A stretch of DNA of 64,000 nucleotides, from positions 1,302,001 to 1,366,000 of the forward strand of contig NZ_CP021361.1 of assembly GCF_002157145.1 (NCBI RefSeq), written 5' to 3'. This DNA is from Acidovorax carolinensis. GTDB lineage: Bacteria; Pseudomonadota; Gammaproteobacteria; Burkholderiales; Burkholderiaceae_C. Positions 1 through 64,000 of this stretch are shown piece after piece (the stretch's first letter is position 1; the number at the start of each line of letters is the position of its first letter). The notes below the pieces were generated by a model. The model saw only the letters and a list, made by a program, of their open reading frames with translations, was not told the DNA's origin and did no database searches. Both the position numbers and the translations under genes were made by a program.

Positions 1-368
1 TTGACCCGCACCGTCATCGACTTGCCACCAGGCCCGGGCCATGCCAGTTCATCGCCCACCGACAGGCCGAGCAGGGCGCTGCCCACGGGTGCAAAAATCG
101 AGATGCGGTCGGCGCTGCCATCCATGTCGCGCGGGTACACCAGCGTCAGGCAAAACTCCTTACCGCTCTCCTGGATCGTGAACTGCACCGTGGAGTTCAT
201 GGTCACCACATTGGGCGGAATTTCCTCGGGCGCCACCACGTCGGCGCGGTCCAGCTCTGCCTGCAGGTCGGCCTTGCCCGGAAAGACACTGGCCGGAATC
301 GCCGCCAGCAGTGCTTCAATGCGATCCAGGTCCAGGGAAGACAGGGTGATCTGGGGTTTGCGCGCCAT
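1..368 (-). CDS. rnk: Nucleoside diphosphate kinase regulator Rnk (3' end cut by window)
   Basis: The minus strand is open from an ATG at 368 to the window edge, giving the first 122 residues (MARKPQITLSSLDLDRIEAL...). The last visible part (SALLGLSVGDELAWPGPGGK, about 98-117) is the C-terminal GreA/GreB-like fold shared by Rnk and transcript cleavage factors. Rnk proteins are about 135 residues, so little more than a dozen residues are missing. The family binds RNA polymerase and influences nucleoside diphosphate kinase levels. The gene is divergent from the radical SAM gene that starts at 499. Confidence 0.85.
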   Translation of the reverse strand, partial: MARKPQITLSSLDLDRIEALLAAIPASVFPGKADLQAELDRADVVAPEEIPPNVVTMNSTVQFTIQESGKEFCLTLVYPRDMDGSADRISIFAPVGSALLGLSVGDELAWPGPGGKSMTVRV

Positions 369-480
369 GAAGTACCTCGAAAGCTGGTTGTAAAGGCTGG
401 GACTGTAGTGGATCGCTAATCTCGCACTGCGCCGCGTGGTCAAAAGCGGTGTCTTGGTCCACACGGATAAATTCGAAAAA

Positions 481-496
481 CTGTACATTCATACAG
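481..496. promoter_or_regulatory. LexA (SOS) box upstream of the radical SAM gene
   Basis: The 16-mer CTGTACATTCATACAG fits the LexA consensus CTGT-N8-ACAG of gamma- and betaproteobacteria exactly. It ends two bases before the ATG at 499, so bound LexA would cover the ribosome-binding and early transcribed region of that gene. It lies 113 bp upstream of rnk and could also touch its promoter. No second box was seen in the window. Confidence 0.75.
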
Positions 497-498
497 TT

Positions 499-1650
499 AT
501 GAAAAATGATGTCGATCCCGCAGATTCGCCCAGCGGCCCGCCACCGGAGGCGCGAATCCCCATACAAGCCATTCGCGGGCGGGGTGCCGCCACCGCCATG
601 CCGCACCGGTTCATGCGCGAGACCCGCGCGGTGGTCGATGACGGCTGGGATTTTTCGCCCGATGGCGAGGCGCAGGCCGCGCTGCCGCCCACCCGCGTGC
701 ACCTGGAGACCGCCCGCAGCGCGCTGTGCGCCAACGATTCCCCCGACATCTTTTTTGAACATTCGGTGAACCCCTACCGGGGTTGCGAGCATGGCTGCGT
801 CTATTGCTACGCCCGGCCCACGCACAGTTATGTGAACCTGTCGCCGGGACTGGATTTTGAAACGCAGATCATTGCCAAGCACAACATCGCCGAGGTGCTG
901 CGCGCCGAGCTGGCCCGCCCTGGCCATGTGCCGCGCCTGCTGAACGTCGGCTCGGCCACCGACTGCTATCAGCCCATGGAGCGCGAGTTGCGCCTGACGC
1001 GCGGCGTGATCGAGCTGCTGCGGGATGCGCGGCATCCGTTCTCGCTCATCACCAAAAGCAGCGGGGTGGAGCGCGACCTGGACCTGCTGGCGCCGCTGGC
1101 AGCGCAGCGCCTGGCGGCGGTGTATGTGACCATCACCACGCTGGATGCGGCCCTGGCCCGGCGCATGGAGCCGCGCGCGGCCGCGCCGCACCGGCGCCTG
1201 CGCACCATCCGTGCGCTGGCCGAGGCGGGTGTGCCTGTGGGCGTGAGCGTGGCGCCGCAGATTCCCTTCATCACCGAAGACATGGAAAAGGTTCTGGAGG
1301 CGGCGTACGAGGCCGGTGCGCGCAGCGCTTTCTACACGGTGATCCGGCTTCCGTGGGAGCTGGATGCGCTGTTTCGCGAATGGCTGGCCCTGCATTACCC
1401 CGATCGCGCCGCGCGCGTGATGGCACGCATCCAGGACCTGCACCACCTGGGCCCGGCGGCCCGCGCCGCAGGCAAGAGCTACGACAGCAGTTACGTGTCG
1501 CGCATGAAGGGGGCGGGCCTGTGGGCCGACCTGCTGCGCCAGCGGTTTGCCGCATCGTGCCGGCGGCTGGGGCTCAACCGCGAGCGGGTGGAACTGGACC
1601 TGGGCCAGTTCCGTCCGGCGCTGGCGCGCGGGCAGGCGTGCCTGTTTTAG
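499..1650 (+). CDS. PA0069-family (SplB-like) radical SAM protein
   Basis: A 383-residue protein with the radical SAM cluster motif CEHGCVYCYARP (C-x3-C-x2-C) near residues 91-102, followed by a TIM-barrel-like region (LLNVGSATDCYQP, SLITKSSGVERD). The N-terminal IRGRGAA stretch is typical of the PA0069 group, which resembles spore photoproduct lyase. The frame stays open upstream to a GTG at 436, but the ATG at 499 keeps the family-conserved N-terminus and sits directly behind the SOS box. The family is predicted to act on nucleic acid with SAM and a 4Fe-4S cluster, but its reaction is not established. SOS control suggests a role in DNA damage. Confidence 0.88.
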   Translation: MKNDVDPADSPSGPPPEARIPIQAIRGRGAATAMPHRFMRETRAVVDDGWDFSPDGEAQAALPPTRVHLETARSALCANDSPDIFFEHSVNPYRGCEHGCVYCYARPTHSYVNLSPGLDFETQIIAKHNIAEVLRAELARPGHVPRLLNVGSATDCYQPMERELRLTRGVIELLRDARHPFSLITKSSGVERDLDLLAPLAAQRLAAVYVTITTLDAALARRMEPRAAAPHRRLRTIRALAEAGVPVGVSVAPQIPFITEDMEKVLEAAYEAGARSAFYTVIRLPWELDALFREWLALHYPDRAARVMARIQDLHHLGPAARAAGKSYDSSYVSRMKGAGLWADLLRQRFAASCRRLGLNRERVELDLGQFRPALARGQACLF

Positions 1651-1669
1651 GGTTGCGCGAATCACCTGG

Positions 1670-2734
1670 CTAGCCCATCCACATCTGCTGCACCACCTGC
1701 GTGTAAAGCGGAATACCCAGCAGGATGTTGAGCGGGAATGTCACACCCAGCGAAAGGCTCACATAGAGCGACGGGTCGGCCTCGGGGATTGCGTAGCGCA
1801 CCACTGCGGGTACCGCGATGTACGACGCACTGGCCGCCAGCACCATCAGCAGCACCGCATCACCGGCCGGCACCTGCAGCAACCACGCCAGCACCAGTGC
1901 CAGGCTTGCATGCATCAGCGGCCCCAGCACCGCATAGGCCAGCACCCAGGGGGACTGCTTGCGCACCGCAGGCAGGTTGCGCGCAGTGCTCAGTCCCATG
2001 TCGAGCAAAAACAGGCATAGCATGCCCTTGAACAGGTCGCCCGAGAATGGCTGCAACGCCGCCTTGCCCGCGTCGCCAGTCAACAGGCCAATCACCATGG
2101 CGCCCAGCAGCAGTAACTGGGTGCCGTCGGTGAACGACTCGTGCAGGATCTTGCCCACCGACAGGTGCGGCCCCGGCTTACCGGTTGCCGCGGTGCCCCC
2201 ACCGATGACCGGGCCCCCGGCCGATGCCATGGCCACCACCGGTTGCACGCGCAAGAGGGGTGTTGAGGCGGTTGCTGACACCGCCTGCCGCTGGCGCAGC
2301 GTATTGGCCAGCATCACCGCAAGGATGATGGCGGGCGACTCCATCAGCGCCATGGCTGCCGCCATGTAGCCGCCGTAGGCAATGTGCTGTGACTCCAGAT
2401 ACTGTGTGGCTGTCACGAACGTCACCGCGCTGACCGAACCATAGGTGGCCGCCACCGCTGCCGCGTTAAAGCCCGACAGCACTCGCCGCAGTACTGCATA
2501 GCCCACCAGCGGCACCAACACGGCCAGCAGCACCGCCAGCCCCAGGCTGCTGGCCACGCTGGGGGTGAGCCCCGAGGCCGCCAGCGCAAAACCTCCTTTG
2601 AGCCCCAGCGCCACCAGCAGGTAGATCGACAAGAACTTCGAGATCGCCGCCGGCATCTCGAGGTTGGAACGGACCAAACCCGCAAACACTCCCAGGGCAA
2701 AAAACAAGATCGCAGGGTCCAGCAAGCTTTGCAT
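1670..2734 (-). CDS. SbtA-type sodium-dependent bicarbonate transporter family permease
   Basis: A 354-residue polytopic membrane protein with about ten hydrophobic segments. It begins MQSLLDPAILFFALGVFAG and carries NLEMPAAISKFLSIYLLVALG near residues 28-48, typical of the SbtA (DUF897) family. Cyanobacterial members import bicarbonate with sodium; proteobacterial substrates are largely inferred. The ATG at 2734 was chosen because the upstream extension of the frame runs antisense through the divergent LysR gene. The adjacent LysR resembles CbbR/CmpR-type regulators, which fits a role in inorganic carbon supply. The transport substrate remains an inference. Confidence 0.8.
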   Translation of the reverse strand: MQSLLDPAILFFALGVFAGLVRSNLEMPAAISKFLSIYLLVALGLKGGFALAASGLTPSVASSLGLAVLLAVLVPLVGYAVLRRVLSGFNAAAVAATYGSVSAVTFVTATQYLESQHIAYGGYMAAAMALMESPAIILAVMLANTLRQRQAVSATASTPLLRVQPVVAMASAGGPVIGGGTAATGKPGPHLSVGKILHESFTDGTQLLLLGAMVIGLLTGDAGKAALQPFSGDLFKGMLCLFLLDMGLSTARNLPAVRKQSPWVLAYAVLGPLMHASLALVLAWLLQVPAGDAVLLMVLAASASYIAVPAVVRYAIPEADPSLYVSLSLGVTFPLNILLGIPLYTQVVQQMWMG

Positions 2735-2808
2735 CAGATAACTCCTTGTGGGGTGGGATGCTAGTGGCGTGACACTCCAAAGTAAAATCGATTCGAATGC
2801 GGATATAT

Positions 2809-2824
2809 ATAGATAAAAATCTAT
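2809..2824. promoter_or_regulatory. Inverted repeat at the LysR start, candidate autoregulatory operator
   Basis: ATAGAT-AAAA-ATCTAT is a perfect 6-bp inverted repeat whose right arm runs into the LysR start codon at 2823. The palindrome ATTCGAAT lies just upstream at 2791-2798. Both sit in the 88-bp divergent region between the transporter and the regulator, where LysR regulators normally bind. No protein-specific match is claimed. Confidence 0.45.
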
Positions 2825-3722
2825 GAACATCACTTTTCGCCAGTTGCGCCTTTTTCTGGCGCTGGCCGAAACCGGCAGCGTCAGCGCCGCCGCCAAGGTC
2901 ATGCATGTCACGCAGCCCACGGCGTCCATGCAGCTGCGCGAGGTGACACAGGCCGTGGGCCTGCCGCTGTATGAAGTGGTGTCGCGCCGCGTGCACCTGA
3001 CCGAGGCGGGGCAGACCCTGGCACGCACCGCACGCGCCATCGCGGGTGAATGGGATGCGTTTGAGCAGCGCGTCTCTGGCGTCAAGGGGCTGACCAGCGG
3101 GCGCCTCAAAGTGGCCGTGGTCAGCACCGCCAAATACTTTGTGCCCCGCCTGCTTGGCAGCTTTTGCAAGCTGCACCCGCAGATCGACATATCGCTTGAA
3201 GTGCTCAACCGTGACCACGTCATCACCCGACTGCGCAGCAATCTGGACGACCTCTACGTCATGTCCATGCCGCCTGGCGACCTGCCGCTGGAAGACCAGA
3301 TCCTCATGCCCAATCCGCTGGTCGTCATCGCGCCTGCGGGCCACAAGCTGGCTGCCAAAAAGCGCATCACCATGGCGCAGCTGCAGGCCGAGCGCTTCAT
3401 CCTGCGCGAAAAAGGATCAGGCACCCGCATGGCCACCGATGCCCACCTGAGCCAGATCGACTTTGCCCCCAGTGCCGTGCTGGAGCTGGGCAGCAACGAG
3501 GCCATCAAGGAATCGGTGGAGGGGCAGCTCGGCGTGTCCATCCTGTCCCGCCATGCCCTGGGGCCCCATCACGAAGGCCTGGCTGTCCTCAACGTACAGG
3601 GCTTCCCCATCCAGTCGCAATGGCATCTTGTCTGGCCCAGGGGTAAGCAGCTGTCACCCATTGCGGAGGTGTTCCGGCGGCATTTGCTCGGTGAGGCGAA
3701 GGGATGGCTGGGGGCGCGGTAA
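2823..3722 (+). CDS. LysR-family transcriptional regulator (CbbR-like)
   Basis: 299 residues, the usual LysR length. The N-terminal winged helix-turn-helix (MNITFRQLRLFLALAETGSV, with AAAKVMHVTQPTASMQL) covers residues 1-60, and a periplasmic-binding-protein-like effector domain spans about 90-290. The sequence resembles the CbbR/CmpR branch, whose members regulate carbon fixation or bicarbonate uptake genes. It is divergent from the SbtA-type permease and probably controls it. There is no clear Shine-Dalgarno before 2823, and the start overlaps an inverted repeat. Codon use and GC match the neighbours. Confidence 0.88.
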   Translation: MNITFRQLRLFLALAETGSVSAAAKVMHVTQPTASMQLREVTQAVGLPLYEVVSRRVHLTEAGQTLARTARAIAGEWDAFEQRVSGVKGLTSGRLKVAVVSTAKYFVPRLLGSFCKLHPQIDISLEVLNRDHVITRLRSNLDDLYVMSMPPGDLPLEDQILMPNPLVVIAPAGHKLAAKKRITMAQLQAERFILREKGSGTRMATDAHLSQIDFAPSAVLELGSNEAIKESVEGQLGVSILSRHALGPHHEGLAVLNVQGFPIQSQWHLVWPRGKQLSPIAEVFRRHLLGEAKGWLGAR

Positions 3723-3785
3723 GGAAGCAGGGTAGGGGCCAACAAACAGGCGGGGGCTCCACGGGATTTTCTGAAGCCCCCGCGC

Positions 3786-3811
3786 GCGGTTTTTCTTCGG
3801 TGAAAAACCGC
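3786..3811. terminator. Hairpin between convergent LysR and eptA genes
   Basis: GCGGTTTTTC and GAAAAACCGC form a perfect 10-bp stem around a 6-base loop in the gap between the convergent lysR and eptA genes. The T and A runs lie inside the stem, so on either strand the transcript could fold into a U/A-rich terminator-like hairpin. It lacks the separate downstream U tract of a classical terminator. Confidence 0.4.
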
Positions 3812-3828
3812 CTGGCCTTCGCGGTGTG

Positions 3829-5553
3829 TCAGCCGGCCGGCTGGACGGCAGCCGGGTGCCGGCAGCCCGTAAACATGTCCCAATCGCGGTTGTAAACGTT
3901 CGTCTTCACATCCATCAACCCCAGCACCGAGTGAAAGTAGCCATCGTGCGTGATGCGCCGCTCGGCCAGGTCTTTTTGCAGGCAGGGGGTGGAGACGCCG
4001 CTGCGCGCCTGCATGGCGGGAGACAGCCAGGTGATCCAGGGCACATGCTTTTGCACATCGGGTGCGATGGAATAGGGCAGGCCATGCAGGTAGATGTTGT
4101 TCTCGCCCAGCGATTCACCATGATCCGCTACATAAATCATAGCAGTTTGCGCTTTATCCGATTGGGCTGAGAGCCAATTTATTACTGAATCGAGAAACTG
4201 GTCGGTCTGCACGATGCTGTTGTCGTAGGCGTTCACCACCTGCGCTTGTGTGCATTCCTGCAGGGCAGTGGAGGTGCATTCGGGCTGGAACTTCTTCAGC
4301 GCCGCTGCAGAGCGTTTGAAGTAAGCCGGGCCGTGGCTGCCCATCTGGTGCATCACCACGACGGTGCCTCGGCTGCGCTGCTCGGCGGGCAGGTTGGCCA
4401 GGCGCTGATCCAGGTCCTTGAGCATGATGGGGTCCAGGCACTCGCCATCGGGGCACAGCGCCGGGTCTTGCAGCGCCGTGGTGTGCACTTGCCCGACACG
4501 CTCGCACACGCCCTTGCAGCCGGCCTGGTTGTCCAGCCACAGCACGGCCAGGCCCGCATGGTGCAGTACATCGATCAGGCTTTCGTAGTTGGCCTTGCGC
4601 GCCTCGAAGCCGCTGCGCCCCAGGTGCGAAAACATGCAGGGCACCGATGCGGCGGTGCTGGTGCCGCACGACCAGGCGTTGCGCGCTGTGACCAGGTCGG
4701 TACGGGCCGACAGCAGGGGCGTGGTGGGCCGGTCGTAGCCGTTGAGGCCGAAGTTCACGCTGCGGCCGGTTTCGCCCAGCACCAGCACCAGCAGGGGCGG
4801 CTTTTGCTGGCCCATATAGCTGGCGCCCAGTTGGGCGTCGCGGCCCAGCGGCATCAGCGTGCTGGTGTCCAGCCGCAGCGGCTTGGTGGCGATGTTGCCC
4901 AGGGCGTACACACTGTTGAGCGGATTGATCAGGTAGCGCAGCTTGGTGTGGTTGCGCATGACGGAGGCGAAGTCCTGGAACACCAGCAGCAGGCAGACCA
5001 CGATGACCACGATCGAACCCACCAGCAGTGCGCCGTTATGGGCCATGTGGCGAAAGGCATGCATGCGGCGCACCGGGCGCCGGTACAGCCACAGCAGCGG
5101 CGGGGCCGTGAGTGCCAGCACCGTGGCCAGCATGCGCCAGTTGAGGAGGTCGCCGGCCTCTTTCACATCCGTCTGCATGACGTTGACCAGCATGCTGGCA
5201 TCGATGGCAATGCCATAGGCCAGCATGAAATAGGCACCGAAAGCGGCCATGAGCAGCATCACGGTGATGGCGGGCTTGAGCGTCCAGCGCCAGGCCAGCA
5301 CACTGAGCAGGGCGGCATTGCCCGCCGCCACAATCACCGCAAAAGCCAGCGCAAAGCCCCAGCCGCGCAGCGTGTCCTGCCCCGGCAGCGCGGCCACCTC
5401 ACGCCACAGCGGAACGTTGCAGGCGGTGGCCAGCCAGGCGCTGGCGAGCACCACGACCCACGCGGGGTGGATGTCGCGAGACGGATGGGTAGGGTGGGCA
5501 ACGGCACGACGGCCGAACGCGAGGCGCTGCATACGCTGCAATAACAATGGCAT
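3829..5553 (-). CDS. eptA: Lipid A phosphoethanolamine transferase (EptA/MCR-type)
   Basis: 574 residues. Five hydrophobic segments in about the first 200 residues anchor the protein in the inner membrane. A periplasmic alkaline-phosphatase-fold domain follows, with metal-binding GETGRS (about 260), the catalytic Thr of SCGTSTAASVPCMFS (about 295) and YVADHGESLGE (about 485). These are the hallmarks of EptA enzymes, which move phosphoethanolamine from phosphatidylethanolamine to lipid A and lower polymyxin susceptibility; MCR enzymes belong to the same family. Several Cys residues likely form disulfides. No two-component genes are adjacent. A copy of the dispersed repeat appears embedded at 4134-4185. 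Confidence 0.9.
   Translation of the reverse strand: MPLLLQRMQRLAFGRRAVAHPTHPSRDIHPAWVVVLASAWLATACNVPLWREVAALPGQDTLRGWGFALAFAVIVAAGNAALLSVLAWRWTLKPAITVMLLMAAFGAYFMLAYGIAIDASMLVNVMQTDVKEAGDLLNWRMLATVLALTAPPLLWLYRRPVRRMHAFRHMAHNGALLVGSIVVIVVCLLLVFQDFASVMRNHTKLRYLINPLNSVYALGNIATKPLRLDTSTLMPLGRDAQLGASYMGQQKPPLLVLVLGETGRSVNFGLNGYDRPTTPLLSARTDLVTARNAWSCGTSTAASVPCMFSHLGRSGFEARKANYESLIDVLHHAGLAVLWLDNQAGCKGVCERVGQVHTTALQDPALCPDGECLDPIMLKDLDQRLANLPAEQRSRGTVVVMHQMGSHGPAYFKRSAAALKKFQPECTSTALQECTQAQVVNAYDNSIVQTDQFLDSVINWLSAQSDKAQTAMIYVADHGESLGENNIYLHGLPYSIAPDVQKHVPWITWLSPAMQARSGVSTPCLQKDLAERRITHDGYFHSVLGLMDVKTNVYNRDWDMFTGCRHPAAVQPAG
4134..4185. repeat. Degenerate dispersed palindromic repeat inside eptA
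   Basis: ATAGCAGTTTGCGCTTTAT followed by GGGCTGAGAGCCAATTTAT matches both arms of the repeat found between genes elsewhere here. It is translated as part of the periplasmic domain (NWLSAQSDKAQTAMIYV) without breaking the frame. Confidence 0.45.
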
Positions 5554-5593
5554 CAGGCATTGTTTGCAGCGCAGCTTAAGTGGATATTAATGT

Positions 5594-6454
5594 TCAGGCA
5601 AGCGAGGTTGCATGGTGCTGCAGGTGGTCGGCCAGGAAGGTCTGGATGAAATAGTAGCCATGGTCGTAGCCTGCATGGCGGCGCAGCGTGAGCGGCTGCC
5701 CGACCTGGGCGCAGGCACTCTCGAACAGGTGTGGGTGCAGCTGCGTTGCCAGAAACTGGTCGGCCAGCCCCTGGTCGATCAGGATGCCCTGGGGGTAGGG
5801 CGCGTTGCCTTGCCGGCCCATCAGAACACTCGCGTCATGTGCGGCCCAGGTGCTCTCATCCTGGCCCAGATACCCGGTGAAGGCGTTGTGCCCCCACGGG
5901 CACTGGGTGGGCGCGCAAATGGGTGCAAAGGCCGAAACGCTGCGGAACACACCGGGGTGCCGCAAGGCAAGCGTGAGCGCACCGTGGCCGCCCATCGAAT
6001 GCCCGAACAAGCCCAGCCGCTGGTCGTCCAGGGAAAACTGCGCCGCCACGTCGGGCAGCAACTCTTTGATGAGGTAGTTCTCCATGCACCAGTGACCGGC
6101 CCAGGGCGCCTCGGTGGCGTCCAGATAGAAGCCGGCGCCCACGCCGAACTCCCAGTGGTTGCTTTCACCCACAATGCCCGCGCCACGTGGGCTGGTGTCC
6201 GGGGTGAGGATGGCCAGCCCCCATTGCGCCGCCAGGCGCTGCGCACCGGCCTTGATGGCGAAGGTTTCTTCCGTGCAGGTCAGGCCGGCCAGGTAGGTGA
6301 GCAGCGGCACTTTCTGCCCGGCCAGGGCCTGAGGTGGCAGATACAGGCCAAAGCGCATGGGCAGGCCGATTTCGGACGAGCTGTGCTTGTAAAAGCGCTG
6401 CACGCCGCCAAAGCAGGCGTGTTCGCTGATCAGTTCCAGTGCGGTGAATGTCAT
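5594..6454 (-). CDS. fghA: S-formylglutathione hydrolase
   Basis: A 286-residue alpha/beta hydrolase of the esterase D family. The nucleophile elbow is GHSMGGHGALTLAL (about residues 147-160), and the charge-relay Asp and His lie near DQGLADQF and GYDHGYYF. It hydrolyses S-formylglutathione to formate and glutathione, the second step of glutathione-dependent formaldehyde detoxification. The gene lies downstream of frmA on the same strand, which makes the first step. The ATG at 6454 is preferred over an in-frame TTG at 6463. A palindromic repeat fills the gap to frmA. Confidence 0.92.
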   Translation of the reverse strand: MTFTALELISEHACFGGVQRFYKHSSSEIGLPMRFGLYLPPQALAGQKVPLLTYLAGLTCTEETFAIKAGAQRLAAQWGLAILTPDTSPRGAGIVGESNHWEFGVGAGFYLDATEAPWAGHWCMENYLIKELLPDVAAQFSLDDQRLGLFGHSMGGHGALTLALRHPGVFRSVSAFAPICAPTQCPWGHNAFTGYLGQDESTWAAHDASVLMGRQGNAPYPQGILIDQGLADQFLATQLHPHLFESACAQVGQPLTLRRHAGYDHGYYFIQTFLADHLQHHATSLA

Positions 6455-6460
6455 GAATAT

Positions 6461-6513
6461 CAAATTTGATAGCTGCTAGCGCTTATGGATAAAGCGCTAG
6501 CGGCCATTTTTAT
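6461..6513. repeat. Dispersed palindromic repeat between frmA and fghA
   Basis: TGATAGCTGCTAGCGCTTAT, a short loop, then AAAGCGCTAGCGGCCATTTT form an imperfect hairpin with an 8-base AGCGCTT-type core. It is one of the best-preserved copies in the window. It lies inside a likely operon, so it is unlikely to be a strong terminator. Confidence 0.7.
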
Positions 6514-7619
6514 CAGTAAATGACCACGCCGCGGATGGACTCGCCGCGCTTCATCAGGTCGAACCCCTTGTTGATGTCTTCGAGCGGCATGGTGTGGGTG
6601 ATCAGGTCGTCGATGTTGATCTTGCCGTCCATGTACCAGTCCACGATTTTTGGCACATCGGTGCGGCCGCGGGCGCCACCAAAGGCCGAGCCTTCCCATT
6701 TGCGGCCGGTGACCAGCTGGAAGGGGCGGGTGCTGATCTCGGCGCCGGCCTCGGCCACCCCGATGATGATGCTGCGGCCCCAGCCCTTGTGCGTGCATTC
6801 GAGCGCCTGGCGCATCACGGTGGTGTTGCCGATGCACTCGAAGCTGTAGTCGGCGCCGCCGTCGGTGAGTTGCACGATGGCGTCCACCACGTTCTCCACC
6901 TCTTTCGGGTTGATGAAGTGCGTCATGCCGAACTTGCGCGCCATCTCCTGGCGCGCGGGGTTGATGTCCACGCCGATGATCTTGTCGGCGCCCACCATTT
7001 TTGCGCCCTGGATCACGTTCAGGCCGATGCCGCCCAGGCCGAACACCACCACGTTGGCGCCCGCTTCGACCTTGGCGGTGAAGATCACAGCGCCGATGCC
7101 GGTGGTAACGCCGCAGCCGATGTAGCAGACCTTGTCAAAGGGCGCATCCTCGCGGATCTTGGCCAGCGAGATCTCGGGCGCCACGGTGTAGTTGCTGAAG
7201 GTGCTGGTGCCCATGTAGTGAAAAATCGGCTTGCCATCCAGGCTGAAGCGGCTGGTGTCGTCGGGCATCAGGCCCTTGCCTTGCGTGCCGCGAATCAACT
7301 GGCACAGGTTGGTCTTGCGCGACAGGCAGAACTTGCACTGGCGGCATTCGGGTGTGTACAGCGGAATGACATGGTCGCCCTTCTTGAGCGTGGTGACGCC
7401 CGGCCCCACGTCCACCACGATGCCCGCGCCTTCGTGGCCCAGGATGGCCGGGAAGATGCCTTCCGGGTCGGCGCCCGAGAGCGTGTAGTAATCGGTGTGG
7501 CAGATGCCGGTGGCCTTGATCTCGACCAGCACTTCGCCGAATTTGGGTCCCTCAAGGTCCACGGTTTCAATGGTCAGGGGCTGGCCTGCTTGCCAGGCGA
7601 CGGCGGCTTTCGTTTTCAT
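6513..7619 (-). CDS. frmA: S-(hydroxymethyl)glutathione dehydrogenase, class III alcohol dehydrogenase
   Basis: 368 residues, the normal length for class III zinc alcohol dehydrogenases. It shows the catalytic zinc region [19 protein letters not shown] (about 35-53) with [12 protein letters not shown], the four-Cys structural zinc loop [15 protein letters not shown] (about 92-106), and the NAD motif [11 protein letters not shown] (about 193). It oxidises S-hydroxymethylglutathione to S-formylglutathione in the cytosol. fghA follows downstream and completes the pathway. Confidence 0.95.
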
Positions 7620-7684
7620 GGGGGTTCCTCTGGTGACGGTGTCGCAGCACTATACGGGCACCGGCGCGCGTTGGTAACAGGCAC

Positions 7685-7714
7685 AAAAAAGCCCGCCGGG
7701 GTGCGGCGGGCTTT
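7685..7714 (-). terminator. Rho-independent terminator of gltA
   Basis: On the minus strand AAAGCCCGCC-loop-GGCGGGCTTTTTT gives a GC-rich 7-bp stem followed by six T residues, about 35 bp after the gltA stop. It should separate the gltA-sdh transcript from frmA. Confidence 0.85.
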
Positions 7715-7746
7715 GGAGCTGTGGGGCGCGCGGGGTGCGCCGCCGA

Positions 7747-9057
7747 TCAACGGGCCGTCAGGGGCGGGACATCGCGGCGCACCGAGCCGGTGAACAGCTG
7801 GCGTGGGCGGCCGATCTTGTACTCGGGGTCGCTGATCATTTCGTTGAGCTGGGCAATCCAGCCCACCGTGCGGGCCAGCGCGAAGATGCCGGTGAACAGG
7901 TTGACTGGAATGCCCATGGCGCGCTGCACAATGCCCGAGTAGAAGTCCACGTTCGGGTAGAGCTTGCGCGAGACGAAGTAGTCGTCTTCGAGGGCGATTT
8001 TTTCCAGCTCTTTGGCCAGCTTGAACAGCGGATCGTTTTCGAGGCCCAGCTCCTTGAGCACTTCGTTGCAGGTTTCCTGCATGAGCTTGGCGCGGGGGTC
8101 GTAGTTCTTGTAGACGCGGTGGCCAAAACCCATCAGCTTCACGCCGGAGTTCTTGTCCTTGACCTTCTCCATGAACTCGCCCACCTTGGCCACGCCGCCC
8201 TGGCGCTGGATGTCTTCCAGCATGTTCAGGCAGGCTTCGTTGGCGCCACCGTGGGCAGGGCCCCACAGGCAGGCCACGCCAGCGGAGATGGCCGCAAACG
8301 GGTTGGTGCCCGACGAGCCGCACAGGCGCACGGTGGAGGTCGAGGCGTTTTGCTCGTGGTCGGCGTGCAGGATGAAGATGCGGTCCAGGGCGCGCTCGAG
8401 CACCGGGTTGACCTTGTAGTCTTCACAGGGCGTGCCGAACATCATGCGCAGGAAATTGCCGGAGTACGACAGGTCGTTGCGCGGGTACATGTAAGGCTGG
8501 CCGACGCCGTACTTGTAGGCCATGGCGACCAGCGTGGGCATCTTGGCAATCAGGCGGATTGCGGCGATGTCGCGGTGCTGCGGGTTGTTGATGTCGGTGC
8601 TGTCATGGTAGAAGGCCGACATGGCGCCCACCAAGCCCGTGAGCACTGCCATGGGGTGCGCGTCACGGCGGAAACCGCGCAGGAAGAACTGCATCTGCTC
8701 GTTGACCATGGTGTGGTCGAGCACCAGCTTGTGAAAGTCACCGCGCTGGGTGGCGTTGGGCAGCTCACCCTTGAGCAGCAGGTAGCAGGTGTCCAGGTAG
8801 TCGCACTGCGTGGCCAGTTGCTCGATGGGGTAGCCGCGGTACAGCAACTCGCCCTTGTCGCCATCGATGTAGGTGATGGCGGACTGGCACGACGCCGTGG
8901 ACAGGAAACCGGGGTCGTAGGTGAACATGCCGGTTTGAGCGTACAGCTTGCGGATGTCGATGACGTCCGGGCCGATGGTGCCCTGGTACACCGGCATTTC
9001 CACGCTGGGGCTGCCGTTACTGAACGACAGGGTGGCTTTGTTGTCAGCGAGTTTCAT
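7747..9057 (-). CDS. gltA: Citrate synthase (type I/II hexameric)
   Basis: 436 residues. It carries the citrate synthase signature around [12 protein letters not shown] (catalytic His, about 267) and [16 protein letters not shown] (about 304-319), with a further active-site Asp in the C-terminal third. It condenses acetyl-CoA and oxaloacetate at the entry to the TCA cycle. It ends a minus-strand block after sdhC, sdhD, sdhA, sdhB and sdhE. A 61-bp gap to sdhE may hold its own promoter, and a terminator follows. The N-terminus [15 protein letters not shown] matches other Comamonadaceae gltA from memory. Confidence 0.97.
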
Positions 9058-9118
9058 TGTTGATTTCCTTTGGGTTTCCGATGATCCGGTCTGGGGCTAT
9101 CGATTCAGTGCCAATGCA

Positions 9119-9433
9119 CTATTGCACCGCGGTGCTGCCACCTTGCCGCAGCATGCCCAGCACTTCGTGCACGTCTGGTGTGTCCAGCGGGGCCTGTGGC
9201 TCGCGCCGGCGCAGCAACAGGTCCAGCAGGTCGTTGTCCGCCAGGTCCATGAGGGCCATCAGGCCGTCGGCGTGGCGTTGGGTCAGCTGGGGCTCAAAAC
9301 GGGTGAAAAACTGCTCGATGAACAGGTCGTTCTCCAGCAGCCCTCTCCGGCAGCGCCAGTGCAGCTTGCTCAGTGCGCGCTCGTCCAGCAGCGGTGAGGC
9401 TGCTGCACTGGCGATGGTGGACGTTTCGCTCAT
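9119..9433 (-). CDS. sdhE: Succinate dehydrogenase assembly factor SdhE
   Basis: 104 residues, typical for SdhE (YgfY/Sdh5). The conserved motif LHWRCRRGLLENDLFIEQF (about 24-42) contains the RGLLE core that docks on SdhA, and the rest is helical. It promotes covalent flavinylation of SdhA. The gene lies 15 bp after sdhB, consistent with cotranscription with the complex it assembles. Confidence 0.93.
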   Translation of the reverse strand: MSETSTIASAAASPLLDERALSKLHWRCRRGLLENDLFIEQFFTRFEPQLTQRHADGLMALMDLADNDLLDLLLRRREPQAPLDTPDVHEVLGMLRQGGSTAVQ

Positions 9434-9448
9434 GGCTTTGCGCTCGCT

Positions 9449-10153
9449 TCAGATGGCGCGACGCACCATCAGTTCCTTGATCTTGCCGATGGCGCGCGTG
9501 GGGTTCAGGCCCTTGGGGCACACGTCCACGCAGTTCATGATGGTGTGGCAGCGGAACAGGCGGTAGGGGTCTTCGAGGTTGTCGAGGCGCGCACCCGTGG
9601 CGTCATCGCGGCTGTCGGCGATGAAGCGGTAGGCCTGCAGCAGACCTGCGGGGCCCACGAACTTGTCGGGGTTCCACCAGAAGCTCGGGCAGGATGTGGA
9701 GCAGCTGGCGCACAGGATGCACTCGTACAGGCCGTTGAGTTCTTCGCGCTCTTCGGGTGACTGCAGGCGCTCACGGTCGGGTGCCAGTTCTTCGTTGATC
9801 AGGTAGGGCTTGATCGAGTTGTACTGCTTGAAGAACTGCGTCATGTCCACGATCAGGTCGCGGATCACGGGCAGGCCCGGCAGCGGCTTGAGCACGATGG
9901 TGCCTTTGAGCGTGTTCATGTTGGTCAGGCAGGCCAGGCCGTTCTTGCCATTGATGTTCATGGCGTCCGAACCGCAGACGCCTTCACGGCAGGATCGGCG
10001 GAACGACAGCGTGGGGTCCTGTTCCTTGAGCTTGATCAGCGCGTCCAGCAGCATGCGCTCATGGCCGTCGAGTTCGATCTCGATCGTCTGCATGTAGGGC
10101 TTGGCATCCTTGTCCGGATCGTAGCGGTAGATTTGGAATGTGCGTTTTTGCAT
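9449..10153 (-). CDS. sdhB: Succinate dehydrogenase iron-sulfur subunit
   Basis: 234 residues. The N-terminal ferredoxin domain has [19 protein letters not shown] with a later Cys for the 2Fe-2S centre (about 55-75). The C-terminal domain has [12 protein letters not shown] (about 146-157) and [14 protein letters not shown] (about 204-217) for the 4Fe-4S and 3Fe-4S centres. The ATG at 10153 was chosen; the longer open frame upstream is antisense to sdhA. It passes electrons from SdhA flavin to the membrane anchor and quinone. Confidence 0.96.
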
Positions 10154-10173
10154 GTTTCTTCTCTCGTGACGAT

Positions 10174-11982
10174 TTAGAACGTACGGACCTTCGGAGGAAC
10201 GCTGTCCACCGTCAAAGGCTTGAGGTTGACGGGCTTGTAGTCGAGGCGGCTGCCTTCGCTGTACCACAGCGTGTGCTTGAGCCATTCCTTGTCGTTGCGG
10301 CCCAGCGGGAAGTCGGCGTGGTCGGCGGGGTGCTCGTAGTCGTACACGGTGTGGGCACCACGGCATTCCTTGCGGGCTGCAGCCGACACCATGGTGGCCT
10401 GGGCCACTTCGATCAGGTTGTCCACTTCCAGCGCCTCGATGCGCGCGGTGTTGAACACCTTGGACTTGTCCTTGAGCGTGACGCCCGCGACCTGGTTGCG
10501 GATTTCGGCGATCTTCTTGACGCCTTCGTCCATGCTGGCCTGGGTGCGGAACACGCCGGCATGCTGCTGCATGGTGGTGCGGATGTCGCCGGCCAGGTTC
10601 TGCGCGTAAATGCCGTCATTGGACTTGTCGAGCTGGTTCAGACGTTCCAGGGTGCGGTCGGCCGCATCCTTGGGCAGGGGCTTGTGCTCCTTGTTCTTGT
10701 TGTTGAACTCGACGATGTGGCGGCCAGCGGCCTTGCCGAACACCAGCAGATCCAGCAGCGAATTGGTGCCCAGGCGGTTGGCGCCGTGCACGCTCACGCA
10801 TGCGCATTCGCCCACGGCATACAGGCCGTTCACCACGGCGTTGTTGACACCATTGGCCTGGGTGATCACCTGGCCATTGATGTTGGTGGGCACGCCGCCC
10901 ATCTGGTAGTGGATGGTGGGCACCACGGGAATGTCTTCCTTGGTGATGTCCACGTTGGCGAAGTTGACGCCAATTTCATACACCGACGGCAGGCGCTTGT
11001 GGATGGTGTCTGCGCCCAGGTGGCTGAGCTTGAGCATCACATAGTCCTTGTTCGGACCACAGCCACGGCCTTCCTTGATTTCCTGGTCCATCGAACGCGA
11101 GACGAAGTCGCGCGGCGCCAGATCCTTCAGGGTGGGCGCATAGCGCTCCATGAAGCGCTCGCCATTGCTGTTGAGCAGGATGGCGCCTTCGCCGCGGCAG
11201 CCTTCGGTCAGCAGCACACCGGCACCGGCCACGCCGGTGGGGTGGAATTGCCAGAACTCCATGTCCTGCAGCGCAATGCCGGCACGGGCCGCCATGCCCA
11301 GGCCATCACCGGTGTTGATGAAGGCGTTGGTGGAGGCGGCAAAGATGCGGCCGGCGCCACCGGTGGCCAGCAGCACGGTCTTGGCTTCCAGGATGTACAG
11401 GTCGCCGGTTTCCATCTCCAGCGCGGTCACGCCCACCACGTCGCCGTCGGCGTCGCGGATCAGGTCCAGGGCCATCCACTCGACGAAGAAGTTGGTCTTG
11501 GCCTTGACGTTCTGCTGGTACAGCGTGTGCAGCATGGCGTGGCCGGTGCGGTCGGCGGCGGCGCAGGCGCGCTGCACGGGCTTTTCGCCGTAATTGGCGG
11601 TGTGGCCGCCGAAGGGGCGCTGGTAGATCGTGCCGTCAGGGTTGCGGTCGAACGGCATGCCGAAGTGTTCGAGCTCATACACCACCTTCGGTGCTTCGCG
11701 GCACATGAACTCGATGGCGTCCTGATCGCCCAGCCAGTCGGAGCCCTTGATGGTGTCGTAGAAGTGGTAGTGCCAGTTGTCCTCGCTCATGTTGCCCAGA
11801 GAGGCCGAAACGCCGCCTTGGGCCGCCACGGTGTGGCTGCGGGTGGGGAACACCTTGGACAGCGAGGCCACGTTCAGGCCTGCGCGGGAGAGTTCAAGCG
11901 CGGCGCGCATGCCGGAGCCGCCGGCACCGATGATGACGACGTCAAATTTGCGCTTGGTGATGTTAGCGTTGGTGTAGCTCAT
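10174..11982 (-). CDS. sdhA: Succinate dehydrogenase flavoprotein subunit
   Basis: 602 residues. The FAD dinucleotide fold [18 protein letters not shown] lies at about 15-32, and the His that links FAD covalently is in [15 protein letters not shown] (about 49-63). Substrate-site motifs include [20 protein letters not shown] and [20 protein letters not shown]. It oxidises succinate to fumarate at the inner face of the cytoplasmic membrane as part of complex II. It lies 20 bp before sdhB and 25 bp after sdhD. Confidence 0.97.
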
Positions 11983-12007
11983 TGTTTTTTGCCTTCAGTC
12001 GCGGGAA

Positions 12008-12373
12008 TCAGAGACGCCACAGAACCTGGATGCCCCAGCCGGCGCAGCCGACCAGCCAGACGATGGTAAAAATCTGCAGCACCAGGCGCAGGCCCAGCGG
12101 CTTGACGTAATCCATCCAGATGTTGCGCATGCCAACCCAGACGTGCCAGGCCAGTGCAACGATCACGGCGAGCGTCAGGACCTTCATCCACTGGTTCGAA
12201 AAAATGGAGGCCCAGCGGTCATAGCCGATGGGGCCTTTGGTCAGGACCAGCTGGGCAAGCACGATCACGGTGAACAGTGCCATCAGGGCGGCGGTAACGC
12301 GCTGGCTCAGCCAGTCGCGCAGGCCATAGTGGGCACCTACGACGGTGCGCTTGTAACCGTAGTTGTCGGACAT
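12008..12373 (-). CDS. sdhD: Succinate dehydrogenase membrane anchor subunit
   Basis: 121 residues with three predicted membrane helices (about 30-48, 66-86 and 98-118). Conserved HYGLRDWLSQRVTA (about 16-29) and AWHVWVGMRNIWMDYVKP, which holds a candidate heme-ligating His, match SdhD. With SdhC it anchors complex II and forms the heme b and quinone site. The ATG at 12373 is preferred; a start 7 codons upstream is possible. Confidence 0.92.
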   Translation of the reverse strand: MSDNYGYKRTVVGAHYGLRDWLSQRVTAALMALFTVIVLAQLVLTKGPIGYDRWASIFSNQWMKVLTLAVIVALAWHVWVGMRNIWMDYVKPLGLRLVLQIFTIVWLVGCAGWGIQVLWRL

Positions 12374-12432
12374 GGTGGGTTTCCTTTTAGTCATGGCGCG
12401 GCGCGCCGAACCCGGCGCCGCCGCGGGTTGAA

Positions 12433-12867
12433 TCAGTACAGGCCGAACAGCTTGGCTGCCAGCACCAGCGTCAGTGCAACGCTGATGACCAGCGTTACCA
12501 GCGCAGACGTCTTGCCAAACTGTTTATTGACGGCCTCATGGCTCACATCCATCCACAAATGGCGCAGGCCGGCAATCAGGTGGTGCAGGTAGGCCCAGAT
12601 CAGCGCGAGGGCCACGAGCTTGATGAACCAGCCGGGGGCAAAACCCAGCCCGGAATTGAAGGCGGCCTTGAAGGTGCCAAAGGAGATTTCGGAGGACACG
12701 GAGGTGTCGAACATCCAGAGCACGAACGGCAGCAGCAGGAACATGACCGCTCCGCTGGCTCGGTGCAGGATCGAAACCCAGGCAGCCGGCGTCATGCGGT
12801 AAGTGGTGAGGTCCTTGAAGGCGTTGATGTTGCGGAATTCAGGCCGTTTTTTTGCAAGCTCTGTCAT
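12433..12867 (-). CDS. sdhC: Succinate dehydrogenase cytochrome b556 subunit
   Basis: 144 residues with three hydrophobic helices. It has the SdhC signature SILHRASGAVMFLLLPF (about 33-49) and LHHLIAGLRHLWMDVSHEA (about 90-108) with the heme-ligating His. It begins the sdhCDABE-gltA block. The 134-bp gap upstream toward the GntR gene must hold the sdh promoter, but no promoter or operator was identified there with confidence. Confidence 0.93.
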   Translation of the reverse strand: MTELAKKRPEFRNINAFKDLTTYRMTPAAWVSILHRASGAVMFLLLPFVLWMFDTSVSSEISFGTFKAAFNSGLGFAPGWFIKLVALALIWAYLHHLIAGLRHLWMDVSHEAVNKQFGKTSALVTLVISVALTLVLAAKLFGLY

Positions 12868-13001
12868 GGCGGGTGCTTTCGTGGATGTAACTGCTTTGTA
12901 ATTTGAAGATGCAAAGAACGCAAAATTCTATTGCAACGCAACAAGTGGGGTTTTCCATGGGTGCAATATTTTGACGTTTCTGCTCAAGTGCCAGCGTGCT
13001 G

Positions 13002-13790
13002 TCAGCTTAATTCGTTGTGGTAATGGTGGGTGTCGGTGCGATAAAGACCACGCCGTAACTCCATCGGAACATCGTTGTAGGTGTAGGCGATACGCTCCAC
13101 GCTCAGCAGCGGTGTGCCAGCCGGGGTGTGCAACAGCTGCGCCTGCTCGCTGTCGGGCAGCACGGCACGGATTTTTTCTTCGGCCCGCACCATGCGAACG
13201 CCAAAGTCGAGTTCAAACATGGCGTAGGTCGGGCCCTGGTAGCCGGCCATCTGCTCGGCTGTCAGGCCCTTGAAGGCCTGACCCGGAAGCCAGATGTCTT
13301 CGAGAATGGTGGGCTCGCCCGCAAACGACAGGATGCGGCGCGCCTGCACCACCGGGTCGCCGCTGCGCAGCGCCAAGGCGCGCGCTACATCGGCACTGGC
13401 GCGCACGCGCCGGCATTCCAGCACGGTGCGTTGTGCTGGCCCTTCCACGCGGGCGTCGCCGGTATCGGGCAGCAGCTTCAGGAAGCGGTATTGCACATGC
13501 TGCTCGGCATGGGTGGCCACGAAAGTGCCCTTGCCCTGGCGGCGCATCACAAGATTTTCGGCTGCCAGTTCGTCAATGGCCTTGCGCACCGTGCCCTGGC
13601 TCACGCGAAACCGCGCCGCCAGTTCCATTTCGCTTGGAATGGCTTCGCCGGGCTTCCATTCGCCCTGTTGCAGGCTCTGCAGGATCAGCGCCTTGATCTG
13701 TTGGTACAGCGGGCTGAACGCCGGTGTCACTGCGCCCGCACCACCGGGGGGCGGCGCTGCTGCGTCAACGTTGAACGGAAGCGAGGACAT
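13002..13790 (-). CDS. GntR-family (HutC-type) transcriptional regulator of the TCA cluster
   Basis: 262 residues. The GntR winged helix is at about 25-95 (AIPSEMELAARFRVSQGTVR with AIDELAAENLVMRRQGKGTF). A UTRA/HutC effector-binding domain follows (about 110-260; ARRILSFAGEPTILEDIWLP, VERIAYTYNDVPMELRRGLY). The ATG at 13790 gives a normal family length; the frame continues upstream without homology. It lies between the divergent sdh and mdh blocks and shares its upstream region with mdh, where a TCTTATATAAGA palindrome is a likely operator. The ligand is unknown; a TCA intermediate is plausible. Confidence 0.9.
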   Translation of the reverse strand: MSSLPFNVDAAAPPPGGAGAVTPAFSPLYQQIKALILQSLQQGEWKPGEAIPSEMELAARFRVSQGTVRKAIDELAAENLVMRRQGKGTFVATHAEQHVQYRFLKLLPDTGDARVEGPAQRTVLECRRVRASADVARALALRSGDPVVQARRILSFAGEPTILEDIWLPGQAFKGLTAEQMAGYQGPTYAMFELDFGVRMVRAEEKIRAVLPDSEQAQLLHTPAGTPLLSVERIAYTYNDVPMELRRGLYRTDTHHYHNELS

Positions 13791-13856
13791 GGCGAGGATA
13801 AGGGTGGTGCGGTTATGCGAGGCGGCCTCGCGGGCTGATAACCGGGCTCGATCATA

Positions 13857-13868
13857 TCTTATATAAGA
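13857..13868. promoter_or_regulatory. Palindromic operator candidate between gntR and mdh
   Basis: TCTTATATAAGA is a perfect 12-bp palindrome in the AT-rich middle of the divergent gntR/mdh region, 67 bp from gntR and 136 bp from mdh. A related half-site (TAAGAC) follows on the mdh side at 13871-13876. GntR regulators bind short palindromes like this near their own promoter. The site was not seen before sdhC or acnB. Confidence 0.5.
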
Positions 13869-14004
13869 CATAAGACAAATTGACCTTGCGCAGCAATCAG
13901 CGGTACACTCCAAGGCTGTTTTGCGGAGCACGGGCTGCTGGTAACAGGCGCTGGTGCAACGTGCACCAATACCTGTTTTTTTCCCACTTCCTGGAGTTTT
14001 CACC

Positions 14005-14991
14005 ATGAGCAAGAAGCCCGTCCGTGTTGCCGTTACCGGCGCTGCTGGTCAAATCGGTTACGCCCTGCTGTTTCGCATCGCCTCCGGCGAAATGCTGGGC
14101 AAGGACCAGCCCGTCATCCTGCAACTGCTCGAAGTGCCCGTGGAAGGCCCGCAAAAGGCGCTCAAGGGCGTGATGATGGAACTCGATGACTGCGCTTTCC
14201 CGCTGCTCGTCGAGATGACCGCCCACAGCGACCCGATGACCGCCTTCAAGGATGCCGACTATGCCCTGCTGGTGGGTTCGCGCCCCCGCGGCCCTGGCAT
14301 GGAACGCGCCGAGCTGCTGGCCGTCAACGGTGCCATCTTCACCGCACAGGGCAAGGCGCTGAACGCCGTGGCCAGCCGCGACGTGAAGGTGCTGGTGGTG
14401 GGCAACCCCGCCAACACCAACGCCTACATCGCCATGAAGAGCGCGCCAGACCTGCCACGCAAGAACTTCACCGCCATGCTGCGTCTGGACCACAACCGCG
14501 CTGCCAGCCAGATCGCTGCCAAGACCGGCAAGGCCGTGGCCGACATCGAGAAGCTGACCGTCTGGGGCAACCACTCGCCCACCATGTACGCCGACTACCG
14601 CTTCGCCACCATCAAGGGCGAGAGCGTGGCCAAGATGATCAACGACCAGGAATGGAACGCCAACGTGTTCCTGCCCACCGTGGGCAAGCGTGGCGCGGCC
14701 ATCATCGAGGCACGCGGCCTGTCGTCGGCTGCCTCGGCTGCCAACGCCGCCATCGATCACATGCGCGACTGGGCCCTGGGCACCAACGGCAAGTGGGTCA
14801 CCATGGGCATTCCGTCGGACGGCCAGTACGGCATTCCCAAGGACACGATGTTCGGTTTCCCCGTCACCTGTGAAAACGGCGAATACAAGATCGTTGAAGG
14901 TCTGGAAATCGACGCGTTCTCGCAAGAGCGCATCAACATCACGCTGGCCGAACTGCAAGGCGAGCAAGACGGCGTCAAGCACCTGCTCTGA
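14005..14991 (+). CDS. mdh: Malate dehydrogenase (NAD, group 2)
   Basis: 328 residues. The Rossmann motif [19 protein letters not shown] lies at about 9-27, [11 protein letters not shown] at about 133, substrate-binding RLDHNRAAS at about 163, and the catalytic His in [13 protein letters not shown] at about 190. It interconverts malate and oxaloacetate. The ATG at 14005 follows a good ribosome-binding site (CTGGAG). It is the first gene of a plus-strand unit with the CitE-like lyase, a small secreted protein and acnB. Confidence 0.97.
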
Positions 14992-14995
14992 CACC

Positions 14996-16084
14996 ATGAG
15001 CGTTATGCGCCGCGCAGACCCACCCCCAGGCATTGCCTCCCTTCCCCAGGGCGGCGCAGCCGGTGGCGTGATCAGCGCGGGCGGGCGTGCCCATCCGCGC
15101 GATGTGCTGCTGGGCGCACAGGCGGCTTCCGCCACCTTGCCGGTGTGCGATCACTACAGTGGGGCTCCGGCGCGCATGCTCAAGAGCCTGCAATTGCAGG
15201 CCCAGATGACCGAGGAGTTCGGCGCCTGCGTCTTCGACGTGACGCTGGACTGCGAAGATGGGGCGCCGGTGGGTGACGAAGCAGCGCACGCGGCCCTGGT
15301 GGCCACGCTGGCGCGCGATGCCGCTCCGGCTGCGCGCGTGGGTGCACGGGTGCACCCCGTGGACCACCCCGCATTTGCCAATGATGTGGCCACCATCGCC
15401 GGTGAGGCCGGTCATCGGCTCACCCACATCATGCTGCCCAAGGTCGAGTCGGTGGATGACGTCTTGCGGGCGGAAAAAGCCCTGCAGCGCGCATCGGCCG
15501 GCCACTTGCCCTTGCAGGTGCTGATTGAATCTCCGGCTGCGGTGCACCGCGCTTTCGAGATCGCTGCGCACCCGCTGGTGCAAAGCCTGAGCTTCGGGCT
15601 GATGGATTTCGTGTCGGCCCATGGCGGCGCCATTCCCGCATCGGCCATGACCTCGGCGGGGCAATTCACGCATCCGCTGGTGGTGCGTGCCAAGCTGGAA
15701 ATCGCCTCGGCCTGCCATGCCCATGGCAAGGTGCCATCGCACTGCGTGGTGACCGAATTCAGCGACATGGCGGCCATGCAGGCCGCAGCCAGCCGCGCTG
15801 CGCGCGAGTTTGGCTACACGCGCATGTGGAGCATCCATCCGGCGCAGATCCGACCCATCCTCGAGGCCTTCGCGCCCACGCAGGATGACATTGAAGTTGC
15901 ATCAAAAATAATAGCTGCTGCCGCAGACGCTGATTGGGCTCCGATCAGTTTTGAAGGCACATTGCATGACCGTGCCAGTTTCCGTTACTACTGGCAGGTT
16001 CTGGAACGTGCACACAGCACCGGGCGCACCTTGCCCCCGGCCGTGTGTTCGTGGTTTGCTCCGTCCGTTCCCCTCTGTCCCTGA
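14996..16084 (+). CDS. HpcH/HpaI aldolase/citrate lyase (CitE-like) family protein
   Basis: A 362-residue CitE-like TIM barrel. Conserved parts include CDHYSGAPARMLKSLQLQ (about 50-67), DVTLDCEDGAPVGDEAAHA (about 81-99) with the metal-binding acidic residue, LPKVESVDDV (about 145) and QVLIESPAAVHRAFEIA. Relatives cleave or form malyl-CoA, citramalyl-CoA or citryl-CoA esters. No citrate lyase alpha or gamma subunits are nearby, so a stand-alone acyl-CoA lyase is more likely than citrate lyase. It starts 4 bp after mdh. A degenerate dispersed repeat is embedded near the C-terminus (15901-15955). The substrate is unknown. Confidence 0.85.
   Translation: MSVMRRADPPPGIASLPQGGAAGGVISAGGRAHPRDVLLGAQAASATLPVCDHYSGAPARMLKSLQLQAQMTEEFGACVFDVTLDCEDGAPVGDEAAHAALVATLARDAAPAARVGARVHPVDHPAFANDVATIAGEAGHRLTHIMLPKVESVDDVLRAEKALQRASAGHLPLQVLIESPAAVHRAFEIAAHPLVQSLSFGLMDFVSAHGGAIPASAMTSAGQFTHPLVVRAKLEIASACHAHGKVPSHCVVTEFSDMAAMQAAASRAAREFGYTRMWSIHPAQIRPILEAFAPTQDDIEVASKIIAAAADADWAPISFEGTLHDRASFRYYWQVLERAHSTGRTLPPAVCSWFAPSVPLCP
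15901..15955. repeat. Degenerate dispersed repeat inside the CitE-like gene
   Basis: AAAAATAATAGCTGCTGCCGC and the downstream GGGCTCCGATCAGTTTTG keep the outer arms of the repeat family while the central AGCGCTT core has decayed. It is translated in frame as the poly-Ala stretch KIIAAAADADWAPISF near residue 310. Confidence 0.4.
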
Positions 16085-16106
16085 ACATTTACCTGCAGGA
16101 CCCCTG

Positions 16107-16697
16107 ATGAAAACCTTTATCGCTTCTGCCCTGATGCTGCTGGCGCCCGCCTTCGTGATGGCCCAGACACCCGCCCAGCCTGCAGCCAAGCCCGCTGCCA
16201 AGGCAACCGCCAACGCAACCACCAAGGCCCCGGCCAAAGCCAAGACCGCCAAGGCAGAGCCCCCAAGCAGCCGCACCCAGCTCAGGTCCGCCACCGGCCA
16301 GGTGGCCGCGGGCATCATGGCCGCCGAAGCCGCCCTGTCGCCTGCCGAGCTGGCCATTGCCGAACGCGTGCATGTAGGCCGCATCGCCTGCGAGCTCGGT
16401 GCCTACGTCACCCTGAAGGCCGACCCCGCCTCCCCCGGCCACTTCGATGTGGAAGGCAAGGGCTTCAAGTACCGCATGGCACCTGTCGCAACCTCCACCG
16501 GCGCAGTGCGCCTGGAAGACCAGAAGGGCGGCGCTGTCTGGTTGCAGATTGCCAACAAGTCCATGCTCATGGACCAAAAGCGCGGCCAGCGCCTGGCCGA
16601 TGAATGCATGAGCCCCGAGCAGAACCTGGTTGCCGAGTCTCTCAAGAAGAACCCGCCCCCCAGCGTGTTCGAACCCTTGCCCGTCGCCAAGAAATAA
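16107..16697 (+). CDS. Small secreted protein of the mdh-acnB cluster, unknown function
   Basis: 196 residues. A signal peptide (MKTFIASALMLLAPAFVMAQ, cleavage near AMA/Q) is followed by a low-complexity Ala/Lys/Pro linker (about 20-55) and a folded C-terminal region of about 140 residues with two conserved-looking Cys (RIACELGAYVTL, LADECMSPEQ). No recognised catalytic motif is visible. It lies 22 bp after the CitE-like gene and 70 bp before acnB, so it is probably cotranscribed with the TCA genes although its product should be periplasmic. Confidence 0.75.
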   Translation: MKTFIASALMLLAPAFVMAQTPAQPAAKPAAKATANATTKAPAKAKTAKAEPPSSRTQLRSATGQVAAGIMAAEAALSPAELAIAERVHVGRIACELGAYVTLKADPASPGHFDVEGKGFKYRMAPVATSTGAVRLEDQKGGAVWLQIANKSMLMDQKRGQRLADECMSPEQNLVAESLKKNPPPSVFEPLPVAKK

Positions 16698-16767
16698 CGA
16701 TTGCGGTGCGAACGGCCTGCGGCGCGCACCCATCCCACTTTAGTTAGAACGCAACCGGAGAAAATTG

Positions 16768-19365
16768 ATGTTGAAAGCCTACCGTGACCATGTGGCCGAA
16801 CGCGCCGCATTGGGCATTCCGCCACTGCCTTTGAGCGCCAAGCAGACCAGCGAACTGATCGAGTTGCTGAAGAACCCGCCCGCTGGCGAGGAAGCAACCC
16901 TGCTCGACCTGATCACGCACCGCGTGCCCGCCGGCGTGGACGATGCCGCCAAGGTCAAGGCAAGCTATCTGGCCGCCGTGGCCCATGGCACGGAAGTGTG
17001 CAGCCTCATTGGCCGCGAGAAGGCCACGCAACTGCTGGGCACCATGCTGGGCGGCTACAACCTCACGCCGCTGATCGACCTGCTCGACGACGCTGCCGTG
17101 GCGTCCGTGGCGGCCGAGGGCCTGAAGAAGACCCTGCTGATGTTCGACCAGTTCCATGACGTCAAGGAAAAGGCCGACAAGGGCAACACCTTCGCCAAGG
17201 CCGTTCTGCAAAGCTGGGCCGATGCCGAGTGGTTCACCAGCCGCCCTGAAGTGCCCCAGAGCATCAAGCTCACGGTGCTCAAGGTCACCGGCGAAACCAA
17301 CACCGACGACCTGTCGCCCGCGCCCGACGCCTGGAGCCGCCCCGACATTCCTCTGCATGCCCTGGCCATGCTCAAGAACAAGCGCGACGGCATCACCCCT
17401 GAAGAAGACGGCAAGCGCGGCCCGGTGAAGTTCATCGAAGACCTGCGCGCCAAGGGCAACCTCGTGGCCTACGTGGGCGACGTGGTGGGCACGGGTTCGA
17501 GCCGCAAGTCTGCCACCAACAGCGTGTTGTGGTTCACTGGCGAAGACATTCCCTTCGTGCCCAACAAGCGTTTTGGTGGCGTGTGCCTGGGCAGCAAGAT
17601 CGCTCCCATCTTCTACAACACCATGGAAGACGCGGGCGCGCTGCCCATTGAGCTCGACGTGAGCCAGATGCACATGGGCGACGAGATCGAGCTGCTGCCC
17701 TACGCCGGCAAGGCGCTCAAGGACGGCCAGGTCATCGCTGAATTCGAAGTCAAGAGCGAAGTGCTGTTCGACGAAGTGCGCGCCGGCGGCCGCATTCCGC
17801 TGATCATCGGCCGCGGCCTGACCACCAAGGCCCGCGAAGCCCTGGGCCTGGCGCCTTCCACGCTGTTCCGCCTGCCGCAAGTGCCTGCTGCCACCGGCAA
17901 GGGCTTCACGCTGGCGCAGAAGATGGTCGGCCGCGCCTGCGGCCTGCCCGAAAAGGACGGCAACCAGCTGGGCGTGCTGCCCGGCACCTATTGCGAACCC
18001 CGCATGACCTCGGTGGGCTCGCAAGACACCACCGGCCCCATGACGCGCGACGAACTCAAGGACCTGGCCTGCCTGGGCTTCAGCTCCGACCTCGTCATGC
18101 AGTCGTTCTGCCACACGGCCGCTTATCCCAAGCCCGTGGACGTGAAGATGCACCACGAGCTGCCCGAGTTCATCAGCAACCGCGGTGGCATCTCGCTCAA
18201 GCCCGGTGACGGCATCATCCACAGCTGGCTCAACCGCATGCTGCTGCCCGATACCGTGGGTACAGGTGGCGATTCGCACACCCGTTTCCCCATCGGCATC
18301 AGCTTCCCCGCAGGTTCGGGCCTGGTGGCCTTCGCTGCGGCCACGGGCGTGATGCCGCTGGATATGCCCGAATCGGTGCTGGTGCGCTTCAAGGGCCAGA
18401 TGCAGCCCGGCGTGACGCTGCGCGACCTGGTGCACGCGATTCCGCTGTATGCCATCAAGGCCGGCTTGCTGACGGTGGAAAAGCAGGGCAAGAAGAACAT
18501 CTTCTCGGGCCGCATTCTGGAAATTGAAGGTCTGCCCGACATGAAGGTCGAGCAGGCATTCGAGCTGTCTGACGCCTCGGCCGAACGCTCTGCCGCCGGC
18601 TGCACCGTGCGCCTGAACAAGGAGCCGATCATCGAGTACATCAACTCGAACATCGTGCTGCTCAAGAACATGATCGCCCAGGGCTACGCCGACGCGCGCA
18701 CCATTGGCCGCCGTATTCAGGCCATGGAAGCCTGGCTGGCCAAACCCGAGCTGCTGGCACCCGATGCCGACGCCGAATACGCCGCCGTGATCGAGATCGA
18801 CCTGGCCGAGATCACCGAGCCCATCGTCTGCTGCCCCAACGACCCCGATGACGCCAAGACGCTGTCGGACGTGGCCGGCGCCAAGATCGACGAAGTGTTC
18901 ATCGGCTCGTGCATGACCAACATCGGGCACTTCCGCGCCGCTTCCAAGCTGCTTGAAGGCAAGAAGGACATCCCGGTCAAGCTGTGGATGGCCCCGCCCA
19001 CCAAGATGGATGCGCACCAGCTCACCGAAGAAGGCCACTACGGCGTGTTCGGCGCAGCCGGTGCCCGCATGGAAATGCCGGGCTGTTCGCTGTGCATGGG
19101 CAACCAGGCACAGGTGAAGGAAGGCGCTACCGTGATGTCCACCAGCACGCGCAACTTCCCCAACCGCCTGGGCAAGAACACCAACGTGTACCTGGGTTCT
19201 GCCGAGCTGTCGGCCATCGCCTCCAAGCTGGGCCGCATCCCCACCAAGGCCGAATACCTGGCCGACATGGGCGTGCTCAGCGCCAATGGCGACAAGATCT
19301 ACAAGTACATGAACTTTGACCAGATCGCCGAGTACAAGGACGTGGCCGACGGCGTAGCCGCCTGA
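16768..19365 (+). CDS. acnB: Aconitate hydratase B
   Basis: 865 residues, the AcnB type with N-terminal HEAT-like and swivel domains before the catalytic domains. Substrate and cluster motifs include [18 protein letters not shown] (about 499-516) and the 4Fe-4S ligands in [10 protein letters not shown] (about 711) and [12 protein letters not shown] (about 772-783). It converts citrate to isocitrate through cis-aconitate. The ATG at 16768 follows a GGAG ribosome-binding site; the in-frame TTG one codon earlier is less likely. A strong terminator follows. Confidence 0.97.
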
Positions 19366-19393
19366 ACGAATCACGCCCCTTGCGGCTGAAATA

Positions 19394-19426
19394 AAGGCCC
19401 GGTGCTCGCAAGAGCATCGGGCCTTT
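19394..19426 (+). terminator. Rho-independent terminator of the mdh-acnB unit
   Basis: AAGGCCCGGTGCTC, a short loop, then GAGCATCGGGCCTTTT form a long GC-rich hairpin (one G-T-type mismatch) ending in a T run, 30 bp after the acnB stop. Confidence 0.88.
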
Positions 19427-19430
19427 TGCT

Positions 19431-19480
19431 ATTAATTTAGTAGCTCTTAGCGCTTGCTGTATGTGCGCTAGAGGCTGATT
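19431..19480. repeat. Dispersed palindromic repeat next to the IS5-family element
   Basis: The outer arm ATTAATTTAGTAGCTCTTAG, core AGCGCTTGC, loop, then GCGCTAGAGGCTGATTT match the family. It lies between the acnB terminator and the left end of the IS, in the gap between convergent acnB and trhP. Confidence 0.65.
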
Positions 19481-19488
19481 TCGTCTAA

Positions 19489-20420
19489 GAACTTATCCGT
19501 AAATAGATAAAATATCATTCCGAGCTGCAGCGAACGCGGCGTCGGAGTGATACGTTGAGCAAACGAGTTGATTCGTGGGTGGTAACGGATGAGTTCTGGC
19601 AGCGTGTGGAACCACTGGTCCCTCAACGCGCACAGGTCCCGGGCAAACAGTACGTTCGCAAGCCTGGAGCAGGTCGGCCGGCAAAGCCAGCACGCCAGGT
19701 GTTCGAGGCCATCGTGTTTGTGTTGCGGACAGGCTGCCAGTGGAAGGCACTGCCTGCTGAGCGCTTTGGTAGCGCCAGCGCCATTCACAAACGCTTTCTT
19801 GAATGGGAGAAGGCGGGCTTCTTTGAAGCAGTCTGGAAAGCTGGCTTGGCGGAATACGACGAGATGCAGGGTATCGCGTGGCGATGGCAAAGCGTCGATG
19901 GCGCGATGATGAAGGCACCATTGGCACAAGAAGCTGTCGGCCCGAACCCGACGGACCGGGGGAAAAAAGGGAAGCAAACGCCATCTGCTGGTGGACGGCC
20001 GTGGCGTCCCGTTGTCGCTCGTCGTGAGCGGGGCCAATGTCCATGACTGCAAGAGGCTTGATGCGGTGCTCAGTGCAATTGTTATCAAGCACCAGGCCCC
20101 ATCCCACAGACGAAACAAACATTTGTGCGCCGACGCGGGCTACCGAGGCGCAGAGCATCTTCGCGCGATAGAAGGTCATGGCTACATCCCTCACGTTGTC
20201 AGTCGCCGCAAGGAGACCGAGATCAAGCGGCGCAACCCCAAGCACAAGGCCAGGCTCTGGGTTGTTGAGGTGTGCCACAGCTGGTTCAACCGCTTTCGCA
20301 AATTGCTTGTGCGCTACGAGAAGCTCGAGCGCAGCTTCCTCGCGCTCAACCATCTCGCTGCGGCCATCATCGCGTTTCGCAAGGTGCCGTTGAACGTCAA
20401 CATAATTTACGGATAAGTTC
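19489..20420 (+). mobile_element. IS5-family insertion sequence, 932 bp
   Basis: The ends are perfect 16-bp inverted repeats, GAACTTATCCGTAAAT (19489-19504) and its complement (20405-20420). They are flanked by a 3-bp TAA duplication (19486-19488 and 20421-20423), typical of the TNA-duplicating groups of IS5. It encodes one transposase in two reading frames. The element sits between acnB and trhP; its right end supplies the C of the trhP stop codon. Clean ends and duplication indicate a recent insertion. Confidence 0.9.
19555..20416 (+). pseudogene. IS5-family transposase, two overlapping frames
   Basis: The first frame (19555-20046, 163 aa) carries the DUF4096-like N-terminus (DEFWQRVEPLVPQ, GCQWKALP) and the first DDE Asp in WQSVDGAMMK. 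The second (from about 19970; ATG at 19991 to 20416) carries LCADAGYRG with the second Asp and the VVE/RFRKLL region with the Glu. They join at GGGGGAAAAAAGGG (19958-19971). The needed shift is +1 (or -2), which the usual -1 slippage at an A6 run would not give, so this is either an inactivating one-base insertion or unusual recoding. The stop codon lies in the right inverted repeat. Confidence 0.8.
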
Positions 20421-21799
20421 TAAATTTTTTCGGTTTCAAATACCCGCGCCAGCAATGCGCCTTCGGCCGGCCCTGCCAGCGGAATGCGCACGCGCAGCGG
20501 GCTGCCTGCCGCTACCTGCAGCGGTGCACCGTCCAGGCCCAGCATCTGCTCCAGCCGCAGCGTGCGGTTGCCGCTGGGGTGAATGATTTCCAGCATGTCG
20601 CCCACGGCAAAGCGGTTTTTTGTTTCTACTTCGGCCCAGCCGTCCTGCACGGCCTTGACTTCGCCCACGAACTGGCTGCGCTGGTTTTCAGAGCTGCCGG
20701 TTTCGTAGTTCTGGTAGTCGTTGGCGGGGCGGCGCTCCAGAAAACCGGTTGTGTAGCCCCGGTTGGACAGGCCTTCGAGTTCGGTGATGAGTGCTGGGTT
20801 GAAGGGGCGACCGGCCACAGCGTCGTCGATGGCGCGGCGGTAGACCTGCGCCGTACGCGAAACGTAGTACTGGCTCTTGGTGCGGCCCTCGATCTTGAGC
20901 GAATCGACGCCGATTTCCACCAGACGCTGCACATGCTCGACGGCGCGCAGGTCCTTGCTGTTCATGATGTAGGTGCCGTGCTCGTCCTCCATGATGGGCA
21001 TGAGCTGGCCGGGGCGCTCTTTTTCTTCCAGCAGATAGACCTGGTCGGCCAGCGGGTGGCGCGCGCCACCACCGCAGGCCGCAAAGGCGGCGTGGTCCTC
21101 TTCCTGGGCCTTGGCAAAGTCGAAATCGCCGTCCATGCGCACGGCCATGGCCTCGCCGGTGTTCGGGTCCACCGTTGCGGGTTGCGTGGCGTAGTTCCAG
21201 CGGCAGGCATTGGTGCAGGTGCCCTGGTTGCTGTCGCGCCGGTTGAAGTAGCCCGAGAGCAGGCAGCGGCCCGAATAGGCGATGCACAGCGCGCCGTGCA
21301 CGAACACTTCCAGCTCCATGTCGGGGCATTCCTGGCGGATCTTGGCGATCTCGTCCAGGCTCAGTTCGCGCGAGAGGATGATGCGCGTCACGCCCACCTT
21401 CTGCCAGAACTTCACGGCTGCGTAGTTGACGGTGTTGGCCTGCACCGAGAGGTGGATGGCCACCTCGGGCCACTTCTCGCGCACCATCATGATCAGGCCG
21501 GGGTCGGCCATGATGAGGGCGTCCGGGCGCATGGCGATGATGGGCTCGATGTCGCGCAGGTAGGTGCGCACCTTGTCGTTGTGCGGCAGCAGGTTGCTGG
21601 TCAGAAAGAATTTTTTGCCGCGCGCATGGGCTTCGCGGATGCCTTGCTCGATCTGTTCCTGGCGGAATTCGTTGTTGCGGGCGCGCAGGGAGTAGCGTGG
21701 CTGGCCGGCATAGACAGCGTCGGCGCCAAAGTCGTAGGCCGCGCGCATCTTGTCGAGCGAGCCGGCGGGCAGCAGCAGTTCGGGGCTTTTCAGGGTCAT
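20420..21799 (-). CDS. trhP: U32-family peptidase-like tRNA hydroxylation protein TrhP (YegQ)
   Basis: 459 residues of the U32 family, YegQ type. It starts ELLLPAGSLDKMRAAYDFGADAVYAGQ (about 6-32) and carries EVFVHGALCIAYSGRCLLSGY (about 163-183) and the Cys-containing QGTCTNACRW. Spaced Cys residues could bind an iron-sulfur cluster. YegQ/TrhP hydroxylates uridine 34 of tRNAs on the prephenate-dependent route. The U32 peptidase label is historical. The stop codon at 20420-20422 is formed across the junction with the IS element, whose terminal C replaces the original one, so the protein is unchanged. Confidence 0.88.
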   Translation of the reverse strand: MTLKSPELLLPAGSLDKMRAAYDFGADAVYAGQPRYSLRARNNEFRQEQIEQGIREAHARGKKFFLTSNLLPHNDKVRTYLRDIEPIIAMRPDALIMADPGLIMMVREKWPEVAIHLSVQANTVNYAAVKFWQKVGVTRIILSRELSLDEIAKIRQECPDMELEVFVHGALCIAYSGRCLLSGYFNRRDSNQGTCTNACRWNYATQPATVDPNTGEAMAVRMDGDFDFAKAQEEDHAAFAACGGGARHPLADQVYLLEEKERPGQLMPIMEDEHGTYIMNSKDLRAVEHVQRLVEIGVDSLKIEGRTKSQYYVSRTAQVYRRAIDDAVAGRPFNPALITELEGLSNRGYTTGFLERRPANDYQNYETGSSENQRSQFVGEVKAVQDGWAEVETKNRFAVGDMLEIIHPSGNRTLRLEQMLGLDGAPLQVAAGSPLRVRIPLAGPAEGALLARVFETEKI

Positions 21800-21928
21800 G
21801 GTTGATTGTGGCCGGGGGGCAAAGAAACCGCTCTGCGCTACCTCAGTAAACCGGCAGGTTGAGGCGCCGTCGCTGCCCTCGTCGCTGTAGCGATTCGAAG
21901 CGGGGCGCTTCGCTCCATGGCGATATTT

Positions 21929-22911
21929 TCAGTCCTGCGGGCGAAAGCCGATTTCCAGCGCGGGCGGAACGCGACCGTCCACGTCGCGGGGCAGCGACTC
22001 GGTCTTGTCCAGCGCGCGCAGCACGGCGTCGTCCCAGGCCTTGTTGCCGCTTGACTGGATCAGCTTGGTGCCAACGATCGTGCCATCAGGCGCAGCGCGC
22101 ACCTGTACCACCGCGCGCGGATTGCCGGCGATGGCATCGGGGTACACGATGTTGGGTCGGACCTTGGCTGCCACCTTGCCGCCATAGCTGCCCGAAGGGC
22201 CGGAGCTCTGCTTGGCGGTACCCGAGGCGGTTTCGCCGCCCGTGGCACCGGCCAGGCCTTGCATGCGGCGCAGGTTCTCCTGGCGCCTGGCTTCCGCGGC
22301 CTTGGCCTCGGCCTTGTCGAGGGCGTCCTGCTTGCGTTTGTCTTCCTGCGCCTGGCGTTTTTTGTCCTCGGCCTGCTGCTTTTGCTTTTCCAGTTTTTCC
22401 AGGCGTTCTTTCTCGCGCTCGGCTTTTTGCTGTTCGGCCTTTTCCTTTTGCAGGCGTTCTTTCTTTTCCTGCTCCAGGCGCTCGCGGCGCTCTTCTTCCT
22501 TGCGTTCACGCTCCCGTTTCTCGCGTTCGAGCTGCTGCTGGCGCTCTTTCTTTTCTTTTTCCAGGCGCTTTTTCTCGCGCTCGATGGCGATGTCGGCTTC
22601 GCGGGTGTCCGGCTCTGCCTGCCGAGGGGGGGGAGGTGGGGGTGGTGGCGGGGCAGGGGTGGGTTTGGGCGGCTCGGGCTCGGGCTCGGGTGTGGGGGCG
22701 GGGGGCTCCACCGCCCGGGGGCCGCCTGTTGCGGAACGGCCGACCACAGCTCGGCCTCGACGGCCGGCATGTCGGCGCTGGTCTTCCAGTTCACGCCCCA
22801 GGTCAGGGCGCCAATCAGGATCGCGTGCGCCAGTACGGCCAGCGCAATGGCGCGCAGGCGGGCCGGCGGGCGGGGCGGGGCAAACTGGTCGCGATCGTCG
22901 TGGGCGTGCAT
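21929..22911 (-). pseudogene. tolA: TolA, cell envelope energy transducer (frameshifted)
   Basis: The N-terminus (MHAHDDRDQFAPPRP, one membrane helix AIALAVLAHAILIGALTWG at about 22-40) is in one frame. The Pro-rich hinge, a long Lys/Glu coiled coil (about 110-225) and the C-terminal TonB/TolA domain (KVRPNIVYPDAIAGNPRAVV, GNKAWDDAVLRALDKT) continue in another. Frames switch at the C run read on the minus strand at 22717-22721; one extra C restores 327 residues. TolA links the TolQR motor to the outer membrane and is conserved. A homopolymer error is likelier than real loss. It follows tolQ and tolR in the operon. Confidence 0.85.
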
Positions 22912-22938
22912 GCGATTAGGGTAGGGGCGGGTCGGCGC

Positions 22939-23364
22939 TCAGCCACCGCTCTTGACGGCCAGTGCGACGCGGGCCACACCGGCCTGTTGCAGGGCCGACA
23001 TGGCTTTCATGACCGATTCGTAAGAGACGTTCTTGTCGGCGCTGATGAGCACCGGCGTGTCTTCTGGCTGGTCCTTGAGCCAGTTTTTGGCCGTGGCGCC
23101 CAGGCTCTGCAGCGGCACCGGGCGCTCGTTGCCGTCGGCCTTGAAGCGTACGCTGCCGTCCTTTTCCACGATCACGTCGGCACGGGTCTTGGGCACCTTG
23201 GCCCCTTTGCCAACGGAGGGCACATTGACCGAACTGGGCGTGAGCATGGGCGCCGTCACCATGAAGATGATGAGCAGCACCAACATCACGTCGATGAAGG
23301 GCACCATGTTGATTTCGTTCATGGAACGGCGGCGGCTGCCGGTGCGCGAGGCCATTGCGGGCAT
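22939..23364 (-). CDS. tolR: TolR, biopolymer transport ExbD/TolR family
   Basis: 141 residues. One membrane helix (MVPFIDVMLVLLIIFMVTAP, about 20-39) carries the conserved channel Asp in FIDVMLVLL, followed by a periplasmic domain (DKNVSYESVMKAMSALQQAG). With TolQ it forms the proton-driven motor of the Tol-Pal system, which stabilises the outer membrane during division. It lies 14 bp after tolQ and 27 bp before tolA. Confidence 0.93.
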   Translation of the reverse strand: MPAMASRTGSRRRSMNEINMVPFIDVMLVLLIIFMVTAPMLTPSSVNVPSVGKGAKVPKTRADVIVEKDGSVRFKADGNERPVPLQSLGATAKNWLKDQPEDTPVLISADKNVSYESVMKAMSALQQAGVARVALAVKSGG

Positions 23365-23378
23365 GTCGGTTTCCCGGT

Positions 23379-24080
23379 TCAGTGGCCCGACGGCGAGCCG
23401 GGGTGGGCGCCCAGGTTGCGCTGCAGGATGTTGGTGAACTCTTCGATGAAGGTTTCCTGGTGGTTGGCCACGCGGTCAATGTCGCGCGCAAAACGGTTGT
23501 AGGCGATCACGGCCGGGATGGCGGCGAACAGGCCGAGGGCGGTGGCCACCAGGGCCTCGGCGATGCCGGGCGCCACGGTGGCCAGCGTGACCTGCTCCAT
23601 GCCGGCAAAGCCCGTGAAGGCGTGCATGATGCCCCACACCGTGCCAAACAGGCCCACGTAAGGGCTCACCGAGGCCACCGAGCCCAAAAAGGAAAGGCTG
23701 GATTCGACCACGTCCATCTCGCGCTGAAAGCTGGCGCGCATGGCGCGGCGGGCGCCGTCGAGCAGCGTGCCGGGGTCGGTGATGCGGCGTTCGCGCAGCT
23801 TCTGGTGCTCGCGCATGCCGCTGGCGAAGATGCGCTCCATGGGGCCGGCGTTCTTGGCGTTCTGCGCGGCGCTGGCATACAGATCATTGAGGCTGGTGCC
23901 CGACCAGAAGTCGCGCTCGAAATCATCATTCAGAGCTTTCACCCGCTTCAAGGCAAACAGCTTGCGAAAGATGGCCGCCCAGCTGGCGACGGACACGCCC
24001 AGCAGCAGCAGCATGACGAGTTGCACCACCCAGCTGGCGTGCAGCACCAGGGAGACGATGGACATGTCTTGGGAATTCAT
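23379..24080 (-). CDS. tolQ: TolQ, MotA/TolQ/ExbB proton channel family
   Basis: 233 residues with membrane helices near 15-35, 140-160 and 172-192. The conserved region SVSPYVGLFGTVWGIMHAF (about 138-156) and APGIAEALVATALGLFAAIP (about 170-189) are typical of the family, with a large cytoplasmic loop between helices one and two. It drives TolA through the proton motive force. Its ATG overlaps the stop of ybgC by 4 bases (ATGA). Confidence 0.95.
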   Translation of the reverse strand: MNSQDMSIVSLVLHASWVVQLVMLLLLGVSVASWAAIFRKLFALKRVKALNDDFERDFWSGTSLNDLYASAAQNAKNAGPMERIFASGMREHQKLRERRITDPGTLLDGARRAMRASFQREMDVVESSLSFLGSVASVSPYVGLFGTVWGIMHAFTGFAGMEQVTLATVAPGIAEALVATALGLFAAIPAVIAYNRFARDIDRVANHQETFIEEFTNILQRNLGAHPGSPSGH

Positions 24081-24493
24081 GAAAGTTGTTCCAGAAGGGT
24101 GCTCGGGATTCTTGCGGGGCGCATGCTGGCGGCGTCCACCCAGCCGATGCGGATGGTGCCTTCGCTCAGCACAATGCGCGGTTGATCGGTCAATTGCTCA
24201 TTATTTAATAGCGACTGCTGCACGATTGTCAAGGACGCGCGGCCTGCTTCCTGCAAATGGGCGGTAACAATGAGTTCATCGTCCAAGCGGGCCGGGCGCA
24301 GGTAGCGCAGGCGGGCATCGGTTACGACGAACATTCCGCCCGTTTGTTCCCGCAAGCCGTGCTGGCCAATGCCCAGCGAGCGCAGCCACTCGGTGCGCGC
24401 GCGCTCAAAGAACTTCAGGTAGTTGGCATAAAACACGATGCCGCCGGCATCGGTGTCTTCCCAGTAAATACGGATCGGGAACTCGAAGGGCAT
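24077..24493 (-). CDS. ybgC: YbgC-type acyl-CoA thioesterase of the Tol-Pal operon
   Basis: A 138-residue hotdog-fold thioesterase. The signature YWEDTDAGGIVFYANYLKFFERARTEW (about 9-35) carries the catalytic Asp of the 4-hydroxybenzoyl-CoA thioesterase class. YbgC hydrolyses acyl-CoA or acyl-ACP and is routinely the first gene of tol operons. It overlaps tolQ by 4 bases. A decayed dispersed repeat may lie near 24193-24232 (TTTAATAGCGACTGCTGCAC), encoding the SLTIVQQSLLNNEQ region. Confidence 0.92.
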   Translation of the reverse strand: MPFEFPIRIYWEDTDAGGIVFYANYLKFFERARTEWLRSLGIGQHGLREQTGGMFVVTDARLRYLRPARLDDELIVTAHLQEAGRASLTIVQQSLLNNEQLTDQPRIVLSEGTIRIGWVDAASMRPARIPSTLLEQLS

Positions 24494-24588
24494 GGTTCAG
24501 CGTCCGCACGGCCGCCCGAAGGGCGCTGAGCGCCCCTTTGGGGGCAGCGATACATGCAACGATGAGCGTGGGGGGCGTTCATTTCACT

Positions 24589-25773
24589 TCAGCCCAGCAG
24601 GGCGCGCAGGCGCGCTACGGATTCCTGCAGCTGCGCCATCGAATTGGCGGTGGAGAAGCGCACGAAGCGCTGCGGATCAAAGGTGCCGAAGTCGCGCCCC
24701 GGCGTCACCGCCAGATGGGCGCGGCGCATCACCTCGTAGGCAAAGTCCCAGCTGCCCTGCACGCCGAGCTTTTCGCACGCACTGGTGCAATCGGCCCAGG
24801 CATAAAAGGCGCCGTCGGGCATCACGGGCACCGCCAGGCCCAGGGCCTGCAGTTCGGGGATGAAGTAGTCGCGCCGGGCCTTGAACTCGGCGCGTCGGCG
24901 TTCGTATTCAGCGATGCTCTCGGCCTCGAAGCAGGCCATGGCCGCCAGTTGCGACACGGTGCTGGCGCAGATGAACAGGTTTTGCGCGAGGCGTTCGACC
25001 ACGGGCACCATGGCATCGGGCACCACCATCCAGCCCAGGCGCCAGCCCGTCATGTTGAAGTATTTGCTGAAGCTGTTGATGCTGATGACGTTGTCGTCGA
25101 TGGCCAGGGCCGTCTGGCCGAAAGCATCGTCGTACGAAAGGCCCAGATAGATCTCGTCGATCATCGTCACGCCGCCCCGCTCCTGCACCACGCCGTGGAT
25201 GCGGCGCAGTTCTTCGGGCGCGATCGAGGTGCCCGTGGGGTTGGAGGGCGAGGCCAGCAAAACGCCGCGTGTCTTGCTGTTCCAGGCCGCCTGCACCTTG
25301 TCGGCGCTCAGCTGGTAGCGCTCGGCGGCGGTGGTGGGGATCAGCACCGCGTTGCCTTCGGCGGCGCTGACAAAATGCCGGTTGCACGGGTAGCTGGGGT
25401 CGGGCATCAGCACCTCGTCGCCCGCCTCGATCAGCGCCAGGCAAGCCAGGTGCAGCGCCGCCGAGGCGCCCGCAGTGACCACGATGCGGCGTGCGGGCAC
25501 GTTGACGCCAAAGCGCTGCTGGTACCAGCCGCTGATGCGCTCGCGCAGGGGCTCGTAGCCCAGCGACTGCGTGTATTGGGTGGCGCCATCGTGCACGGCG
25601 CGTGCGGCGGCCTCTTGCACCAGCGGGGGTGCCGTGAAATCGGGCTCGCCAATGTTCAGGAAGATCATGGGCTGGCTGCTGCCGGCCACCTCGCGGGCCA
25701 TGGCCTGCGCGGCCTTGGCGACTTCCATGACATAAAACGGATCAATGCGCTCGGCGCGCCGGGAAAACTTCAT
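24589..25773 (-). CDS. PLP-dependent aminotransferase, class I/II
   Basis: 394 residues, fold type I. It shows FLNIGEPDFTAPP (about 38-50), SPSNPTGT (about 170), the Asp/Tyr pair in MIDEIYLGLSYDD and the PLP-binding Lys in SFSKYFNMTGWRLGW (about 232-246), with a C-terminal Arg in RFVRFSTANS. It transfers amino groups between an amino acid and a 2-oxo acid. The sequence alone does not separate aspartate, alanine or aromatic specificity. It lies between nusB and ybgC on the same strand, with no clear pathway link. Confidence 0.88.
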   Translation of the reverse strand: MKFSRRAERIDPFYVMEVAKAAQAMAREVAGSSQPMIFLNIGEPDFTAPPLVQEAAARAVHDGATQYTQSLGYEPLRERISGWYQQRFGVNVPARRIVVTAGASAALHLACLALIEAGDEVLMPDPSYPCNRHFVSAAEGNAVLIPTTAAERYQLSADKVQAAWNSKTRGVLLASPSNPTGTSIAPEELRRIHGVVQERGGVTMIDEIYLGLSYDDAFGQTALAIDDNVISINSFSKYFNMTGWRLGWMVVPDAMVPVVERLAQNLFICASTVSQLAAMACFEAESIAEYERRRAEFKARRDYFIPELQALGLAVPVMPDGAFYAWADCTSACEKLGVQGSWDFAYEVMRRAHLAVTPGRDFGTFDPQRFVRFSTANSMAQLQESVARLRALLG

Positions 25774-25858
25774 GGGGCGGGATCCTGCCCGCGCGGGGCG
25801 GGGGGTGGCGAAAAAGGCAGGCCGCAGGGCGGCCTGTAACGCTGGTTCAAGCGCCGGT

Positions 25859-26428
25859 TCAGGCGCCAGCGTCGGTGCTGGCGGGTGCGGCGGGGGGCGC
25901 TGCGCCCTTGTCCGCTGCCACTTCGGCTGCGCGCAGGAGGGGCGCCAGGCCGTTGAGCACGGCGTTCACATACTTGTGGCCATCGGTGCCGCCAAATTCC
26001 TTGGCCAGCTCGATGCACTCGTTGAGCACCACGCGCCAGGGCACATCCAGGCAGTGCTGAAACTCGTACACGCCGATCCACATGGTGGCGTGTTCGATGG
26101 GCGAGATCTCGGCCATCTTGCGGTCGAGCAGCGGCGTGATCAGGGCATCGAGCTCGGCGGCCGCGTTGATGCAGCCGTGCAGCACGGCGTTGTAGTGCGC
26201 GGCGTCGGCCTTGTGAAAGCCGGCCAGATCGCGCGTGAACGAATCAATGGCCGTGGCCTCGTTGCGGCCCACGATGTGCTGATACAGCGCCTGCAGCACA
26301 AACTCGCGGGCGCGGCTGCGGTTGGATTTGGAGGCCGCCTTGCGCACGCCGTTGCTCTTGAGCCCGGTGCGGGCCTGCTTGGGGGGGCGTGCAGGCGTGG
26401 ACGCGGCGGGCGTGGTGGGATCGGTCAT
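25859..26428 (-). CDS. nusB: Transcription antitermination factor NusB
   Basis: 189 residues. The all-helical NusB domain (about 38-172; [53 protein letters not shown]) has a basic N-terminal extension and an Ala/Pro-rich tail that are longer than in E. coli. It binds boxA RNA with NusE (S10) in rRNA antitermination. Its start overlaps the ribH stop by 4 bases, the standard ribH-nusB coupling. Confidence 0.95.
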
Positions 26429-26889
26429 GACAATGCTTCCAGCAGGTTGGCCATTTCCACCGCCACGTAGGCGGCATCGCGACCCTTTTCAGTCTGGCGC
26501 GCAATGGCCTGATCCAGGTTCTCGGTGGTCAGGATGGCGTTGGCCACGGGCACCTGGTAGTCGAGCGCGATGCGCGAGACGGCCGCGCCCGATTCGTTGG
26601 CCACCAGCTCGAAGTGGTAGGTCTCGCCACGGATGATGCAGCCCAGCGCGATCAGTGCGTCGAACTCGTCGCGCTCGGCCAGGGCCTGCAGCGCCACGGG
26701 CACTTCGAGGGCGCCGGGCACCAGCACGTGGGTGATGTGCTTTTCCTGCACGCCCAGGTCGAGCAGTGCAGCGCGGCAGGCCGTGGCCAGTGCGTTGGTG
26801 ACGCTTTCGTTGAAGCGGGCCTGCACGATGCCGATGTGCAGTTTCTTGCCGTCGAGCCGGTCTGCTGTTCCTTTTTCTGCGCCAAACAT
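26425..26889 (-). CDS. ribH: 6,7-dimethyl-8-ribityllumazine synthase
   Basis: 154 residues. The lumazine synthase core includes [14 protein letters not shown] (about 22-35), [16 protein letters not shown] (about 59-74), [20 protein letters not shown] (about 82-101, with the catalytic His) and [15 protein letters not shown]. It condenses DHBP with the pyrimidine intermediate in riboflavin synthesis. It sits 11 bp after ribBX, which makes the DHBP, and overlaps nusB. Confidence 0.96.
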
Positions 26890-26900
26890 GGTCGTTCCTT

Positions 26901-28021
26901 TTATTCTTTGGGGATGTAGCCGGTGATTTCGAGTCCGTAGCCCGCCATGCTGGGCATGCGGCGGGGCTGGCCCATGAGCTGCATCTTGGCAACGCCCACT
27001 TCGCGCAGGATCTGCGCGCCCACGCCGTAGGTGCGCAGGTCCATGCGGCCGCGCTCGGGGGCCTGTGCGGCACGCGCCGTGCCTTCGAATTGCTCCAGCA
27101 ACTGCGCGGCGCTCTCGCCGCAGTTGAGCAGCACGGCCACGCCCTGGCCCTGGGTGGCGATGTAGTGCAGGCTGGTGTCCAGGCCCACGAGTGCATGGAC
27201 CGGTTGACTTCGAGTGCGTCGAGCACCGACAGCGGTTCGTGCACGCGCACGGGCACCACGTCGTCGGCGCTCCATTGCCCCTTGACCAAGGCCAGGTGCA
27301 CCGCGCCGCTGGGCTTGTCGCGGAAGGCGTGGGTGGTGAACTCGCCGTAGGCCGTTTGCAGTGTGCGCGTGCCCACCTTCTCGACCAGCGATTCGTTGCG
27401 GATGCGGTGCTCGATCAGGTCGGCGATGGTGCCGATCTTGATGCCGTGCTCGGCGGCGAATACCTGCAGGTCCGGCAGGCGCGCCATGGTGCCGTCGTCT
27501 TTCATGATCTCGCAGATCACAGCGGAGGGGCTGCAGCCGGCCATGGCGGAGAGGTCGCAGCCGGCCTCGGTGTGGCCCGCGCGCATGAGCACGCCGCCGT
27601 CCACCGCCTGCAGCGGGAAGATGTGGCCGGGTTGCACCAGATCGCTGGCCTGGCTGCTCTTGGCCACGGCCACCTGGATGGTGCGCGCGCGGTCGGCGGC
27701 CGAGATACCGGTGGTCACGCCCTCGGCGGCCTCGATGGAGACCGTGAAGGCCGTGCTGTACACGGTGCCGTTGCGCGTGGCCATGGGCGGCAGCTTGAGG
27801 TGTTCGCAGCGTTCGCGCGTGAGCGTCAGGCAGATCAGGCCGCGGCCAAAGCGCGCCATGAAGTTGATGGCCTCTGGCGTGACATGGTCGGCTGCCAGCA
27901 CCAGGTCGCCTTCGTTTTCACGGTCTTCTTCGTCCACCAGGATGACCATGCGCCCGGCGCGCATCTCGGCCACGATGTCTTGCACCGGCGAGATGGGCGC
28001 GGGGGTGAGGGGGATGTTCAT
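26901..28021 (-). pseudogene. ribB: RibB with degenerate GTP cyclohydrolase II domain (RibBX-type), frameshifted
   Basis: Residues 1-205 are a full DHBP synthase ([49 protein letters not shown]). The C-terminal half resembles GTP cyclohydrolase II but lacks its zinc Cys triad: where RibA has a SECLT...RCDCG motif this has [14 protein letters not shown]. This matches RibBX proteins, which keep only DHBP synthase activity. The frame breaks at 27184-27186, where one missing G (TGGGCC for TGGGGCC) separates VNRSMHSW from GLDTSLHYI. Restored length is 373 residues. It probably reflects a sequencing error. No FMN riboswitch was recognised upstream. Confidence 0.85.
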
Positions 28022-28228
28022 GGGAGGGCTTTCGTTGGGGGCCGCAGTGAACGGTCGGGCGGCAGCGCAGGTTCCCGAGGCCAGACGGCTGTGCAGGCCT
28101 GCAAGGCCCGCCCCAAAGAACATGCGATGCGGCGCGGCCGCACGGTGCAGAGATCGGCGCGGTGCGCAGAACTCCAAAGCAACTGATTTTAGTTCAGACC
28201 GGGCCGGCCTGCCGTCGGCCAGGCAAGT

Positions 28229-28528
28229 TCAGGGCTGCAGCTCGACATCGCTCACGGGATAGGCCACGCAGGGCAGCACGCAGCCCTCGGCCATTTCTTC
28301 GGACGACAGCCCGGGCCACTCGATCTCGTAGCGCACGCTGCCCTGGCGCAGCTGCCCCAGGCAGGTGCGGCAGGTGCCGTTGCGGCATGAGCTGGGCCAG
28401 TCGATGCCGCCTTGTTCCAGCGAGACCAGCAGCGGCTGGTCGGGCCAGGCATCGCATTGCGCGCCGTCGGGTGCAACGCGGGCGATGAAAAAAGGCGCTG
28501 TCATGGGGGAAAGGGACGAATCGCTCAT
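28229..28528 (-). CDS. 2Fe-2S ferredoxin-type iron-sulfur binding protein
   Basis: 99 residues. The plant-type ferredoxin motif [15 protein letters not shown] (about 49-63; C-x4-C-x2-C) is followed by the fourth ligand in [16 protein letters not shown]. It resembles stand-alone electron carriers and the C-terminal domain of multi-domain reductases. The start at 28528 lies 13 bp after the stop of the DUF938 methyltransferase gene, so the two may be cotranscribed. The partner enzyme is unknown. Confidence 0.85.
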
Positions 28529-28541
28529 GGTTCCAAGGGGG

Positions 28542-29176
28542 TCAGTGGCTGGGCGCGGTGCGTTGCCACACCAGCAGCAAGTTATTGGCGGGCAGCGCGT
28601 GGCGTGCGGCCAGGCGCAGGCCGGCGCGCTGCGCTTCGCGTGCGACGTCACTGAGCGCACGAATGCCCCAGGCCGGGTTTTGGGCGCGCAGGCTGGCATC
28701 GAACGCCAGGTTGCCGGGGCCGTGGGTACATCGTCTTCGAGGTAGGGCCCGTAGGTGACCAGGTGCCCCGTGGGCGCGAGGTGCCTTGCGGCGCCCTGCA
28801 TCAGGCCTGCGCAGCACGCCCAGGGCGCGATGTGCAGCATGTTGGCGCAGTAGATGAGGTCAAACGGAGCGGTAAAGGTGGGGCCTGTGCTCGGCCAGCG
28901 GTCTGAAAGCACGTCCAGCAGCAGCGGCGCCCGCACGTTGCTGGCGCCCGCGTTGGCGCTCCAGGCGGCAATCGAGGCGAAACCGTGGGGCGCTGCATCG
29001 GTAGGCTGCCAAGTCCAGCCGGGCAAGGCCGCGCCAAAGCAGGCTGCATGCTGGCCCGTGCCGCTGGCAATTTCCAGCGCGGCGCCGCGCTCGGGCAGTA
29101 AGGCCTGCAGCACCGCCAGGATGGGGCCGCTGTTGCGCGCGGCGGCAGGGCTGTGTTCACGGGCATCGAAAGGCAT
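28542..29176 (-). pseudogene. DUF938 SAM-dependent methyltransferase-like protein, frameshifted
   Basis: The N-terminal part (MPFDAREHSPAAARNSGPIL, ALEIASGTGQHAACFGAALP as SAM motif I at about 35-54, DLIYCANMLHIAPW at about 105) is in one frame. The end (GPGNLAFDASLRAQNPAWG to LLLVWQRTAPSH) is in another. The switch is near 28712-28716, where one missing G in a CCCCGG run (CCCCGGG expected) explains it; restored length is 211 residues. The family is widespread and uncharacterised. It is probably a sequencing artefact rather than a decayed gene. Confidence 0.8.
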
Positions 29177-29193
29177 GATTTGGATAAAAAAAC

Positions 29194-29239
29194 GGTTCTA
29201 GCGCTTACCGGTAAAGCGGTTAAAGCTATTGAAAAAGGA
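29194..29239. repeat. Dispersed palindromic repeat copy, partial
   Basis: GGTTCTAGCGCTTACC, GGTAAAGCGG and AAAGCTATTGAAAAAGG keep the core and one outer arm of the family. It lies just upstream of the DUF938 gene start. Confidence 0.55.
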
Positions 29240-29274
29240 GTGCTGTCTGCCGCCGTGTCTGCGCCTCGATAGTG

Positions 29275-29385
29275 CTTAAAAAATGGGCGATGCGATGGAT
29301 TTCTTTACAAATCAAGGGCTTGGCGCCGCCATACAGGACTTGTCAAAAGTTATCCACACCATTGTCCAGTGTGGACTGGGATAAG
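29275..29385. repeat. Tandem repeat unit 1 with DnaA box
   Basis: The unit begins GCTTAAAAAA and contains GGATTTCTTTA, TTGGCGCCGCCATACA and CTTGTCAAAAGTTATCCACA. The last ends in a perfect DnaA box, TTATCCACA, at 29350-29358. Unit 2 follows 134-135 bp downstream at roughly 80 percent identity by eye. Confidence 0.75.
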
Positions 29386-29408
29386 CTGGTGTCGATGTGG
29401 ACTGCACT

Positions 29409-29520
29409 GCTTAAAAAACAGGCGGTGCAGGGGATTTCTTTATGAATCAATCACTTGGCGCTGCCATACAAGGCTTGTCAAAACTTATCCACATGATTGT
29501 CCAGCGCTGGCAGGGATAAC
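29409..29520. repeat. Tandem repeat unit 2 with DnaA box
   Basis: This direct copy of unit 1 begins GCTTAAAAAACA and contains GGATTTCTTTATGAATCA, TTGGCGCTGCCATACA and CTTGTCAAAACTTATCCACA. The DnaA box TTATCCACA lies at 29485-29493 in the same orientation, followed by ATGATTGTCCAG in the place of ACCATTGTCCAG. Confidence 0.75.
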
Positions 29521-29562
29521 CGGTCTGACTTTGGCCCAGCTTTCGTTCGCCGCCGGTGTGGC

Positions 29563-29844
29563 TCAGGCGGCTACCTTGACGCCTTTCCAGAAGGCAACGC
29601 GGCCGCGGATTTCTTCGGCCTCGGGCTTGGGGTCGGCATAGAACCAGGCCGCGTCGGTATTCATCTCGCCATCGACCAGCAGCGACAGGTAACTTGCCTG
29701 CCCTTTCCATGCGCAGGTGGTCTTGTGGTTGCTGAAGGTGAAGTACTCGCGCTTGAGAGCGCTTTCGGGGAAGTAATGGTTGCCTTCGACCACCACGGTG
29801 TCGTCGCTCTCGGCAACCACCACGCCGTTCCAGCTGGCTTTCAT
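29563..29844 (-). CDS. DUF427 domain-containing protein
   Basis: A 93-residue single-domain DUF427 protein. It begins MKASWNGVVVAESDDTVVVE, with YFPESALKREYF (about 24-35), CAWKGQASYLSLLVDG (about 45-60) and AAWFYADPKPEAEEIRGRVAFW (about 65-86), which are the family signatures. The function of DUF427 is unknown. The gene stands alone between two non-coding stretches with palindromic repeats. Confidence 0.88.
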   Translation of the reverse strand: MKASWNGVVVAESDDTVVVEGNHYFPESALKREYFTFSNHKTTCAWKGQASYLSLLVDGEMNTDAAWFYADPKPEAEEIRGRVAFWKGVKVAA

Positions 29845-29860
29845 GGGAATCCTTTATCGC

Positions 29861-29915
29861 ATTAAAATGGGTTGCAACGCTTATGGGATAAGCGCTGCAT
29901 GCTATCAATTCAATA
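29861..29915. repeat. Dispersed palindromic repeat upstream of the DUF427 gene
   Basis: TTAAAATGGGTTGCAACGCTT, ATGGG, then ATAAGCGCTGCATGCTATCA match both arms of the family (AACGCTTAT/ATAAGCGCT core). It lies 17 bp upstream of the DUF427 start. Confidence 0.65.
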
Positions 29916-29988
29916 GTTTGGCTCGCATGGCCGCAATGCACAGGTGATGCGGCTGCGCAACCCTGCGCCGGCGCCGCATTTTCGTGCG

Positions 29989-30873
29989 TCAGTCAAACAG
30001 CGCGTCAAAGCCTTCCTCCGGGGTGAAGCGGCGATCGCGGTAATGCAGCCGCGTGGGGCCGGGCAGGGCGCGCTCGCGCACGGGGTGCATGGCATCGCCG
30101 GGGTAGCAGATCACGCGCACGCCCTCGTGGTCGAACGGCTCGGGCAGGATGAGGGGCGGGCGCTGGCTGCGTGCGGCGGCCAGCACGCTGGCCACGCTGG
30201 CATGGCGCGCCAGATGGGCCAGGCTCATGATTTGCGGCGGCGCCAGGTCGATGCGGCCATCGCGGTATTGCTCCAGCGCCGTGCGCGGCGCCAGCCACAG
30301 GCTGTCGGTGGTTTCCTCGTCGTCGTGTCTCGCGGTCTGGTCGGCAGGCGCCTGGGCGACAAAAAAGCGCGTGTCAAAGCGGCGCGTGCCCATGGTGGGC
30401 GCCAGCGGCGTGATCCAGCGCGACCAGGGCGCGAGCTGGCGGGTTTGCAGGCGCAGCTGCAGTGCGGCCAGCACCTGCGCAAACGGCTGGCCTTCGCGCA
30501 GCATGGCGCGGGCGCGCAGGGCATCCACCGGGGCGTCGCCCCCCAGGGGCTCGGCCAGCAGCAGGCCGCATTCCTCCAGCGCTTCGCGCAACGCGGCTAC
30601 ATACAGGCCGGCGGCGGTGGGGTGGTCGGTGTCGGGCTCGTTCAGTCGCTCGTGCAGCGCGGCGTGGGGCTGGTCGAGGTGGGCGGCGGGGTTCAACGTG
30701 GCGTCGTCGGCATCGAGCTTGCCGCCGGGAAACACATACACCCCCGCCATGTTCGATGCCTTGGCGTGGCGGCGCAGCAGCAGCACCTCGGGGCCGGCAG
30801 CGGCGTCGCGCAGCAGCACCACGGTGGCGGCTGCGCGGGGCGTTTCGGAATCAACGGGGGTTGCAGGCTGCAT
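29989..30873 (-). CDS. NUDIX hydrolase
   Basis: 294 residues. The NUDIX fold spans about 15-200. VYVFPGGKLDADD (about 45-57) and the REALEECGLLLAE end of the NUDIX box (about 96-108) are separated by an insertion of about 35 residues, as in the RDD/NUDT19-like group. The family hydrolyses nucleoside diphosphates linked to another moiety; some relatives prefer CoA esters. The ATG at 30873 gives the best fit; the upstream frame is antisense to the SDR gene. It is divergent from that SDR gene. Confidence 0.82.
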   Translation of the reverse strand: MQPATPVDSETPRAAATVVLLRDAAAGPEVLLLRRHAKASNMAGVYVFPGGKLDADDATLNPAAHLDQPHAALHERLNEPDTDHPTAAGLYVAALREALEECGLLLAEPLGGDAPVDALRARAMLREGQPFAQVLAALQLRLQTRQLAPWSRWITPLAPTMGTRRFDTRFFVAQAPADQTARHDDEETTDSLWLAPRTALEQYRDGRIDLAPPQIMSLAHLARHASVASVLAAARSQRPPLILPEPFDHEGVRVICYPGDAMHPVRERALPGPTRLHYRDRRFTPEEGFDALFD

Positions 30874-30985
30874 GGGAGCTTTCGTGGGGCGGGCAGTCAC
30901 GGGCCGGACTGGTGGGGCGCTTTTTGTGGCGTAGAGTGCTGCTCTATTTTCCACATTCATCACAACACAGGGGAGTGATTGCAGC

Positions 30986-31894
30986 ATGGCGATTGATTTC
31001 AAAGGCCGCGTGGCCATCGTGACGGGCGCCGGTGGTGGCCTGGGCCGCCAGCATGCATTGGCACTGGCCGCGCGCGGCGCCAAGGTGCTGGTCAATGACC
31101 TGGGCAGCGGCGTGCATGGCGAGGGCGGCTCGGTCAGCCCGGCGCAGGCGGTGGTCGATGAAATCCGTGCTGCCGGTGGCGAGGCGCTGGCCAACGGCGC
31201 ATCGGTCACCGACTTTGCTGCGGTCGAAGCCATGGTGCAGCAGGCCATCGACGCCTGGGGCCGGGTGGATATTCTGGTGAACAACGCTGGCATCCTGCGC
31301 GACAAGAGCTTTGCCAAGATGGACATGGCGGACTTCCGCCTGGTGGTCGAGGTGCACCTGATGGGCGCTGCCAATTGCTGCAAGGCCGTGTGGCCGCACA
31401 TGGTGGCGCAGGAATATGGCCGCATCGTCATGACCACCTCGTCCACGGGTCTGTATGGCAACTTTGGCCAGGCCAACTATGGCGCGGCCAAGCTGGCCCA
31501 GGTGGGCCTGATGCAGACGCTGGCCATTGAAGGCGCCAAGCACCACATCCATGTGAACGCCCTGGCACCCACGGCCGCCACGCGCATGACCGAAGGCCTG
31601 ATGCCCGAGGAGGTGCTGGCCGCCCTGAAACCCGAGGCCGTGGTGCCGGCCATGCTGGTGCTGGCGCACGAGAGCGCGCCCACGCGCACCATCTTGTGCG
31701 CGGGCGCCGGCACCTTCGAGGCGGCGCACATCACGCTCACGCAGGGCATCCACCTGGGCCTGGGCGCCGATGTGCCCGAGCAGCTGGCCGCGCGCCTGGC
31801 CGAGGCGTGCGACCGCGCCGGCGAGCAGATACCACAAAGCGGTGCAGCCCAGGGCACCAACGAAGTGGGCAAGGCGCTGGCGGCAAGGGTTTGA
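30986..31894 (+). CDS. SDR-family dehydrogenase (MFE-2-like 3-hydroxyacyl-CoA dehydrogenase)
   Basis: 302 residues, longer than classical SDRs. The cofactor motif is TGAGGGLGRQHALAL (about 12-26), with NNAGILRDKSF at about 96-106. The active site is Ser in TTSSTGLYG and YGAAK (about 150-172). The N-terminus MAIDFKGRVAIVTGAGGGLG and GAKVLVNDLGSG resemble the dehydrogenase part of peroxisomal multifunctional enzyme type 2, so a 3-hydroxyacyl-CoA substrate is likely. A C-terminal extension of about 50 residues ends EVGKALAARV. gshA follows after 69 bp. Confidence 0.85.
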   Translation: MAIDFKGRVAIVTGAGGGLGRQHALALAARGAKVLVNDLGSGVHGEGGSVSPAQAVVDEIRAAGGEALANGASVTDFAAVEAMVQQAIDAWGRVDILVNNAGILRDKSFAKMDMADFRLVVEVHLMGAANCCKAVWPHMVAQEYGRIVMTTSSTGLYGNFGQANYGAAKLAQVGLMQTLAIEGAKHHIHVNALAPTAATRMTEGLMPEEVLAALKPEAVVPAMLVLAHESAPTRTILCAGAGTFEAAHITLTQGIHLGLGADVPEQLAARLAEACDRAGEQIPQSGAAQGTNEVGKALAARV

Positions 31895-31963
31895 CCGGCA
31901 GGCAGGCGGATGTGGCTGCGCCGTGCTAAGTTCCGGGCCGACCCGAAGATCGGTAACAAAGAT

Positions 31964-33486
31964 ATGAGCACCTTGCAGCAAAAAATCACCGCCTGCCCCC
32001 CCGATGCCCTGGCTGGCATCCGCCGTGGCATCGAAAAAGAAGGCCTGCGCGTGCTGCCCACGGGCGATCTGGCCCTCACGCCGCACCCGGCGGCGCTGGG
32101 CTCGGCACTCACCCATCCGCACATCACCACCGACTACAGCGAGTCGCAGATCGAGCTGGTGACCGGTGCGCACCGGGGCGTGCAGCAGTGCCTCAATGAG
32201 CTCACCGAAATCCATCAGTTTGCGCTGCGCACGCTGCACGAGCATGGCGACGAGATGCTGTGGGTGTCGAGCATGCCGTGCCGCCTGCCCACCGACGAAA
32301 CCATTCCGCTGGCCCGCTACGGCAGCTCCAACGTCGGGCGCGCCAAAAGCGTGTACCGCATGGGCCTGGGCCACCGCTATGGCCGGCGCATGCAGACCAT
32401 TTGCGGCATCCACTACAACTGGTCGATGCCGGGGGTGACGAGCGAGCAGTATTTCGCGCTGATCCGCAACTTTCGCCGCAACGCCTTTGTGCTGCTGTAC
32501 CTGTTTGGCGCCTCGCCCGCGCTGTGCCCGTGCTTTGCCCAGGGGCGACCGCATGCCCTGCAGCGCCTGAGTGACCAGGCGCTTTATCTGCCGCACGCCA
32601 CCTCGCTGCGCATGGGCCGCCTGGGCTACCAGAGCGACGCGCAGGCCACGCTGGCCGTCAGCTACAACGGTCTCGATGGCTATGCCGATTCGCTGCACGA
32701 GGCGCTTACGCAGCCCTATCCCGCCTACGAGGCCGTGGGCATCCGCAACCCGGGTGGCGACTACAACCAGCTGGGCACCAGCCTGCTGCAGATCGAAAAC
32801 GAGTTCTACGGCACCATCCGCCCCAAGCGCGTGATCCAGCCCGGCGAGCGCCCGCTGCATGCGCTGCGCGAGCGCGGGTCGAGTATGTCGAGGTTCGCCT
32901 GATGGACCTGGACCCGTTTGTGCCCGTGGGCATCACGGCCGAGACCATGCGGCTGCTCGATGTGTTCCTGCTGCACTGCCTGCTGACCGACAGCCCGCCC
33001 GACACGCCGAAAGAAATCACCGAACTCAAGCACAACCAGCATCTCACGGCTGCGCGTGGCCGCGAACCCGGCCTGTGCCTGGTGCGCAATGGCCACAACG
33101 TGCCGCTGGTGGACTGGGCCGCGCAGGTGCTGCAGGAATGCGCACCGCTGGCCGCCGCGCTGGACGCCACGCACCACAGCACCGACTACAGCGCCGCGCT
33201 GGCCAGCGCCCGCGCCACGCTGGCCCACCCGGGGCAGACGCCCTCGGCCCGCGTGCTGGCGCAGATGGCGCACGAGCACGGCAACAGCTTCACCGGCTTC
33301 AGCACCCACCAGTCGGCCCTGGCGCGCGATGCGCTGCTGGCCCTGCCCTGGAGCGACACCCAGCAGGCGCGGTTTGCCGCACTGGCCGATGAATCGGTGG
33401 CCGCGCAAAAGGCCATCGAGGCGGCCGACACGCTGCCCTTTGAGGAATGGCGCCAGCACTACATGGCGGCGCAGGGGCTGGGCTGA
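31964..33486 (+). pseudogene. gshA: Glutamate-cysteine ligase (GshA type 1), frameshifted
   Basis: The first frame gives [16 protein letters not shown] (about 19-34), [32 protein letters not shown] and [14 protein letters not shown], hallmarks of E. coli-type glutamate-cysteine ligase. It then runs into a stop at 32902. The rest ([36 protein letters not shown]) continues in the next frame. A missing G in the GGG at 32876-32878 (GCGCGGGTCGAG for GCGCGGGGTCGAG) accounts for it; restored length is 507 residues. The enzyme makes gamma-glutamylcysteine for glutathione, which frmA-fghA also need, so a sequencing error is likelier. Confidence 0.85.
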
Positions 33487-33598
33487 GCCCTTTTACGAAG
33501 TCAGGGCACGCCAGGCGCGCTGCGAAGGGCCTCTGACAAAGCCGCAGAATCCTTGGTCAGGAACCCTGCGCCCGCTTCCGGCGATCCACTGGCCACGC

Positions 33599-34681
33599 TC
33601 AGGCAATGACGGCAACGGACTTCACCTGGACCCAGACTGGCAAGTTCGGTTCGATGTGCAGTTCCTCCACGGACTTGCGTGTCACGCGCGAAATCAAGGA
33701 CTGTCCGTCGCAGCGAATGCGCACCAACGCTTGCGCAGGGTGGCTGTCTGCCATGACGGCCTCGACCACGCCGGGGAGATGGTTCTGGATGCTGCTGCGC
33801 ATCGGCTCATCGAGCGTCAGGCTGACATCCCGCGCCTGCACACGCAGCCGAACGCGGCTGCCGGGGGGCAGTCCGCTGTCACGCACCAGAATGTATCGGT
33901 CCTTGAGCTGAACGCGGGCGAGATGCCAGCGCGTATCCCGGTCGACGAGCGTCCCCTCAATCACGGTAGCGGCCTCTTCGCCCGCCAGTGCGGGCAAGTC
34001 GCCCCGCGCCAGAACCTCGCCCACGGGGCCGACGGCGACTGCCTTTCCGTTTTCGAGTACCACCACTTCGTCTGCCAGCCGGCTCAGCTCGTCCATCGAA
34101 TGCGTGACGTAGAGCATGGGTACCGCCAGTTGGTCACGCAAGCGCTCAAGCCACGGCATGATTTCGTGCCGGCGGGGAAGATCGAGGGAAGCGAGTGGTT
34201 CATCCAGCAGCAGCAGTCTGGGTCGGGTGGCCAGGGCGCGGGCAATGGCCACACGTTGCCGCTCACCGCCGGAAAGATCGTGGGGGCGGCGTTGGAGCAG
34301 GGCGCGAATTCCCAGCAGATCGATGGCCTCGTCCAGGGTCTTGCGATCTGCCGATTTCTCGGTGCGACGCAGCCCGTATTCGAGGTTACGCTGCACATCC
34401 AGATGCCCGAACAGGCTGGCTTCCTGGAAGACGTAGCCCAGCGGACGACGCCAGGTCGGCACGAAAATGCCCCGTGCATCGTCCTGCCAAACCGAATCCC
34501 CGATGCGAACGCAGCCGCAAGCGCCACGTTCGAGTCCCGCCACACCGCGAAGGATGGTTGTTTTGCCCGACCCCGAAGTACCGAAAAGCACCGTGATGCC
34601 TCTTGCGCGGAGCTGAAGATCAACATCGACGTCGAACTGCGCGCGCGGCAGCCTCAACTGGATTTGGTTGGTGTCGGTCAT
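33599..34681 (-). CDS. modC: Molybdate ABC transporter ATP-binding protein
   Basis: 360 residues. It has Walker A FGTSGSGKTTILRG (about 33-46), the ABC signature LSGGERQRVAIARAL (about 130-144), Walker B LLLLDEPLASLD and the switch His in YVTHSMDELSRLADE. A C-terminal molybdate-binding TOBE/MOP domain lies at about 290-355 (SSIQNHLPGVVEAVMAD). It energises molybdate import through ModB. Its ATG shares a base with the modB stop (TGATG), indicating coupling. Confidence 0.95.
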   Translation of the reverse strand: MTDTNQIQLRLPRAQFDVDVDLQLRARGITVLFGTSGSGKTTILRGVAGLERGACGCVRIGDSVWQDDARGIFVPTWRRPLGYVFQEASLFGHLDVQRNLEYGLRRTEKSADRKTLDEAIDLLGIRALLQRRPHDLSGGERQRVAIARALATRPRLLLLDEPLASLDLPRRHEIMPWLERLRDQLAVPMLYVTHSMDELSRLADEVVVLENGKAVAVGPVGEVLARGDLPALAGEEAATVIEGTLVDRDTRWHLARVQLKDRYILVRDSGLPPGSRVRLRVQARDVSLTLDEPMRSSIQNHLPGVVEAVMADSHPAQALVRIRCDGQSLISRVTRKSVEELHIEPNLPVWVQVKSVAVIA

Positions 34682-35361
34682 CAGCGCATCACGCTCGCGC
34701 CATTGCGCTTGAGCAGCGACAGGCACAGAAGGACCACGAAGGAAAAGGCCAGCATGCCGCCCGCCAGCCAGTGCGCCTGAACATACTCCATCGCTTCGAC
34801 GTGGCCGTAGATCTGGGTGGAAACGACCCGCGTCTTGCCCGGGATGTTGCCGCCGATCATCAGCACCACGCCGAACTCACCCACCGTGTGGGCAAAGCTG
34901 AGGATGGCGGCGGTGAGCAGACCGGGGCGTGCCAGCGGCAGCGCGATGCTGAAGAAGGCGTCAAGCGGACTCGCGCGCAGCGTTGCGGCAGCTTCAAGGG
35001 GGCGCTCCCCGATGGACTCGAAGGCGTGCTGGATCGGCTGCACGGCGAAAGGCAGCGAGAACGCGATCGAACCGATCAACAGGCCGGTGAAGGTGAAGGA
35101 CAGCGTGCCCCAGCCCAAGGCCAGGGTCAGCTGCCCCAGTGGCCCCTGTGGCCCCATCAGTACCAGCAGGTAAAAGCCCAGCACCGACGGCGGCAATACC
35201 AGGGGCAAGGTCACGATGGCGCTGATTGGCGCCCGCCAGCGCGAGCGCGTCTGTGAAAGCCACCAGGCCAGGGGCGTCGCCAAGAGCAACAGCAGCAGTG
35301 TCGTCAGCGTCGCCAGCTCCAGTGTGAGCCAGATGGCCTGCCAGGCGTGGTGGTCCAGCAT
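34681..35361 (-). CDS. modB: Molybdate ABC transporter permease
   Basis: 226 residues with five membrane helices. The inner-membrane permease signature ([20 protein letters not shown], about 128-147) contacts ModC, and [21 protein letters not shown] (about 52-72) and [21 protein letters not shown] are typical ModB segments. The ATG at 35361 is chosen over an in-frame TTG two codons upstream. It lies 8 bp after modA. Confidence 0.94.
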
Positions 35362-35369
35362 GGCCAACC

Positions 35370-36151
<782 letters not shown>

Positions 36152-36188
36152 TATAGCCACGCTGTGGCCGCGAGGGGACAATCCGAGC

Positions 36189-36959
36189 ATGAACGAATCA
36201 CACCCCCTGCAGCTCGATGCCGCGCTCGGGCACGACGCAACAGACAAGCGCATCGACGTGCTGCGTCGCATCGGGGCGGCTGGCTCCATCTCGGAAGCGG
36301 CGCGTGGTGCTGGCATCAGCTACAAGGCCGCCTGGCAGGCCATTGAAACCCTTGGCAACCTTACCGGCACGCCGCTGGTGGAAAAGGCCGTCGGAGGCAG
36401 CGGCGGTGGTGGTGCGCAACTGACACCGGCCGGGCACCGGGTGCTGCGGGCCTTCGATCTGTTCGTGGCGGCCCGCCAGGCCGTCATGGCCCAGCTGGAT
36501 GATGAGGATGGTGTGAGCGTGCCGTCACTCGGCCTGGCCGCGCTCGGGCTGCGAACCAGCATGCGCAACCAGCTTCCTTGTGTCGTTGCGGACATGCGCA
36601 CATCGGGCGCTGCGGTCCGGGTGGAACTCGCGTTGTCGGATGGAACCCGCCTTTCGTCGCGAATCACTCTGGAGAGCGCACAGCTACTCGACCTCACCAA
36701 GGGCAGGGACGTCCTTGCGTTGTGCAAGGCGACCGCAGTCAGTGTCTCCTGTGGGGATTCCGGGCCTGTCTCGACCAATACGCTGGGTGGGCGCGTGGTT
36801 CGGGTTTCGGGAGACACGGGAGCCGCCGAGGTGAACTTGAAGCTTGACTGCGGCTTGTCGATGGTTGGATTCGCATCAGGCGCCGGCAATCTGAACGTGG
36901 GTGATGCCTGTGTGGCCCACATTGACGATTCGTCTGTCGTGATCGCGCTTGCAGGCTGA
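36189..36959 (+). CDS. modE: Molybdate-responsive regulator ModE
   Basis: 256 residues. The LysR-like winged helix (IDVLRRIGAAGSISEAARGA with GISYKAAWQAIETLGNLTG, about 18-60) is followed by two MOP molybdate-binding domains (about 120-185 and 190-255; RTSMRNQLPCVVADMRTSGA, STNTLGGRVVRVSGDTGAAE). With molybdate bound it dimerises on the operator and represses modABC. The ATG at 36189 begins the conserved part; the upstream frame is antisense to modA. Confidence 0.93.
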   Translation: MNESHPLQLDAALGHDATDKRIDVLRRIGAAGSISEAARGAGISYKAAWQAIETLGNLTGTPLVEKAVGGSGGGGAQLTPAGHRVLRAFDLFVAARQAVMAQLDDEDGVSVPSLGLAALGLRTSMRNQLPCVVADMRTSGAAVRVELALSDGTRLSSRITLESAQLLDLTKGRDVLALCKATAVSVSCGDSGPVSTNTLGGRVVRVSGDTGAAEVNLKLDCGLSMVGFASGAGNLNVGDACVAHIDDSSVVIALAG

Positions 36960-37058
36960 TCCGCGACTGTGGGAGGGGCAGGGGAAACAGCGGCCTGTCT
37001 ACCAACCATCCAGCCAGCGGGTTATTTCCATCGGCACCCGCAGTTTGTCGTCTTTAAT

Positions 37059-37092
37059 CAAAAATGATAGCTTCTTGCGCTTATGCAGCAAG
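37059..37092. repeat. Left half of a dispersed repeat interrupted by the IS30-family element
   Basis: TCAAAAATGATAGCTTCTTG followed by CGCTTATGCAGCAAG is the left arm, core and loop of the family. The last three bases, AAG (37090-37092), are duplicated on the far side of the IS. Confidence 0.75.
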
Positions 37093-38198
37093 GGCGGATT
37101 CAAGTCCAAGTGCAACAAATATTCATTAATGCACTGAATCGGGCTGTAGGGTCAGCCGGGCCAAATGTTCGGCATAAACCTCAATGGGCTTGCTCCACCC
37201 CAGAGTCATCCTGGGGCGCCCATTGAGCTCATCGGCTACGGCATCCAGATACTCCTGGCTATAGCCGCTCAGATCAGTCCCCTTGGGGAAGTACTGCCGC
37301 AGCAATCCATTGGTGTTTTCGTTGGAGCCCCGCTGCCAGGGGCTGTAGGGGTCACAGAAGTACACCTTCATGCCCGTGTTCTCGGTGAGCTTGGCATGCT
37401 CTGCCATCTCACTGCCACGGTCATAGGTCAGGCTCTGGCGCATCGGGCTGGCAATGCCATTGAGCTTGTCGCTGAAGGCCTGCAGTACATGTGCCGCTGT
37501 CGCCGGGTTGGGGTGCGGCAGCTTGACCAGCACCACCAGGCGGGTCGTGCGCTCGAGCAGCGTGCCAATGGCACTGGCATTGCCTTTGCCTTTGATGAGG
37601 TCGCCCTCCCAGTGCCCGGGCAACTGACGATCCTCAATCTCGGGTGGGCGCACATGGATGCTCAGCAGATCGGTGATCTGTCCACGCCGATCCTCGCCTT
37701 TGGAGCGCGGCCAGCGCTTGGCGCGGGCCATGCGCAAGCAGGCCACCAGCTCCTTCTTGAGCTCTCCGCGGGGCTGGGCGTAGATGCAGGTGTAGATGCT
37801 CTCGTGGGACACTTGTTTGCGCTTGTTGTCAGGGTGCAGTTTCTTCAACTGCCCAGCGATTTGCTGGGGAGACCAGTGCCGGAGCAGATAGTCGCGAACG
37901 ATCTTGAACAAAGGTCCATCGCGGTGCAGTTTGGGCTGGGGACGGGCAAAGCATCTGCGCCTGTCGCTGCGTTGCTGGGCGAACTTGGAGGTGTAGGCCT
38001 TGGCGCCCGCATTGCGTTGGCATTCCCGGCTGATGGTGCTCTTGCAGCGCCCCAAGGCCCGCGCTATGGCGCTGAGGCTTTGCTTTTGCTGAAGCCCCAA
38101 GGCGATCGCATGGCGTTCGCTCTCGCTCAAATGCTGGTAGTTCTTCTTTGTCATCTTGACCTCAATTCTCGGTGTTGCACTTCGGAACTGAGGCCGCC
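37093..38198 (-). mobile_element. IS30-family insertion sequence, 1106 bp
   Basis: The termini are imperfect inverted repeats of 25-26 bp: GGCGGATTCAAGTCC then AAGTGCAACA at 37093-37117, and GGCGGCCTCAGTTCCG then AAGTGCAACA (minus strand) at 38198-38173. A 3-bp AAG duplication flanks them (37090-37092, 38199-38201). The element encodes an intact IS30-type transposase. Removing it and one AAG rebuilds a complete copy of the dispersed palindrome, so the insertion target was the right arm of the hairpin. Confidence 0.88.
37126..38154 (-). CDS. IS30-family transposase
   Basis: 342 residues. The N-terminal helix-turn-helix (YQHLSESERHAIALGLQQK, LSAIARALGRCKSTISRE, about 5-48) is followed by the rve/DDE integrase core. 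Candidate catalytic residues are the Asp in LPGHWEGDLIKGKGN (about 187-201), the Asp in SLTYDRGSEMAEH (about 254) and the Glu in SPWQRGSNENTNGLLRQYFP (about 287-306). The frame is complete and the ATG at 38154 lies inside the element, so it may be active. Confidence 0.93.
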   Translation of the reverse strand: MTKKNYQHLSESERHAIALGLQQKQSLSAIARALGRCKSTISRECQRNAGAKAYTSKFAQQRSDRRRCFARPQPKLHRDGPLFKIVRDYLLRHWSPQQIAGQLKKLHPDNKRKQVSHESIYTCIYAQPRGELKKELVACLRMARAKRWPRSKGEDRRGQITDLLSIHVRPPEIEDRQLPGHWEGDLIKGKGNASAIGTLLERTTRLVVLVKLPHPNPATAAHVLQAFSDKLNGIASPMRQSLTYDRGSEMAEHAKLTENTGMKVYFCDPYSPWQRGSNENTNGLLRQYFPKGTDLSGYSQEYLDAVADELNGRPRMTLGWSKPIEVYAEHLARLTLQPDSVH

Positions 38199-38222
38199 AA
38201 GCGCTGTGGGCCTTTTTTATTC
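38199..38222. repeat. Right half of the dispersed repeat interrupted by the IS30-family element
   Basis: AAGCGCTGTGGGCCTTTTTT plus ATTC restores the right arm of the palindrome once the IS is removed. It runs into the stop codon (38217-38219) of the next gene. Confidence 0.75.
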
Positions 38223-38462
38223 GAAGTTGACAGGATCGATCTGTAGCAGCGCTTCCTGTCGCCAGTATTCGGCCGCATCCAGATAGCCCTCCCACACGCA
38301 GCCATTGCAGCCCCGCCCGCAGCAGGTGGTGGGCTCGGGCGGGGGCGCTCGTAGCGCCAGGCCCTGGGCCCGGGCCTGCTGCTGCAGCACTTCGAACATG
38401 GCGCGGGCCGAGGGGCCATCGGTGGCGCGGGCGGGCCACGGCGCCCGCAGGTTGGCCGTCAC
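38217..38462 (-). CDS. Oxidoreductase-like domain protein, unknown function
   Basis: 81 residues. The C-terminal half (PPEPTTCCGRGCNGCVWEGY, about 41-60, then LDAAEYWRQEALLQ) is the four-Cys oxidoreductase-like domain, a short family of unknown role that may bind metal. A GTG start at 38462 overlaps the stop of the upstream membrane protein gene (GTGA), which argues for coupling; an ATG at 38399 would give 60 residues. The stop codon lies in the right arm of the repeat split by the IS30-family element. Confidence 0.7.
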   Translation of the reverse strand: MTANLRAPWPARATDGPSARAMFEVLQQQARAQGLALRAPPPEPTTCCGRGCNGCVWEGYLDAAEYWRQEALLQIDPVNFE

Positions 38463-38722
38463 GACCGGTCGCGGGCCTTGGTGGCCGCCGCCCGGCGCAT
38501 GGCGTAACGCACCAGAAACCCGCCCCCCAGCACCAGCGCGAACCAGCCCGCCAGGGCCGACTGGGCCATGATGTCCTGCACGCTGGGCGAACGCGCCACA
38601 TAGGGGCCAATCAGCACCACCAGCCCAATCAGGGCGCAGGTGACGCCCTTGAACAATAGCTCTTTGTCGGCCTTTTCGGCAGGACTGGCGGGGCTGCTGG
38701 GGCGGTTGGCGGGTGAGGGCAT
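38459..38722 (-). CDS. Small inner membrane protein, unknown function
   Basis: 87 residues. Two hydrophobic segments (VTCALIGLVVLIGPYVA at about 27-43, SALAGWFALVLGGGFLV at about 55-71) are joined by a short loop, with a Pro/Ser-rich N-terminus and a basic tail (RRAAATKARDRS). No family was recognised. It overlaps the oxidoreductase-like gene by 4 bases and is divergent from rbgA. Confidence 0.65.
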   Translation of the reverse strand: MPSPANRPSSPASPAEKADKELLFKGVTCALIGLVVLIGPYVARSPSVQDIMAQSALAGWFALVLGGGFLVRYAMRRAAATKARDRS

Positions 38723-38808
38723 GGCAGGGGTGGAACGGATGGGGGCGGGACACGATTATCCTTGCCACCCTCAGCCCGCACCGAATCAACAAGAAAGTAC
38801 CCCCTCGC

Positions 38809-39759
38809 ATGGCCATCCAGTGGTTCCCCGGTCACATGCACCTGACCAAGAAAGCCATCACCGAACGCATCAAGGACATTGACGTGGTGATCGAGGTGCT
38901 GGACGCGCGCCTGCCGGGCTCCAGCGCCAATCCGCTGCTGGCCGAACTCACGGGCCACAAGCCCACGCTCAAGGTGCTCAACAAGCAGGACGTGGCCGAC
39001 CCCGATCGCACCGCGCTGTGGCTGGACTGGTACAACGCCCAGAGTGCCACGCGCGCCGTGGCGCTGGATGCGTCAGACCCTGCTCCCGCCCGCAAGCTGA
39101 TCGACGCCTGCCACCTGCTGGCGCCAAACCGCGGCGGCATGGCCAAGCCCATGCGCGTGCTGATCTGCGGCGTGCCCAACGTGGGCAAGTCCACGCTCAT
39201 CAATACGCTCACCAACAAGCGCCAGGCCAAGACGGGCGACGAGGCCGGCATCACCAAGCTGGAGCAGCGCATCACGCTGGCCGACGACTTTTACCTGTGG
39301 GACACGCCCGGCATGCTGTGGCCGCGCATTGTCGTAGTGGAAAGCGGCTACAACCTGGCCGCCAGCGGCGCCATTGGCCGCAATGCGTATGACGAGGAAT
39401 TGGTGGCGCTGGAGCTGCTGCGCCGCCTGCAAACGCACTATGCGCCCCTGCTGGAGGCGCGCTACAAGCTGGGCCTGCCCGGCGGCACTGTGGCCAGCAT
39501 GCACGACGAGGAACTGCTCGAAGCCATTGGGCGAAAGCGCGGCGCCATGCTGGGCGGAGGGCGCGTGAACCTGCAAAAAACCGCCGAGATCGTGATGACC
39601 GATTTCCGTACTGCCATTTTGGGGCGCATCACGCTGGAAACGCCCACCGAGTTCGAGGCCTGGCGGGCCGCCGGTGCGCTGGCGGACGCCGAGCGCGAAG
39701 CCAAGAAGCAGGCCCGCGAAAACCGCAAGAAGAAGGGCAGCGGCACCCGCGAGCCTTGA
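38809..39759 (+). CDS. rbgA: Ribosome biogenesis GTPase YlqF/RbgA
   Basis: A 316-residue, circularly permuted GTPase. G4 LNKQDVAD (about 60) precedes G1 GVPNVGKSTLINTLTNKRQA (about 120-139) and G3 DTPGMLWPR (about 165). The start MAIQWFPGHMHLTKKAITER is the YlqF/RbgA signature, so the ATG at 38809 is chosen over upstream in-frame starts. The family acts late in 50S subunit assembly. Confidence 0.93.
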   Translation: MAIQWFPGHMHLTKKAITERIKDIDVVIEVLDARLPGSSANPLLAELTGHKPTLKVLNKQDVADPDRTALWLDWYNAQSATRAVALDASDPAPARKLIDACHLLAPNRGGMAKPMRVLICGVPNVGKSTLINTLTNKRQAKTGDEAGITKLEQRITLADDFYLWDTPGMLWPRIVVVESGYNLAASGAIGRNAYDEELVALELLRRLQTHYAPLLEARYKLGLPGGTVASMHDEELLEAIGRKRGAMLGGGRVNLQKTAEIVMTDFRTAILGRITLETPTEFEAWRAAGALADAEREAKKQARENRKKKGSGTREP

Positions 39760-39829
39760 GCCTTGCGGAAGGGCCCGGTCCTTTGGAGTCGCGACCTTCC
39801 TTGCCCCATCGCAAAAAAACCGCTGCCGT

Positions 39830-39973
39830 TTATTTGTTCTTGTCCTTGCCGCGCGGGATCACCGTGGTCATGGGCGGCATGGGGCGGTCAGAGCCGTGGC
39901 CTTCCTTGGGCGGTGAGGTGTCTTTCTTCGGCTTTTTTGCCATCTTGTTGTTGTGCATCTGTCCTTTGGCCAT
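39830..39973 (-). CDS. Small basic protein, 47 residues, unknown function
   Basis: The minus-strand frame ATG 39973 to TAA 39832-39830 encodes a Lys-rich peptide (MAKGQMHNNKMAKKPKKDTS ... VIPRGKDKNK). A textbook ribosome-binding site AGGAGGA lies 6 bases before the ATG. Gly, Pro and charged residues dominate, with no hydrophobic core, so it may be disordered or bind nucleic acid. I recall similar small proteins in other betaproteobacteria but cannot name a family. Confidence 0.65.
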   Translation of the reverse strand: MAKGQMHNNKMAKKPKKDTSPPKEGHGSDRPMPPMTTVIPRGKDKNK

Positions 39974-40111
39974 AGATCCTCCTGGGCGGGTCTCGGAATG
40001 GGACCACTCGGGGGATGGTACGTCACAAACCGGGCGGGCTCGCCCATCGTGGGTTGCAAGTTGGTCTGCCTTGCGTGGCCTTTTCCAATGGGATAGCGCG
40101 CGGACCGGGCT

Positions 40112-40651
40112 TCAGAAAGCCGAACCCGGCTGGGCCAGAAACGCCAGCTCGCCGGGCGTGGACATGCGCCCCAGTGCGGCATTGCGGTGCGGATAGCGGC
40201 CGAACCGCGCAATGATGTCGCGGTGCGCAACTTCGAAGCGCAGGTTGTTCTCCAGCCCCGGCTGGTCAAACAGCACCATGGCCTTGGCGTGGATGGCGCT
40301 GGATTCGCTGTGCATGTAGGGCAGGTAGGCAAAGGCCCGCTGCGCCGGTGGCAGGGCCGCATCGTGGCCGCCGGCCACCAGTTCCTGGGCCAGCACCAGC
40401 GCCTGGGCATCCTGTGCAAATGCCAGCGGCGTGCCGCGATGGATGTTGCGAGAGAACTGGTCGAGCACCACGATCTCGGCCAGGCGGCCCTGCGGCGTCG
40501 CACGCCATCCCCACAGTTCGCAGCGCTGCGCCGCCTGCCAGACGGAGCCAAAGCGCACACGGATCATGGCGTCGATCGCGTCTTCCTGGGCAAAGTGCTG
40601 CGCGGGTGAGAGTTCTTCGAACCAGAAATGAACGATGTCTTCGGCTTGCAT
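40112..40651 (-). CDS. DUF924 family protein
   Basis: A 179-residue DUF924 protein with a helical, TPR-like fold. Conserved parts are DIVHFWFEELSPAQHF (about 5-20), LAEIVVLDQFSRNIHRGTP (about 57-75), LPYMHSESSAIHAKAMVLF (about 109-127) and HRDIIARFGRYPHRNAALGR. The function is unknown. It is followed on the same strand, after a palindromic repeat, by nothing obviously related. Confidence 0.9.
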   Translation of the reverse strand: MQAEDIVHFWFEELSPAQHFAQEDAIDAMIRVRFGSVWQAAQRCELWGWRATPQGRLAEIVVLDQFSRNIHRGTPLAFAQDAQALVLAQELVAGGHDAALPPAQRAFAYLPYMHSESSAIHAKAMVLFDQPGLENNLRFEVAHRDIIARFGRYPHRNAALGRMSTPGELAFLAQPGSAF

Positions 40652-40665
40652 GAATAGTGGTTTGT

Positions 40666-40719
40666 ATCAAAAAGGCTGCTGGCGCTTGATGATAAAGCGC
40701 GACGTGCTATTAAAAACAT
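40666..40719. repeat. Dispersed palindromic repeat between truC and the DUF924 gene
   Basis: TCAAAAAGGCTGCTGGCGCTT, GATG, ATAAAGCGCGACGTGCTATT and AAAAAC show both arms of the family with some decay of the right arm. Confidence 0.65.
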
Positions 40720-40778
40720 AGTGAATGCTCGTCGCCCCGGGCAGGCGCCCGCCAAACCGGGCGAGGCGGGTGAACCGG

Positions 40779-41582
40779 CTACCGTGCGCCGGGCGCGGTT
40801 TGCCAGGGCAGCCCTGCCAGCAGCCGTTGCCAGTCTGCTGCAGGGGCCGCCGCGCCGTGGTCCACTGGCGCGGCATTTGCGGCAGGGTCGATGGGGGCGA
40901 TGGCGGTGGTCCATGCGGGCCACTGCAGGCCGCTGTCCAGCTGCAGGGTAATGCCCGTTACCGGGTGCGGCACGGTCAGATGCCACGCGTGTAGCCACAG
41001 CCTTTGATGGCCCAGCCGCTCGGCCCACCAGCGGTTCAGCGGCCCTTTGCCGTGCGTGGCGTCGCCAATGATGGGGTGCGCCAGGTGCTTGAGGTGGCGC
41101 CGGATCTGGTGGCGCCGCCCGGTGGTGGGCACGGCCTCCACCAGCGATACGCGCGTGGTGGCAAAGCGGGCGTCACTGGCCTCGGGCAGTGTGAGCTGTG
41201 CCAGGCGGCGAAAGCGCGTGTGGGCATCCTGCACGGCGGCATCGGCAGGGGCGTCATCGGGCTTGAGGGCGTGGTCCACTTCGATGGCTTCAGGCGCCCA
41301 GCCGCGCACCATGGCCAGATAGCGTTTGTGCGTCGCCCCATGCTCGAAGGCCTGCGACAGTGCGCGCGCCGCGGCGCTGTGCAGCGCCATCACCAGCACG
41401 CCGCAGGTGCCCTTGTCGAGCCGGTGCACGGGGTACACATGCTGGCCGAGCTGGTCGCGCAGGGTTTGCATCACAAAGCGTGTCTCGCCCGCATCCAGGC
41501 CCGTGCGGTGCACCAGCCAGCCAGCGGGCTTGTAAACGGCCACGATGTGCTCGTCGCGCCAGAGGATGTGCAAGGGGGGCAT
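40779..41582 (-). CDS. truC: tRNA pseudouridine synthase, RluA family (TruC-like)
   Basis: 267 residues. The RluA-family active site VYPVHRLDKGTCGVLVMAL (about 50-68) holds the catalytic Asp, and TGRRHQIRRHLKHLAHPIIGD (about 152-172) is the conserved RNA-facing segment. The N-terminus HILWRDEHIVAVYKPAGWLV lacks an S4 domain, as in TruC, which modifies uridine 65 of tRNA. RluA-family members overlap in sequence, so the exact target is less sure than the reaction. Confidence 0.82.
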   Translation of the reverse strand: MPPLHILWRDEHIVAVYKPAGWLVHRTGLDAGETRFVMQTLRDQLGQHVYPVHRLDKGTCGVLVMALHSAAARALSQAFEHGATHKRYLAMVRGWAPEAIEVDHALKPDDAPADAAVQDAHTRFRRLAQLTLPEASDARFATTRVSLVEAVPTTGRRHQIRRHLKHLAHPIIGDATHGKGPLNRWWAERLGHQRLWLHAWHLTVPHPVTGITLQLDSGLQWPAWTTAIAPIDPAANAAPVDHGAAAPAADWQRLLAGLPWQTAPGAR

Positions 41583-41723
41583 GGGTGGGGGCGCGGGAGC
41601 GAAGATGCAGTAAAACACCGAAGGCGCGCATTGTGCAGGAAGTAAGCGATGGCTCGCACACTGGCTACGATGGGTTACCACCCGTGCCTGCACCAAGGGG
41701 CTGTGCGCGCGACAATCGGGGCC

Positions 41724-42674
41724 ATGACGAAGAAAACCATCCTCCCGCTGCAACTGCTGATTGCGCCCGACAAGAACGACCCGGCCCCGCTCATCCTCTA
41801 CCACGGGCGCAATTGCCCCGACGGCTTCGGTGCCGCGCTGGCCGCGTGGCTCTATTACGGCGACAGCGCGCAATACCTGGGGCTGGATCACGGCGATGTG
41901 AAGACGGTGGACGATCTGCCCCCCGTGGCGGGCCGCACGGTCTATGTGCTCGATTTTTCGTTCTCTGCCGAGATCCTGCAGGCCATCGACCAGAGTGCAG
42001 CCAAGCTGGTGATGCTGGACCACCACAAAAGCGCCGCCGAAAAGCTCACCGGCTTTGCCTGCCGCTGCGGCGTGGTGCACTTTGACATGAGCAAATCGGG
42101 CTCTCGGCTGGCATGGGAGTTCTTCCATCCCGAGCAGCCCGTGCCGGCCCTGCTCCAATACATCGAGGACCGCGACATCTGGAAATGGGAGTTCCCCGAA
42201 AGCGCGGGCTTTTTGTCGGCCCTCGACATGGAACCCCAGGAATTTGCGCGCTGGCAGGAGATCGCGGCCTTCACGCCCGGGCAGCTCACCGCTTTCATGG
42301 CGCGCGGCGCGGCGATGGACGAAAAATACCGCAAGCTCGCCGGCGATATTGCCGAGGGCGCACAGCCCCTGGTGTTCAACGGCATCGAGGGCCTGATGGT
42401 GAACGCGCCCGGCATGTTCCACAGTCTGGTGGGCGACCTGCTCTCGGCCAAGACCGGCACCTTTGCCCTGATGTGGAGCGCAGGCGCCCAGGGCGTCAAA
42501 GTGGGCCTGCGGGCGCAGCGCAATTTCGACTGCATTGCGCTGGCCGAAAGCATGGGCGGCGGCGGCCACGCGCAGGCCTGCGGCTTCAAGATGGGGACCG
42601 AGCGGCTCGCGGAACTGCTCAGCGGTGTTTTCAACGCCCAGCCTGCAGCAGCCGACCAAGAATGCGCGCCATAG
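41724..42674 (+). CDS. DHH family phosphoesterase
   Basis: 316 residues. The N-terminal DHH domain has YHGRNCPDGFGAALAAWLYY (about 26-45), YVLDFSFSAE (about 74-83) and MLDHHKSAAEKL (about 94-105) with the family's Asp and His metal ligands. A C-terminal DHHA1-like region ends ESMGGGGHAQACGFKM (about 278-293), which binds substrate phosphate. It may cleave short oligonucleotides or cyclic dinucleotide products. It is related to NrnA/GdpP enzymes but shorter; the substrate is unknown. Confidence 0.85.
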   Translation: MTKKTILPLQLLIAPDKNDPAPLILYHGRNCPDGFGAALAAWLYYGDSAQYLGLDHGDVKTVDDLPPVAGRTVYVLDFSFSAEILQAIDQSAAKLVMLDHHKSAAEKLTGFACRCGVVHFDMSKSGSRLAWEFFHPEQPVPALLQYIEDRDIWKWEFPESAGFLSALDMEPQEFARWQEIAAFTPGQLTAFMARGAAMDEKYRKLAGDIAEGAQPLVFNGIEGLMVNAPGMFHSLVGDLLSAKTGTFALMWSAGAQGVKVGLRAQRNFDCIALAESMGGGGHAQACGFKMGTERLAELLSGVFNAQPAAADQECAP

Positions 42675-42795
42675 TCCGAGTTGGAGCTGTGCTTTGCACC
42701 GAGATCGGGCGCGTTCTGGCACGTTGCTCGGACACCGACAAAAAATTCTCAGTCTCTGAATGGCGCCGGCGCGCGAGCCGGCCGCAAGCCATGGG

Positions 42796-43230
42796 TCATC
42801 GTTGGTGCCGATGCCGATAGCTCCACGGTGCCAGCGGGCGGGGCTGTGCCCATAGCCCCCTGCCGCTGGCACGGGCCTGCTGTTGCAACCGCACCAGGGT
42901 CGGATGCTCGCTGGCATAGGGCGTGTACACCCAGGCCAGGCCTGCGCGCACCTGGGCGGTGGCCACATCGGTGCCTCCGCAGCGCACATGGGCCACGGTG
43001 CGGCCGTAGTGGTCTTCGTCCACCGGGTGCAGCGTGGCGCGCTGCCTGAAACACAGTTGCGCCAGATGCTGCCGCGCCCGCTGGCCAAACGCCTGCTTGC
43101 GCTCGGGGGCGTCGATGGCCGCGATGCGTACTTTCACCTGCTGGTAGGCGCCGGGTGCGCCGCAACGGGCGGTCAGGGTATCGCCGTCGCTGATGGCGAC
43201 GACCAGGCAGAACAGGGCAGAGACAGGCAC
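42796..43230 (-). CDS. Thermonuclease family protein (SNase-like), secreted
   Basis: A 144-residue staphylococcal nuclease fold. VVAISDGDTLTARC (about 10-23) carries the Asp ligands, RIAAIDAPERKQAFG (about 36-50) the Arg/Asp pair, and DHYGRTVAHVRCGGTDVA (about 75-92) the second Arg region. The hydrophobic N-terminus suggests export. The start is uncertain: a GTG at 43230 gives a short leader, and an ATG about 35 bp upstream is out of frame by one base. Confidence 0.8.
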   Translation of the reverse strand: MPVSALFCLVVAISDGDTLTARCGAPGAYQQVKVRIAAIDAPERKQAFGQRARQHLAQLCFRQRATLHPVDEDHYGRTVAHVRCGGTDVATAQVRAGLAWVYTPYASEHPTLVRLQQQARASGRGLWAQPRPLAPWSYRHRHQR

Positions 43231-43451
43231 GGGTGCGGTAGATACAAGAAAGAAATCAGGCCCATGGCCAGGGGCATATGGCCAGTGGCGTGCGACACGG
43301 CTCGCGGGAGCGGGCGGCGCGGGCGGGCGGCGCAGCGAAGGGGGCGACTATAAGCCCCGCGCTGGCGTCGGCGCCGGTGGGCTTGGCGGCCGCGCTGGAG
43401 GCTTGGGCCCCACCGCGAATCCCGGTGCGTCTGCGCTGGCTCCCACGGGCG

Positions 43452-43859
43452 CTAACGTGGTGGCGATGCCTGCTCCGCCGGCTGGATTGGCACGGCGATC
43501 AGGCGCCGTGGATGCGCTGCCAGGGCGCTTCCCGCCGCCAGGCCCACCGCATCGGCCAGCCAGTCGCTCCATTCGCCATAGCGCCAGCCGGTGGCGGCCT
43601 GCGCCAGTTCAATGGCACCACCAAAAGCCAGCAGCCCGATGGCCACGCGCCACGGCTCGCGCGGATAGGCCAGCAGGCCCACGGTGGCCAGCGCGGTAAA
43701 GGCCAGGGCGTGCTGGGCCTTGTCCCACAGGTTGAAGACCTGCGGCGGCAGATAGGCGACGGGCATCAGCGACAGCACTGCAACGCCCAGCGACAAGGCC
43801 CAGAACCCCCACACCAGCCCAGGGTGCGACCACCGCAACATGCGCACGGCGGTCGTCAT
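43452..43859 (-). CDS. VanZ-like family membrane protein
   Basis: 135 residues with four hydrophobic segments (about 12-32, 46-62, 70-86 and 95-112). The VanZ motif FNLWDKAQHALAFTALATVGLL (about 43-64) and GGAIELAQAATGWRYGEWSD (about 78-97) are clear. The family is named for a teicoplanin resistance protein, but most members have no known role. It overlaps panE by 4 bases (ATGA). Confidence 0.85.
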   Translation of the reverse strand: MTTAVRMLRWSHPGLVWGFWALSLGVAVLSLMPVAYLPPQVFNLWDKAQHALAFTALATVGLLAYPREPWRVAIGLLAFGGAIELAQAATGWRYGEWSDWLADAVGLAAGSALAAHPRRLIAVPIQPAEQASPPR

Positions 43860-44776
43860 GCGGCACCGCCTTGCTGTGCAGGCAGGCTTTTTTCCAGCAG
43901 CCGCACCAGCGTGTGCAGCAGCCGGTTGACGGGTGTGGCAATGCCCTGCGCCTCGCCGCGGCGCACGATGAAGCCGTTGAGATGGTCGATCTCGCTGCGC
44001 TTGCCGCGCGCCAGGTCCTGCGCGGTAGAGGACATTTGCGCGGGCATGGTGGCCGCCAGGCGCAGCACCGCATCCAGGGTGTCTGCGGGCAGTGTGATGC
44101 CGCTGGCCTGCGCCACCTGCCGGCATTCGTGCACGATGTCCTGCATCACCTGGGGCACGGCCAGGCCCGGGCTGTTCATGATCTCGCCATAGGGCAGCCG
44201 GGTGATGGCCGACAGGGCGTTGTAGGCGCAGTTGAGCACCAGCTTGGCCCACAGCGCGCCCGCCACGTCGTCGGACACCTGCACCGGCACGCCCGCTGCA
44301 CCCAGGGTGGCGGCGATGTCCGCGCTGGCGGGCGCGGGTGCAATCACCAGCTCGCCGCGCCCGTGGTGCCGCACATGGCCCGGCCCCGCCATTTCGGTGG
44401 CCACGTACACCACGGCAGGGATCACGGGGCGGCCAATGACCGCCTGCAGCCGCTCGGCGTTGTCCACGCCGTTTTGCAGGCTGAGCACCACCGCGCCCTC
44501 GGCCAGGTGCTGGGCCAGCGCGCGGCCCGCGCTTTCGGTGTCGGTGGATTTCACGCAGAACAGCACCCAATGCGCACCGCGCACGGCGCTGGCATCGGTG
44601 CTGGCCGCCACGCGCACCCGCTGCGCAAATGCCTGCGTTTCAAGCAGCAGGCCGTTGGCGTTGATGGCCTGGGCATGGTGCGCGCGGGCAATCAATGTGA
44701 CCCCATGGCCGGCGCGCGCCAGCATGCCGCCGTAGTAGCAGCCCACGGCGCCCGCGCCCATCACGGCAATCTTCAT
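43856..44776 (-). CDS. panE: 2-dehydropantoate 2-reductase (ketopantoate reductase)
   Basis: 306 residues. The NADPH-binding motif IAVMGAGAVGCYYGGMLARAG lies at about 3-23, VLSLQNGVDNAERL at about 92-105, the catalytic Lys in GALWAKLVLNCAYNALSAIT (about 175-194) and RGKRSEIDHLNGFIVRRGE at about 247-265. It reduces ketopantoate to pantoate in pantothenate synthesis; some paralogues act on other 2-oxo acids. The ATG at 44776 is chosen over one 15 codons upstream. Confidence 0.9.
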   Translation of the reverse strand: MKIAVMGAGAVGCYYGGMLARAGHGVTLIARAHHAQAINANGLLLETQAFAQRVRVAASTDASAVRGAHWVLFCVKSTDTESAGRALAQHLAEGAVVLSLQNGVDNAERLQAVIGRPVIPAVVYVATEMAGPGHVRHHGRGELVIAPAPASADIAATLGAAGVPVQVSDDVAGALWAKLVLNCAYNALSAITRLPYGEIMNSPGLAVPQVMQDIVHECRQVAQASGITLPADTLDAVLRLAATMPAQMSSTAQDLARGKRSEIDHLNGFIVRRGEAQGIATPVNRLLHTLVRLLEKSLPAQQGGAA

Positions 44777-44901
44777 GAAAAAAACCTTTGTCTCAAGCCC
44801 GCCTTCGGGCGAAGGCGCCATTGTGCGATGCCCGTGGCCAGCGCGGAAATTTACGGGGAACCGGCCGCCCGCTTTGCGGTCTGAGGCGGGGTGGCATGAT
44901 C

Positions 44902-45546
44902 ATGCAATGCCCGCGAAAATTGCCACCCCAAGGAGTACCCGGTTTTGAGTTTGTCCTGGATGCCCCAGCGCACCCCTTTTCACGCCGCCGCCACAGCGCC
45001 CGCCGGGCGGGGGCTTTGCGGTGGGTTTTTTGCCTGTTGGCTGTTGCGGCCCTGCTGGCCGGGTGTGCTGCGCCGACCAAGGTGTATTCGCCGCAGGAAG
45101 ATTTCGGCTCGGTGGCCACCTATTCGCGCCTGTTCGATGCCGCGCCGGCGCAAACCTGTGAGGCTGCCCGGCGTGCGCTGCTGAGCCAGGGTTACATCAT
45201 CAACACCCATCTGGCCGAGATGGTGGAGGGCCGCAAGAGCTTTCAGCCCGAGGCCGACGCGCACCTGCAGATGATGATCCGCGTGGTGTGCGTGCCCGAA
45301 AGCGCCAATGGCAAGGTCAGCCTGGGCTTTGTGACTGCTCTGCAAGACCGCTACACGCTCAAGAAGACCAACAACTCCGCCAGCGTGGGCGTGGGCGGCG
45401 TGGGCTCGTTGTCGCTGCCCTTTCTGGCCACCGACGAAGCCCTGATCAAGGTGGGCAGCGAGACCATTGCCTCGGATGGTTTCTACGACAGTTTTTTTGA
45501 GCTCGTCAACCGGTACCTGGCCATGGGTGACGGGTCGGTGGAGTAG
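44902..45546 (+). CDS. DUF2242 lipoprotein
   Basis: The mature part (CAAPTKVYSPQEDFGSVATY, AQTCEAARRALLSQGYIINT, AEMVEGRKSFQPEADAHLQM) is a DUF2242 domain. It is preceded by a signal sequence with lipobox LLAVAALLAGC, so it should be a periplasm-facing lipoprotein. About 37 residues lie before the hydrophobic core if the ATG at 44902 is used, unusually long for a signal peptide. A nearer TTG or GTG start is possible. The function is unknown. Confidence 0.78.
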   Translation: MQCPRKLPPQGVPGFEFVLDAPAHPFSRRRHSARRAGALRWVFCLLAVAALLAGCAAPTKVYSPQEDFGSVATYSRLFDAAPAQTCEAARRALLSQGYIINTHLAEMVEGRKSFQPEADAHLQMMIRVVCVPESANGKVSLGFVTALQDRYTLKKTNNSASVGVGGVGSLSLPFLATDEALIKVGSETIASDGFYDSFFELVNRYLAMGDGSVE

Positions 45547-45609
45547 TGCGTGCGGGGCGAGATTCGCCCAGCCAGCGCCCCAGCCCCTGTCAGGCCATTT
45601 CAGGCCCTT

Positions 45610-46236
45610 TCAGTCGGCCCAGGCCCCCGGTGCCAATCCTTCGAGCGTGTACGGCCCGATGGCTGCGCGAATGAGCCGCAGCGTGGGGTGGCCCACGGCG
45701 GCTGTCATGCGGCGCACCTGGCGGTTGCGGCCCTCGCGAATGATCAGCTCGATCCATGCCGTGGGAATGGCCTTGCGCTCGCGGATGGGCGGGTTGCGCT
45801 GCCACACCGCAGGCGCGGGCTCCAGCAGGCGCGCACTGGCGGGCAGCGTTGGGCCGTCGTTGAGCTGCACGCCGCGGCGCAGCGCGGCCAGCGCGGCTTC
45901 ATCGGGCAAGCCCTCCACTTGCACCCAATAGGTTTTCTCCATCTTGAAGCGCGGGTCGGCAATGCGGGCCTGTAGCTGGCCGTCGTTGGTGAGCAGCAGC
46001 AGCCCTTCGCTGTCGGCATCCAGCCGCCCGGCCACATACACGCCGGGCAGGTCGATGTAGTCCTTCAGACCTTGCCATCTGCCTTCGGCCGTAAACTGGC
46101 TCAGCACGCCATAGGGCTTGTTGAAGCGGAGCAGGCGCATCAGGTGCGACGAGGTGGAAGACGGCGAGGTGGGCGGCGCCACCGGGCTGCGGGATGACGG
46201 GCCTGCCAGGGTGGTGCGGCGGGGGGCAAGGTTCAT
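45610..46236 (-). CDS. rluE: 23S rRNA pseudouridine synthase, RsuA/RluE family
   Basis: 208 residues. [20 protein letters not shown] (about 31-50) leads to the catalytic-Asp motif [20 protein letters not shown] (about 63-82), followed by [28 protein letters not shown] (about 165-192). The absence of an S4 domain and the compact size fit RluE, which modifies U2457 of 23S rRNA. The ATG at 46236 begins a low-complexity leader, and a later start near [10 protein letters not shown] is possible. Confidence 0.85.
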
Positions 46237-46279
46237 GGCACGGCAAGCGTAGGGGGCGGCGGGGTTGCCGCACCGGCGC

Positions 46280-46504
46280 TCATTTGTCGTCGTCGCTGCC
46301 CGCCACGGCGCGCACGCCTGCGGCGCCCACATCCACCGCCGCGCCCACCACGGTGGCGCCGACCTTCACGGTGGTGGCTGCCACCGTGATGGCTGCATCG
46401 GCCACGGCCACCACGGCGCAGCCTGTGCATGCCAGCGATATGCACAACAGTGCCAGGCGCCACGCTGTGCGGCTGCGTGGGTCGGAAGGGGTTGCTACAG
46501 ACAT
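46280..46504 (-). CDS. Small putative lipoprotein, unknown function
   Basis: 74 residues. A hydrophobic N-terminal segment ([16 protein letters not shown], about 14-29) ends in a lipobox-like Cys. The rest is an Ala/Val-rich stretch ([20 protein letters not shown]) with a short acidic-basic tail (GSDDDK). Composition suggests membrane association. No family is assigned. It lies between the M23 peptidase and rluE on the same strand. Confidence 0.6.
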
Positions 46505-46545
46505 GGTCGAATCCTCGGTTGCGGGCGCGCGGCCCCGGTGCGCTT

Positions 46546-47475
46546 TCATGCGGGTACAAACAGCGCCGGGTCCACCATGGCGCGGTTGAGCATCACGCCC
46601 CAGTGCAGGTGGGGGCCTGTCACGCGGCCCGTGGCGCCCACCTTGCAGAATGCCTCGCCGGCCTTCAGCACATCGCCTACGCGCACGTCCATGCTGCTCA
46701 GGTGGCAATACATGGTGAGCAGGCCTTGGCCGTGGTCCAGCCACACGGTGCCGCCATTGAAGAAGTAGTCGCCCACATCGATCACCTTGCCCGGCAGCGG
46801 CGCCACAATGGGCGTGCCCGTGGCGGCGGCAATGTCCATGCCGCTGTGCGGATTGCGCGGCTGGCCGTTGAAAACGCGCCGCAGCCCGAATGAGCTGGAG
46901 CGCCGCCCCGGCACCGGCACCTGCATGCGCAGTGACTGCAGCGCGCCGCCTGCGGGCTGCTCGCTGAACGTGGCCATCACCTGCGCCTGGTGGTCGCGCT
47001 CGCGCTCATAGCGGGCCTGGTCTTCGGGCGACAGGTCCACCGTGCGCGGCGACACCTTCAGGTGCTGTTCCTTGTACTGCTTGGGTGTCACGGTGTAGGG
47101 CACCTGCCGCGCGCCGCTGCCATCGGCCTGCACAACGCTGATGGTCGCATCGCCCAGCGCCGCCGCCAGCGGTATGCCCACCACGGCCGTCCACTCGATG
47201 GCATCGCCCACCACCAGCACCGGCACATCGGCATCGCCTTGGCGCACATGCGCCTGCGGGCGCGTGGCCGCCGGGCCCAGCGACAGGCGCGCCACGCCAC
47301 CCGGCACCGCCAGTGCATGGGGCCACACCGTGGGCGGTGCGGGCTGCGGCTTTGCATTGCTGCCCAGGGCCGGAAGCGCCAGCAGGCTGCCCGCGCCCAG
47401 CAATGCAGCGCGGCGGGTGAAAAGGGGCAGGGCGGTGTGGTGAGGGGCAGTGGCGGACACGGCGTGGGCAGACAT
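46546..47475 (-). CDS. M23-family metallopeptidase (LytM domain), exported
   Basis: 309 residues. A Tat-like or Sec leader (FTRRAALLGAGSLLALPALG) is followed by an Ig-like domain. The C-terminal LytM/M23 zinc domain (about 185-305) has the zinc ligands in NPHSGMDIAAATGTPI and GPHLHWGVML, with TMYCHLSSMDVRVG between them. It is expected to cut peptidoglycan cross-links or to activate amidases in the periplasm. All three zinc-site motifs are intact, so it is likely active. Confidence 0.88.
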   Translation of the reverse strand: MSAHAVSATAPHHTALPLFTRRAALLGAGSLLALPALGSNAKPQPAPPTVWPHALAVPGGVARLSLGPAATRPQAHVRQGDADVPVLVVGDAIEWTAVVGIPLAAALGDATISVVQADGSGARQVPYTVTPKQYKEQHLKVSPRTVDLSPEDQARYERERDHQAQVMATFSEQPAGGALQSLRMQVPVPGRRSSSFGLRRVFNGQPRNPHSGMDIAAATGTPIVAPLPGKVIDVGDYFFNGGTVWLDHGQGLLTMYCHLSSMDVRVGDVLKAGEAFCKVGATGRVTGPHLHWGVMLNRAMVDPALFVPA

Positions 47476-47651
47476 CGGTGAAGCGAACAACAAGAAGCAG
47501 GCAGAACCAGGGGCGGGCGCAAGGCGGCTGCGCACTGCAGTGGCAGCCCGCCATTGTGCCGCTGCTGTGGGCGCCTCCATGCTGCACCACCCACTTTCGT
47601 TGACGGCGTTCGCCTACATGGCGCCGCACAGGCCGCATCCACAATCGCGCC

Positions 47652-48947
47652 ATGCTTAAAGCACCAGGTCGCCGCCGCTCCACCGTGCCCACCGTTCTGC
47701 TGACGGCTGTGGCCACGGGTGCCCTCGTGCTGCTGGCGCTCAACTTCACCGCCGGTGAGAAGAAGGTGCAGCAGCAACTCCCCCGCCTGTACAACACCGC
47801 CAGCCCGCATTTCGAGCGCGCGCTGGGCAGTCTGCTAGGGCCCGGCATCGTGGGCGGCAACGCGGTGACCGAGCTGCTCAACGGCGACCAGATTTTTCCG
47901 CCCATGCTGGCCGCCATCCAGAGCGCCCAAAAAAGCATTACTTTTGAAACCTACATCTACTGGTCGGGCGACATCGGCAAGCAGTTTGCCGACGCCCTGA
48001 GCGAGCGCGCCCGCGCCGGTGTGCGCGTGCATGTGCTGCTGGACTGGGTGGGCAGCGCCAAGATGGACGAAAGCTACCTCACCGAGATGCAGCAGGCCGG
48101 CGTGCAGATTGAAAAATTCCACAAACCCCACTGGTACAACCTGGCCCGTCTGAACAACCGCACCCACCGCAAGCTGCTGGTGGTGGACGGGCAGGTGGCA
48201 TTCACCGGCGGCGTGGGCATTGCGCCGCAGTGGACGGGCAACGCACAAGATCCCGGCCATTGGCGCGACTCGCACTACCTAGTGCGCGGCCCCGTGGTGG
48301 CGCAGATGCAGGCCACTTTTCTGGACAACTGGCTCAAGGTCACCGGCAAGGTGCTGCATGGCGAGCTGTATTTCCCGCCCATCGCGCCCGCCGGTGCGCA
48401 AAAGGCGCAGATGTTCTCCAGCTCGCCATCGAGCGGCAGCGAGAGCATGCAGCTCATGTACCACCTGGCCATCACGGCGGCCGAGCGCAGCATCGACCTG
48501 TCGGTGGCGTATTTCGTGCCCGACGAGCTCACCCAAAAGCTGCTGATGGACGCCCTGGCGCGCGGCGTGCGCGTGCGCTTCATCACCCCCGGCGAGCACA
48601 CCGACACCGAAGCCGTGAAAGCCGCATCCCGCGCCACCTGGGGCCCGCTGCTGCAGGCGGGCGCCGAGATTTATGAGTTCCAGCCCACCATGTACCACTG
48701 CAAGGTCATGGTCGTGGACCAGTTGCTGGTGTCGGTGGGCTCCACCAATTTCGACAACCGCTCATTCCGCCTGAACGACGAGGCCAATCTGAACGTGTAC
48801 GACGCCGCGTTTGCCCAGCGGCAGACCGCGGTGTTTGAAGACGACCTCAAGCGATCGCGCCGCGTAACCTACGAAGAATGGCTGAACCGGCCACTGCGCG
48901 AGAAGGTGCACGAGAAGCTGACGGGATGGCTGCGTTCGCAGCTCTGA
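47652..48947 (+). CDS. cls: Cardiolipin synthase-like phospholipase D family protein
   Basis: 431 residues. One N-terminal membrane helix (VPTVLLTAVATGALVLLALN, about 12-31) is followed by two PLD domains, each with a full HxKxxxxD motif: HRKLLVVDGQVAFTGGVGI (about 171-189) and HCKVMVVDQLLVSVGSTNFD (about 350-369). It resembles ClsB/YbhO-type cardiolipin synthases at the cytoplasmic membrane. Substrate choice within the family cannot be fixed from sequence alone. Confidence 0.85.
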   Translation: MLKAPGRRRSTVPTVLLTAVATGALVLLALNFTAGEKKVQQQLPRLYNTASPHFERALGSLLGPGIVGGNAVTELLNGDQIFPPMLAAIQSAQKSITFETYIYWSGDIGKQFADALSERARAGVRVHVLLDWVGSAKMDESYLTEMQQAGVQIEKFHKPHWYNLARLNNRTHRKLLVVDGQVAFTGGVGIAPQWTGNAQDPGHWRDSHYLVRGPVVAQMQATFLDNWLKVTGKVLHGELYFPPIAPAGAQKAQMFSSSPSSGSESMQLMYHLAITAAERSIDLSVAYFVPDELTQKLLMDALARGVRVRFITPGEHTDTEAVKAASRATWGPLLQAGAEIYEFQPTMYHCKVMVVDQLLVSVGSTNFDNRSFRLNDEANLNVYDAAFAQRQTAVFEDDLKRSRRVTYEEWLNRPLREKVHEKLTGWLRSQL

Positions 48948-48978
48948 GCCCCATCGGCCCGTAACCGGGGCCTGCGCC

Positions 48979-49227
48979 TCAGTGCGTGATGAACTCGTAA
49001 GTCACCGCCTCGCTCTCCACCATGTCCAGAATGTCGTTGAGCACATCGTCGTCATCGGTGCTGCTCCAGGTTTCCTCGGGGTTGCTGGCAAACAGCGGCT
49101 CGATGGCCACGTCCATGAACACGCCATTGGGCAGCTTGAGCACCGGCGTGCCTTCGGACGTTCCTACCAGTTCCCAGTCGTCCGGCACGGACATTTCAAG
49201 CTGGATGGTGACGTTGAGTTTTTTCAT
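48979..49227 (-). CDS. Hypothetical acidic protein, 82 residues
   Basis: A small acidic protein beginning MKKLNVTIQLEMSVPDDWEL, with a predicted beta-rich N-terminal half and an acidic C-terminal half (WSSTDDDDVLNDILDMVESE). No family was recognised. The ATG at 49227 is preceded by AAGGAACC, a moderate ribosome-binding site. It is the first gene of the accessory stretch after cls. Confidence 0.65.
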   Translation of the reverse strand: MKKLNVTIQLEMSVPDDWELVGTSEGTPVLKLPNGVFMDVAIEPLFASNPEETWSSTDDDDVLNDILDMVESEAVTYEFITH

Positions 49228-49293
49228 GGCGGGTTCCTTGAGGATAAGGCGGCGAGGGTAACCGAATTTGATGGCAAACGGGCACTTTGCGCA

Positions 49294-49330
49294 GCAGGGA
49301 TAAGCGCTATTAGCTATTAAAAAAATAGCT
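49294..49330. repeat. Partial dispersed palindromic repeat
   Basis: CAGGGATAAGCGCTATTAGCT and ATTAAAAAAATAGCT preserve the right half of the family (ATAAGCGCTA core and AAAATAGCT arm); the left half is missing or decayed. Confidence 0.5.
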
Positions 49331-49446
49331 ACCAAGGCTGACCAGTCATCGCGATGGTGCGTTGGGCCAGTCTGCCGCACCCGCCACGCCCACGCAAGGC
49401 CACACACATTGCACGCGCCCTGCGCGCAACCCGGCCGCAGTGGGGG

Positions 49447-49908
49447 TTAGCCCGGAATTTCCGCCTCGACCAGCAGCGCCAGCAACTGCAGCGACTCTTG
49501 CCAGCCCAGATAGCACGCCTCGGTGGGGATGACGGCCGGAATGCCTGCCTGCACCACCGCCAGCTCGGTGCCCACCGACACGGCCTTGAACGTGATCGTG
49601 GTGCGCATCTCGCCCGGCAGGTTGGGGTCGTCAAAGCGGTCGGTGTGGACGATGCGCTCGCCCGGCACCAGCTCTACATACTCGCCGCCGAACGCATGGA
49701 TGGCGCCGCTGCCCAGGTTGGTGAACTGCATGCGGTAGCTGCCGCCCACGCGCGCATCCATGCTCAGCACCCGGCCCGTAAACCCGTGCGGCGGCAGCCA
49801 CTTGGCCATGGCGTCGGGGTCGAGAAAGGCGCGGTACACCCGCTCGGGCGGCGCGCGCAACACGCGGTGCAGAGTGACGGTGCCCGTGGTGGGGCCTGTG
49901 GTGGTCAT
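49447..49908 (-). CDS. SRPBCC/AHSA1 family protein
   Basis: A 153-residue START/Bet v 1-like fold of the AHSA1 group. It carries HRVLRAPPERVYRAFLDPDA with MAKWLPPHGF (about 14-43), GGSYRMQFTN (about 55) and FDDPNLPGEMRTTITFK with VSVGTELAVVQAGIP near the C-terminus. Such proteins bind hydrophobic ligands or act in stress responses; the role is unknown. It is probably monocistronic. Confidence 0.85.
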   Translation of the reverse strand: MTTTGPTTGTVTLHRVLRAPPERVYRAFLDPDAMAKWLPPHGFTGRVLSMDARVGGSYRMQFTNLGSGAIHAFGGEYVELVPGERIVHTDRFDDPNLPGEMRTTITFKAVSVGTELAVVQAGIPAVIPTEACYLGWQESLQLLALLVEAEIPG

Positions 49909-50042
49909 GGTTGGTGTCCTTTCAGTCGGAAAGCGGCGGTCGAACCCATGAGCGGCGAAAAGCCGTCCGCCTTTCTACGACGAATGAACCGGGGCGTGTT
50001 CGACACCCTGTAACCAAAAGAGAAACCCCGGCCGCCGAGCCC

Positions 50043-50360
50043 TCACGCGGCGACGGGCTGGGCGCGGTAGCTCTCGGTGCCCTGCGCCCACGCCAGCAAC
50101 CGGTCGATGTTGGGGTGCTTGCCGGGGAAGGCCCGCGCATCGGCCACATGCTCGGCATACCACTCCAGCCCCAGGCTGGCCGCTGCCGGAGTGATGCTGC
50201 CGCCATACAGCGCCGCCAGCGCGGCATACACCACCAGTGATCCACCCTGACCGGGCTTGTTCTCGATGGTGGCCAGCACCTGGCCATCGGCGCCCGCAAG
50301 GTGCAGGGCGGCGAGGTGGCTGGCGGAGGGGAGTTGCTTGAGGCGGTCTGCGAAGTTCAT
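50043..50360 (-). CDS. DUF2322 family protein
   Basis: A 105-residue DUF2322 protein. It starts MNFADRLKQLPSASHLAALH, with GSLVVYAALAALYGGSITPA (about 40-59), LGLEWYAEHVADAR (about 63-76) and PGKHPNIDRLLA (about 79-90), matching the family pattern. The function is unknown. A dispersed repeat lies just upstream at 50387-50437. Confidence 0.85.
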   Translation of the reverse strand: MNFADRLKQLPSASHLAALHLAGADGQVLATIENKPGQGGSLVVYAALAALYGGSITPAAASLGLEWYAEHVADARAFPGKHPNIDRLLAWAQGTESYRAQPVAA

Positions 50361-50386
50361 GATGATGGTGTTGATAAAAAGCTTGA

Positions 50387-50437
50387 ATGAAATTGGCCGC
50401 TAGCGCTTTATGGATAAGCGATAGCAGCTATGAAAAG
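50387..50437. repeat. Dispersed palindromic repeat upstream of the DUF2322 gene
   Basis: TGAAATTGGCCGCTAGCGCTT, TATGG, ATAAGCGATAGCAGCTATGA and AAAGA is a nearly complete copy in the opposite orientation to the one at 6461-6513. Confidence 0.7.
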
Positions 50438-50479
50438 ATGAGTGAACCTTGATGGTAAACGATGAGCGGGGTGAACGCA

Positions 50480-50809
50480 TCACGCCTGCCACACCCCAAA
50501 CCCCGCCGAGCGCAGGTCGATGCCGATTTCGATTTCCCGGTCCACCGCCTCCTCGTAGCCCATGGGGTTGAAGCCTTCATACAGATCGGGCAGCAGCCGC
50601 AGGCCATATTGCGTCACAAACCGGTTGGCCTGGATGCCCGCCTTGTGCTTGTCAAACCGCACATCCGGGTCCAGGCCCGTCATGCCCACGTAAACGCAGG
50701 GCTTGCCGTCGATGTAGCCGGGGTTGCACTTGCGAAAACGCGGCTCGTTCAACACGTCTTTGGAGAGTTCGACCACGTAGACGTGTTGGTGGGGCTTGCG
50801 ACGGCGCAT
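50480..50809 (-). CDS. Hypothetical protein resembling a GIY-YIG nuclease domain
   Basis: 109 residues. HVYVVELSKDVL (about 8-19) and KPCVYVGMTGLDPDVRFDKH (about 35-54) followed by KAGIQANRFVTQYGLRL resemble a variant GIY-YIG fold (VYV...YVGMT, then Arg, and a late Glu in EEAVDREIEIG at about 87-97). The first GIY triad is poor, so nuclease activity is not certain. It is known only as a hypothetical protein in my memory. It stands alone upstream of a palindromic repeat. Confidence 0.6.
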   Translation of the reverse strand: MRRRKPHQHVYVVELSKDVLNEPRFRKCNPGYIDGKPCVYVGMTGLDPDVRFDKHKAGIQANRFVTQYGLRLLPDLYEGFNPMGYEEAVDREIEIGIDLRSAGFGVWQA

Positions 50810-50962
50810 GGGGCTGTTGTGGGCAAAAATTGGCTCTACCGCAAGTGAGGTGAGCGCAAGCAGCTGCGAAAAATGTAGCAAACAGACGAGTGGCAATCAG
50901 AGCGACAGGCCCCGCGCAATCCAATCTGCCCACTCATCCAGGCGCAACGCTACGGCCAGACT

Positions 50963-51307
50963 CTAACCAAGCTCGTCCAGCAGAGGCTGCACAGCTTGTA
51001 GCAACGCGGGAAGAGCGGTTTGGGTGATGTTCCACACCGTGCCCGTGTTCACCGTTGCGTAGCCGTGGATAAGCTGATTGCGGAAAGCCACGATCTGCGC
51101 CAGGTCTGGAATGCGGGCCGCCAAGCCCGCGTCCAGTTTGGACAACTGGTTGAGCGCTTCGCCAATGATTTCAAACTTGCGCTCCACTGCTGCCTGAGCC
51201 ATCGGATTGGCTGCGTAGGCTTCTGCGTCCATGCCCTTGGTGAACGACTCGATAGCCAGCGCTGACTCGCGCACGTCCCACAAAAAAGCGCGTGGGTCAC
51301 GCTGCAT
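50963..51307 (-). CDS. hepT: HepT-like ribonuclease toxin of an MNT-HepT pair
   Basis: A 114-residue DUF86/HepT helical protein. The RNase motif RNQLIHGY (R-x4-H-x-Y, about 78-85) is intact, including the Tyr that MntA enzymes modify with AMP in characterised systems. It also has DVRESALAIESFTKGMDAEA and ERKFEIIGEALNQLSK, typical of the family. It overlaps mntA by 11 bases, the usual antitoxin-toxin arrangement. The length is normal and no residues are missing. Confidence 0.88.
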   Translation of the reverse strand: MQRDPRAFLWDVRESALAIESFTKGMDAEAYAANPMAQAAVERKFEIIGEALNQLSKLDAGLAARIPDLAQIVAFRNQLIHGYATVNTGTVWNITQTALPALLQAVQPLLDELG

Positions 51308-51605
51308 AAACGGCCTCGCGGTGGCGGTTGATGCTGGCCAACACGTAGGGGTTTCGCACCGCGCCCGGCTCCACCAGATCCACACCCCGGCCTAGCAGGG
51401 CTTCCAGTGCCGTTTTTGCACCAAAAAAAGTATCCAGGCCGGGCTGCGTGCCGGGCGCGAACTCCACCAGAAAGTCCACGTCGCTGTGCTCGGGGTCAAA
51501 GTCATCGGCCCGCGCGGCCGAGCCAAACACTTCCAGTCGGCGAATACCGAAGCGCTGGCAGATGGCTGAGATGCCGGAGCGGTGTTGGGCAATGGCGGGG
51601 TGCAT
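51297..51605 (-). CDS. mntA: MntA-type nucleotidyltransferase antitoxin
   Basis: A 102-residue minimal nucleotidyltransferase. The catalytic motif EVFGSAARADDFDPEHSDVDF (GS-x9/10-D-x-D, about 26-46) is complete, and a third acidic residue lies in GVDLVEPG (about 75-82). MntA transfers AMP to HepT and neutralises it. The start at 51605 begins MHPAIAQHRSGISAICQRFG; a longer frame to 51677 has no family support. It precedes hepT with an 11-bp overlap. Confidence 0.88.
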   Translation of the reverse strand: MHPAIAQHRSGISAICQRFGIRRLEVFGSAARADDFDPEHSDVDFLVEFAPGTQPGLDTFFGAKTALEALLGRGVDLVEPGAVRNPYVLASINRHREAVYAA

Positions 51606-51795
51606 TGGGATAAGTGTACCGGCGGGGTTTTCGTGTGCAGCAGCCTTGGCAGAGCGCGTGGTGGAATATGCGGACAAAGGCGGTTAATCAGAGGCTGATC
51701 CTGACTGTTCCCATGGCCCCAATAGCGTGAGTGCGGCGCAGAAGATCCACTCAGCTGTGCAATCCTGGGGCCGCGCCGGGGGCTTGGAGCCGGTC

Positions 51796-52112
51796 TTACG
51801 GCGCGCTCCCCAGTGCTGCCAGCAGCCGGGCGCTGACCTCGGTGGCATCGGGGGTGGCGAACTGCATGTTGTGCTGCTCCGTCAGCGGGCCATGGCCGGG
51901 CTCCATGCCACCGGCAGCGCCATAGCCCATGGCCTTGAACTTCCAAAACCCCCCCACTTTTTTGAGCGAGCCCACATGCGCGCCATCGGCTGTGTGCACC
52001 GCCACCACTCCGTCGTTGACGGGCAGCAACTGCAGGGGCCCGCCATCGGGCCGGGCGGCATGTGGGCAAAGGTGGTGGTGAAAGTGGGCGATAAGGTCTG
52101 GGTGTGAGGCAT
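51796..52112 (-). pseudogene. Small hypothetical protein, frameshifted
   Basis: The start MPHTQTLSPTFTTTFAHMPP is in one frame. LLPVNDGVVAVHTADGAHVG, then SLKKVGGFWKFKAMGYGAAG and a tail ending SARLLAALGSAP are in another. One missing G where CCCGGCCC should read CCCGGGCCC (minus strand, near 52051) joins them into a 105-residue protein. Composition is normal for the genome. No family is recognised. The pattern of error is the same as in tolA, glnS and others. Confidence 0.65.
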
Positions 52113-52746
52113 GGCGGTTTGTATCTCAAAACGCCCGGCGCCCACCGCATGCGGGCAGCGTGGCCCTGTAATGAAAGATGTCACGCCGGGGGCCACAGGT
52201 GCCGCACGCACCCGTTGGGCTGCATGGGCTGGGGTATGTCAGGCGGGCGGTTTGTAAGCATCAAATCAGCCCTTGGCGCATGGAGAAATTGGAGTCTGAC
52301 CCCAAATATTGCAGCCCGGCGTTAAAACGCCGTCGAATTACTTGCTCCTGGATGTTATGTCCGCCCTGGGCTACTCGCAATTGCACCCGCTCAATGGCCA
52401 TTTCAGCGGTTGGTAGCTACGCGAGCGACGCAGCGTTTGGTGATTGGGGCAGGCGGACGTGGGAAGTTCACTTCCAGTTCATTAGCAGTAGGCAAGTCCT
52501 GACCCCGATGTGCGAAAAATATTCCAATCCAAGGTGGTAGATTTTCATCTGGGGCAGCAGTTCTTGGGTGCATTTTTTTGGTGTTCAGGTTCGGATCAAG
52601 ATGATTTTGTTTCTTGGTCTGAGTAAACGTCATTGCCTCTTGATGTATTTCAAATAAGGCCGGGTGTTTAGTTCTTTTTTTGTTTAATTAGAACGGAATT
52701 TCATCATCCATTTCCTTCATTGATTTTTCGTAATTTGATTCGCTTA
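52113..52746. other. 634-bp region without a supported gene
   Basis: The region changes from normal GC to strongly AT-rich from about 52560 on. It holds one arm (52287-52304) of an inverted-repeat pair whose other arm is at 53536-53553. A minus-strand frame at 52633-52403 (76 codons, MTFTQTKKQNHLDPNLN...) has no recognisable homology and poor codon use, so it is not called. No tRNA or attachment site was recognised. Confidence 0.6.
52287..52304 (+). repeat. 18-bp inverted-repeat arm bordering the accessory segment
   Basis: AAATTGGAGTCTGACCCC matches the complement of 53536-53553 at 17 of 18 positions. The two arms bracket about 1.25 kb that includes the AT-rich orphan gene and the glnS fragment. 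I associate this motif with small mobile or REP-like sequences in proteobacteria, from memory only. Confidence 0.6.
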
Positions 52747-53259
52747 TCAAGAAGTCGAAGGAGCATTTGTTGAGTATTTTTTTAAATTTGTGGTCTCAAA
52801 ATAATAAATTGGGAATAACTCTTCGTCTCTATCGTTGTATGGATCGCTTTCAATGATGCTAAAAATTAAATTTATTGCCTCATTTTTTGAGGTTGGCGGT
52901 TCAATTTTGCATCCAGCGTGTCTTGGAATGAAAACTATATAATTAATAAGGCGTGGCAACGAAAAGCCTACATCGTTAAAAATATAGTTGTGGCTTTGAT
53001 ATCTTTCTTCTTCGATTATATTTTTATCGTATTCGTCAGGGTCTTCGTCATCAAAAATATCGTCGGCGCGAGCAGTCAGAGCATTATCGTATGTTAATTC
53101 TGTTGATGAATAATCGCTGCAAGCTTTGCTGAGGCTTCGTCTGATTTCATTCAGCATTGAACTGTTCATTGTGTCGTAGAATTCATCGCATGTTAGTGAT
53201 AATTCGAGCGCTGCACGAGTGGCTATCTTTGTGATGTCTTTAAATAGAGCGTTAGACAT
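52747..53259 (-). CDS. AT-rich orphan hypothetical protein
   Basis: 170 residues (MSNALFKDITKIATRAALEL ... NAPSTS), markedly acidic (ADDIFDDEDPDEYDKNIIEE, about 66-85), with aromatic and hydrophobic stretches later (YIFNDVGFSLPRLINYIVFI). Codon use is AT-rich (many AAT, ATT, TTT), unlike any neighbour, indicating recent transfer. No family is recognised. Immunity proteins of contact or polymorphic toxin systems often look like this, but no toxin gene is adjacent, so that is only a possibility. Confidence 0.6.
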   Translation of the reverse strand: MSNALFKDITKIATRAALELSLTCDEFYDTMNSSMLNEIRRSLSKACSDYSSTELTYDNALTARADDIFDDEDPDEYDKNIIEEERYQSHNYIFNDVGFSLPRLINYIVFIPRHAGCKIEPPTSKNEAINLIFSIIESDPYNDRDEELFPIYYFETTNLKKYSTNAPSTS

Positions 53260-53297
53260 AATTTCTCATTTGTTTGTTGCTGTTTGGTAAATCTGAA

Positions 53298-53530
53298 CTA
53301 TTTTCCCCAGCTATCCTTCAACCCCGTCACCCGGTTGAATACCGGCTTGCCCGGTGCATGGTCCTTCCGGGCGGCCACGAAGTAGCCAAAGCGCTCGAAC
53401 TGGAACTTGTCGTCGGGTTGGACTGCCGCCAGTGATGGCTCCACATACGCCGTCACCACCTTCAGGCTGCCCGGGTTCAGCAGGGCCAAAAAGTCCTTGC
53501 CGCCCGCGTCGGGCTGAGCGTCGGAAGGAA
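53298..53530 (-). pseudogene. Second, divergent copy of the glnS 3' end
   Basis: The minus strand encodes DAQPDAGGKDFLALLNPGSL, then KVVTAYVEPSLAAVQPDDKF, QFERFGYFVAARKDH and a tail ending VTGLKDSWGK. It aligns over about 75 codons with the end of the complete glnS (DAHPDAGGKDFIESLNPNSL ... VGLKDSWGK) but differs at many positions. Homology stops next to an 18-bp inverted-repeat arm (53536-53553). It has no upstream glnS sequence, so it is a remnant left when the 3' end of glnS was replaced or duplicated. Confidence 0.85.
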
Positions 53531-53535
53531 AAAAT

Positions 53536-53553
53536 GGGGTCACACTCCAATTT
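53536..53553 (-). repeat. 18-bp inverted-repeat arm at the break of the glnS fragment
   Basis: GGGGTCACACTCCAATTT is the complement of 52287-52304 with one mismatch. It lies exactly where similarity of the glnS fragment to glnS ends and 4 bp before the stop of the DUF2442 gene, marking the junction of the inserted segment. Confidence 0.6.
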
Positions 53554-53557
53554 ACCC

Positions 53558-53809
53558 TCAGGTCTCAACTCCAACAGTAACCAGCTCCCTTAGCCTCGCT
53601 GGAGAAATTTCCAATCCGTTCGGCCAGCACAAAGCACCCGCATCAATAAAAACACGGTCGAAATAGGCGGCCTCTCGCAAGGCTTCCAAGAGCGGTCCTT
53701 GGTGATTGGCGAGGTAAGCCGCGGCGTCGAAAAGGCCGTGCGTGTGGTCGCTGAATTCAAGCTCCAGTTTCCACGGTCCTGCATGGTGGACGTTGAGTAC
53801 CTTAATCAC
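53558..53809 (-). CDS. DUF2442 domain-containing protein
   Basis: 83 residues from a GTG at 53809. VIKVLNVHHAGPWKLELEFS (about 1-20), DHTHGLFDAAAYL (about 21-33) and DAGALCWPNGLEISPARLRE are the DUF2442 pattern. The GTG overlaps the stop of the DUF4160 gene by 8 bases, so a longer frame upstream is rejected. DUF4160-DUF2442 pairs are common and look like a toxin-antitoxin or other small two-gene module, but the function is not established. Confidence 0.82.
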   Translation of the reverse strand: MIKVLNVHHAGPWKLELEFSDHTHGLFDAAAYLANHQGPLLEALREAAYFDRVFIDAGALCWPNGLEISPARLRELVTVGVET

Positions 53810-54068
53810 GATCGGCTCCTTGTATGCGTTCCAAAGGCTCAAAACGCTGGGCTCGAAGCCAGTTGGCTTGCAATTCAGATTGATGCACCTGGCACCACTC
53901 TTTGATAATCGCTGCCACTTTGCGGGGAAGATCACCTTCGCTGATCTGGCCCGTGGCGATGTTCACCAATGCTTCAAACCCTTGGTATTCCACATGGATG
54001 TGGGGTGGCGGGTGGTCATCGTGCCACATGCGCACGATGATGCCAAAGAAGATGGACAGGGTGGGCAT
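53802..54068 (-). CDS. DUF4160 domain-containing protein
   Basis: 88 residues. The domain signature FFGIIVRMWHDDHPPPHIHV (about 7-26) followed by EYQGFEALVNIATGQISEGD (about 27-46) is clear. Its ATG is 3 bp after the glnS stop, and it overlaps the DUF2442 gene by 8 bases, so both would be read from the glnS transcript. The role is unknown. In my memory this pair frequently occurs near mobile or accessory DNA. Confidence 0.85.
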   Translation of the reverse strand: MPTLSIFFGIIVRMWHDDHPPPHIHVEYQGFEALVNIATGQISEGDLPRKVAAIIKEWCQVHQSELQANWLRAQRFEPLERIQGADRD

Positions 54069-54071
54069 GGG

Positions 54072-55894
54072 TCACTTGCCCCAAGAATCCTTCAACCCCA
54101 CCGCCAAGTTAAACACCGGCTTCTCCGCCTTGTGGTCATTGCGATCCGCCACAAAGTACCCGTGTCGCTCAAACTGGAACTTGTCGTCCGGCTTGGCATT
54201 GGCCAATGACGGTTCCACGATGGCGGTCACCACCTTCAGGCTGTTCGGGTTCAGGCTTTCAATAAAGTCCTTGCCGCCCGCGTCGGGGTGGGCGTCCACG
54301 AACAGGCGGTCGTACATGCGCACTTCGGCGTTCACGCCGTCGGCCATGCCCACCCAGGTGATGGCTGCTTTCACCTTCACGCTGTCGGCGCCGGGGGTGC
54401 CGCTCTTGGTGTCGGGCACCACGGTGGCCAGCACTTCGGTGATGTTGCCGTCGGCGTCTTTGGTGCAGCCGGTGCACTCGATCACGTAGCCGCCCTTCAG
54501 GCGGACCTTGTTGCCGGGGAAGAGACGCTTGTAGCCCTTGGGGGGCACTTCTTCAAAGTCTTCGCGTTCGATCCACACTTCCTTGCCGATGGTGAAGTGG
54601 CGCACGGGGCTTTCTGTTCCCTCGGGCGGGTGGGGCAGGGCGGGCAGGCTGCAGGGCTCCAGGTGGCCGGCTCCCATGACTTCGTCCCAGTTGGTCAGCA
54701 CCAGCTTGACGGGGTTGATCACCGCCATGCCGCGGTGGGCCTTGAGTTCCAGGTCTTCGCGCAGGCAGCCTTCCAGGGTGCTGTAGTCGATCCAGCTGTC
54801 GGATTTGGTCACGCCAATGCGTTCGGCAAACATCTGCAGCGCGGCGGGGGTGTAGCCGCGGCGGCGCAGGCCGACGATGGTGGGCATGCGGGGGTCGTCC
54901 CAGCCGCTGACCTTGTGGTCGTACACCAGTTGGGCCAGCTTGCGCTTGCTGGTGATGACGTAGGTGAGGTTCAGGCGCGCAAATTCGTACTGGCGGGGGG
55001 GCGGGCTGGCCAGCAGCCCGCCTTCGGTCAAGCGCTCCAGTAGCCAGTCATAAAAGGGGCGCTGGTCTTCAAACTCCAGCGTGCACAGGCTGTGGGTGAT
55101 CTGCTCTAGCGCGTCTTCAATCGGGTGCGCGTAGGTGTACATGGGGTAGATACACCAGGTGTCGCCCGTGTTGTGGTGCGTGGCGCGGCGAATGCGGTAG
55201 ATGGCCGGGTCGCGCATGTTGATGTTGGGGCTGGCCATGTCGATCTTGGCGCGCAGCACCATGCTGCCGTCTTCGTGCTTGCCGTCGCGCATTTCGCGGA
55301 AGCGGGCGAGGTTTTCGGCGGGGGTGCGGGTGCGGAAGGGGCTGTCTACGCCGGGCTTGCCGAAGTCGCCCCGGTTGATGCGCATCTGCTCGGCGGTTTG
55401 CTCGTCCACATAGGCGTGGCCGGCTTCGATCAGATATTCCGCCGCGCGGTACATGAAGTCGAAGTAGTCGCTGGCCTGGTACAGGTTGCTTTCGCCGCCG
55501 TTGTTCCAGCCGAAGCCCAGCCACTGCACCGCGTCCTTGATGCTGTTGACGTATTCGGTGTCTTCTTTTTCGGGGTTGGTGTCGTCAAAGCGCAGGTGGC
55601 ACACGCCACCGTAGTCGCGCGCCAGGCCAAAGTTGATGCAGATGCTTTTGGCGTGGCCAATGTGCAGGTAGCCATTGGGCTCGGGCGGGAAGCGGGTGCG
55701 GATTTTGGCGGGGTCGGGCTGGCCGGCCGCGTGGTGGGCGGCGTCGCCGGGCTGCCGGCCCAGCGGCGGCTGGCGTAAGTGCCTTTTTCGAGGTCGCTCT
55801 CGATGATCTGGCGCAGAAAGTTGCTGGGTTTGACGGCTTCGGGGGCTGCTGCGTGGGCGGCGGGTGTGGTGTTGGCAGGGGTGGGGGTGCTCAT
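54072..55894 (-). pseudogene. glnS: Glutaminyl-tRNA synthetase, frameshifted
   Basis: Near the N-terminus, VKPSNFLRQIIESDLEKGTY and ASRRWAGSP are in one frame. From PEPNGYLHIGHAKSICINFG (class I HIGH motif) and LRFDDTNPEKEDTEYV, the sequence is in another. One missing G at 55748-55751 (minus-strand CCCGGCGAC for CCCGGGCGAC) joins the parts into 607 residues. Later parts include VITSKRKLAQLV (KMSKS-like, about 290) and the anticodon-binding C-terminal domain. GlnRS is essential where no transamidation route replaces it, so a sequencing error is likely. The 3' end is duplicated downstream. Confidence 0.88.
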
Positions 55895-56077
55895 GCGGCC
55901 ATTTTAGGGGCGGCTTGTGGAAATGAGGCGCGTGCGCAGGCGGGCAAAGTTGGGGGTGTGTACGTCCGGAAACAATATCGGGCCCGTTTCATGACATCCT
56001 TTTGGCCCTGTGGTGCGTTGTGTACCAGTGAGGCATGTCCAGTTGGTTGGCTGCCTCTGTCCCTCAAGGAGATTTCC

Positions 56078-56494
56078 ATGACGAAAACCCGTTCTATCTA
56101 TGCCATGGCCGCTGCTGCCAGTGTGGCGCTGGCCCTGCTTGCGGGCGCTGGCACTGCACAAGCGCGCGATGTGTACTGGTCGGTGGGCGTGAATTCGCCA
56201 GGCGTGGCGTTGGGCGTCAGCAATGGCGGCTATCCCGTTTACGTGGCCCCCGCGCCGGTGTATGTGGCGCCCCGGCCCATTTATTACCAGCCGCCGCCAC
56301 CGGTCTATTACGCACCGCCCCGGCCCGTGTACTACGCTCCTCCGGTCATGGTAGGTGCACCTGTGTATGGTGGTTATTACCGTGGCGGTGGGCACCGCCA
56401 CTGGCGCGGCAATGAAGGTTGGCGTGGCGATGAAGGTTGGCGTGGCGATGAAGGTTGGCGCGGAGAGCGCGGCCGGCATGGTCATCGTGATTGA
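56078..56494 (+). CDS. Exported Tyr/Pro- and Gly/Arg-rich protein, unknown function
   Basis: 138 residues. A signal peptide (SIYAMAAAASVALALLAGAG then TAQA) is followed by PxYY-type repeats (PAPVYVAPRPIYYQ, PPVYYAPPRPVYYAPP) and a Gly-Trp-Arg-Gly-Asp-Glu tandem repeat (GWRGDE three times, about 112-130) encoded by an 18-bp DNA repeat. The composition resembles outer-envelope or surface repeat proteins of betaproteobacteria. The ATG at 56078 follows AAGGAG. No catalytic function is suggested. Confidence 0.7.
   Translation: MTKTRSIYAMAAAASVALALLAGAGTAQARDVYWSVGVNSPGVALGVSNGGYPVYVAPAPVYVAPRPIYYQPPPPVYYAPPRPVYYAPPVMVGAPVYGGYYRGGGHRHWRGNEGWRGDEGWRGDEGWRGERGRHGHRD
56412..56461 (+). repeat. 18-bp tandem repeat in the exported protein gene
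   Basis: ATGAAGGTTGGCGTGGCG occurs twice perfectly (56412-56429, 56430-56447), then a third 14-base part copy. Each unit encodes GWRGDE, so copy number changes would be in frame. Confidence 0.85.
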
Positions 56495-56647
56495 CCGTTA
56501 AGGCGCGGCGAAAGCCGTTCGCTTGTCACGACGGCGTATGCAAAGCAGCCTTTGGAGGCTGCTTTGTGCTGTCCGGGGCCGCATAATCCGGCGTTCTGAC
56601 CTGTCGGCGGCCTTCGCTTTCGGCAGGTGCCATGCTGGAGCGCACCC

Positions 56648-57091
56648 TTGAAAACTGTTTACGTCCTCAACGGCCCCAACCTGAACCTGCTGGGCACACG
56701 CGAGCCCGCCGTGTATGGCGTCCATACGCTGGCCGATGTGGAGCAGATGTGTATCGAAGCGTGTGCCCGCCACGGTTTTGCGCTGCGCTTTCACCAAAGC
56801 AACCATGAGGGCGCGCTAGTGGACTGGATTCACGAGGCCGGCCGCCTGCAAGCCGCGGGCGAACTGGCGGGCGTGGTGCTCAATGCGGGCGCCTACACCC
56901 ACACCAGCGTGGCGCTGCTTGATGCCATCAAGGGCACGGGCGTTGCGCTGATCGAGCTGCACATCAGCAACGTGCACGCGCGCGAGAGCTTTCGCCACCA
57001 CTCCTATATTTCCGCCGCCGCCAAGGCGGTGATGTGCGGCTTTGGCGTGAAGGGCTATGGCCTGGCCATTGACGGCCTGGCCGGGCTGTAA
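56648..57091 (+). CDS. aroQ: 3-dehydroquinate dehydratase type II
   Basis: A 147-residue type II enzyme. [20 protein letters not shown] (about 4-23) has the catalytic Tyr region, and [18 protein letters not shown] (about 46-63), [19 protein letters not shown] (about 71-89) and [20 protein letters not shown] (about 100-119) complete the active site. The start is taken as TTG 56648, 8 bases after CTGGAG; the longer frame adds unrelated residues. It dehydrates 3-dehydroquinate in the shikimate pathway. Confidence 0.93.
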
Positions 57092-57130
57092 GGGCCTGAT
57101 TTTCTCGTTGAGTCCCTTTACGCCTTTGCA

Positions 57131-57985
57131 ATGAACGATTTGGTAATTTCTCCCGAGGTGCAGCGGCTGGCTGCGCAAGCCGTGCGCCACACCACGCCCT
57201 GCGGGGCGGGCGACATCGTCTGGCATGTGTGGGGCCAGGCCCGGCCGGGCGTGCGCCCGCTGGTGCTGCTGCACGGCGGCAGCGGCAGCTGGACGCATTG
57301 GGTGCGCAATCTCGATGCGTTGCTGGCCGCCGGCCACCAGCTGTGGGTGCCCGATTTGCCCGGTTTCGGTGATTCGGCCGCGCCGCTGGCGGGTGGCGAT
57401 GCCGATGCGTTGGTGGCCCCGCTGCGCGAGGGGTTGCAACTGCTGCTGGGCAACGCGCCCTGTGACCTGGTGGGGTTCTCCTTTGGCGGCATGACGGCGG
57501 GCCTGTTGCTGGCGGCCCACCCCGAGCTGGCCGAGCGGCTGGTGCTGGTGGGGGCGCCAGCCATGGGCGTGGTGCCCAACCGGCAGTTTGAGCTGAAAGC
57601 CTGGCGCCACCTGACCGATCCGGAAGAGCAACTCGCCATTCACCGCTACAACCTGGGGGTGTTGATGCTGCACGACAAGCGCCTCATTGACGGCTTGGCC
57701 CTGCAGACGCATGTGGCCAATGTAGTGCGCGACCGCATGCCGCGCCGCCGCCTGGCGCACACCGACATCCTGGCGCGCTCGTTGCCGCAGGTGGCCTGCC
57801 CGGTGCACGCCATTTATGGCGAGCACGACGCGCTGTACAAAAGCTGGATCCACCAGCTCGAAGCGGCCTTTGCCGCAGCTGCCCCCGATTTTCGGGGGAT
57901 GCACCTGGTGCCCAACGCCGGCCACTGGGTGCAGTTTGAGCAGCCCGAGGCGTTTGATGCGGCGCTGCTGGCGGCGCTGGCCTGA
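57131..57985 (+). CDS. Alpha/beta hydrolase
   Basis: A 284-residue alpha/beta hydrolase. LVLLHGGSGSWTHWVRNLDA (about 45-64) forms the oxyanion region, VGFSFGGMTAGLLLAAHPEL (about 114-133) holds the nucleophile Ser, EHDALYKSW has the acid and PNAGHWVQFEQPEAF (about 259-273) has the catalytic His. It resembles esterases and meta-cleavage hydrolases; the substrate is unknown. It is 39 bp after aroQ and 22 bp before arfB, possibly one transcript. Confidence 0.85.
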   Translation: MNDLVISPEVQRLAAQAVRHTTPCGAGDIVWHVWGQARPGVRPLVLLHGGSGSWTHWVRNLDALLAAGHQLWVPDLPGFGDSAAPLAGGDADALVAPLREGLQLLLGNAPCDLVGFSFGGMTAGLLLAAHPELAERLVLVGAPAMGVVPNRQFELKAWRHLTDPEEQLAIHRYNLGVLMLHDKRLIDGLALQTHVANVVRDRMPRRRLAHTDILARSLPQVACPVHAIYGEHDALYKSWIHQLEAAFAAAAPDFRGMHLVPNAGHWVQFEQPEAFDAALLAALA

Positions 57986-58007
57986 GCACCATGGCGCGGG
58001 GTGCTGC

Positions 58008-58415
58008 ATGACCGCCGCGCTGCTGCAGGTGGTTGAAGCCGAGGTGGAGTTCACCGCCATGCGCGCCCAGGGCGCCGGTGGCCAGAACGTCAACAAGGTA
58101 TCCAGCGCGGTGCACCTGCGATTTGATGTGGGCGCCTCGTCGCTGCCCGAGGATGTCAAAGAGCGCCTGCTGTGCCTGCGCGACACCCGCATCACGCAAG
58201 ACGGCGTGGTGGTCATCAAGGCCCAGCAATACCGCAGCCAGGAGCAAAACCGGGCCGACGCGCTGGCGCGGTTGAACGCGTTGGTGCAATCGGTGGCGCA
58301 GCCGCCCCGCACGCGCCGCGCCACCAAGCCCACCTACGGCTCCAGACAGCGGCGCCTGGAAACCAAAACCCAGCGCGGCGAAACCAAGGCATTGCGCGGC
58401 AAGGTGCGTGAGTGA
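58008..58415 (+). CDS. arfB: Alternative ribosome-rescue factor ArfB (YaeJ)
   Basis: 135 residues. The GGQ motif in FTAMRAQGAGGQNVNKVSSA with VHLRFD (about 17-42) is intact, and the conserved C-terminal basic tail (RRATKPTYGSRQRRLETKTQ) occupies the ribosomal mRNA channel. It releases stalled ribosomes by hydrolysing peptidyl-tRNA. The short length without release-factor domains distinguishes it from RF1/RF2. It follows the hydrolase by 22 bp. Confidence 0.92.
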   Translation: MTAALLQVVEAEVEFTAMRAQGAGGQNVNKVSSAVHLRFDVGASSLPEDVKERLLCLRDTRITQDGVVVIKAQQYRSQEQNRADALARLNALVQSVAQPPRTRRATKPTYGSRQRRLETKTQRGETKALRGKVRE

Positions 58416-58526
58416 GCGATTGGGCTGTGCTATTGGGCAAGTTTTTGGAACGATATGTCTGGCGGCAGAGGGATTGAAACAATGACTGATAGCTCCTACA
58501 TTCTGCGTATTCACTGAAAGCCTTCC

Positions 58527-59363
58527 ATGTCCACTTCTGCCCCCGCCGCCAGCCACGTTGCCAGCCCGGCCCTGGTTCCGACTCTTTTTGTCTCGCATGG
58601 TGCGCCCCTGTTTGCGCTGGAGCCGGGTGAAACCGGCCCCGCGCTCACCCGCTGGGGCCAGGGCTTGCGCGCGCAGTTTCCGGACTTGCGCGGCGTGGTC
58701 GTCATGTCGCCGCACTGGATGTCCCGCACCCCCCAGGTCATGACGGGCGCGCAGCCTGCCACCTGGCACGACTTTGGCGGTTTTCCGCCGGCGCTGTATC
58801 AGCTGCAATACCCCGCCCCCGGCGAGCCCGCGCTGGCGCAGGAGGTGCTGAGCCTGCTGCAGGCGGCCGGTGTGCCCGCCCAGGGCGATGCGCAGCGCCC
58901 GTTTGACCATGGCGCCTGGGTGGCGCTGATGCACCTGTTCCCCCAGGCCGACCTGCCCGTGGTGCAGGTGGCGTTGCCCGTGGGCGCTGGCCCCGCCGAG
59001 GTCTATGCCATGGGCGCTGCATTGCGCGGTCTGCGCAGCCAGGGCGTGCTGGTGCTGGGCTCGGGCAGCATGACGCACAACCTGGCCGAGTTTTTTGGCG
59101 GCGCGCGCGAACCCGCGCCCTATGTGATCGAGTTCAGCCGCTGGATCGAATCGGCCCTTGCGCGCGGCGACCTGAAGGCGCTGCTCAACTACCGCAGCCT
59201 GGCGCCCCACGCCGAGCGCGCCCACCCCACGGAAGACCATTTCCTGCCGCTGTTCTTTGCGCTGGGCGCAGCCGGCGACGATTTGCACGTCAACTACCTG
59301 AGCCGCGAGGTGATGTACAGCATGCTCGCTATGGATGCGTTTGCACTGCAGCCAGCGGCATGA
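58527..59363 (+). CDS. ygiD: DODA-type extradiol dioxygenase, YgiD-like
   Basis: A 278-residue LigB-type extradiol dioxygenase. Metal-ligand His residues lie in TLFVSHGAPLFALEPGE (about 20-36) and in MSPHWMSRTPQVMTG (about 62-76), with FDHGAWVALMHLFPQADLPV (about 125-144), GSGSMTHNLAEFFGG and a late DHFLPLFFALGA. The class cleaves catechols such as L-DOPA with Fe or Zn. The physiological substrate of YgiD-like proteins is uncertain. Confidence 0.88.
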   Translation: MSTSAPAASHVASPALVPTLFVSHGAPLFALEPGETGPALTRWGQGLRAQFPDLRGVVVMSPHWMSRTPQVMTGAQPATWHDFGGFPPALYQLQYPAPGEPALAQEVLSLLQAAGVPAQGDAQRPFDHGAWVALMHLFPQADLPVVQVALPVGAGPAEVYAMGAALRGLRSQGVLVLGSGSMTHNLAEFFGGAREPAPYVIEFSRWIESALARGDLKALLNYRSLAPHAERAHPTEDHFLPLFFALGAAGDDLHVNYLSREVMYSMLAMDAFALQPAA

Positions 59364-59414
59364 CCGCGCCGACTCGCCCCATTTACCAATCAAAACCGCC
59401 TCTGGCGCTTTCCC

Positions 59415-60086
59415 ATGCTTGATCTACCGCTCACTTTTTTGCAACGTCCTGCCGCTGCGGGCACTCCCCGGCCATGGCTGCTGGTGCTGATGCATGGCGT
59501 GGGCAGCAACGAGCAGGATCTGTTTGGCCTGTCCGCGCAGATTCCTGACCGCTTTCATGTGCTGAGCCTGCGCGCGCCCAACCGCATGGGGCCGGGCTCG
59601 CACGCGTGGTTTGATTTTTCAGTGGAACCCGGTGGCGCCCGCAGCATCAACGAGGCGCAAGAGGCCGCCAGCCGCGCGCTGGTGGCGCAGACCGTGGAGG
59701 CGGCGTCGGCCCAGCTGGGCATTCCGCCCGAGCGCGTGGTGGTGGGGGGCTTCAGCCAGGGCGGCATCATGGCCCTGTCGCTGCTGCTGACGCGGCCCGA
59801 TTTGCTGCATGCCGCCATGGTCTGGCACAGCCGCCTGCTGGCGCAGGTGGTGCCGCTGCAGGCACCGTCTGATGCCTTGCGCGGCAAGAAACTGTGGCTG
59901 AGCCACGGCACGCACGACAACGTGATTCCGCTGGCCAACGCCCAGGCCATTGCGCACCACATGGCCCCGTTGCCCGTGTCGGTGAGCTACCACGAGTTTC
60001 CGGGCGCGCACGAGATTCGTCCGTCCGAGCTGGCCGCCACGGTGGCGTGGCTGGAGTCACTCTCGACCACCCCTGCGCCGTATTGA
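59415..60086 (+). CDS. Carboxylesterase/phospholipase family alpha/beta hydrolase
   Basis: 223 residues. LVLMHGVGSNEQDLFGLSAQ (about 23-42) has the oxyanion residues, VVVGGFSQGGIMALSLLLTR (about 108-127) the nucleophile Ser, HGTHDNVIPLANAQAIAHHM (about 160-179) the acid and FPGAHEIRPSELAATVAWLE the catalytic His. It fits the acyl-protein thioesterase/EstB group. It is 51 bp after ygiD, perhaps cotranscribed. A palindromic repeat separates it from convergent mtfA. Confidence 0.86.
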   Translation: MLDLPLTFLQRPAAAGTPRPWLLVLMHGVGSNEQDLFGLSAQIPDRFHVLSLRAPNRMGPGSHAWFDFSVEPGGARSINEAQEAASRALVAQTVEAASAQLGIPPERVVVGGFSQGGIMALSLLLTRPDLLHAAMVWHSRLLAQVVPLQAPSDALRGKKLWLSHGTHDNVIPLANAQAIAHHMAPLPVSVSYHEFPGAHEIRPSELAATVAWLESLSTTPAPY

Positions 60087-60100
60087 GGTGTGTCGGTTTG

Positions 60101-60155
60101 CTACTTGATTTGTAGCTGCTTGCGCTTTAGGGTAAAGGGCCAGAGCCGTATTTTG
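60101..60155. repeat. Dispersed palindromic repeat between esterase and mtfA
   Basis: CTACTTGATTTGTAGCTGCTT, GCGCTTTAGGGTAAAGGGCC and AGAGCCGTATTTTG show the left arm well and a decayed right arm. It lies between convergent genes, where it could help terminate transcription. Confidence 0.55.
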
Positions 60156-60179
60156 CTCTGATCGCGCAGCGGTCCGGGA

Positions 60180-61013
60180 TCAGTCCGGCTGGGGCAGCCC
60201 GGGCAGAAAGAACCCATCCAGCACCGGCATCAGCGCCGGAAACTCCTGCGCAAACCGCGTCCGGTTCACAAAATACGCCTCGCAAGCCACCGCGAAAAAC
60301 TCGGCGGGTGCCGTGGCGCCATAGGCATCGAGCCAGGGTTGCGCGGCGCCAAAGCGCTCGGCCATGATCACGCGCTCGCGAAAATCGGCATAGGCCGGCT
60401 CCCACGCGGCCCACCATGCTTCGTGGGCGGCGCGGGCCGTGCGGGTGCCCATGAAGCCCGCAGGCAGGGGCGGACAGCCGTTGGGGGCGCCGCTGCGCAT
60501 GTCGAGCTTGTGCACGAACTCGTGCACCACCACGTTGGTGCCGCGCTCGGTGTTGTGGCTGGTGTTGGCCACATGCTGCCAGCTGAGCATGATGGGGCCG
60601 CGCTCCATGGCCTCGCCCAGCAGCACCTCGGTGTGTTCGTGCACCACGCCAGCCTCGTCCACCGTCTGGCGGCGCGCCACAGCCTCGCTGGGGTGCACCA
60701 CGATGCCCACAAAATCGTCATACCAGCCCAGGGCTGCGGCCGCGTCGCCCCAGTGCAGCAGCGGCAGACAGGCCTGCGCGGCGATGTCGATGGCCATGGC
60801 ATCGGTCACCACGAGGCCATGGGCGCCGTGGAACTGCTTGTGGTGCAAGAACAGGGCGCTGAGCGCGCGCAGCTTGGCCTGGTCGTGCAGCGACAGGGCT
60901 GCGAGAAACGGGTAGCGCTGCAGTGTCTCCAGCCACAGCGTGGCCGAGATGTCAGGCACGGGCGCCACGGTGGCGCGAACGCGGCTCCAGAGCCGGTTGA
61001 GAAGGGGGGGCAT
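60180..61013 (-). CDS. mtfA: MtfA-type zinc-dependent peptidase (M90 family)
   Basis: A 277-residue M90 peptidase. The zinc motif VVVHEFVHKLDMRSG (HExxH, about 160-174) is intact, and YGATAPAEFFAVACEAYFVN (about 231-250) supplies the third ligand. In E. coli MtfA (YeeI) interacts with the glucose regulator Mlc; members are cytosolic aminopeptidases. The leader is soluble. The gene is convergent with the esterase and 36 bp downstream of lpxH. Confidence 0.88.
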   Translation of the reverse strand: MPPLLNRLWSRVRATVAPVPDISATLWLETLQRYPFLAALSLHDQAKLRALSALFLHHKQFHGAHGLVVTDAMAIDIAAQACLPLLHWGDAAAALGWYDDFVGIVVHPSEAVARRQTVDEAGVVHEHTEVLLGEAMERGPIMLSWQHVANTSHNTERGTNVVVHEFVHKLDMRSGAPNGCPPLPAGFMGTRTARAAHEAWWAAWEPAYADFRERVIMAERFGAAQPWLDAYGATAPAEFFAVACEAYFVNRTRFAQEFPALMPVLDGFFLPGLPQPD

Positions 61014-61049
61014 GGCGATCAGGCAGCAGGAGGTCGGGCTCCGCGCAGT

Positions 61050-61841
61050 TCAGGATCGCCCGTACATGGGGGCCCAATTCACGCGTTCCAGGCCCGCAGC
61101 GGTCAGGCGCAGCACCTCGGTGCGCGGCGGGTGGGCGGTGGCGTCCCAGTCGCTGAGCACCACCCGCTGCAGGCCAGGGGCCAGGGCGTGGGTCGCGGGC
61201 TTGTGGGTATGGCCGTGGATCAGGGTGTGCGCGTTGGCGGCCGTAAGCCAGGCGATGGCTGCGGGGCCATCCACATCGGCGTAGATGGCGCCCGACTGTT
61301 TGCGCGCTTCGCTCTCCTGGCGAATACCGCGTGCCTGCGACCGGCGCACGGCCAGGGGCTGCGCCAGAAAGCGACCTTGCCACTCGGCACTGCGCGCCTG
61401 CACGCGAAAGCGCTGGTAGTCCACATCGTCAAGGCAGAGCAGGTCGCCATGGCTGAGGACAAAGCGCTGTCCACCAAAGACCAGCACCGTCGGGTCCGCC
61501 AGGCCGGTGATGCCGCAGTGCGCGAGGAAGGCCGGGCCCGCCAGAAAGTCGCGGTTGCCGTGCATGAAATACACGGGCAGGCGCTGCGCTGCAGCCTGCA
61601 GGGCAGCGCAGCCCTGGGCTTCGAAACTGGCGGGCTCCTGAATGGCGTCGTCGCCCACCCACACCTCGAACAGGTCGCCCAGGATGAAAAGGGCGTCGGC
61701 CGGGGTGGTCTGCAGATAGTGCTGCCAGGCGGCCACGGTGGCGGGCTCGCTGGCCTGCAGGTGCAGGTCGGAAATGAAATCGACCGTGCGCCAGTGCGAA
61801 GGAGCGGCAAGCTCCTCGAACCGGGGCACGGTCGTGGTCAC
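61050..61841 (-). CDS. lpxH: UDP-2,3-diacylglucosamine diphosphatase
   Basis: 263 residues. The calcineurin-like metal site includes VDFISDLHLQASEP (about 19-32), LGDLFEVWVGDD (about 56-67), YFMHGNRDFLAG (about 91-102) and a late HGHTHKPATHAL (about 214-225). It converts UDP-2,3-diacylglucosamine to lipid X in lipid A synthesis at the inner membrane. eptA elsewhere in the window modifies the end product. Confidence 0.93.
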   Translation of the reverse strand: MTTTVPRFEELAAPSHWRTVDFISDLHLQASEPATVAAWQHYLQTTPADALFILGDLFEVWVGDDAIQEPASFEAQGCAALQAAAQRLPVYFMHGNRDFLAGPAFLAHCGITGLADPTVLVFGGQRFVLSHGDLLCLDDVDYQRFRVQARSAEWQGRFLAQPLAVRRSQARGIRQESEARKQSGAIYADVDGPAAIAWLTAANAHTLIHGHTHKPATHALAPGLQRVVLSDWDATAHPPRTEVLRLTAAGLERVNWAPMYGRS

Positions 61842-61857
61842 GGAGATCGTTTTCAGA

Positions 61858-62364
61858 TCAGAGTGCCACTGCCTTTTCGATGATCACATCTTCCTTGGGC
61901 ACGTCGTCATGGAAACCGCTGCGGCCGGTCTTGACGGCCTTGATCTTGTCCACCACGTCGGTGCCGGACACGACCTTGCCGAACACGGCGTAGCCCCAGC
62001 CTTGGGCCGACGGCGCTGTGTGGTTCAGGAAGCCGTTGTCGGCCACGTTGATGAAGAACTGCGCGGTGGCCGAGTGCGGGTCGCTGGTGCGGGCCATGGC
62101 CACGGTGTAGTTGGCGTTCTTGAGGCCATTGTTGGCTTCGTTCTGGATGGGCGCATCCGAGTTCTTTTGCTTCATGCCGGGCTCAAAGCCGCCGCCTTGC
62201 ACCATGAAACCGGGGATCACACGATGAAAGATCGTGTTGTTGTAGTGGCCCTTGTTCACATAGGACAGGAAGTTCTCGACCGACTTGGGCGCCTTGTCGG
62301 CGTCGAGCTCGAGGGTGATGACGCCGTAGTTGGCGATGTGCAGTTCGACTTGGGGGTTGCTCAT
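61858..62364 (-). CDS. ppiB: Peptidyl-prolyl cis-trans isomerase B (cytoplasmic cyclophilin)
   Basis: A 168-residue cyclophilin. [20 protein letters not shown] (about 48-67) carries the catalytic Arg, [20 protein letters not shown] (about 87-106) the substrate-binding Met, Gln and Phe, and the [19 protein letters not shown] end is typical. It lacks a signal peptide, so it acts in the cytoplasm. It is 24 bp after ppiA. Confidence 0.94.
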
Positions 62365-62388
62365 GGCAAGGCCTTTCAAAAAAATGGG

Positions 62389-62973
62389 TTACTTCACCAA
62401 TGTGGCGGAGGTGATGGTGACTGGGGTGGTGGGCACGTTCTGGTGGCCGCCCTTGTTGCCGGTGGGCACGGTCTTGATCTTGTCCACCACCTCGGTGCCG
62501 CTCACCACCTTGCCGAACACGGCGTAGCCATGGCCGTCAGGCTGGGGGGCGTTGAGCATGGCGTTGTCCTTCACGTTGATGAAGAACTGCGCGGTGGCCG
62601 AATTGGGGTTGCCAGTGCGCGCCATGGCGATGGTGTAGGTGTCGTTCTTGAGACCATTGCTGGCTTCGAGCGGAATCGGGGTCTTGGTGGGCTTTTGCAC
62701 CATGTCGGCCGTGAAGCCGCCGCCCTGGATCATGAAGCCGTCGATCACGCGGTGGAACACGGTGCCGTCGTAGTGCTTGTCTTTTACATAGGTCAGAAAG
62801 TTTTCGACCGTCTTGGGCGCCTTGGCGGGATCGAGCTGCACCACGATGTCACCCATCGAGGTGGCCAGTTTGACCTTGGGGGCGTCCTGCGCCTGGACTG
62901 GCGATGCTATTGAAAACATAGCTGCCAGCGCAATGCCAGCAATCGCAATAGTCGATTTTCTTTTGGAAATCAT
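62389..62973 (-). CDS. ppiA: Peptidyl-prolyl cis-trans isomerase A (periplasmic cyclophilin)
   Basis: 194 residues. A signal peptide ([20 protein letters not shown], cleavage near AQA/Q) precedes a cyclophilin domain with [20 protein letters not shown] and [20 protein letters not shown], closely similar to ppiB. It should assist folding in the periplasm. Adjacent paralogues with and without signal suggest duplication. The signal-peptide DNA resembles a decayed copy of the dispersed repeat (62903-62955). Confidence 0.94.
62903..62955. repeat. Degenerate dispersed repeat within the ppiA signal peptide
   Basis: GATGCTATTGAAAACATAGCT, GCCAGCGC and AATGCCAGCAATCGC recall the arms and core of the family. 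Codons read through it as [16 protein letters not shown]. The match is the weakest of those listed. Confidence 0.35.
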
Positions 62974-63109
62974 GCAGAACTCCTTGAATGAATCGGGGCC
63001 GCGAACTAGGGGGTACCGGTGCGGGAATGGGCAAAGTGGCGCCGAAGTTACCACCGGTCCGCCAGCGGTGCAGGCGGCATTGCCGCAAAACCCCTGCCGC
63101 AGGCGGTGG

Positions 63110-63673
63110 TCAGGGGCGTGAGGCTGCGGGCTTGGCCGCGGCACGGGCAGGCGCGGGCTGGAACAGCTCGCGCAGCTGGGTCTGCTTCATTTTGACGGCG
63201 GGGTTGTTGGCCTCCAGCTGCTGCGCCTTGGCGTAGGACTGGTAAGCCAGCCGGGCGTAGATGTCGCCCAGGTTTTCGTGGGCCGCCGCGTAGGCGGGGT
63301 TGTTGCGCACTGCCATCTCCAGCGCTGTGCGGGCCTTGTCCAGCTGGTTCTGGCTGGCGTAGATCACCGCCAGGTTGTTGTAGGGCTCGGGCAGCTCGGG
63401 GTATTCCTGGATGAGCTGGGTGAAGGTGGCGATGGCCGCGTCGGTCTGGCCGATGTCGGTTTGCGCCACGCCGCGCAGAAAGCGCAACTGCGGGTCGCGC
63501 GGGGCGGCCGTCAGGCGCTGGTCTGCCTTGCCCAGAGCTTCGGCGGCCTTGCCGGTTTTGAGCAACTGGGTGATTTCGACATAGTCGCTGGCGTGGGCCA
63601 TGCCAGCGCCCAGCCATGCGGTCAGGGCCAACAGGCGCAAAAGTCGTGGGAGGGTGCTGCAGACTTGCTTCAT
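63110..63673 (-). CDS. Exported TPR-repeat protein
   Basis: 187 residues. A signal peptide ([20 protein letters not shown] then LGAGMAHA) is followed by about three TPR motifs ([60 protein letters not shown]) and an Ala-rich tail. It probably mediates protein contacts in the periplasm. The ATG at 63673 gives the signal peptide directly. It is 136 bp upstream of ppiA on the same strand and divergent from cysS. Confidence 0.82.
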
Positions 63674-63891
63674 GGCGGGTAGGGAGGAGGTGCGCGCCGT
63701 CCGGGGCCGGGCGGGGCTTATACTTCGGCGGATTGTAGCTGAGGGGGTTGTCATGACGGTGCGCTGTTGCCGCTGGTGATTTCGCTGGGCGCCCAAGGCT
63801 GGGCGCATCCCCTCGCAGGGCCCAACCCTTTCGCTGCAGGGTGAGCTGGCTTCACCCGTCCCCCCATCAAGTCTCTCGTTACAGAAATCCC

Positions 63892-64000
63892 ATGAGTTTG
63901 CGCATCTACAACACGCTGTCGCGTGCCTTGGAAGATTTTTCCCCGCTCGAACCTGGTCATGTGCGCATGTATGTGTGCGGCATGACCATCTATGACCTGT
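63892..64000 (+). CDS. cysS: Cysteinyl-tRNA synthetase (5' end only)
   Basis: The first 36 codons ([20 protein letters not shown] then [16 protein letters not shown]) match CysRS, including the zinc-ligating Cys in [10 protein letters not shown] before the class I active site. The window ends inside the gene. The divergent TPR gene starts at 63673, so the 218-bp gap holds both promoters. Confidence 0.93.

Follow-up and report, generated by a model that had tools for sequence, protein, structure and literature searches.

A DhiTA-like cassette and a foreign glnS 3' tail behind glnS of Acidovorax carolinensis, and a possible recombination route for small cassettes in the Comamonadaceae

Insertion with long target duplication has been described for restriction-modification genes of Helicobacter pylori (Nobusato et al. 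2000, as cited in PMC1643837 and PMC4978471). According to the available text of those papers, it resembles the locus presented here, behind glnS in a stretch of 64,000 nucleotides of Acidovorax carolinensis (the window, by which we mean the whole stretch that was analysed), in that a small addictive unit without mobility genes lies between long direct repeats of the target. Such repeats surround the cargo here too, with 221 nt at 74% identity in the window and 387 bp at 99% in contig L278. The difference is that a housekeeping gene's 3' end forms the repeat here, that the copies are often divergent and partly foreign, and that one gene is reused across genera. In our own reading, the defining trait of this type of insertion is that both repeats come from the recipient; the second repeat of the window was found to be foreign and the relatives are mixed. 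The glnS cassettes are best read as a modified form of this type of insertion, set apart from the described cases by a divergent, portable host-gene tail and by the repeated use of one gene.

Other described systems share part of this arrangement. PabI restriction-modification pairs adjoin core genes (GMP synthase, and gyrB with an intergenic stretch of less than 10 bp; PMC4615327), and as at glnS the core gene is followed at once by a selfish pair, at loci common to several genera. Unlike at glnS, the available part of that account does not describe a regular host-gene tail after the pair, and one duplication there accompanied the insertion of an ICE (PMC4615327). In Pseudomonas aeruginosa and E. 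coli, core defence hotspots also hold variable defence genes between core genes, often with no visible mobile element, but they are larger (cDHS1 has a median of 26 kb), whereas the glnS interval spans 0.2-5.7 kb in the genus and keeps host-gene tails as scars; in the available text, the mode of mobilisation of many of those hotspots could not be determined (PMC10250203, PMC10121019). The DhiTA system of Dickeya dadantii, functional in vivo, is a DUF4160/DUF2442 pair with overlapping genes, as in the window (PMC8198452, available text). A difference is that the window proteins do not reach the cut-offs that NCBIfam sets for DhiT and DhiA (Table 1); they form a putative pair. In a literature search, with most subscription journals outside it, none of the papers listed tied glnS to an integration hotspot or to toxin-antitoxin insertion.

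Table 1. Features of the glnS locus, in coordinates of the window.
Feature	Coordinates	Strand	Basis
glnS host gene	54072..55894	-	NCBIfam glnS TIGR00440, E=1.5e-177 for 54075-55604; frame broken near 55750-55800 in the assembly
Native glnS 3' end, 75 codons + stop	54072..54299	-	Best DNA identity 0.95 to same-genus glnS, 0.77 to the fragment's nearest group (foreign-kind loci)
DUF4160 gene, DhiT-like putative toxin	53802..54068	-	Pfam DUF4160 E=3.7e-22; NCBIfam toxin_DhiT 65.4 bits, cut-off 100
DUF2442 gene, DhiA-like putative antitoxin	53558..53812	-	Pfam DUF2442 E=1.1e-8; NCBIfam antoxin_DhiA 26.2 bits, cut-off 200
19-nt palindrome-like motif, cassette/tail junction	53535..53553	-	Repeat search; elsewhere flanks Y1_Tnp genes
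Foreign glnS 3' tail, 75 codons + stop	53298..53525	-	91-92% amino-acid identity to genera g104, g20, g144; DNA identity 0.855 to the nearest (best of six loci of the foreign kind), 0.776 to own genus
AT-rich 170-aa ORF	52747..53259	-	Start 38 nt past the tail stop; no Pfam match over cut-off
Inverted motif copy, far end of segment	52286..52304	+	Repeat search
Block kept downstream of glnS in the genus	51796..52208	-	blastn matches; within reach in 32/38 genus loci; far side of the variable interval

The DUF4160 gene (88 codons) begins 3 nt past the glnS stop and overlaps the DUF2442 gene, whose start codon is not certain, its ORF being listed as 53558-53935. Considering that DUF4160 and DUF2442 lie side by side, as in DhiTA, we regard the pair as DhiTA-like, a putative toxin-antitoxin-like cassette. 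It is enclosed by a direct repeat, D1 (53302-53522 and 54076-54296), whose downstream copy belongs to a fragment that matches Pfam tRNA-synt_1c_C2 (E=1.3e-12) and shows 75.7% amino-acid identity to the main glnS end over 74 residues. Further downstream, the GC content in the stretch of the AT-rich ORF is 41% vs 63% in glnS, and a homologue search with this ORF returned the ORF itself only. The genome is one contig of 4.12 Mb. In a first-pass annotation of the window a separate, divergent 75-codon glnS 3' end had been noted downstream, with DUF4160 and DUF2442 genes between the two ends, and both observations hold. The same annotation had glnS complete and ending at 54072. The end position stands, but the gene is not complete in one frame, since the ATG at 55894 and the frame that ends at 54072 are in different frames. 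As this genome has a similarly split aspS, the broken frame is likely a sequencing error.

The two glnS ends differ in their closest relatives. Compared with 20 same-genus loci, the 75 codons of the main end had 81-97% amino-acid identity (92-97% in 15 of the 20, 81-89% in the other five), and the fragment at most 80%. Among the 399 family genomes the best matches of the fragment, at 91-92%, were G421, G301, G227, G042, G256 and G325, which belong to the three genera named in Table 1. When the main glnS gene was scanned segment by segment, no part of it was nearer to the foreign group. Taking into account these amino-acid identities and the DNA identities of Table 1, the downstream fragment is, by sequence comparison, the foreign one and the main end is native, which reverses the direction first proposed, a replaced main 3' end. 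Simple tandem duplication within one lineage, the objection that had been named in advance, is ruled out by the divergence of the two ends and by their different closest genera. With regard to the donor, the groups nearest to the foreign tail (g104, g20, g152) had no DUF4160 among the first ORFs behind glnS (L134-L139).

The glnS homology of the fragment stops within about 10 nt of the 19-nt near-palindrome, which forms an inverted pair with its second copy (95% complementary); the homology break at an inverted motif had been correctly located. The genome holds four sites of this motif with up to 2 mismatches, and because two of them bracket the foreign tail and the 170-aa ORF, the motif probably marks the breakpoint at this locus. 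It also flanks Y1_Tnp genes in the window's genome and in G445, and in the latter encloses AbiE genes. We take the position of the motif beside Y1_Tnp genes to be the arrangement of REP-associated tyrosine transposases. The four sites are unlike the high copy numbers stated for REPs in the text available to us, and none of the ORFs scanned in 52181-53543 gave a Pfam match to Y1_Tnp. The motif lies at the tail junction in 3 of the 16 loci with tails (the window, L127 and, degenerate, L129) and, with up to 6 mismatches, is absent from this junction in the other 13. The search at other glnS loci that the first-pass annotation had proposed thus found it in this small part and not in general; as a general cause, the motif is ruled out.

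In 14 of 399 family genomes, the window's included (G000, G041, G054, G066, G102, G148, G184, G245, G258, G267, G310, G416, G420 and G430), the glnS strand carries a further, shortened glnS 3' end, 0.7-2.1 kb past the main one (start to start). G430 carries two such tails, two further tail loci of the genus are G453 and G454, and in G258 and G310 the main glnS is interrupted by the contig end. The short query overlooks short tails, e.g. a decayed glnS-end-like stretch of L040, seen by eye, went unreported. As a control, the C-terminal domain of nusB (query ending 24 residues short of the protein's end) matched in 384 of 398 family genomes and in tandem in 0 of 398 (p=1e-4 vs glnS); two genomes had a second match, on another contig in both. 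This gene took the place of aspS, whose end was a poor control in the 398 genomes, with a second match, a putative paralogue, in nearly every one; the examination of aspS covered the 7 genomes with 3 or more matches, and none of these had an extra match within 3 kb. Two aspS tails, 3.9 and 9.2 kb downstream, do occur in G318, so that gene tails are not confined to glnS.

Across the loci the tails measure 31 to 123 codons; their starts vary widely and their ends do not. At three junctions (L130, L146, L125) the stop codon of the cassette and the glnS sequence are fused, and two of these fusions share one glnS position (by eye). L148 and L133, which have no intact glnS end, were left out of the counts. 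An array of three glnS tails in a row (122, 57 and 118 codons) was found in NZ_CP019241.1 of Rhodoferax antarcticus, with genes for a RelE/ParE-type pair, a DUF2283 protein and a hypothetical protein behind them, and no full glnS was found in the record. This record is labelled as a plasmid, yet it carries pabB. In the search for carriers of free tails, 8 phage and 142 plasmid records matched; the matches listed (8 and 15) mostly bore the annotation of a full glnS or none at all, the Rhodoferax record apart.

The comparison of occupied and empty sites that the first-pass annotation had proposed could be made in relatives; for the window's own site no cassette-free strain was found. In G168 a GmrSD gene lies directly behind glnS with no cassette, and in its congener G258 the order is glnS, cassette, tail and then the same GmrSD gene, with identical offset (17-1624 vs 17-1624) and 92% amino-acid identity. 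The last 45 nt of the G258 tail are G168-like, with two bases unlike its own main end, and the more upstream part of this tail resembles the G258 main end (0.84) more than it does G168 (0.77). These two diagnostic bases and the downstream match make a thin case for what may have been a crossover inside the tail. The same offset, of 43 nt, was also seen between different genera, behind the tail in L131 and behind glnS in L039.

The glnS gene of G372 changes affinity along its length. Over the last 60 codons it resembles the window's genus (0.93, 0.81) and departs from its own (0.66, 0.68), whereas codons -90 to -240 favour its own genus (0.88, 0.82, 0.84, 0.83, 0.79 vs 0.79, 0.72, 0.75, 0.74, 0.59); the stretch from -60 to -90 favours neither, and beyond -240 the direction is the opposite (0.79 own vs 0.83), the best of three own-genus sequences being compared with the best of 37 on the other side. 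The gene behind glnS in G372 resembles that of G445, which is of the window's genus. The comparison shows this glnS as a mosaic, with a 3' end apparently imported together with its cargo. Within the genus, similarity in the last 50 codons was better kept in the 28 pairs that share DNA behind glnS (difference -0.014) than in the 638 that do not (-0.050; p=7.5e-6, the pairs being non-independent). Of the main ends at the 13 loci that have congeners, 8 were closest to these, 4 were closer to others and 1 was tied; the tail was nearer to others in 7 (clearly in the window, L121, L129, L125 and L123, barely, by 0.02 or less, in L132 and L124) and to congeners in 6. Such a mixed direction is allowed if the place of the crossover inside the tail is variable; a fixed site would not easily allow it.

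We rejected the idea that the glnS end holds an attachment-like stretch kept by synonymous constraint: synonymous diversity is high there, and the last 14 codons rank 516 of 544 codon windows. The last codons of glnS are low in C at third positions, which correlates with the GC drop downstream (Spearman -0.58, 122 loci); this signal is weak because the ORF 20420-21799 drops similarly and the 41 control ORFs include many that are no real genes.

Cargo follows glnS closely where a tail is present; it is mostly one small gene, in many cases toxin-antitoxin-like, and past the tail a defence gene is frequent. At 14 of the 16 tail loci the first same-strand ORF began within 14 nt of the glnS stop, vs 25 of 106 loci that have no tail, leaving out loci with 300 bases or less downstream, and the true start codon of this ORF is unclear in L126, L127 and L129. 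Pfam matches were obtained for 8 of the 10 cassette proteins scanned, two having none; the families were Zeta toxin (L146, L122), PhdYefM with PIN (L147), DUF4258 with DUF2283 (L121), DUF2283 (L124) and DUF6036 nucleotidyltransferase (L120). Ten further genes, mostly the first past the tail, included five of plain defence families, namely GmrSD (L125, L131), SIR2 (L127) and D12 and C5 DNA methylases (L124, L129), the rest being weak or unrelated. The interval from glnS to the conserved block measures 213-5742 bp in 32 of 38 genus loci, and its 94 ORFs of at least 100 aa, searched with Pfam and with PADLOC beside it, included GmrSD_N (4), Zeta (4), AAA_21 (4), D12 methylase (2) and DUF924 (5). 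This last is no defence family. As different putative defence genes occupy a variable interval between conserved flanks, we call the region downstream of glnS a small defence hotspot, judged by predicted gene families.

The same cassette was also found behind other genes. Relatives of the window's DUF4160 protein were taken from the best 80 of 202 contigs, of which 78 were usable, two with short flanks being dropped from the repeat count and L261 and L287 (<400 bases upstream) from the reading of the upstream gene. Among these best 80, DUF4160 lies 3-5 nt behind glnS in metagenome-assembled genomes of Comamonas (L251), Hydrogenophaga (L256, with a glnS tail as well) and Limnohabitans (L297). 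In G416 a DUF4160-like start and a DUF2442-like ORF stand behind glnS together with a tail (by eye; Pfam gave no match in the ORF). A direct DNA repeat across the cassette was detected in 15 of the 78 contigs vs 1 of 234 mismatched pairs (p=4e-9). In 5 of the 15 the repeat is the 3' part of a named gene: glnS (L256), rmlC (the L278 repeat mentioned above), ettA (L274, L269) and lpdA (L282, last codons plus terminator). The cassette is flush with the gene only in L256 and L278, the distance being 48 to 295 nt in the other named-gene cases; the remaining 10 repeats are short, intergenic or unresolved.

We consider it fairly probable that the DhiTA-like cassette arrived together with a portable, foreign tail of glnS and that homologous recombination within the 3' end of the resident gene, close to its stop, put it in place. 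The tail would supply homology to the 3' ends of related glnS genes. A donor made of cassette plus tail, either circular or with glnS homology on both sides, would recombine with the resident glnS 3' end and leave an intact glnS, the cassette, a second tail and then the previous neighbour. The position of the crossover would set which tail is foreign; in the window, a crossover near the stop codon would keep the main end native, and the displaced tail would be the donor's. Repeated arrivals would turn the region past glnS into a small hotspot of toxin-antitoxin and defence genes in the Comamonadaceae. The anatomy of the locus, the foreign tail and its recurrence, the cassette-free sites, the mosaic end, the tail array and the repeats behind other genes come from direct comparison; what we infer is that homologous recombination joined the pieces, in what form the donor DNA came, and that the cassette is expressed from, or co-transcribed with, glnS. 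Recombination with related DNA had been listed in the annotation as the alternative and is now the favoured reading, and the entry of DNA at the glnS 3' end together with a glnS 3' end, the native one being retained, is supported by its repetition in relatives and by the cassette-free sites. More tentatively, and with the odds rather against it, integrase-free cassettes of cargo plus a housekeeping-gene 3' tail could carry toxin-antitoxin and defence genes, behind glnS in the Comamonadaceae and, for the same cassette elsewhere, behind ettA, rmlC and lpdA: the tail, which may be likened to the attC of integron cassettes, would be a portable homology arm with which they insert behind the same essential gene in any relative, leave it whole, take its transcription and stack into arrays.

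The alternatives account for part of these data. In one, an element of another genus (foreign 3' end plus AT-rich gene) replaced the glnS end, and later a same-genus unit (native-type end plus DUF4160-DUF2442) displaced the foreign end downstream; this is the direction of the first annotation, used twice. The AT-rich gene does follow the tail, as defence genes do in relatives, G430 carries two tails, and it is the main end that was imported in G372 and G258; but this scenario takes two events and a reversion to a native-type end, the main gene keeps no foreign patch, and the 170-aa ORF has no homologue to reveal an earlier glnS neighbour, so that we hold such accretion to be rather unlikely. 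It is less likely still that a Y1 (REP-associated) transposase moved the segment 52286-53553, with the foreign tail and the 170-aa ORF, behind the cassette. Although two of the four genomic motif sites bracket exactly this segment, and the Y1_Tnp and AbiE surroundings of the motif and its presence at the junctions of L127 and L129 agree with this, the other 13 tail loci have no junction motif, no transposase is among the ORFs listed in the segment, and transposition would not repeatedly set a same-orientation glnS tail behind glnS.

A site-specific integrative element with its attachment site in the glnS 3' end and a lost integrase, the classical form suggested at first, is very improbable. 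Cargo flush behind the stop and a glnS end well conserved between genera would suit it. However, no integrase was found among the ORFs scanned at the window locus, in agreement with the first annotation, and an rve-type (transposase) core in 1 of the 94 genus-interval ORFs was the sole such match among the families listed (25 of 33). The 5' edges of the tails vary as given above, synonymous diversity at the glnS end is high and not low, and this cassette is found at other genes as well.

The locus bears on the wider question of how lone toxin-antitoxin pairs and small defence genes that lack any mobility gene pass from one species to another. If cassettes with a host-gene tail do enter by recombination, the tails next to cargo are marks of an arrival and at times of its donor, and the glnS hotspot makes the question of movement testable by genome comparison and a simple recombination assay. 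Because a foreign tail follows the pair and relatives repeat the pattern with other cargo, our results suggest that small cassettes may slip in behind housekeeping genes without an integrase, leaving the gene whole.

The window has further genes in and around the hotspot behind glnS. Downstream of this hotspot a HepT-like gene adjoins a nucleotidyltransferase gene, and these two constitute a second pair, toxin-antitoxin-like in character. For the AT-rich ORF of 170 aa, the homologue search returned no other sequence; judged by its place after the tail (the second, shortened 3′ end of glnS), it is possibly an unknown defence gene. A small ORF was also seen (weak GIY-YIG match, under the cut-off). 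In G445, a genome of the window's genus, an AbiEi gene and a truncated AbiEii gene (locus L082) are enclosed by a pair of Y1-type motifs, the near-palindrome that flanks Y1_Tnp genes elsewhere.

Positions of the features by window or contig
Feature	Sequence	Position
Small ORF	window	50480-50896
HepT-like and nucleotidyltransferase genes	window	50963-51677
AT-rich ORF	window	52747-53259
glnS start, frame differing from that of the body	window	55700-55895
Three-tail glnS array with cargo	L228 (NZ_CP019241.1)	19939-22021
Two 3′ fragments of aspS	G318 C45	172756-178238
ettA cassette and repeated end (L274, L269)	one Gallionella MAG, one other Nitrosomonadales MAG	

The aspS of the window's genome is split as its glnS is and, considering that both frames are broken, assembly frame errors are the likely cause.

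Additional full-length glnS copies, each with a frame of 622 aa and matching the queries at 73-78%, were located on another contig or at another place in G014 (C15), G263, G250, G268 (C10), G049 (C8), G313 (C109), G439 (C24) and G444; among the matches listed, plasmids of Comamonas, Achromobacter and Cupriavidus carry a full glnS too. An ORF with an IS91-type zinc domain lies immediately upstream of the L228 array. Locus L133 (G203 C13) holds a 3′ piece of glnS with an open frame of 144 codons, the full gene being on a different contig.

Tails are not restricted to glnS. The aspS fragments of G318, 3.9 and 9.2 kb downstream of aspS, are a scar of the same kind at a different tRNA ligase gene. 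The DUF4160-DUF2442 cassette was also observed downstream of ettA together with a repeated ettA end, which makes ettA a candidate second hotspot besides glnS.
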